IMG/VR virus record: IMGVR_UViG_3300042691_005306
Location: 1 to 26,199 of that record
DNA length: 26,199 bases
Source: a virus
Strand: one strand, 5' to 3'
The notes below the pieces were generated by a model. It ran no database searches. It was not told the origin of the DNA and saw only the letters and a list, made by a program, of their open reading frames with translations. Of this stretch, positions 1 through 26,199 are shown one piece after another (position 1 is the first letter of the stretch; every line of letters begins with the position of its first letter). Made by a program: the position numbers and the translations under genes.

Positions 1-1720
1 TCCCAATACGCGCCGTCCACCCATCGCTTTCTGGGGCCACAATGCGCGGCTCAAGCCGGAGGGTCCGATAGTCCCAGCGCACCGGCAAGTCGCTGACGCC
101 ACCGTGTCGGTTCTTGTCCACGATCAACCACGTGTCGGCAATGTTGGCCGTGCGCGTGAAGCGGGAGTGATCGAACAGCAGTACCTGATGCGAGTCGTTT
201 TCGATGGCACTGCCGCCCATTAGCCCCTGCGCTACGGGGCGCTCGCCCCGGTTCGCGCTGGTATTGCGGTTGAACTGCGAGAGCGCCACCATGACGATCT
301 GGTGCTGCTGCGTCAGCTCGCGCAGGCGATGCGCGACCTGTTCGATCCGCTCGTTAATGGTGTGGCTGTGACTGGTATAGGCCAACTGCATGTAGTCGAT
401 CAGGAAATACCGTGACCCGTGCACCTCTACGTGGTACTTGATCGCCGCTTCCACGTCCGCCAGTCTGGACATGGGACGCCGGTTGACCATGACGTGCCCG
501 CCCGTCTGCGTGCGGATCGTGTCCAGCGTCATCGACGCGCGGAGGAAGGCATCCTGTGAGAACTGCTCCCCCTGCTCCAGCGCATTGACCGACTCGCCGC
601 TGACGACAGAGAGCAAGCGCGTCGCCAGTTCGGAGCGTCCCATCTCCAGCGAGATGAACGTGACCACCTCGCCATACCGGATCGCTTCAGCGGCCATGTT
701 AATCGCGATCAACGACTTGCCGGTGCCCGTATTCGCCCCGATGGTGATAAACCAACCCCTCGCCAGCCCCTGCTTCCCGCCACCGCCGCCGCACAGCTGG
801 TTCCACGACGCCAACATCGTGGGGACGGCGTCGATAGGTGCCAGCTTTTCTTCAAGCAACTGGTCGAGGGTCGCGCCAGTCAGGCTATCAAACGCGACGG
901 TGGGCGGCTCCGTCCCAATGGGGATCGCCGTGTCTACAATGTGCGCCCACGCCGACGCCCACGACTCGCCGTTGGCCTGTACCGCCTGATGCAGGTCGCA
1001 CAGATCCTTGATGCGCTGCCCCTTGTATGTGACGTCCTTGAGCACCCGCGCGTTGGGCAGCGAACGGGCGACGTTCGCCACCAGTGTCGCGCCGCCCTCG
1101 TCCGGCTCCTGCCAGACCACCACGTCACGGCTAGAGAACAGCAAACTGTACTCCGGCTTCCAGAGCGAGGCCCCCGGGACGCCCACCACACACACGCCGC
1201 GCTGCCATCCCGCGTGGCAGTCGGACTCGCCTTCCACGATCAGGACCGTGCCGGTCATGGTCGCCAGCACATCCTGCCCGTACAGCGGCGTGCCGACGCC
1301 GTCCGGCATCCAAAACGTGCCCTTGCGGGTGCGCGCCTTGGTGCGGATCGTTGCGCCCTCCGCGTCTCGATACGGGATCGCTACGATAGGCTCGCCGTAC
1401 TTCCCTAGCCGCTCCTCGACGCCAGCCTTGGCCAGTCCGTCCAGCGCCAACCCCTTCCGCTCAGCGTATTCCGCCAGTGTCAGACCGTTTCCAGACGCAG
1501 ACTTGGGGAGCTCCACGCCCAGCGTTTCAGCCAGTGACCCTAGTCCTTCCGTAAACCCGCACGCCGAGCACCCCCACGCGTGCGTCCCCATCCATGCGGA
1601 CGCCGTGCTGTCTGCATGGCGCGGACACCGGAATGCGATGGACGACCCCGATTTCTTGGCGTGATAACGGCCACGCATGAGTGCGGCACGTAAGACGCCG
1701 TGTGCGTCCATGTTGTTCAT
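1..1720 (-). CDS. T7 gp4-like primase-helicase (partial, runs off left edge)
   Basis: This is a replicative primase-helicase that would unwind phage DNA and synthesise primers at the fork. I translated it by hand from the ATG at 1720, which overlaps the preceding stop as ATGA. It stays open for 573 codons to the left edge, so the C-terminus is missing. An N-terminal zinc finger is visible (C32, H35, C51, C54). A TOPRIM domain follows, with EGESD at 163-167 and EPDEGG at 205-210. The RecA-like helicase core has a Walker A motif GANTGTGKS at 328-336, a Walker B-like LIDYMQL around D442, SQFNR at 481-485 and VDKNRHGG near 534. The order and spacing match T7 gp4 (566 aa), although this protein is longer. 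The acidic TOPRIM motif is EPD rather than the usual DPD or DxD. It is translationally coupled to the upstream unknown gene at the end of the replication operon. Confidence 0.93.
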   Translation of the reverse strand, partial: MNNMDAHGVLRAALMRGRYHAKKSGSSIAFRCPRHADSTASAWMGTHAWGCSACGFTEGLGSLAETLGVELPKSASGNGLTLAEYAERKGLALDGLAKAGVEERLGKYGEPIVAIPYRDAEGATIRTKARTRKGTFWMPDGVGTPLYGQDVLATMTGTVLIVEGESDCHAGWQRGVCVVGVPGASLWKPEYSLLFSSRDVVVWQEPDEGGATLVANVARSLPNARVLKDVTYKGQRIKDLCDLHQAVQANGESWASAWAHIVDTAIPIGTEPPTVAFDSLTGATLDQLLEEKLAPIDAVPTMLASWNQLCGGGGGKQGLARGWFITIGANTGTGKSLIAINMAAEAIRYGEVVTFISLEMGRSELATRLLSVVSGESVNALEQGEQFSQDAFLRASMTLDTIRTQTGGHVMVNRRPMSRLADVEAAIKYHVEVHGSRYFLIDYMQLAYTSHSHTINERIEQVAHRLRELTQQHQIVMVALSQFNRNTSANRGERPVAQGLMGGSAIENDSHQVLLFDHSRFTRTANIADTWLIVDKNRHGGVSDLPVRWDYRTLRLEPRIVAPESDGWTARIG

Positions 1721-2277
1721 TCGGCTCTCCACACCGTAGACTGGCGTTTGATCTGTGGGATATCGTCAACTTCCGTAAAGCTCCAGTCATGGACCATGAG
1801 CTGGTCTTGCGGCACCTGACGAAGTAGCCCGGTAATGTCTAACGCGACCACCCAAAGGTGCTTGTGTTGTGCTGGATCTAAGGCGTACCCGTCCGTCAGG
1901 TGGTCTACCGCAAACCATGCCTGCCCATAGTCGTTGGTCGGCTTATGGTTTGTGTCGAGTAGCTGCACTCTGGTATTCACCATGTACGGCGGCGCAAAGA
2001 TCTCTGCGTCAAACCCGTACATATCCCATCGCGCCGTTGCCGATGGTCGCTGTGGAGAAAGGTCGGCATTAGCGGTATGCCGCAGCGCATGGAGCGGGAG
2101 GTCGATCACCATCGCGCCGTTCTCCAGCACGACATGACAGCCCATCATACGATCCGGCGTGACGCTCACCCCAAACCAGACGGCAGGGATCAGATGCACT
2201 GGCTCGTCGGACTTCAACACGAAGGAGGACAGCACCCACACGTACCGGTGTATAGGAAGTGACAGATTATGCGCCAT
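1717..2277 (-). CDS. Hypothetical protein, 186 aa, in replication operon
   Basis: I do not recognise the family. The start is the ATG at 2277, which overlaps the upstream stop as TGATG and has GAGGA about nine bases ahead. A longer frame upstream would lack such a site. The protein is soluble, with no membrane segment. The N-terminal half is beta-rich and hydrophobic (YVWVLSSFVLKS near 12-23, VWFGVSVTPDRMMG). The C-terminal half is charged and rich in aromatic residues and histidine. Its stop overlaps the primase-helicase start by four bases, so it is co-translated with that enzyme. The context suggests a replication accessory role, but no catalytic motif supports one. Confidence 0.8.
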   Translation of the reverse strand: MAHNLSLPIHRYVWVLSSFVLKSDEPVHLIPAVWFGVSVTPDRMMGCHVVLENGAMVIDLPLHALRHTANADLSPQRPSATARWDMYGFDAEIFAPPYMVNTRVQLLDTNHKPTNDYGQAWFAVDHLTDGYALDPAQHKHLWVVALDITGLLRQVPQDQLMVHDWSFTEVDDIPQIKRQSTVWRAE

Positions 2278-2486
2278 CAGTCCCATTCCTCTTGCAGCAG
2301 GCACGTCGGATCGTCGCGCCGGATCATCTGGTACAGCTTCTCGTAGGTCTCCGTGATGTGCGCCACGGACCAGACGCCATCGTCGTCCAGCAGGTGCATG
2401 ACCCAGTTCCCCGACGTGAGGAAGCTGATGTGCACCACCAAGCCGGTGCGCTCAAGGTAAAAAATGCGGTCGGTAAAGTGCTTCAT
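2277..2486 (-). CDS. Small hypothetical protein, 69 aa
   Basis: This is a short unknown between the replication initiator and a 186-aa unknown. The start is the ATG at 2486, which has GGGAGG four bases ahead and overlaps the initiator stop as ATGA. A TTG four codons upstream is in frame but less likely. The sequence alternates hydrophobic strands (RIFYLERTGLVVHISFL, NWVMHLLDDDGVWSV) with an acidic C-terminus, suggesting a small beta-rich fold. No motif assigns a function. The tight coupling on both sides supports it being a real gene. Confidence 0.72.
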   Translation of the reverse strand: MKHFTDRIFYLERTGLVVHISFLTSGNWVMHLLDDDGVWSVAHITETYEKLYQMIRRDDPTCLLQEEWD

Positions 2487-3220
2487 GCGGCCTCCCAAGC
2501 CAGTCGATCAAATTCGGTCACATCCTGCCCAGACCGCGCCCACTCCTCACGGGTACGTCCGTACACGGTCACCTGCGCATACTGCTCCCACACCCCATCA
2601 CGGAAAAACGAAATGATTCCCTTTACGTAGCGCTTTTCGGTCTGCGTTCTCAGGACGTGTTGCGCGTATTGCCGTGCCGCTGTCGCCAGCAACGCCATAG
2701 GCGCACCGTCCTGCACCAGCTCGCCAACCGCTCGACGGGTTGCCACATAATTGTACGGCTCTGGGCGTGGCGGGTAGGACTGCCAGATCGCGTACATTGC
2801 CGCCTGAAAGTCTGGGCGCTCAAAGAGATCCCCCAGCGCGTCCTTCCTTGATCGTTTAGTAGATCGTTCTTCTTCTCGTTTGGGTGACTCCAGTGACGGG
2901 GGTGGGGTGACTCCGGAGTCACCCCCGGGTGACGCCTGTGTCACCCCGTCACTCCATCGCTCTAGCACCACTTCGTAGATCGGCGTCCGTCCCGGTCGGC
3001 TCATCCGGCGCAGGTATCCCGCCGCAATCAGCGCCGGGACCGCCCGTTGGATCGTGCGTGGGGACAACTGACACGCCTTCGCCAGCGTCCCAACGCTGGC
3101 CCATACATTCCCCCCCAGTCGGTTCGTAAACGTCCCGATGGCGCACAGCACCCGCAGCTGGGTGTCGGTCACGTCCGGGTCCGCCACCGCCGCAGCGGGG
3201 ATAATTGACAACGCTGGCAT
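2483..3220 (-). CDS. Replication initiator-like protein (winged helix plus DnaD/DnaT-like C-terminus)
   Basis: This protein probably recognises the phage origin and recruits the helicase, like lambda O or phage replisome organisers. Residues about 15-86 form a winged helix-turn-helix (QLRVLCAIGTF, then ASVGTLAKACQLSPRTIQRA and a beta-wing ending YEVVLERW). A polar, Pro/Ser/Lys-rich linker spans about 90-125. The C-terminal region 138-215 has the pattern AIWQSYPPRP...YVKGIISFFRDGVWEQY, familiar from the C-termini of phage replication initiators. The ATG at 3220 has a strong GAGGGAGGGGG site. The DNA coding for the linker carries clustered GTGAC/GTCAC boxes, listed separately as a candidate origin. 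It lies upstream of the primase-helicase in the same operon. The role is inferred from domain order and context; a purely transcriptional regulator is less likely. Confidence 0.82.
   Translation of the reverse strand: MPALSIIPAAAVADPDVTDTQLRVLCAIGTFTNRLGGNVWASVGTLAKACQLSPRTIQRAVPALIAAGYLRRMSRPGRTPIYEVVLERWSDGVTQASPGGDSGVTPPPSLESPKREEERSTKRSRKDALGDLFERPDFQAAMYAIWQSYPPRPEPYNYVATRRAVGELVQDGAPMALLATAARQYAQHVLRTQTEKRYVKGIISFFRDGVWEQYAQVTVYGRTREEWARSGQDVTEFDRLAWEAA
2845..2952. other. Candidate replication origin: iteron cluster inside the initiator gene
   Basis: Seven copies of GTGAC or its complement GTCAC occur in 69 bp, starting at 2884, 2893, 2907, 2918, 2929, 2940 and 2948. The four from 2907 to 2940 alternate orientation at exactly 11 bp. 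Positions 2904-2925 are a perfect 22-bp palindrome of form GGGGTGAC-N6-GTCACCCC. Positions 2927-2947 are a second inverted unit, GGGTGAC-N6-GTCACCCC. Next to the boxes, 2845-2880 is about 62 percent A+T with a pyrimidine-rich plus strand and a GATCGTT direct repeat (2850, 2862), unusual in this GC-rich genome. The cluster sits in the segment coding for the interdomain linker of the initiator, as the lambda origin does within gene O. Use as an origin is inferred. Confidence 0.55.
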
Positions 3221-3241
3221 CTTCCCCCTCCCTCGTGCGGA

Positions 3242-3481
3242 TTATTTTCGGTGCCGACTATGGCCACCCATGTTCCCTCCTCGTGGGCGCATCGTGACCC
3301 CCATGCGCTGCAACATCGAATGGACCGCTTGGAATGTGACGCCCACTTCCTCAGCCACGGCCCGAACCGACAGGCCGCTCTGGTATAGCGCCAGCACCTT
3401 GGCGCGCCGGATCTCGTGCGGGACATTCCCAGCGTGGCGGGTTTCGTGCACGATCAGGCTACTCTTCTTCTGACGCGGCAT
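3242..3481 (-). CDS. Small helix-turn-helix DNA-binding protein, 79 aa
   Basis: This is a small basic protein with one predicted helix-turn-helix at about residues 24-62 (RRAKVLALYQSGLSVRAVAEEVGVTFQAV and following), like the homeodomain-like or sigma region 4-like folds of resolvases and small regulators. The N-terminus (MPRQKKSS) and C-terminus (RPRGGNMGGHSRHRK) are strongly basic. The start is the ATG at 3481, inside the end of the upstream nuclease gene and overlapping it by 23 bases, with GGGAG roughly ten bases ahead. The frame extends further upstream, but only as a shadow of the nuclease. It may regulate the replication operon or assist the initiator. No target site can be assigned. 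Confidence 0.8.
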   Translation of the reverse strand: MPRQKKSSLIVHETRHAGNVPHEIRRAKVLALYQSGLSVRAVAEEVGVTFQAVHSMLQRMGVTMRPRGGNMGGHSRHRK

Positions 3482-4310
3482 GGCTCGTATGCTCCCACTG
3501 TTCGCAGAATGGTGCCACGTCGCAGTAGTGTTGGCACCGCTTGTATTCGCCGTGCCGCTTCTGCACGACGTACCCTTCCGGGATGTCCGCTGGAGCAGGC
3601 GGCGATGCGAGCACCCGCAACGCACGCTTATTCCCGGGCTTGACGAGCGCGTAGCTGTCCCCGCTATACCAGCGTTCTTCGTCTGTGCATGGGACAACCT
3701 CGCCAGCCTGCGCGGCCTGATGCCCGTGGACCCGCTCGACGATGTACGCTTCCGTCTCGTCAAGCGGCCAGACCGGAATGTCGATGGCATGAATCGCCGC
3801 TCGGGGGTAATCCGGGTTGCGCTCGGCCTCCGTCTTTCGCCAATCCCGAAAGATGGCAATGATCTGGAGCGCGTTGACCTCGTGCCCGTTCTGGTGTGCC
3901 AGCCAGCGCAGAATGTTGAGCTGGCGGGTCCACGCATCGTTCCCCTTGGCCTTGTAAACCGTGGTGACCTTGTAGTCCATCAGCGTGCCCGTGTCGAGCG
4001 CCATCACGTCGAACTGCCCAGACAGCGTCCACCCGTTCACCGTGGCGTACAGGCGCTCCTCCGCGATCATGCCCTGCGCCCGAAGCCCCGCACGCTCAAG
4101 GACCGTATGCACCGCCTGCCCAAGCAGCGACCAGATACGGTCTGACACATCCGTGGTCAGGTGCGCGTGGTACTGCTTGGATAACGCCACGATCTGCGGG
4201 GCGTCGATCAGCTTGGTGGCGGAGATGTCCCCGCCACCTTTATACGGATCGTTCGTGACCGCATCCACGATGGACTGCGGCAGCCCGTGGACGTTAGTCA
4301 GCGTTGGCAT
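3459..4310 (-). CDS. RecB-family PD-(D/E)XK nuclease with four-cysteine cluster
   Basis: This is a phage exonuclease or Cas4/RecB-like nuclease that probably acts in recombination, end processing or host DNA degradation. In the 283-aa form from the ATG at 4310, GQAVHTVLE contains H68. The metal-binding core is GQFDVMALDTG (D101) followed by MDYK (D112, K114), and QLNILRW starts at Q130 as the downstream Q motif. Four cysteines (C208, then C259-x3-C263-x5-C269) match the pattern that binds an Fe-S cluster or zinc in Cas4/AddB-type nucleases. A GTG at 4322 would add four residues; I prefer 4310 because GGTGAG lies seven bases upstream. It overlaps the next gene by 23 bases. With the SSB-like protein it could form an exonuclease/annealing pair, but that partnership is inferred. 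Confidence 0.88.
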   Translation of the reverse strand: MPTLTNVHGLPQSIVDAVTNDPYKGGGDISATKLIDAPQIVALSKQYHAHLTTDVSDRIWSLLGQAVHTVLERAGLRAQGMIAEERLYATVNGWTLSGQFDVMALDTGTLMDYKVTTVYKAKGNDAWTRQLNILRWLAHQNGHEVNALQIIAIFRDWRKTEAERNPDYPRAAIHAIDIPVWPLDETEAYIVERVHGHQAAQAGEVVPCTDEERWYSGDSYALVKPGNKRALRVLASPPAPADIPEGYVVQKRHGEYKRCQHYCDVAPFCEQWEHTSHAASEEE

Positions 4311-4488
4311 CTGCGCTCTCACCGTTTAAGCGTTCCACCAAACTCTTGCAGATCTCCTGTATCCCGGGCTGGGAAAGGGCGGTGATGAACTCCCGCCCGT
4401 TCTCCTCGTCGTTCTGCATGACGGCCACCGCCAGCCCAACGAGCGCCAGTAGCGACGCTCGTTCCAGTTCATTGAGTTCGAGGGTCAT
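4294..4488 (-). CDS. Small acidic hypothetical protein, 64 aa
   Basis: This is a short acidic protein with no recognised family. The N-terminal part is a hydrophobic helix (ERASLLALVGLAVAVMQ) and the C-terminus is acidic (NGESADANAD). The ATG at 4488 overlaps the upstream stop as ATGA, and the end overlaps the nuclease start region. It has the size and charge of small regulatory proteins in phage early operons, but no function can be given. Confidence 0.7.
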   Translation of the reverse strand: MTLELNELERASLLALVGLAVAVMQNDEENGREFITALSQPGIQEICKSLVERLNGESADANAD

Positions 4489-4736
4489 GATACCATCCCG
4501 TTGCTTGGTGTAGACATAGTCTTTGCCAGACGCAAGCCTGCTTCTAGTTTCTGCATAGCAGATACGGCCACGTCTTCGGCGTCATCCTGATCGTTGAGAA
4601 GGCGCACAAGCCGCTCAATGTTAGCAAAGTTCTTGGCCATGACAGCCCCGCCAATGTGCGCCAAGGCAGTCAGGATCACCACTTCGCGCCCTGTCATGTC
4701 CAGCATCATGTCCATCTGTTCGTGTTCTTCGCGCAT
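4485..4736 (-). CDS. Small helical hypothetical protein, 83 aa
   Basis: This short unknown follows the SSB-like gene, with the ATG at 4736 overlapping its stop as TGATG. It is mostly helical and starts with a Met/Glu-rich stretch (MREEHEQMDMMLDM). Next is a moderately hydrophobic helix (EVVILTALAHIGGAVMAK) and a charged helix (ANIERLVRLLNDQDDAEDVAV). No catalytic or binding motif is visible. The hydrophobic helix is probably too short and polar to cross a membrane. Coupling on both sides supports expression with the replication genes. Confidence 0.7.
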   Translation of the reverse strand: MREEHEQMDMMLDMTGREVVILTALAHIGGAVMAKNFANIERLVRLLNDQDDAEDVAVSAMQKLEAGLRLAKTMSTPSNGMVS

Positions 4737-5206
4737 CAGCGGGTCGCCTTGATGAACATCGTGGCTGCCGCCGCCTGAATCACCGCGCCGTCAAACGGGA
4801 TGCCCGCCATCTCCAGCTTCGTCCCCAGCTGCATCATCGCCTGATCGACGCAGTGCGCGTAGATCGCGCCAAGCGCAGGTACATCCATCGGCGGCGCAGT
4901 CCGAACGGGCGCAGCAGCCGCACCAGCTGGCGCAGCGGCCACTGCCGCAGCGGTGCCAGCTCGGTTGATGTTGGTGAAGGTCTTGCCGTCCTTCTTGATC
5001 TGCTCAAAATGCAAACGCTGACCGACCGCTGTCTCGAAATTCAGCTTGTTGCGGTCCAGCTGCGACGTCGCTGACGACAACGACACGTACACCTGCGTCC
5101 CCTCATCGCCCGTAAAGCAGATCTGCGGCCCGAAATTGCCTTCGGCCTGATCGACGGCCACCACGTTGAGCGTAATCGGTCCCATTGCCAGCTTGTGAAT
5201 CGCCAT
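4736..5206 (-). CDS. Probable phage ssDNA-binding-like protein, 156 aa
   Basis: This is the first gene of the replication operon. Residues 1-80 look like a small beta-barrel (GPITLNVVAVDQAEGNFGPQ, TQVYVSLSS, TVGQRLHFEQ-like strand, KDGKTFTNIN), reminiscent of OB-fold phage single-stranded DNA-binding proteins. An Ala/Pro linker (AAAVAAAPAGAAAAP) leads to a helical C-terminus ending AVIQAAAATMFIKATR. There is no acidic tail like that of bacterial SSB. The ATG at 5206 has only a weak purine-rich site. SSB is inferred from fold appearance and its place beside a nuclease, an initiator and a helicase; it could be another conserved replication accessory protein. Confidence 0.6.
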   Translation of the reverse strand: MAIHKLAMGPITLNVVAVDQAEGNFGPQICFTGDEGTQVYVSLSSATSQLDRNKLNFETAVGQRLHFEQIKKDGKTFTNINRAGTAAAVAAAPAGAAAAPVRTAPPMDVPALGAIYAHCVDQAMMQLGTKLEMAGIPFDGAVIQAAAATMFIKATR

Positions 5207-5233
5207 ATCGCATCATCCCCACGTCAGAGTAGA

Positions 5234-5257
5234 CGCGCCAACCCTGTTGTTGACGCG
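5234..5257. promoter_or_regulatory. Inverted repeat at the replication-operon start (operator or leader hairpin candidate)
   Basis: The arms CGCGCCAAC (5234-5242) and GTTGACGCG (5249-5257) are complementary at 8 of 9 positions around a six-base spacer. The repeat lies just downstream of the candidate -10 box for leftward transcription, close to the predicted start site, and about 30 bases upstream of the first ATG. It could bind a regulator such as the small helix-turn-helix protein, or fold in the 5' leader. Function is inferred. Confidence 0.35.
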
Positions 5258-5293
5258 CAGGACCAGTGTACGTGTGCTTGACTGTTTCCGCAA
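5258..5293 (-). promoter_or_regulatory. Candidate sigma70-like promoter of the replication operon
   Basis: Read leftward on the minus strand, TTGCGG (5293-5288) and TACACT (5270-5265) are separated by exactly 17 bases. TTGCGG keeps the leading TTG of TTGACA, and TACACT matches TATAAT at four positions. This is the only intergenic space of promoter size in the window, between the end of the lysis genes and the first replication gene. The -35 match is weak, so the call is tentative. Confidence 0.3.
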
Positions 5294-5313
5294 GGGGTCC
5301 GTGTCGTATTACG

Positions 5314-5353
5314 CAAAACGCGCCCGTCTCCAGAGGGAAACGAGCGCGGTTTG
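5314..5353 (-). terminator. Hairpin terminator candidate after the lysis genes
   Basis: The arms 5314-5330 and 5337-5353 form a long GC-rich stem around a six-base loop (CAGAGG on the plus strand), with two mismatches and one pair that becomes G-U in the leftward transcript. In leftward RNA the GGGCGCG arm runs into a short UUUU tract, which gives a weak intrinsic terminator. The other arm begins CAAA, so it may also work weakly in the opposite direction. It lies about 40 bases after the endolysin stop and separates the late block from the replication operon. Confidence 0.55.
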
Positions 5354-5394
5354 TCCAGGCATCGTCGCGGCGTAAGTGCCGTCAGTGTCAAGAG

Positions 5395-5844
5395 TTAGCT
5401 TGGTACGCGGATGAAAAGCAGACCCGCGCGTAAGCGCTCTCGCGCCCACACGCCGTTGCCTTCCCGTGCGCCGTCGCGGTTGGTGTTGCCCTCGACCGTG
5501 CGGACACGGTCTGCGAGGACTTCGGTCACGATGCCCGTGTGGATGGCATCGGTCTTGGTGCGCATCACCAAGAAAACGTCCCCCGGCGCTGGGGTGGTGG
5601 TGAGCAGGTTGTTGCGCCGTGCGTGCTCCAGTAGCACGTCACAGGACGCCGTGGCCGGGAGCGGGTTAAGATCCTTGAAGGCGATATCCAGCACGAAGTT
5701 CACGAAACTCGCGCACCACGGGTCGCCTTTCTTGTTGCCGGTCGTACGCTGGATGGCTTCCACCCACGGCCCGTCGTTCTTGCCGGTGGTTTCGCGCACC
5801 CAGCCGACGAATAGCTCCGCGACTGGGACGACCTGCGACTTCAC
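5395..5844 (-). CDS. CHAP/NlpC-like endolysin
   Basis: This is a peptidoglycan amidase or peptidase that would cleave the host wall at lysis. The 149-aa protein is a single catalytic domain. GDPWCASFVNFVL holds the nucleophile C44. TDAIHTGIVTEVL holds H102, and TVEGNTN supplies the third catalytic position at E118 or N120. This is the CHAP/TIGR02594-like Cys-His arrangement. There is no signal peptide and no separate wall-binding domain. The start is a GTG at 5844 overlapping the upstream stop as GTGA, with AAGGGGAAGG just ahead. Its place directly after two small membrane proteins is that of a holin-endolysin cassette. Confidence 0.87.
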   Translation of the reverse strand: MKSQVVPVAELFVGWVRETTGKNDGPWVEAIQRTTGNKKGDPWCASFVNFVLDIAFKDLNPLPATASCDVLLEHARRNNLLTTTPAPGDVFLVMRTKTDAIHTGIVTEVLADRVRTVEGNTNRDGAREGNGVWARERLRAGLLFIRVPS

Positions 5845-6152
5845 GCCTTCCCCTTGTGCTGCTTGGCGTAGTGCAGCACAAACGCCAGCGCCGCGCCGAC
5901 CACGGCCTTCACGGCGTCTTTGTCGAGGGTCTGCAAGCAGTTAACCCCGGTCTCGGCGTTGCAGTTGAAGTCTACGCCAGTCGCCGCCCCGATAGCGGTG
6001 AGCGCAACCGCAATGACAAAGACCGCCACGCGTTTGGCAACCGAGGGGAGAGCATCGACCGTGGTCGATAGCGCCTTGAGGCCCTGCATGACCACGAAGG
6101 TCAGCGGGCCAACGATGAGAGGAGCGACGGCGTTCACCAAAAAGCTAGACAC
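5841..6152 (-). CDS. Holin candidate, three membrane segments
   Basis: This is a 103-aa hydrophobic protein with three likely membrane helices (about 8-27, 42-60 and 80-96) and a basic C-terminal tail (KQHKGKA). That layout fits a class I holin, which would permeabilise the inner membrane and release the endolysin. Two cysteines (C64, C72) lie in the loop between segments 2 and 3 and could form a disulphide in an oxidising compartment. The start is a GTG preceded by an unusually strong Shine-Dalgarno. The stop overlaps the endolysin start by four bases. Holin function is inferred from topology and position. Confidence 0.7.
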   Translation of the reverse strand: MSSFLVNAVAPLIVGPLTFVVMQGLKALSTTVDALPSVAKRVAVFVIAVALTAIGAATGVDFNCNAETGVNCLQTLDKDAVKAVVGAALAFVLHYAKQHKGKA

Positions 6153-6163
6153 AGATCACCTCC
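6153..6163 (-). promoter_or_regulatory. Strong ribosome binding site before the holin candidate
   Basis: The minus strand reads GGAGGTGATC, a 10-base match to the complement of the usual 16S rRNA 3' end, six bases from GGAGG to the GTG start. Neighbouring genes carry only four to six matching bases. This site decides the GTG start at 6152. Confidence 0.75.
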
Positions 6164-6172
6164 GGTGCGGGG

Positions 6173-6463
6173 TTAATGCGACTGGCTGTCCAGTCGCCCT
6201 TCCATGTGCGCGATTTTGGTCAGCGCCTCGCGCAAGAGCGCATACATCTCACCCATGTCCTTGCGGATATCCCGGACATCTCGTTCCATCTTCGAGACCG
6301 TAGTCTTCAGCACAGCGTACGACATGACGCCGCCGATTACCGCAGAGACAAGCGGCACGACCAGCGTCATGTTCGACGACCCGCCGCCGGTGGCTTGGAG
6401 AAGTGCGGTGCCGACGGCGCTGACTGCTCCTACCACCCCTGCTGACATGGCTTCATTCGTCAT
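6173..6463 (-). CDS. Small membrane protein with C-terminal coiled coil (second lysis protein candidate)
   Basis: This is a 96-aa protein with two hydrophobic segments (about 8-24 and 33-52) and a charged heptad region (about 54-92, VSKMERDVRDIRKDMGEMYALL and on). This topology suits a class II holin, an antiholin or a membrane-anchored lysis accessory protein. XhlA-like proteins have the coil before the membrane segment, so the order here is reversed. The ATG at 6463 overlaps the large internal protein stop as ATGA. It precedes the other holin candidate and the endolysin. Which of the two membrane proteins is the true holin cannot be decided from sequence. Confidence 0.65.
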   Translation of the reverse strand: MTNEAMSAGVVGAVSAVGTALLQATGGGSSNMTLVVPLVSAVIGGVMSYAVLKTTVSKMERDVRDIRKDMGEMYALLREALTKIAHMEGRLDSQSH

Positions 6464-9400
6464 CGAATGATGGCCTCCATAGCCGATTGGATTGCACTGG
6501 GAAGTTTCTGGCGCCCCTTGTTGGTCGCCCGGGTGATCTGGCCCTTCAGTCGTTCTGCCTGCTGTTCAAGATACTGCCCTTGCAACCGTGCGCGAATGCG
6601 GTCATCGGAAATCCGCCCCACGTCTATCCGCTCGTCCGGTGTCAACGTCTGGTTGTAGGCGTTGAGGATCGCCCGCCCACGGATCGGGTTGATCTGCCCA
6701 AGCTGCCGGTACGTCGGGTCCATCAGAATGACCCGCGCCAAGGCGTTGCGGATCGCCGTCCCGGTCTGCATCTCCCGGGCGGCGTACTCCTGTCCCGTCT
6801 CGTCCCCGGCCCGCTGGATACGCCCGACCACTGCGCCGGTGCGCTCCAGTTCCTTGCGGACAAAGTCCTGCTGGGTCAGATCGTCCCGGACCTGCGACGG
6901 GACAAACATGGACCCCAGCACGCCGAACGGACGCTCTGCCGGTCGTCCCAGCGGATCGACCTTGGCCGGGAGTGAGCGGGAGGCGAAGGGAACCACGTTG
7001 AGCACTTGGTTCTGGATTGACTCGCCAACACGCGGGGAGCGAGTTTCCCGGGCCAATGGGTCTACTCCGCCAGCGATCCCGCGCAGAAGCCCCGAAAACG
7101 GCAACGCGCCAGCAGCCGACCGTCCAATGACCTTGAGCGCTGCATCGCCACTTTCCGGTGTTCCGGCGCGCTGCAGCGCTTCGGTCAGGTCTTTGACGTT
7201 GGCGACCATGGGCAGTTCCGCCACGGACTTGAGTGGGGCCGTAAGTGCCCCAAAAACTTGCTGCCCGGGCGTAACGTCCAAATCCTGATCCATGTTGTAC
7301 ATCTGTGCGCCGATCTGCATCAAGTTCCCAAGCGGGGAATACTTGTTGATCTGCACCCACGGAGAGCGGTCGTTGACCTTAATTGCGCCTTCCAGCTTTC
7401 CCTGCTCTTCCCACGCATCACGCTCGCGCTGGTTTGGCGGGAAGAAGCCCGTCATGCGCCCTTGGCTGGCCAGCGTGTACCCCAGTGCGATAGCTCCAGA
7501 CCCGACGCTGATACGCCCCAGCGCATTGACAAACTCGCGCTGCTCTGAGGCATCCCGCTTCAGCAGGATGTTTGAGGCGCGCTTCAACTGCGAGGCCACC
7601 CCTAACGGGCTGTACTCGTAAATCCGCTTGGCGATGTTGGCTGGGGTCCTGCGGAACGGGATCAACACGTCGCCAACTGGACCTAGCATCTTGGCCAAGT
7701 CTTCGACGCCTTTGGAGATAGCGCTGGACTCTTGGAACGTCGCGATCTCCGCATCAGCCACCGCGCGCATCCCCATCTCGTCCGTCGGGCGGAGGAGCAG
7801 TTCATCGACACGCTGCGTAAAAGCATCGCCAGACAAATTTTCCGCCTGCGCTATTACCCGCGCCTGCTCGTCCAGCGAACGGGCAATCGCCACGTTCTTG
7901 AACATGGCGTCCGTCGCGTTTAGGCCCCGCCCAATCGTTTTAGTGTACCAGTCAAGGAACGGGGTCTCAAACTTCACCTCACGTGGGAGATCGGCGTTAA
8001 TGTTGGTTGGCCGCTTCCCGCGCATAATTTTCAGAAAATCATCGGTCCCTTTCTTGGCCCCGACAAAACTCACCCGCGCCATATTGCGTGGGTCAAGCGC
8101 CCCCACTGACTTAGTGTGGGTTTTTGTCCATGCCGACAAGATGCGATCAAAGAACATCGCCGGATATTCTTTGGCCGTTTCCAGCCCAGCCATCGTGATG
8201 TTGCCCAAGACGTTCGACGCAAACGTCCTCGGTGCGCTCAGGAGACCCGACTTATAGAGCGCATTGAACTTCTCGCGCCCCGTCGCTTTGGTCAGATCGT
8301 TGGCGATTTGTCCCAGCGCGTCCAAGTCTTTCATGTTGGCCGCGTCTACGATGAGCTTCCGCTCGGCGTCAGACAGTGGGCGCTGCGCCAACTTCTGCGC
8401 CCGGGCCAGCCATGCCACCGGATCGGCGGTGCGAAGCGCCGTAATCTTGAGCGCCGCCAAGTCCCGGCCCGTGCCGGTGCGTTGTGTGGTAAACGTGTCG
8501 AGCAGGGCGTTCCGCTCTTGCTCAAGTTGGCTCAGGCGGAAATTGACCTTCGCGGCCTCGTCTTCCGTGAGCGAACGAGGGTCGAGTTTAAGGAGCGCAT
8601 CTTCTTCGGCCAGCACATCGTTGACCGCCGTACGGACGCGCAGAAGATCGAACCGATCCAGCCGTTCGCCTTTTGCTGACCGCTCGACTAGCTCCGTCGG
8701 GTTTAAGCCAAGATCGCTTGCCACCTTCTGGCGCACCTCATCGAACGACTCGCTATTGATGAGGTCGCCTACTTTTTTACCCGGGAACAATCCCTGCGCC
8801 TTGTCCGATGCGGTGACCCGCAGCGGTGTTTCAACCTCTGACACGAACTTGCTCGTCGCCGCCTTCATGCGATCTTGGACGATTGGATCGTCGCTAAACG
8901 TCTTGAAGTTGAAGTACCCGTCAATCTCAGACGGCTGCGTCAACGGCTGCTGACGGCGCGTAGCCGCTGGCATAGTAGTCGGCTGCAGCGACTGCTCGGG
9001 GATGCGCGGGACACCCAACGGCATCTCCAGCTGCTCGCCTGCTTCCTCAGCGGCAGCCGTGGCCGTCGCAGGACGTGTCGGGGCAGCAGACGGCGTAGGA
9101 GCCGCTGCCGTAGGCCGGTTCCGGTATTTGGTCAGCGCCTTCGATGCGCCCTGCATCGCGATGTCTGGCACTGCCGACATCACCGTCGAGACTAGCGCAC
9201 GACCGCCTGCCGTCTGCGAAGCGCTTTCCAGTGCCCGCTGCATCCGCGTTGCCCCAAGCTTCCCGGCGATCTGTGACGCGAAGGCCGCTTCCGACTCTTC
9301 AGGGCGCGCGCCGATGGCTTCCGCACCTCCCAATACCGCCGACCCAAGAGGACCGCCAGCGGCCATGTATTTGCCGATTTCTAACGGGACGCGCCCGACC

Positions 9401-9714
9401 ATCTCGCTGGCTTCAAACGCAGGGCTAAGACGCTTGTCGGATGGACGGAAAACTTCTCGTCCACCCTCCTCGACCTGCGTAAAGAAGCGCGACACGGGGT
9501 TGTCGCGCCCCAGTGTCGGGACGCGACTGAGCTTCCCCAGCGTCGAAGCGACCGCTGTGTTGATCGTTGCCGGGACGCCGAGGGCGACCGCGCCGAGTTT
9601 TTCGAGTTCGGACGGCTCTTCGGAGGTTTCCGCTTGACGAAACGGATTGCCACTGGCTTTCCGAAACGGGTTCCCGCCGCTTGCCGGTTGTTGGGTGCGG
9701 AACGGGTTTGGCAT
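6460..9714 (-). CDS. Large internal virion (ejection-type) protein, 1084 aa
   Basis: This is probably an internal head protein released with the DNA at infection. The N-terminus carries three NPFR motifs (3-6, 15-18, 23-26). An Ala/Pro/Thr-rich linker spans about 200-226, followed by a largely helical body. Residues 485-530 (SGLLSAPRTFASNVLGN...) and 675-810 (IPFRRTPANIAKRI, SPLGVASQLKRASN, WVQINKYSPLGNLMQIG) look like the large polyvalent protein (LPD38-type) regions of phage ejection proteins. A hydrophobic stretch lies at 733-749. No lysozyme or transglycosylase motif was seen. The ATG at 9714 directly follows the upstream TAA and has GGAG nine bases ahead. It is the last virion gene before the lysis cassette, as the big core protein often is in T7-like phages. 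Confidence 0.7.
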   Translation of the reverse strand: MPNPFRTQQPASGGNPFRKASGNPFRQAETSEEPSELEKLGAVALGVPATINTAVASTLGKLSRVPTLGRDNPVSRFFTQVEEGGREVFRPSDKRLSPAFEASEMVGRVPLEIGKYMAAGGPLGSAVLGGAEAIGARPEESEAAFASQIAGKLGATRMQRALESASQTAGGRALVSTVMSAVPDIAMQGASKALTKYRNRPTAAAPTPSAAPTRPATATAAAEEAGEQLEMPLGVPRIPEQSLQPTTMPAATRRQQPLTQPSEIDGYFNFKTFSDDPIVQDRMKAATSKFVSEVETPLRVTASDKAQGLFPGKKVGDLINSESFDEVRQKVASDLGLNPTELVERSAKGERLDRFDLLRVRTAVNDVLAEEDALLKLDPRSLTEDEAAKVNFRLSQLEQERNALLDTFTTQRTGTGRDLAALKITALRTADPVAWLARAQKLAQRPLSDAERKLIVDAANMKDLDALGQIANDLTKATGREKFNALYKSGLLSAPRTFASNVLGNITMAGLETAKEYPAMFFDRILSAWTKTHTKSVGALDPRNMARVSFVGAKKGTDDFLKIMRGKRPTNINADLPREVKFETPFLDWYTKTIGRGLNATDAMFKNVAIARSLDEQARVIAQAENLSGDAFTQRVDELLLRPTDEMGMRAVADAEIATFQESSAISKGVEDLAKMLGPVGDVLIPFRRTPANIAKRIYEYSPLGVASQLKRASNILLKRDASEQREFVNALGRISVGSGAIALGYTLASQGRMTGFFPPNQRERDAWEEQGKLEGAIKVNDRSPWVQINKYSPLGNLMQIGAQMYNMDQDLDVTPGQQVFGALTAPLKSVAELPMVANVKDLTEALQRAGTPESGDAALKVIGRSAAGALPFSGLLRGIAGGVDPLARETRSPRVGESIQNQVLNVVPFASRSLPAKVDPLGRPAERPFGVLGSMFVPSQVRDDLTQQDFVRKELERTGAVVGRIQRAGDETGQEYAAREMQTGTAIRNALARVILMDPTYRQLGQINPIRGRAILNAYNQTLTPDERIDVGRISDDRIRARLQGQYLEQQAERLKGQITRATNKGRQKLPSAIQSAMEAIIR

Positions 9715-10698
9715 TTACGGGATCTCCTGCCGCACCCGCGCCGTGATTGCATCGTCGTCCATCGTGGGGTTTTCTGATTTAATCTTATCCCACAAAGCCG
9801 CCTGCATGGCAATCTTATCCTGCGGAGACACTGGAGCGGAAAATGCTCCAAGCATCCCGCCCATCCCGCCAGCCGCCTGCTCCGTCGCCTTCTTGGTCTG
9901 CGCGCGAGTGTAGTCCATCTCGGCGCGACCCTTCGATGCGCGATACGTCGCAAGGATCAATTCGCGCGCCGGAGCCTTGGCGTTTCCTTGGCGCAGCTTG
10001 TCAAACGTCTGCATCGCCTCGTACGCCTCCGGCGTCTTCGTCCCGCGCAAGCTGTTAAACCACGCCTCCGCTTCCGACTTTTCCTTGCGCTCGTCCGCCA
10101 TCTGGCCAGCAGTAAGGCGCGGCGCTTCTGGGTAGATCCGGTTGTAGGCGTCAGGGTTCGTCGCCAGCAACTCTGCCGCCGCACGAGAATTCCGCCCACC
10201 CTTGCGCGCGTTCTCTACGAGATCCGTAACGCGTCCGCGCTCGGCCTTGTCTTTTTCTGCCGCGCGCAGCACCGCTGCCATCGTGGTGCGCTCCCGCGCC
10301 TCATCTTCCGTTTCCGGGAGAACGAGCTTCTGTCCGCCCATCGTGATCGACCGCTGAGGCGCAGCGTACCCGCGACTCAGTGCGTCGATGCCACTCTTTG
10401 TGGCGGGAGTTGCCGGAGCGACCCCCGAAGCGGTCGGCATCGCGGAGAACGCAAGGTCGCTAATCGCTTTCCGCGCCTCCGCCTGCGGAGCGGCGATTTG
10501 CTCGCCGGTCTTCCACCCCTGCGCCTGAAGTCCCGCCAGCTGCATGGCGAGCGATTGCGCGTCGAGCTTTTCCTGCCGCTCAAACGCTTTCCGCTCTTTT
10601 TCCTTTTGCGCTGCCAACAGCTCCCGCTGCTGCAATCCTTCGGCCACGCCCGTGACGGCCCCAAGGGCGGCTCGCAGGGCGTTGAATCCTCGTGCCAT
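9715..10698 (-). CDS. Coiled-coil internal virion protein candidate, 327 aa
   Basis: This is a charged helical protein without a recognised enzyme motif. Residues about 20-60 form a coiled coil (LQQRELLAAQKEKERKAFER and on). The middle is Ala/Pro-rich around a short variable segment. The C-terminal third is helical, ending with TMDDDAITARVRQEIP. The ATG at 10698 has AGGAG eight bases upstream. It lies between the glycosyltransferase and the 1084-aa internal protein. Size, composition and place suggest a small core or ejection protein, but this rests on context only. Confidence 0.6.
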   Translation of the reverse strand: MARGFNALRAALGAVTGVAEGLQQRELLAAQKEKERKAFERQEKLDAQSLAMQLAGLQAQGWKTGEQIAAPQAEARKAISDLAFSAMPTASGVAPATPATKSGIDALSRGYAAPQRSITMGGQKLVLPETEDEARERTTMAAVLRAAEKDKAERGRVTDLVENARKGGRNSRAAAELLATNPDAYNRIYPEAPRLTAGQMADERKEKSEAEAWFNSLRGTKTPEAYEAMQTFDKLRQGNAKAPARELILATYRASKGRAEMDYTRAQTKKATEQAAGGMGGMLGAFSAPVSPQDKIAMQAALWDKIKSENPTMDDDAITARVRQEIP

Positions 10699-10710
10699 CG
10701 TGTCGTCTCC

Positions 10711-11664
10711 TTACTGAACCGGAAGGTATTGCACACCATAGGCCCGAGGTGCCACGGTGCGGGTGAGATAATTCACGCCAGAAAACTCGGCAAAGTCCTG
10801 CAACGTCCGCTGGTTGCCCAGCCCAAAGATGCCTAACGACTCGCCCGTGTAGAGCGCCTTCTGGCGTTCGACAGACAAGGCTTCATACTGCCACCAGCGG
10901 GTCTTGCGCTGGGTATCATGTTCGGCGTTCCACTGCGTCGGACGGATGCTCTGCTCAACGTTGTTGTACAGATGGTAGAACGGGGGCTGCACTGGATGCC
11001 ACAAGTCATACCCGTGCGTGTAGAGCCTGACCGACCACGCTTGTTCTTCCCCGTAGAAGTAAAGCAGCGGATCGTGCGGCACATCCATAACGACCCGTCC
11101 CGGCGCAATCACTAGCCCAGCGGCGAGATAATGCCCGCGTACCGGCTGATCTACGCCACAGTATTCGCCATGATACCAGAGCGTCCACTTCCCGTCCTCA
11201 AACACGGAATCCTTGTTGACGGCATTTGCGACCACCCCGCCCCCGCCCGTAAAATCTAGGTCTACGCCAGTGTTGGTTCTGGTATACGGAGCAGGGTAGG
11301 ACGAATAGATGCACCGATCCGTTGGGGCGTTTGCCATCAGCGTCTCTACCCAGTTATCCCACCCCGGTGTGGCATAGGTGTGCGCGTCAAGCTGGAGATA
11401 GATATCCTCGCCCCGATACGCCTGTGCCCCGAGCGCCCGAGCGAAGCAGACGCCACGCGCTTGCCGGTAGTCGAGCGCCAGATAGGTAATCGCATGAGCG
11501 AACGGGGCCAGCGTCGTGTGCAGCTCCTTGCCGATCTCACACTGATCGACAATGGAGACATGCACACGCTCTGGCTTTGCCGCATGGGTGAAGAGCGTCC
11601 CAATCGTGAAGGGTAGCTCTCCATCCATGTAGGAGGGGATATTGACGAAGATCGTCGCGGCCAT
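10711..11664 (-). CDS. GT60/PF11397-type glycosyltransferase (GlcNAc family)
   Basis: This is a complete 317-aa GT-A-fold glycosyltransferase of the family named for the Dictyostelium Skp1-hydroxyproline GlcNAc-transferase. Visible family motifs run in order: IFVNIPSYMDGELPFT (5-20), VSIVDQ (36-41), ARGVCFARALGAQAYRGED (69-87) and YLQLDAHTYATPGWD (89-103). D93-A-H is the metal and sugar-nucleotide site, DSH in many relatives. Then come SSYPAPY (121-127), LAAGLVIAPG (180-189), VPHDPLLYFYGEE (195-207), YTHGYDLWHP (215-224), YHLY (230-233) and LGIFGLGNQRTLQDFAEFSGV (277-297). There is no signal peptide or membrane segment, so it acts in the cytoplasm. The donor is probably a UDP-sugar, but identity is not readable. 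No clear ribosome site precedes the ATG, so coupling to the upstream repeat protein is likely. A virion protein is the plausible substrate. Confidence 0.88.
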   Translation of the reverse strand: MAATIFVNIPSYMDGELPFTIGTLFTHAAKPERVHVSIVDQCEIGKELHTTLAPFAHAITYLALDYRQARGVCFARALGAQAYRGEDIYLQLDAHTYATPGWDNWVETLMANAPTDRCIYSSYPAPYTRTNTGVDLDFTGGGGVVANAVNKDSVFEDGKWTLWYHGEYCGVDQPVRGHYLAAGLVIAPGRVVMDVPHDPLLYFYGEEQAWSVRLYTHGYDLWHPVQPPFYHLYNNVEQSIRPTQWNAEHDTQRKTRWWQYEALSVERQKALYTGESLGIFGLGNQRTLQDFAEFSGVNYLTRTVAPRAYGVQYLPVQ

Positions 11665-11670
11665 CGGGGA

Positions 11671-13986
11671 TTAATCAACCAGTGGGGTAACCTTCCAGCC
11701 CGTCCCATCATAGAACACGCCGTACCCGCCAATCTTATACCGCACCCCAGTCTTTGGCGTATCAAACACGCTTTCCATAGGCGTGCCCATCGCACTGGCC
11801 TTGGTAAGATACCCGTTGGCGTCAAGCTGTGGTGCCCAGTTGCTCCACGGGGACACGGTGCTTGTCGTCGGTGGCGTGGTCGTCGTCTGCCCCGTGATCG
11901 GCGGCGTCGTCGTAACCGGCGGCTGCGAGGTGTTGGTTGGCGGCTTTGTAGTGTATGGTGGCTGCGTCGTGCTGAAGTTCTTGAACGCATTCGCCAGATC
12001 GCTGTTCTGGAGGATCTGCGCCAGCTGCAACATCATCTGGTTCCGCGCCACCTGACCCTGCACCGTCTCTGCCGTCGTGCGCTTGCCCGTCTCTGGATCA
12101 TAGACATAGCCAGACACTTCAGACATCCCAAGAATCTTCTTGAGCTGATTCTCCAGATCGAACTGACGGCCCTGCTCCTTTAGCTGCTTATCAAGACGCT
12201 CCATCTGCGCCTTGTTGTCCAGCGCCGCCATGTCCTGCTGCGCCTTCAACCGCGCTTCATCTAGCGTGATTTGCTGGCCAGACCGCAAGAACTCATTGGC
12301 GATCTGCGTGGTGCGCGTCTGGATTTCCGCTTCCCGATACGCCTTTTCGTTGTCGATCTCCTGACCGCGCAAGCCAAATTCCTGCTTAATCTGATCGGCC
12401 TTCAGATTCAGCTCGTCACGGTTCAGCCCAAGCTGCTGTGCGCGGTAATCCTTGTCCGCGTTGAGCTTATCACGCTCCAGCGTATTCAGCGCAAGGTTCT
12501 GAGCTTCCGTCAGGTCCAAACGCCGCCCTTCAAGCTTGGCCTGATTCTCGACTTCCTTGGTCTTGAGCGCCAGCTCCTGAATCGTAAACCCGTTTTGCTG
12601 CATCCGTGCGGCTTTCTGCTCATCCAGCGAAAGGCCGAACTGCTCACCCTGCTGCTTGATCTTCTGCTTTTCCAACTCGTTCTGTGCAAGGTTCTGCGCT
12701 TCCTGCAAATCCAGCGAGCGGTTTTGCTGCTGCACCTGCATGGTCTTCAGCGCCAGATCCTTGGACGAAATGTCGTACTGCTGCAAACGGCCAGCCTTCT
12801 GCTCATCCAACGTCAGGCCAAACTCCGTTGCCTGCTGACGAAGCTTATCCGCTTCCAGCTTGTTTTGCGCAATGTACTGCGCTTCGGTGATCGACATCTG
12901 CCGGCCTTGCAGCTCCGCTTCCTGCTTAAGCTGCTGCGCCTTGAGGCCAAGGTCTTGCACCGACAATCCATACTGCTGAAGCCGTGACGCCTTCTGTTCG
13001 TCCAGCGTCAATCCAAACTGACGCGCCTGCTCGTTGATCTTCTGTTGTTCAAGCGACAGCCCGCCAAGACCCAGCTTTTCCTTAAGTGCCTGCTCAATGT
13101 CGAACTGCTTGGCCGCCTGCGTCTGCTGACCCTTGTATTGACCAGTCAGGCCAGCAATCGCCAGTTCACGCGCTGCGGCCTGCTCTTCAGCGGCCAGCGT
13201 CTTGCCTCCACCGTAAGTGCCAGTCAACGCCGCTTCTTGCAACTTCCGCTGGTTCTCTGCTTCTTGCGCTGCAAGCGTAGCCTGCCCGCCGAACATGCCA
13301 GTCAGCTCGCCCATCTTCAACTCATTGAGCTGTTCTTGCGACATGTACTTCGAGGCTTCCTGCAATGCAGACAACCGATCTGCCGCCTGCGTCGTGGCAA
13401 ACTCCCGCAACAAGTTGGCATCCAGCGTGGACAACGCACGGGCCTGCTGCCCCGCCAGATCGCCCATGCGACCACCGCCAATAGACGAAGCCGACAAGCC
13501 GCGACGGGCCAGCTCTTCGTTCAGCGCCTGCTGCTGCCCCTGATACTCCGCTTGTAGATTGGCGGCCTGTGCGCCACGGACCTGCTGGAATTCTTCGGTG
13601 CCGTAGCGCGACGGCGCAGCCATGAACCCTTGCAGGTTGCGCTGCAACTGCGCCTTAAACTGATCGGCAACATTAGACGATGGTGGTTCTTCTGACTGCC
13701 GATAGTACTGCACCTGCCCATCCATTGCCTGAATGCCAGCCGCACCGCTCTGTCCTTGCGGAAGGGCGGCTCGCTCTTGCTGGGGAGGACGCGCAGGACG
13801 CGGGTATCCCTGCTGCTGCATTTGGGAAAAGGTCTGATACCCGCCCCCGTACTGCTGGCGGCGCGTTTGGCGCTGCTGCGCCTGCGGGTTATACGTCTGC
13901 TGCTGGCCACCACCCGTCGTATTGGTAGTGCCCAACTGTTCGTTGTAGCCGGGAAGGCTGCCGAATGCGGTATTGTAGGTGGCCAT
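11671..13986 (-). CDS. Coiled-coil repeat virion protein with Pro/Thr-rich linker, 771 aa
   Basis: This is a long, highly helical Gln/Glu/Ala-rich protein, likely an internal core, ejection or structural rod protein. The N-terminus (1-100) is Gln/Gly/Pro-rich and low in complexity. Three tandem 26-residue repeats beginning LTG follow at 228-304. Next are three to four repeats of about 65 residues at 324-518, keyed by FGLTLDEQKA, LQQYG and TEAQNLAQNKLE. These are coiled-coil repeats of uniform length. A Pro/Thr-rich, mucin-like linker (672-711) leads to a small 60-residue C-terminal domain ending GGYGVFYDGTGWKVTPLVD. The ATG at 13986 has only a weak GAGAA site. The glycosyltransferase gene starts six bases after its stop. 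A tape-measure role is unlikely because the tail genes are of podovirus type. Confidence 0.72.
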   Translation of the reverse strand: MATYNTAFGSLPGYNEQLGTTNTTGGGQQQTYNPQAQQRQTRRQQYGGGYQTFSQMQQQGYPRPARPPQQERAALPQGQSGAAGIQAMDGQVQYYRQSEEPPSSNVADQFKAQLQRNLQGFMAAPSRYGTEEFQQVRGAQAANLQAEYQGQQQALNEELARRGLSASSIGGGRMGDLAGQQARALSTLDANLLREFATTQAADRLSALQEASKYMSQEQLNELKMGELTGMFGGQATLAAQEAENQRKLQEAALTGTYGGGKTLAAEEQAAARELAIAGLTGQYKGQQTQAAKQFDIEQALKEKLGLGGLSLEQQKINEQARQFGLTLDEQKASRLQQYGLSVQDLGLKAQQLKQEAELQGRQMSITEAQYIAQNKLEADKLRQQATEFGLTLDEQKAGRLQQYDISSKDLALKTMQVQQQNRSLDLQEAQNLAQNELEKQKIKQQGEQFGLSLDEQKAARMQQNGFTIQELALKTKEVENQAKLEGRRLDLTEAQNLALNTLERDKLNADKDYRAQQLGLNRDELNLKADQIKQEFGLRGQEIDNEKAYREAEIQTRTTQIANEFLRSGQQITLDEARLKAQQDMAALDNKAQMERLDKQLKEQGRQFDLENQLKKILGMSEVSGYVYDPETGKRTTAETVQGQVARNQMMLQLAQILQNSDLANAFKNFSTTQPPYTTKPPTNTSQPPVTTTPPITGQTTTTPPTTSTVSPWSNWAPQLDANGYLTKASAMGTPMESVFDTPKTGVRYKIGGYGVFYDGTGWKVTPLVD
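11854..11973 (-). repeat. Pro/Thr-rich (mucin-like) coding segment
   Basis: Forty codons (residues 672-711 of the 771-aa protein) encode almost only Thr, Pro, Ser and Gln, with recurring TTxPP units such as TTQPP, TTKPP and TTTPP. It links the coiled-coil body to a compact C-terminal domain. Such segments are extended and are classic O-glycosylation sites. Confidence 0.85.
12433..13017 (-). repeat. Tandem ~65-residue coiled-coil repeats
   Basis: Units at residues 324-388 (65 aa), 389-449 (61 aa) and 450-518 (69 aa) share FGL(T/S)LDEQKA at the start and a (T/Q)EAQ-(Y/N)-(I/L)A core. A fourth, decayed unit starts LGLNRDELNLKA at 519. The length changes are of four residues, which shifts the heptad phase. 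Confidence 0.85.
13075..13305 (-). repeat. Three tandem 26-residue LTG repeats
   Basis: Units at residues 228-253, 254-279 and 280-304 begin LTGMFGGQATLAA, LTGTYGGGKTLAA and LTGQYKGQQTQAA. Each continues with a Gln/Ala-rich helix. The pattern LTG-x-(Y/F)-x-G-x-x-T-x-A-A is regular and distinct from the 65-residue repeats that follow. Confidence 0.85.
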
Positions 13987-13995
13987 AAGTTCTCG

Positions 13996-14808
13996 TTACC
14001 GTCCGCCGAAGTACTGGGGGAACTGCTGCTGGGCATACGGCATCAGCAATTCTGCGATGCGCCGACGCCGCTCTTCTTCGTCCTTGCGCTGCCGTTCCAT
14101 CTCTGTCCGCTCCATATCCAGCCGCTGACGGGCCGTCTCGGCGTTCATCATGGCGGCTTCTTCGCTGGGGTCACCCATGACGTACTTGCCAGCCATCGCA
14201 ATCAGATCCTTGTTGTCCTTGAAGAACTGATTGGCTTTGCCAGCCGCTTTGCCAGCGCCGGTAAGCAGACCACGAACGCCACCGCCTTCGCCGGGGAGGT
14301 TTGGCACGGAGGCCATGTCCATCCCCGTCTTCATTGGCAATGAGGATGTGCCACCCATGCTGAACGCGCGATCTGGGCTAATCGTCACGTCAGCCATTGA
14401 CGGGCCACCAACAGACGGCATCGACCCACGCGCTGCGCTCGACGTGAGTTGCGTCCCCATCTTCGGTGCAGCGATAGACGGCTCGGCTCCCGGCGTCAGT
14501 CCCGGCTGGATGTTGACGGGGCTAATCGGCTTGGCCCCAGCTGTCAGCAGGTTCTTAATCCCACCAGCGGCCATCTGGGTACCCTTGCCAATTCCGTAGC
14601 CGCTTATCCCGCCTTTGATTGCGCCACCAACATCAAGGCCAATCCCAGACTGCCCCGGACGATCTAGCCCTTCCATCGCCGCCCCAGCAGCAGCAGCCAG
14701 CGGAACGCCAATGCCGGGAATGAACGAGAGCGCAGCGGGAGCGACCTTCTTAATCACACCCTTGTTGCGATCCCAGATTCCTGCCAACCCGCCACGCTTC
14801 TTCGCCAT
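13996..14808 (-). CDS. Internal virion protein candidate with membrane-active N-terminus, 270 aa
   Basis: The N-terminus is basic and then hydrophobic and Gly/Ala/Pro-rich (GVIKKVAPAALSFIPGIGVP, residues 17-36, then AAAAGAA). This resembles membrane-interacting peptides in podovirus ejection proteins. The middle (70-190) is Gly/Ser/Pro/Met-rich and flexible. The C-terminus (about 222-256) is a highly charged single helix or coiled coil (ERTEMERQRKDEEERRRR) ending YAQQQFPQYFGGR. The ATG at 14808 has AAGGAG upstream. It sits next to the 771-aa coiled-coil protein, with which it could assemble. No enzyme motif was found. Function is inferred from composition and neighbours. Confidence 0.62.
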   Translation of the reverse strand: MAKKRGGLAGIWDRNKGVIKKVAPAALSFIPGIGVPLAAAAGAAMEGLDRPGQSGIGLDVGGAIKGGISGYGIGKGTQMAAGGIKNLLTAGAKPISPVNIQPGLTPGAEPSIAAPKMGTQLTSSAARGSMPSVGGPSMADVTISPDRAFSMGGTSSLPMKTGMDMASVPNLPGEGGGVRGLLTGAGKAAGKANQFFKDNKDLIAMAGKYVMGDPSEEAAMMNAETARQRLDMERTEMERQRKDEEERRRRIAELLMPYAQQQFPQYFGGR

Positions 14809-14810
14809 CG

Positions 14811-15011
14811 TTACTCCTTGGCCTCAGAGGCCGGTTCCTGTTGGACGTACTGCGCGTTGAAGAAGTCGAAGCGCCATCCTTCTGCCGGATCAAGCCCTGC
14901 GTCCTTTAGCGCCACGGCAGCCAGCTGCTCCACTTCGGCGTTGAGGCGACCCATGACCTGATTGATCAAGACCTGTACGGCAGCACCGACCGGCTTCACG
15001 TTGCTCGACAT
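14811..15011 (-). CDS. Small hypothetical protein, 66 aa
   Basis: This short helical protein (NVKPVGAAVQVLINQVMGRL, then DPAEGWRFDFFNAQYVQQ) has an acidic tail and no recognised family. I chose the ATG at 15011 because the only other ATG, at 15068, overlaps the preceding gene by 35 bases and also lacks a ribosome site. The 20 bases before 15011 on the coding strand are almost pure C/T. The aromatic patch WRFDFFNAQY suggests a protein-protein contact. It sits between the tail fibre block and the internal protein block. Confidence 0.62.
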   Translation of the reverse strand: MSSNVKPVGAAVQVLINQVMGRLNAEVEQLAAVALKDAGLDPAEGWRFDFFNAQYVQQEPASEAKE

Positions 15012-15033
15012 AAGAGAGAGGGAGAGAGGAAAG

Positions 15034-15207
15034 TTAGTAGCCAGACTGCTTGCGAGCCGCTGCGGCATTATCGACCAGATTCGGATAGGGTCGGCCTGCC
15101 GCTTTCGCTCGCGCCTTCGCCTTCGCCTTGGACTTGGGGGAGAGCTTCGTGGGCTTCTCCCCCTCTGGCGCAGGCTTCCGCCAGAACGCGACTTTGCGCT
15201 TAGGCAT
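15034..15207 (-). CDS. Very basic small protein, 57 aa
   Basis: This is a Lys/Arg/Ala-rich peptide (KSKAKAKARAKAAGRP in the centre) with an N-terminus MPKRKVAFWRKPAP. The start is the ATG at 15207, which overlaps the upstream stop by eight bases; no clear ribosome site is seen, so coupling is likely. The composition resembles small DNA- or RNA-binding peptides, or the basic proteins packaged with phage DNA. No family is recognised. A longer in-frame start exists at 15240 but would lie deeper inside the preceding gene. Confidence 0.6.
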   Translation of the reverse strand: MPKRKVAFWRKPAPEGEKPTKLSPKSKAKAKARAKAAGRPYPNLVDNAAAARKQSGY

Positions 15208-15451
15208 CAGCCGGAGCCGGTGGCGTGGCGACACTGACATCGCTGGCAAGGACGTTCAGCTTCAGCGCAACGGCTTCGCAGAGCTGGTCGTCGGTCCAAT
15301 CCGGCGCAAGGTCCGCCGACAGCAGCGAGACGGACGTGCCGACGTAGGTCGTGCCGATGCTCAAGACCTGCGTCTCTATGCTGCACTGGCAGTCGGTCGT
15401 GCCGCTGGTGTAGTTGATGACGGCGGTCGAGATGGTGACGGGGGTTGCCAT
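15200..15451 (-). CDS. Small hypothetical protein, 83 aa
   Basis: This unknown follows directly after the tail fibre gene. The ATG at 15451 has GGAGG upstream, inside the end of the fibre gene. The first half is beta-rich and Thr/Ser-rich (VTISTAVINYTSGTTDCQCS and on, with C20 and C22 close together). The second half is an acidic helix (DWTDDQLCEAVALKLNVLAS). It could be a fibre-associated or virion protein. Position is the only clue. Confidence 0.7.
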   Translation of the reverse strand: MATPVTISTAVINYTSGTTDCQCSIETQVLSIGTTYVGTSVSLLSADLAPDWTDDQLCEAVALKLNVLASDVSVATPPAPADA

Positions 15452-15452
15452 G

Positions 15453-17864
15453 TTACTGTGCCTCCAGTGCCGCCACGCGGCTGCTGAGTTCCTTGATTGC
15501 GTTGACCAGCACCGGGATCAATGCGCCGGGGCCAACCGTCTTATAAATCTCCTCGCCCATCTTCCACTCGCTGACCGCATCCGCAAACACGGCCTCAACT
15601 TCCTGTGCGATAAAGCCCAGTTGGTTCGTGCGGTCGTTGCCGTGCCCAGCCTTCCAGTCATATCGGACCGGACGCAGCGCGTTGATGATCGCCAGCCCTT
15701 CCGTCGCGTTGCGGACGTTCTCCTTCAGCCGTGCGTCAGACACCGACTGCACCGTGGTGTTCTGCGCGTAGATGATACCGGAACCGCTGACGACAAATTG
15801 TTCGACGAGATTTGACTGCGCCGAAATTAAATTGAACGCCCCGGACGCCGCGCGACTTGCGCGTATCAGTGCGACAGCAGAGGTAAACGACGCATTGCTG
15901 TTAAGGATTGCTAACCCAACATCATTTGCTGAGTTAGAAAGTTCATGGTACGTGCCTGTCGATCCGATATACGTGCCGTTATCCGACGCCTTGAAGTACC
16001 CACCCGACGTGAAGCGAGCGCGTTCGGTGCCGCCTGATGGCGTCCCGCCCGTGGTGAACGTGATGATATTGCGCCCGTTCAACGTCAGCGCCGACGCCCC
16101 GCTACCTTGCGCCGAGACGATGGCGGTGCCGGTGTCGTCGAAGATCAGGTTGCCGTTGCCAGCGCCGATGCCCTTGACGGTCAACGTGCCGCTCGCATCC
16201 AGCGTCATCGCCTGCGTGAACGTGATCGCGTTGCCAGCGGTGCCGGAGGGGGCGGTGAACCACTTATGAGCGCCGGTGCCTTGCTCGTAACGGGTCGCGT
16301 AGGCCGAGTATATATACTTCCAGCTACCGTCGAAGTAGGCATTGCCCGTCAGATACATATCGTCTGACGACGTGCGGCTCATCCAGCCAGAGTTACCGTT
16401 CTGAATTGCCTTAAACGATGCCGACCACGCACTCGGCGTCACCCCGAGGCCGAGGTTGCCGCTGGCATCCAGCGTGGCTCGAATGGCACCACCCGCACCA
16501 CGGAACAGCAGCGGCGAGCCTTGGATCGACAACTGCACCGTGGCGCTCCCGGCGTCGTTGATCGCCAAGAGGCGAAGATCGCCAGTCGCCGCCGACAGGA
16601 TGCCGACGTTCTCGTCGGTCGCTGCCTTCACATGCAGCTTGTAGGACGGGGTCGTCCCCACGCCAAGCCCTGTCGCATCAAAGCGCCCAGCCTCTGCGCC
16701 GCCAGCAACACGGAATAACAGCGGGCTGCCAGTGATAGCAAGCTGCGTATAGGCGCTTTCTGCGTCATTGATAGACTCAACGCGCATTTCATCAACCGGA
16801 CTTGTACGACGCACCACATAGACGTTCTTGTCTGTTGCGCCTTTGACATGGAACTGCGCTAACGGACTCGCCGTCCCAACACCTACCCGATTGTTTGCGC
16901 TATCGACCTTGAGCGTAGACGTGTCCACCGTCAGATCGCCGCTCACCGTCAGGCTCGACAACGTGCCGATGCTGGTCAACGACGACGCCGTGACGCCCGA
17001 CGCCAGCGTGCTGCCCGTCAGCGTCCCTGCTGCCGCCGTGACCGTGATGTCCGCCGTGCCGTTGAAGCTGACGCCGTTGATGTTCCGTGCCGTCTGGAGC
17101 GCCGTGGCCGTGGCGGCGTTGCCCGAGATGCTGCCCGTCAGGCTGGCCGTGATGGTGCCTGCCGAGAAGTTGCCGGACGCATCCCGCAGCACCAGCGTGG
17201 ACGCCGTGTTGTCCGACCGCTCCACAATGCGCGGGGCGCTGAACTCCACATAGATCACGCCGTTGCTGGCGTTCGACCGCAACACAAACGCCACCGGCTG
17301 ATAGATGCCACTGGTCGGCTTGGTCGCCGTGAACCCGCCCGACGTGTTGGGATACAGGATGTCGCCCACACTGAACGTGTTCGTCGCCACGTCTTGCAGG
17401 ATACCCGTGTTGACCGCGTACCCCATCGTGTTGATGGTCGCGTTGGCCGACATCACGGCAAAGGCGATGTCGCTGCTGCTGGCGACCTTCGCCACTTCGG
17501 GGAGATCTTGTCCGTTGTTCCAGCCGACGACCTTGACCACATCGCCCTTGTTCAGCGCCTGTGTGGCCAGTACGGTCAGCGCGACGTTCTCGCTGGACAC
17601 CGGATGCCAGTTGCTCCCGTCGTCGAACCAGAGCGTGTAGACGCCGGAATCCTCCGTGATCCACTTGCGCCCTGCCGTCCCTGCCACGGGACGCGAGGCG
17701 AGGGTGGAGGACTGGACGTGGATGCCGGGATCGGCGTCGTGATCGACATACGCCGTCCGCATCGTATTGTCGTTGCCGCGCACCGTGTTCGCATCAATCG
17801 GCGTCGTGCCGTTGACGGGACTGGTGAACGTGGCAACCGAATGTTGTCCAACGGTTGTGGCCAT
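15453..17864 (-). CDS. Tail fibre with C-terminal Peptidase_S74 intramolecular chaperone
   Basis: This 803-aa receptor-binding fibre would form a trimer on the tail. The N-terminal 1-220 is likely the virion attachment and shaft region (EDSGVYTLWFDDGSNWHPV, VGDILYPNTSGGF). Residues 220-480 hold beta-helical shaft motifs of the V(G)VGTxSPxxxxHVK type, with a roughly 72-residue tandem duplication at 339-482. The region 480-700 is a Gly/Ser/Thr-rich beta domain and is the likely host-contact part. Residues 709-803 are an S74 chaperone: SDARLKENV at 709-717, with S709 the probable self-cleavage serine and K714 its partner, then LRPVRYDWK, LGFIAQEVE and a coiled coil to the end. The ATG at 17864 has GGAGG ahead. 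The fibre lies just after the nozzle gene. Confidence 0.9.
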   Translation of the reverse strand: MATTVGQHSVATFTSPVNGTTPIDANTVRGNDNTMRTAYVDHDADPGIHVQSSTLASRPVAGTAGRKWITEDSGVYTLWFDDGSNWHPVSSENVALTVLATQALNKGDVVKVVGWNNGQDLPEVAKVASSSDIAFAVMSANATINTMGYAVNTGILQDVATNTFSVGDILYPNTSGGFTATKPTSGIYQPVAFVLRSNASNGVIYVEFSAPRIVERSDNTASTLVLRDASGNFSAGTITASLTGSISGNAATATALQTARNINGVSFNGTADITVTAAAGTLTGSTLASGVTASSLTSIGTLSSLTVSGDLTVDTSTLKVDSANNRVGVGTASPLAQFHVKGATDKNVYVVRRTSPVDEMRVESINDAESAYTQLAITGSPLLFRVAGGAEAGRFDATGLGVGTTPSYKLHVKAATDENVGILSAATGDLRLLAINDAGSATVQLSIQGSPLLFRGAGGAIRATLDASGNLGLGVTPSAWSASFKAIQNGNSGWMSRTSSDDMYLTGNAYFDGSWKYIYSAYATRYEQGTGAHKWFTAPSGTAGNAITFTQAMTLDASGTLTVKGIGAGNGNLIFDDTGTAIVSAQGSGASALTLNGRNIITFTTGGTPSGGTERARFTSGGYFKASDNGTYIGSTGTYHELSNSANDVGLAILNSNASFTSAVALIRASRAASGAFNLISAQSNLVEQFVVSGSGIIYAQNTTVQSVSDARLKENVRNATEGLAIINALRPVRYDWKAGHGNDRTNQLGFIAQEVEAVFADAVSEWKMGEEIYKTVGPGALIPVLVNAIKELSSRVAALEAQ
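16419..16850 (-). repeat. Tandem ~72-codon duplication in the tail fibre shaft
   Basis: The two units start HVKGATDKNV (residue 339) and HVKAATDENV (residue 411). They share INDAxS, QL(A/S)I-x-GSPLLFR-x-AGGA and a closing GxGxTPS. The copies have diverged at many positions but keep register within two residues. Confidence 0.75.
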
Positions 17865-17867
17865 CGC

Positions 17868-19400
17868 CTACCTCCGACTCAGTTCAAAGGCTTCCAACGT
17901 GAAGCGCGAGAAGACGGGCAAGGCCGCACCAGAGTCGATGATCGACACATCGACGTAGTAGCCGGTCCCGCCCATCTGGATCTTGTACGACTGACTGCCT
18001 GCCCCACCCCATGTGCCGGTGCCCCACACGGTCCCCGCGCCACCCCACGTCTCGTCATACGACGGCGGCAGACTCCACGACCCAAACGCATCGCCGGTAC
18101 TCCACTCGACACGGGTCTGGTTCGATCCCTTGAGCTGGGCCGTGAGATAGCCGAAGCGCAGCGACTTGGCCAGCGCATCGTCCCCGCAGTAGAGCCGGTG
18201 GAGCTGCACCGTCAGGGCGTAGCTATTCCCTCCTGTCGCATCCGCTGCGGCGTTATCCACAAACACGGCAGGCGCATCACAGAGTGTGACCCAGCCACTG
18301 GCATCACCCTTGAGGATGACCGGCAGCCCTTCGTCGTTCAGCGTCTCGAAGAGGCAGGTCGTGTCCGGGTCGATGTACCCGCCGTCCCACGGACCAGCCC
18401 ATGCGTTCAGCACGGTGTGGTAGACGTAGCAGCCAAACCCCGGCATCGTCACCCACAACTCCTTGGTACCCCGATTCAGCACGGCCCGGATGTTATCGAA
18501 CTGCGCGTCGGACAACTGGCGAATGATCGGCAGCAGGGGATCGGGTGTCTCTGCCGTCCCCACGGGTGCGACTTCCGCTTCGTTGCAGCGGTACAGCCCG
18601 CGCTCCGAGATGAAGAACGCCACATTACCAGACGCCACGATGCTGCCAGCGGCAATGGTGCCAACGTCGGCGGTCACGGCTTGGGGCGCGACCGTAATGT
18701 CGTCCTGCCCGTAACCCGTGATGCGCGAGATACCCCGGCGATGGAATAGCAGGAGCGAGGTGTTCACACTCGCCAGTCCAACCAGCTGCTCATCGCCAAA
18801 GGTGCGGACGATAATCTGCCCACCGCCGGATGCGCCGTTGCCCAGCGTATCGCCGTTATTGAGATCGGAGTAGAACACGCTCTCCGGGTAGGTGCTATTC
18901 CCTAACCCCCAGAGCCGTTCGTTGTGGACCGCAATGCGCTGGACGGATTCCGTGCCAACGATGTTCGTGGTCAGCGTCGTGCCGTTCCACTTGTTGAGCA
19001 ACCCGCCGTCCGCGATGTACACCACATCGCTGCCACCCGCATCCCGGAAGTTGGCAAACGTGGGGAACACCGTCGTGGACAACGTGCCGGTGCGTGAGGC
19101 CCACGTCCACGGGAACGCCCCGTAGGTCGTCGTCCGCAGCGTCCCGTTGCACACGGCGAGGATCTCTTGCGTCCCGGCGTCCTTCGTCCATGTGAAGCCG
19201 TTCAGCACAGGGAACGCAGCCAAGACGTTGCTGCTGGTGCGCCGTGTGCCTCCGCGCTTGGTGGCCGCGCCGTAGTCCGTCAATCGGGCGTTAATCGCCC
19301 GACGCAACTGGTTGGGCAGCAGGGCGATGTCGTCGGAGACATCGTTCAGCCCGCCGTCCATTTTCGGCTGCTGGTCTTGGAGACGCTGGCCTCCCGCCAT
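17868..19400 (-). CDS. Tail nozzle / gp10-like beta-propeller protein candidate, 510 aa
   Basis: The N-terminus (GGLNDVSDDIALLPNQ, then a Gly-Thr-Arg-Arg turn near 52) is the usual opening of podovirus tail nozzle and P22 gp10-like stabilisation proteins. The body is all-beta with repeated propeller-like blades (ILAVCNGTLRTT, VVYIADGGLLNKWNGTTL, RIAVHNERLWGLGNS, VAFFISERGLYRCNE, ELWVTMPGFGCYVYH). The C-terminus is a beta domain (WGGAGTVWGTGTWGGAG, YYVDVSIIDSG). No transmembrane or enzymatic motif is present. It would cap the adaptor ring and form the distal tail tube. The gene starts where the adaptor candidate ends and precedes the fibre, which supports the role; the exact equivalence is inferred. 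Confidence 0.72.
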   Translation of the reverse strand: MAGGQRLQDQQPKMDGGLNDVSDDIALLPNQLRRAINARLTDYGAATKRGGTRRTSSNVLAAFPVLNGFTWTKDAGTQEILAVCNGTLRTTTYGAFPWTWASRTGTLSTTVFPTFANFRDAGGSDVVYIADGGLLNKWNGTTLTTNIVGTESVQRIAVHNERLWGLGNSTYPESVFYSDLNNGDTLGNGASGGGQIIVRTFGDEQLVGLASVNTSLLLFHRRGISRITGYGQDDITVAPQAVTADVGTIAAGSIVASGNVAFFISERGLYRCNEAEVAPVGTAETPDPLLPIIRQLSDAQFDNIRAVLNRGTKELWVTMPGFGCYVYHTVLNAWAGPWDGGYIDPDTTCLFETLNDEGLPVILKGDASGWVTLCDAPAVFVDNAAADATGGNSYALTVQLHRLYCGDDALAKSLRFGYLTAQLKGSNQTRVEWSTGDAFGSWSLPPSYDETWGGAGTVWGTGTWGGAGSQSYKIQMGGTGYYVDVSIIDSGAALPVFSRFTLEAFELSRR

Positions 19401-20086
19401 TAGCCGCCGCTCCAGTCATACTTCTGGTCCGGGTACGCCATGCGCGTCGGGTTGATCGTGCGACGGCGGAGATCGTCCAGCAGCGACTGGCGCTCTTCGT
19501 TGGCCAAGGCGCGAAAGTTGTTCGCAGCGCCAACCTCAGCCCCGCCCTTGAGCAGGAGCTTGGCCGCTGCCGACGACACGATGATGCCCTGACTGTTCGC
19601 CGGGAACGTGATCGTCGCACTGTTGGACGACAAATCGTTTAGCGCCGTGGGCTTGTAGTTGACGGCGATGTAGAGCGACGTGCCGCTCGCCACGGGGAGG
19701 ATCTGCACCGCCTCACCCACCAGATAGTACAGGCGGGGATACGTCGGCAGATAGTTCGTGGTGGTGGCCAGCGGGACGTACTGGAACTGCGTCTCGTCGT
19801 ACAGGACGTTGCCGTCGCTGACCGACAGGAGGCGATAGAAGTTCTGCTGACTGTCGCCACCGCCCGTGTTCAGGCTACTGAACGGGATCTGCCCGTTGGC
19901 ATCGGTGGTGAGCGTCAGTTGCTGAAACGTGTAGTACGGGGCGGCGTTCAGGATGTTCGACCACTCTTCGTCGTACACCGATGCCAGCACCGTCTTGATG
20001 GCGTTGTCAGACCAGCGCGTGGACCCTACCGCGTCCATGTATTCGCGGGTCTGCTCAATCAGGTCCGTAACCGTCACGCTGGGCAT
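19400..20086 (-). CDS. Head-tail adaptor (tail tubular A / gp4-type) candidate, 228 aa
   Basis: The first 50 residues are helical, with the pattern DLIEQTREYMDAVGSTRWSD then AIKTVLASVYDEEW, typical of podovirus adaptor proteins that bind the portal. A beta-rich insertion follows (FQQLTLTTDANGQIPFSS through TYPRLYYLVGEAVQILP). A C-terminal helical part contains a conserved-looking ALANEERQSLLDDLRRR. The ATG at 20086 has AGGAG upstream. The gene lies between the capsid genes and the nozzle candidate, the expected place. I assign it by pattern and synteny; sequence divergence in this group is high. Confidence 0.7.
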   Translation of the reverse strand: MPSVTVTDLIEQTREYMDAVGSTRWSDNAIKTVLASVYDEEWSNILNAAPYYTFQQLTLTTDANGQIPFSSLNTGGGDSQQNFYRLLSVSDGNVLYDETQFQYVPLATTTNYLPTYPRLYYLVGEAVQILPVASGTSLYIAVNYKPTALNDLSSNSATITFPANSQGIIVSSAAAKLLLKGGAEVGAANNFRALANEERQSLLDDLRRRTINPTRMAYPDQKYDWSGG

Positions 20087-20095
20087 GACAACTCC

Positions 20096-20542
20096 TTAGC
20101 TTTTGCCTTTCGGGGACCGGCCTCGCCGCTTGGCTGTGCCAGACGGGTCGGGGTTGTCTAGCACTTCGGCGATGGCGGCGTTTACCGCATCAGCCATTGG
20201 CACTGTCTCGTTGAACGTAAGGACACGGTCAGCCAACTGCTGCACGTCATCCTTCGGGTACTGCCGCAGCGCACGGCCCAGATACGACGGCGCTTCTTCT
20301 GCGCCACAGTCCATTGGCAAGTAACCAATGATGTCCATGCTGCGATTCGGGTCTAACTCCTGCGACTGCACCATGCCCCAGCGCGGGTCGTGGTCGTCCC
20401 AGCGCATGGTGATGGCCCAGTGCTGATCGGCCCCGTCGATGTATTTGAGGGACAGGCGGGGATGCACCGCCGCGAGCCGCCGCTGGATGTCAGACGACGG
20501 CTCCGGGGTGCCCCGGTGATTCAGCACCACCGGGGAGGTCAT
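20096..20542 (-). CDS. Hypothetical protein in head-tail block, 148 aa
   Basis: This is a mixed alpha/beta protein of unknown family. Recognisable stretches are IQRRLAAVHPRLSLKYIDG and WAITMRWDDHDPRWGMVQ, then DIIGYLPMDCGAEEAPSYL and a charged helix. The C-terminus is strongly basic (AKRRGRSPKGKS). The ATG overlaps the upstream stop as TGATG. Proteins with this look and position, between capsid and adaptor genes, occur in other phages without a known role. It may be a minor head component or assembly factor. Confidence 0.72.
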   Translation of the reverse strand: MTSPVVLNHRGTPEPSSDIQRRLAAVHPRLSLKYIDGADQHWAITMRWDDHDPRWGMVQSQELDPNRSMDIIGYLPMDCGAEEAPSYLGRALRQYPKDDVQQLADRVLTFNETVPMADAVNAAIAEVLDNPDPSGTAKRRGRSPKGKS

Positions 20543-20982
20543 CAGTTCTGCACCAGCAACTCGACGTTGACCGTCAGATCGACCGCCGCCGTGGTGACCG
20601 TGTTGTTCGTGGTGACCACGAAACGCACCGTATCGCCCACGTCCAGCGTCTTCTGCGCGTCTGTCAGCGTGGTCAGGAGCGAGACGGCGGTCCCTTCGTA
20701 AGCCGTCAGCGCCTCCAGATCCACGTTGCCAGTCAGCACGACCGCCGCATCAGCCGACGCATCGTACTTCTGCAGCACGCCAAGGATGGTGCCACTGGTT
20801 GAAGCCGGGACTGTGCCTGCCGATACCACGGCCCGATTGATCACACACGTCGCCGGATGCCCACCAAAGCTGTAGGTCGTCGTCGTGTTGTTGCCAATGG
20901 CCGCGTCGCACCGCCCGACGAGGAGGTTGGGAAGCACCCCAAACCGTCCCGGCAGCGGGGCAAAGCTATTGCCTACACTCAT
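20542..20982 (-). CDS. Capsid-associated or decoration protein candidate, 146 aa
   Basis: This small all-beta protein is rich in Thr, Val and Ala (TTTTYSFGGHPATCVINRAV, DTVRFVVTTNNTVTTAAVDLTVNVELLVQN). It lies directly after the major capsid protein, the usual place of decoration or head-stabilising proteins. The ATG at 20982 has GGAG eight bases ahead. A G/C-rich hairpin separates it from the capsid gene. There is no Ig-like signature, so the assignment rests on fold impression and location. Confidence 0.58.
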   Translation of the reverse strand: MSVGNSFAPLPGRFGVLPNLLVGRCDAAIGNNTTTTYSFGGHPATCVINRAVVSAGTVPASTSGTILGVLQKYDASADAAVVLTGNVDLEALTAYEGTAVSLLTTLTDAQKTLDVGDTVRFVVTTNNTVTTAAVDLTVNVELLVQN

Positions 20983-21011
20983 GGAGATCTCCGCTCAGAG
21001 GGTGGGGAAGA

Positions 21012-21039
21012 GGGGGGTGGCAGTTGCCCACCACCCCCC
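21012..21039 (-). terminator. G/C-rich hairpin after the major capsid gene
   Basis: GGGGGGTGG (21012-21020) and CCACCCCCC (21031-21039) form a perfect nine-pair stem around a ten-base loop, eight bases after the capsid stop. Leftward RNA continues UCUUCCCC, which has too few U residues for a standard intrinsic terminator. It could be a partial terminator or an mRNA end-stabilising structure that raises capsid mRNA relative to downstream genes. Confidence 0.45.
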
Positions 21040-21046
21040 AGCTTCC

Positions 21047-22360
21047 TTAGGAGACGTGGCTGTAGCGGACGGTGTCCGTGTAGCCCGTGATGATGCCGTG
21101 CGCGTTACGCGCCAAGCAGGCCATGTTGCCGTACCACCCGTAGGTGGTCTCGAAGGCATCGCGGCCCTGAATCCAACGCCACGGACCCGCACCCTCGAAC
21201 TCGACGAAGCCCCAATCCTTCGCGTCCACCCACGCCAGCGACGGGAGGTGGAGGAGATAGATCGTGCCAGCCGGGACGTAGTAGTCGAGGTGGCACTTGA
21301 TGCCGCAGATCTCGACGGCCTTGTAACCGCCCTTGATCGTGGTGGCAAACTCGCCAGCGGTGAACCGGCGCTGCGCGGCCATCGACTCCATGATCTTCTT
21401 GCCAACACCCGGAGTCGTCAGCATGAAGAAGTCCTGCGGACGGGTCATGGCATCCTTGCCAGAGCGCCCGTTGATGCGCTGGATGAGATCCCAGATGTCC
21501 GACTCGGTCGGCTGGTTCACGTCCGGCGTATCCGTCCCCGCCACCATCCGCGTCGCATCCCAAATGCCGTAGGTGCTGGCGGAAATGTTGTGGAGGCTGG
21601 CGTAGCTGCCCCCACGGTTGGTGATGTTGACCAGACCGTTCATCGCGGCGTTGAACGACGTATCGCTCGTCGTCGCCTTCACGATCTTGTCCGTCGCGGC
21701 CATGCCAGAGACGGCAGCCGACAGCGTCAGCGTGGCGTTGTCGCCGCTGTTGACGATGTTGGTGATCTGGGCGCGACCCAGCACGGCGTCCGACGACGAC
21801 GTGTCGAGGACGGCGATGTAGTCCCCGATGGAGAGGAGCAGGCCACCCTGCCCCGCGCCAGAGATGCCATACGGCGAGGAGACGATGATCTCCGTGGTGC
21901 TGGTGACCGTGCCAACCAGCGCGACGACACCGTCGGTCTTGTTGTGCAGGGCCTGCTGCATGAGCAGCGTGGAAGCGGACTTGATTTCCTCCATCGTCTT
22001 GGTGGCGATGGTGGTGAAGGCCGCATCCTTGGACTGCGTGCCGACAAACGCGAGGCCGTCGATCTGACGGGTCGTGTAGGCACGAACAACACCGACGTTC
22101 GCCTGCACTTCGCGGGCGGTCGTGTCGGGCGGGAAGTACCCGCTCTGCGAGAACGTGGCACCCGACGGGCGACCCACCACCACGTCGAAGAACACGTTGT
22201 TACCACCCCAGCGCATATTGCGCGGGCCACCCGCCTTCCCCTTCTGGAGCTGCGCGAGCAGCGGCGTGGTCAGGTTCTGCACCTTCTCACGGAACTGGGC
22301 ATACACGTTCTTGAGTAGGCCCGTCAGTTCCGCGTCCGTAATTACGGTCGGATTTGGCAT
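21047..22360 (-). CDS. Major capsid protein
   Basis: This 437-aa protein would build the icosahedral head, with the HK97 fold expected for the group. The N-terminal part is helical (AELTGLLKNVYAQFREKVQN). An elongated loop region follows (RWGGNNVFFDVVVGRPSGAT, GYFPPDTTAREVQANVGVVR), then a long spine helix (AFTTIATKTMEEIKSASTLL). The C-terminal axial domain includes RINGRSGKDAMTRPQDFFML and YYVPAGTIYLLHLPSLAWVD. The ATG at 22360 has the strong site AGGAGG, in keeping with high expression. It follows the scaffold and precedes a capsid-associated protein. Length and place are typical; no cleavage site was identified. Confidence 0.88.
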   Translation of the reverse strand: MPNPTVITDAELTGLLKNVYAQFREKVQNLTTPLLAQLQKGKAGGPRNMRWGGNNVFFDVVVGRPSGATFSQSGYFPPDTTAREVQANVGVVRAYTTRQIDGLAFVGTQSKDAAFTTIATKTMEEIKSASTLLMQQALHNKTDGVVALVGTVTSTTEIIVSSPYGISGAGQGGLLLSIGDYIAVLDTSSSDAVLGRAQITNIVNSGDNATLTLSAAVSGMAATDKIVKATTSDTSFNAAMNGLVNITNRGGSYASLHNISASTYGIWDATRMVAGTDTPDVNQPTESDIWDLIQRINGRSGKDAMTRPQDFFMLTTPGVGKKIMESMAAQRRFTAGEFATTIKGGYKAVEICGIKCHLDYYVPAGTIYLLHLPSLAWVDAKDWGFVEFEGAGPWRWIQGRDAFETTYGWYGNMACLARNAHGIITGYTDTVRYSHVS

Positions 22361-22379
22361 GATCGCCTCCTAAGTCTTG

Positions 22380-23471
22380 TTAGTTACGCATCGACGAAAG
22401 CACTGATTGCAGTGCGCTATCCACGGCATCATCGACAGTTGACGTTTTGGGGGCGGCTTTTGGTCGATCCGGGGAAGCGCCCGCCGATCCTACCGGCTTG
22501 AGCTTCTGGCCAACCATACGCTTCGCCTTCTGCGCTTCTACCTGTGCCCGTTCCAGTTCAGCGTTGGCTTTGGCAGCCTGTGCTGGCTGGACGCGACGGG
22601 CATGGGCAGCTTGCGCCCAGAGCGCCAGATCTTCGAGGATGTACTTGCGGATGGCATCGTAGCGTGACGGGGAGACATAGGGGACACCGTTAGGTGCCAG
22701 TTCCGCGTGCGCTTGTAGGGCCATCTCTAGCTTGGATTCCAGCTCGTCCGAAGAAATCGTGGGCAGTGCATTCACAATCATGCGAATGGCTGGGACGACT
22801 TCTTGGTTGTAGAACTGGTCCCCACTACTGGTAATACTCTCTAACTGCTGCTGAACGCGCAAGTTTTCCACAGCCTGCTCGGCCCGTTCAGCCCGACGCT
22901 CCGGGGAGGTCTCGGTTAGGTACGACTCGTAGACCCGCTCCCGGAACTCTTCGTCCGTCAGCATCCGCTCCATCTGCGCTTCGCGCTGCTCCAGCAGCTG
23001 CTGGTACTGCGCGATCTGCTGCTCGACTTCCGCTTCGACCTGCTGCTGCCGCTCATGGTTGTACACGCCCCACTGGGCGAGCTTCACCACTTGGTCTAGC
23101 CGGTCCTGACGCACCTTCCCGTTGGCCTTGTACTCGACAATCAACGCCGGGACTTCGATCTCCCCATGCTCGTCGCGGAGGATGAACTCCGTGGCCAATC
23201 CGTCCGTGACGGTAGGCACCGCTACCAGCCCGTCTGGAAGCTCGACCGGCGCTTCCTCCTCGGCTGGGGCATCCTCTGCCTCACCTTCTGCAGGCGCGGC
23301 GGTTTCTTCCGGGGCGTCTTCTGGCGCGGCGTCCGCTTCGCTGTCGTCCGCTGCCGTGTCGTCCAGCGTCTCTGCGCCTTCGTCTGGGGCGACGGCTTCA
23401 GGGGCGGCAGGGAGGGCGGCGGCGACAGCCTCGTTCATTACGTCCGCGATGTCGATTACCGGGGCAGTCAT
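22380..23471 (-). CDS. Scaffolding protein
   Basis: This 363-aa protein would guide procapsid assembly and then leave the head. The first 90 residues are extremely acidic and Ala/Pro-rich (DDTAADDSEADAAPEDAPEE). A beta-rich stretch at about 80-120 is followed by long charged coiled coils (ERQQQVEAEVEQQIAQYQQL and neighbours). Near the C-terminus are basic residues (KAKRMVGQKLKPVGSAG) and a short helix (VDDAVDSALQSVLSSM), the usual capsid-binding end. The ATG at 23471 has GGAG upstream. It is flanked by portal and capsid genes, the standard order. Confidence 0.87.
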   Translation of the reverse strand: MTAPVIDIADVMNEAVAAALPAAPEAVAPDEGAETLDDTAADDSEADAAPEDAPEETAAPAEGEAEDAPAEEEAPVELPDGLVAVPTVTDGLATEFILRDEHGEIEVPALIVEYKANGKVRQDRLDQVVKLAQWGVYNHERQQQVEAEVEQQIAQYQQLLEQREAQMERMLTDEEFRERVYESYLTETSPERRAERAEQAVENLRVQQQLESITSSGDQFYNQEVVPAIRMIVNALPTISSDELESKLEMALQAHAELAPNGVPYVSPSRYDAIRKYILEDLALWAQAAHARRVQPAQAAKANAELERAQVEAQKAKRMVGQKLKPVGSAGASPDRPKAAPKTSTVDDAVDSALQSVLSSMRN

Positions 23472-23480
23472 AGCAACTCC

Positions 23481-25748
23481 TTATTGCTGGCGAGACAGTA
23501 TATCGGCTTGCCGTGCGGCGGCTTCCGCGTCTGGGACGCCTGCCAATGACTGCTGCATCAAAGGCGCGACGCCTATCGGCGGATTGCTGGCGGCGAGCGG
23601 TAGCTGGCTCGGTGGCATATTTGGCACGCTGGCAGCGGGAGGTCCGCTTTCCGGTCCAGCACCCGGAGGGGGACCGCCCATCGGGGGTGCCCCCGGCGGT
23701 CCTCCCTGCTTCTGCATTGCTTGATTGGCCAAGGCGGTCCACCGTTCTTGGGCCATCGCAATGATCTGGGGATCAAGGTCGTCCTGAAGCAGGATCTCCC
23801 GCTCCAGCACGTCCTGATGAATCGCTTCGTTGTCCTGCCACCGGATCTCGGGGATCGGGGTGCCCATGCGCAGGGCATCCGCCACCCGCTTGGCACGGGC
23901 TTCCTGATCCTCATCCGGGGACTGGATGTCCTTGGCCATCGCAAACATCTGGCGACGGCGGTATTCCTTCAGGTCGATGACGCCGGTCTGCAGCCAGTTG
24001 TCCAGCAGATACAGCCGGAACGCCATCGGCATCGGCATCATCGACGCCGGTTCGACCTTCACGTCGGACTGCCCGTCAAAGTCGCTGGCACTGATCGCAC
24101 GGGCCAGATCCGGTCGGCCCTTGCCTACCGCGCCCAGCGAGCGGGGCACGTCGTAGCCCCACGCCATCCCGGCCAACGTCACCTTCGCCCAGTCCGTAAA
24201 CGCCATCGCCATCGCGGCGATGACGGGCGAGAAGACGCGCTCCAGCTGCTCACGGGTGGCAATGATGGCACGCCCCGACTCGCCCGTCGTCTGGCCACGA
24301 CTGATCTGGTTCCAGCCGCTGGCGTTCTCAAACGCCGTGCGCTCCAGCGCTAACGCTTCTTTGACATCTGCGCCAACGCTGAACCCGTTCACCGGCTGGA
24401 TGGAGTCGCCCATGCTGCCCGCACCACGAACTTCGATCATGGACGTGACGCCGCCCATGAACGTCTCGGTGGCAATGGCGTTCGGGCGCGTCAAGAAGCG
24501 TCCACCCGCGTTGACGCGGATGTTCTCGACCCACTTCGACAGCAGCGCATTGACGCGCATTTGATGGTCGATCCACTGCTCCATAATCGGGCGGGGGTAG
24601 TACGACGGGTCGCTCGACCCATCGCGCACCTCGACCACCGGGATCACACCCCAGAGCAGCGGGGCAGGGCCGAACACGACCTCGTCCCCCACCACCACTA
24701 GCTGCAGTCCTTCCGGGAGAACGTCGGCGTGGGGCGCGAGGTAGACGGTGAACCGCTCCGTCACTTCCTCGTCCCGCAGACGCTGCCCTTCGCCAATCGT
24801 CGTCTGCGTCAGCACCCATGCGCCGATGCCTTCCGATCCGGCGTAGGTGGGCGCGTTGCCTATCGACAGATCGGTATTGCTCGCGTCGAGACCCGACACG
24901 CCGTACCGGAACGCCGCTTCTTGCCGGGAGATCACCTCGCGGATCACCACCCAGTTGGGCTTTTGGGACGCCGTGGCGTTCGGGCTGACGCGGACCTGCT
25001 CTACGCGGAGGGTCTGACACCCAATGTCCCCCAGCGGTTTCTTCTGGCCGGGGGTCTCGCCCAGCCGTTCGTCCCACGGACCCCGGTCGGCATCCCAATA
25101 CTGGTGCCAAAACGCGATGCCATCGGTCTGCGCCCAGTATCCCGCCTCGCGAGCAATGCGCAGCATCTGCATCTGCTCGTACTGGTATTCCAGCGCGAGC
25201 TGCTGGGCCTGCGCCTTCCGCTTGTCGTCCGGGTCGTTGGTCGTCGGCGTGACCGCAAACCCAGGCTTCTGATCCATCATGATCTGCAGGCGCTGGTCGA
25301 GCGCCTTATCGACCATGTTGTAGACCACACGGGCCGACTCGCGAGGGCGCGACGGTTCACGCCACGGGCCTAGCCCCTGCGCGGAGATCCACTGCTGGCC
25401 AGCGCGGAAGAGCCGGTTGCGCTCCACTAAATGAAGGTGCATCTGCACGGCTTCCCGGCGGGACTCCCACCGGCCACGGGTCCATGACGCCCACGCGGCG
25501 TTGTCCTCAGCCATCCGGGGATCGGCCAGCGGGATGTCATAGCCGTACAGCGCCTGCAGCAACGCCGCCTGCTGCTCTTCCGGCGAGCGCTGGTCGTTGG
25601 CTGGCGGGTTGGGCGCGATCTGCTCGTTCGGCCCCATCGGGTTGTTGGACAACCCCTCCATAAGGCGGGCGATCTCGTCTTCCATGACCGCGCCACTGAA
25701 GGCCGGATCGTCCATCGCGCCATACTCATCAAGCGGCGGTATCGTCAC
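23481..25748 (-). CDS. Portal protein
   Basis: This 755-aa protein would form the dodecameric portal at one capsid vertex, through which DNA is packaged and ejected. Typical features are an N-terminal charged helix region, an aromatic core (REAGYWAQTDGIAFWHQYWD) and a beta-rich wing (VRVSPNATASQKPNWVVIRE). A long stem and crown region follows (WIDHQMRVNALLSKWVENIR, ALALERTAFENASGWNQISR, AREQLERVFSPVIAAMAMAF-type helix). The C-terminus is a flexible Pro/Gly/Met-rich tail. The length is near that of P22 portal (725 aa). The start is a GTG at 25748 with GGAG seven bases ahead. The scaffold gene follows directly. Confidence 0.88.
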   Translation of the reverse strand: MTIPPLDEYGAMDDPAFSGAVMEDEIARLMEGLSNNPMGPNEQIAPNPPANDQRSPEEQQAALLQALYGYDIPLADPRMAEDNAAWASWTRGRWESRREAVQMHLHLVERNRLFRAGQQWISAQGLGPWREPSRPRESARVVYNMVDKALDQRLQIMMDQKPGFAVTPTTNDPDDKRKAQAQQLALEYQYEQMQMLRIAREAGYWAQTDGIAFWHQYWDADRGPWDERLGETPGQKKPLGDIGCQTLRVEQVRVSPNATASQKPNWVVIREVISRQEAAFRYGVSGLDASNTDLSIGNAPTYAGSEGIGAWVLTQTTIGEGQRLRDEEVTERFTVYLAPHADVLPEGLQLVVVGDEVVFGPAPLLWGVIPVVEVRDGSSDPSYYPRPIMEQWIDHQMRVNALLSKWVENIRVNAGGRFLTRPNAIATETFMGGVTSMIEVRGAGSMGDSIQPVNGFSVGADVKEALALERTAFENASGWNQISRGQTTGESGRAIIATREQLERVFSPVIAAMAMAFTDWAKVTLAGMAWGYDVPRSLGAVGKGRPDLARAISASDFDGQSDVKVEPASMMPMPMAFRLYLLDNWLQTGVIDLKEYRRRQMFAMAKDIQSPDEDQEARAKRVADALRMGTPIPEIRWQDNEAIHQDVLEREILLQDDLDPQIIAMAQERWTALANQAMQKQGGPPGAPPMGGPPPGAGPESGPPAASVPNMPPSQLPLAASNPPIGVAPLMQQSLAGVPDAEAAARQADILSRQQ

Positions 25749-25751
25749 GGG

Positions 25752-26021
25752 TTAGCTCCGGTGTCCTATGCCAAATGCACTGCGCACAAGGTTCCAGTCC
25801 CCGAGCGCTTCATACCGCTCCCGCATCGACCGGAGCGTTTCTTCCTGTGCCCACGTCTCCCGCTCCTGATTGGCCAAAGCGACCAGATCCTCCGGCACCT
25901 CGACGGGCACCAGCGGATCGTGCGCCTTGAGCGCCATCCACTCGTTGGCAAAGGTTCGCAGTTCATGAACGATGAACAGCGCCACCCCGGCCCAGATCAG
26001 ATGCGGAAGAATTGTCAGCAT
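25752..26021 (-). CDS. Small membrane-anchored protein, 89 aa
   Basis: This is a single predicted membrane helix near the N-terminus (LTILPHLIWAGVALFIVHEL) followed by a charged, helical cytoplasmic part (ALANQERETWAQEETLRSMRERY). The ATG at 26021 overlaps the upstream stop. The gene lies just ahead of the portal. It resembles in shape, not sequence, small proteins of head gene blocks with unknown roles. A lysis role is unlikely since a lysis cassette exists elsewhere. Confidence 0.68.
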   Translation of the reverse strand: MLTILPHLIWAGVALFIVHELRTFANEWMALKAHDPLVPVEVPEDLVALANQERETWAQEETLRSMRERYEALGDWNLVRSAFGIGHRS

Positions 26022-26176
26022 CAGCTAAACAGGGTAAAGCCGCGCAGCGTCACCGTCGAGCGCGTCGTGCCACCCACGGCAGGGCAGGTGATCGCGGCGG
26101 CGGCATTGCTGTCGCAGCGGATCGGGGCGCTGAAGTTCACGGCAATCGGGGCGAACGCCGCAGCCGGAAGCTCCAC
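26021..26176 (-). CDS. Short ORF near the right edge, 51 aa, GTG start
   Basis: Read from the GTG at 26176, this ORF encodes VELPAAAFAPIAVNFSAPI and continues to TVTLRGFTLFS, stopping at 26021 where TGATG links it to the membrane protein gene. A TAG lies two codons upstream in the same frame (26182-26180), so it could also be the end of an older, longer gene. It is beta-rich with two cysteines (C21, C31) and has no recognised family. The GTG lacks a clear ribosome site. Confidence 0.45.
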   Translation of the reverse strand: MELPAAAFAPIAVNFSAPIRCDSNAAAAITCPAVGGTTRSTVTLRGFTLFS

Positions 26177-26199
26177 GCGCTACACCGTCGTTGCGCCGT

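Follow-up and report, generated by a model that had tools for sequence, protein, structure and literature searches.

Introduction

A glycosyltransferase gene lies amid the virion genes of an uncultured freshwater phage, and the question raised by this locus is what an enzyme of this kind would glycosylate there. All 26,199 bases of the IMG/VR record from which the phage is known were analysed, and they are referred to below as the window. The protein belongs to family GT60, whose characterised members TcOGNT1/2 of Trypanosoma cruzi and Skp1 Gnt1 (CAZy GT60) share the Pfam family PF11397 with it over its length and act on polypeptides, with Thr or hydroxyproline as the acceptor residue (PMC9472816, PMC6939170). 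The T. cruzi enzyme makes GlcNAc-alpha-Thr on mucin-like proteins (PMC9472816), while the Skp1 enzyme modifies hydroxyproline (PMC6939170).

At least 550 viral stretches encode PF11397, and we found no paper that assigns a substrate to a phage member. The preliminary description of the locus regarded virion glycosylation as rarely documented in phages. In mycobacteriophages, both glycosyltransferase genes and glycosylated virion proteins have been reported (Freeman et al. 2023, as relayed in PMC12619734 and PMC11256854), so that the phenomenon is rare rather than unknown. According to the same text, those glycans are found at the C-termini of capsid and tail-tube proteins, unlike the tract proposed below.

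Results and discussion

A complete GT60 glycosyltransferase

The gene is a real and intact member of a known glycosyltransferase family. Its open reading frame (ORF), on the minus strand, runs from an ATG at position 11664 to a stop that ends at 10711 and encodes 317 amino acids. The protein matches PF11397 with E=1.1e-46 and 160 bits, far above the curated cut-off of 21 (Pfam), and since profile positions 1-40 and 90-348 are both matched, the domain is essentially complete, which bears out the earlier description of a full-length GT60 enzyme. PHROG 24687, "glycosyltransferase", of the PHROG class "moron", also matches it (2e-33). The family motifs were found as described: LDAH (D93-A94-H95), YGEE (204-207) and LGIFGLGNQRTL. 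Inspection by eye of the sequence and of the secondary structure in the model revealed no apparent transmembrane helix or signal peptide, in line with the claim that a membrane anchor is lacking. The features of the locus are collected in Table 1.

Table 1. Features of the glycosyltransferase locus (positions in the window)
Feature	Position	Strand	Evidence or remark
GT60/PF11397 glycosyltransferase, 317 aa, complete	10711..11664	minus	PF11397 E=1.1e-46; GT-A model pLDDT 90.5; best solved matches ppGalNAc-T
D93-A94-H95 (DxH), predicted metal/UDP site	11380..11388	minus	D93 and H95 identical in all 54 homologues
H231, candidate third metal ligand	10972..10974	minus	invariant in 54 homologues; ligand equivalence suggested by motif order
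g771, helix-rich 771-aa protein, probable internal virion protein, candidate acceptor	11671..13986	minus	synteny with homologues in relatives
Thr/Pro-rich tract of g771, residues 672-715	11842..11973	minus	17 T, 5 S and 11 P of 44
327-aa protein, downstream of glycosyltransferase	9715..10698	minus	homologue directly after g771 in relatives that have no glycosyltransferase there
Internal virion protein, 1084 aa	6460..9714	minus	phrog_6651, 5e-17

Predicted fold and active site

An AlphaFold2 model, built like the conservation alignment with 54 viral and bacterial homologues, exhibits a GT-A fold with high confidence (pTM 0.92). The alignment keeps D93, H95 and H231 invariant, and we take these residues, from the order of the motifs, to be the probable counterparts of the three Mn ligands of GalNAc-T2. 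The predicted enzyme is very probably catalytically active. In a Foldseek search of the PDB the first 43 rows were all polypeptide GalNAc-transferases (ppGalNAc-Ts, family GT27), and in VIA-align the same enzymes lead, with Z of 20.3-23.0 over 257-279 residues, followed by the next family at 18.2; polysaccharide enzymes score 15-18. The GT27 enzymes are thus the closest solved folds and have the DxH metal motif in common with the phage protein, but they are only 14-18% identical to it, and the phage protein has no lectin domain and ends after the catalytic domain. Membership of GT27 by sequence was ruled out: PF11397 is the sole match, and phmmer aligned the protein to a ppGalNAc-T with E=0.36. 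A common fold with ppGalNAc-Ts is no proof of the acceptor class.

Relationships to other GT60 proteins

When 58 GT60 proteins, viral and bacterial, were placed in a tree, the window protein joined two relatives from its own phage group (99/92), and these were joined next by three more viral proteins (100/99); the remaining 35 bacterial and 17 viral rows fall outside this clade, and the end branch of the window protein is long. PF11397 was confirmed in at least 554 stretches of viral contigs and is also common in Alphaproteobacteria, Gammaproteobacteria, Cyanobacteria, Actinoplanes, Bacteroidota and others. The view of the enzyme as "eukaryote-like" was therefore abandoned, as its nearest kin in this viral and bacterial tree are phages and then bacteria, and no feature marks it as eukaryotic. 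The T. cruzi enzymes differ from it in this kinship as well as in their location in the Golgi.

Among named phages, XacN1, RAS14 and CM1, with genomes of 320-385 kb, encode homologues that are 25-28% identical to the window protein and carry an extra C-terminal region. The GT60 gene of XacN1 is followed by a carbamoyltransferase gene (L003, 4001-7718), and carbamoyltransferases also occur among the neighbours of environmental viral GT60 genes. Another viral GT60 protein (L111:3615-5084) has an N-terminal extension of about 170 residues, methyltransferase-like by eye, and its gene adjoins that of a DNA polymerase.

Such neighbours bear on the possibility that the enzyme glycosylates hypermodified phage DNA, as virus-encoded glycosyltransferases are known to do (cited in PMC12619734). 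The carbamoyltransferase gene of XacN1, a similarly sized unannotated gene at that place in RAS14 and the DNA polymerase gene beside one close homologue would suit such a role. Yet no thymidylate-synthase-type enzyme, the expected hydroxymethylase, was found in the window and five relatives, most of which are partial records, and when most ORFs of two relatives with near-complete records were assigned to Pfam families, no TET-like or other base-modification enzyme appeared besides a single C5 methylase. Given that partner enzymes of this kind were not found in these records, we consider DNA to be a very unlikely target.

An accessory gene in the virion block

All assignable ORFs of the window lie on the minus strand. 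In that direction they encode the portal, a probable scaffold (by position only), the major capsid protein, an SU10-type adaptor, a virion structural protein, an S74 tail fibre, g270, g771, the glycosyltransferase, the 327-aa protein, the 1084-aa internal virion protein, small lysis-type genes with a CHAP endolysin, an exonuclease, a replication protein and a primase/helicase. (An ARAGORN tRNA-Pro at 21172-21244, on the minus strand within the major capsid ORF, is probably a false positive.) The glycosyltransferase gene starts 6 bases after g771, and the next gene follows 12 bases on. The adaptor, tail fibre and internal virion protein fit a virion block, so the seat of the enzyme among virion genes was correctly described.

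The weight placed on that seat was not borne out by the relatives. Related contigs were collected with the capsid and exonuclease proteins, and 89 distinct records, many of them partial, were searched whole; pattern scans by the glycosyltransferase or the internal virion protein alone yielded nothing, and alignments were needed. PF11397 was found in 3 of the 89 (G031 and G033, nearly identical to each other, and G061), a count that is a lower bound because the records are mostly partial. All three carry the gene between the lysis genes and g4736, away from the junction of g771 and the 327-aa protein, while in five others (G045, G014, G013, G008, G028) the homologues of these two proteins abut directly with no glycosyltransferase between them. 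We rejected the idea of a conserved slot in the virion block; the gene is accessory and occupies at least two sites, and its place among virion genes alone therefore cannot identify the substrate.

An accessory, movable gene within one phage group, assigned to a "moron" class and adjoining a lysis gene in relatives, is what would be expected if the enzyme modified a host molecule, either a glycan of the cell envelope or a protein, to exclude superinfecting phages or to take over the cell. This role is quite unlikely, as the protein has no obvious membrane segment, no flippase gene partners it, and the nearest solved folds act on polypeptides, although the polysaccharide enzymes come within reach with the scores given above. 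The patchy distribution would likewise suit an inactive or decaying cargo gene, but the intact ORF, the tight spacing of its neighbours and the retention of the metal-site residues among relatives just 40% identical leave this explanation highly improbable. The G+C content of the glycosyltransferase gene (0.586) and of g771 (0.585), together spanning 10711-13986, is lower than that of the other measured window genes (0.61-0.65), and the two may have been acquired together.

A Thr/Pro-rich tract in the adjacent protein

Since a GT60 enzyme of T. cruzi acts on mucin Thr, a Thr/Pro-rich tract is a natural place to look for the acceptor, and g771 is the sole ORF of the window with at least 10 S/T and at least 6 P in 30 residues. 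Its tract, STTQPPYTTKPPTNTSQPPVTTTPPITGQTTTTPPTTSTVSPWS, lies near the end of the protein, ahead of a small domain of predicted beta structure. The model of g771 is mostly helical and poor overall, with the tract as coil (pLDDT about 30) between the helices and the beta domain. The protein is probably an internal virion protein, a location suggested by synteny; its matches to FlgO and to an annealing protein are probably coiled-coil artefacts.

Among g771 homologues, a tract with at least 12 S/T in 30 residues occurs in 3 of 3 lineages that bear the glycosyltransferase and in 4 of 21 records that lack it (p~0.02, with three positives and a threshold picked after the data had been viewed). Strong tracts are also present in some relatives whose records contain no PF11397, such as G011, a 39.5-kb record in which the Thr tract of the g771 homologue (L094:6806-9556), TTTPTTTTTNTPTTTTTTTPTTTTPTTTNP, is very strong. 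The corresponding linker of one close relative is poly-Gly, so the composition of the linker may drift freely. A further point against g771 as the acceptor is that the glycosyltransferase gene is not adjacent to it in the relatives that carry both.

This variability would be expected if the tract were merely a flexible linker and the enzyme O-glycosylated another virion protein, such as a tail fibre, the capsid or an internal virion protein. The evidence from family and fold applies identically to that case, and Hoc-like Ig decoration, lectin-like and muzzle-type proteins are among those encoded near viral GT60 genes. No second candidate stands out in the window, however: the one strong tract there belongs to g771, whose gene lies beside that of the enzyme, and we regard another virion acceptor as unlikely.

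Association of GT60 genes with Thr/Pro-rich ORFs

Thr/Pro-rich ORFs beside the enzyme were first noticed in a scan of 83 viral GT60 loci. When 52 non-redundant viral loci were counted as a first set, such ORFs made up 25 of 182 within two genes of the GT60 gene and 6 of 198 at a distance of four or more; in comparison loci, also viral and fetched by capsid or exonuclease queries, they made up 23 of 1895. Tracts rich in Ser-Pro, Ala-Pro, Gly, Asn/Gln or Lys/Glu exhibited no significant enrichment near GT60 in this set. In a permutation over 32 longer GT60 contigs, 14 had a Thr/Pro ORF no more than two genes away, where 2.6 were expected (p<1e-4), a signal that persists among ORFs of at least 300 residues. 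In over half of the contigs, no such ORF lies within two genes of GT60. The p-values of the first set are exploratory, since the thresholds were set after a first look. Bacterial GT60 loci follow the same trend (10/186 vs 2/161, p=0.03).

A second set comprised 56 further loci centred on one GT60 clade, with thresholds fixed beforehand. Here the counts were 16/203 vs 22/591 (p=0.017), with p=0.27 in a permutation by locus; comparison with distant regions of the same contigs gave p=0.03, a signal lost when this comparison was restricted to ORFs of at least 300 residues (p=0.35). This set lends the association weak support. We read the association as real but incomplete and stronger in some lineages, and part of it may stem from the presence of both kinds of gene in late modules.

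Proposed function

The preliminary description had argued for modification of phage proteins from the position of the gene and the lack of an anchor. The argument from location fails, but modification of phage proteins is still the best-supported reading, because of the ppGalNAc-T-like fold, the Thr/Pro tract of the neighbour, the chemistry of GT60 enzymes on mucin Thr and the partial association at genome level. The family, fold, conserved site, tract and partial association are established by computation. Protein O-glycosylation, with all phage-protein targets taken together, is the likeliest function and a distinctly probable one.

In the specific form that we propose, a soluble cytoplasmic GT60 enzyme would act like a polypeptide GalNAc/GlcNAc-transferase, using a host-made UDP-sugar, most likely UDP-GlcNAc, and a divalent metal held at D93/H95/H231. 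Before virion assembly, the sugar would be joined by an alpha-O link to threonines of a phage protein where it is flexible and rich in Thr and Pro; the first candidate acceptor here would be the 672-715 tract of g771, the product of the gene immediately upstream. The phage might benefit, for example, from an exposed linker kept extended and protease-resistant, or from masking of the particle. We infer the activity, the donor and the acceptor, and assign a probability of about 0.5 to cytoplasmic Thr O-glycosylation of the g771 tract by this enzyme. A 2OG-Fe oxygenase was sought with one Pfam family, PF13640, which matched nothing in the window record and five relatives (mostly partial); Thr is therefore a likelier acceptor than hydroxyproline, and a route like that of Skp1 is less likely.

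With one enzyme and one 44-residue acceptor peptide specified, the proposal lends itself to a direct test in E. coli. Should it prove correct, mucin-type O-glycosylation of virion proteins would be in use among phages, with consequences for particle stability and recognition, and a simple tool for bacterial O-glycosylation could follow. More tentatively, and with considerable doubt, mucin-type O-glycosylation may have a widely distributed viral equivalent in the phage GT60 proteins, cytoplasmic enzymes that would coat the Thr/Pro linkers of virion proteins or adhesins, frequently from beside the gene of the acceptor, with hundreds of cases in environmental phages.

The viral GT60 loci also exhibit other arrangements. 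Six of them (L119, L123, L130, L132, L145, L147) have a conserved neighbourhood with Hsp20-like and PhoH-like genes. Tandem GT60 genes occur in G134, G099, G106, G109, G115 and G123, and in the first of these two GT60 domains lie within a single frame of 856 residues (G134:C1:109634-111787).
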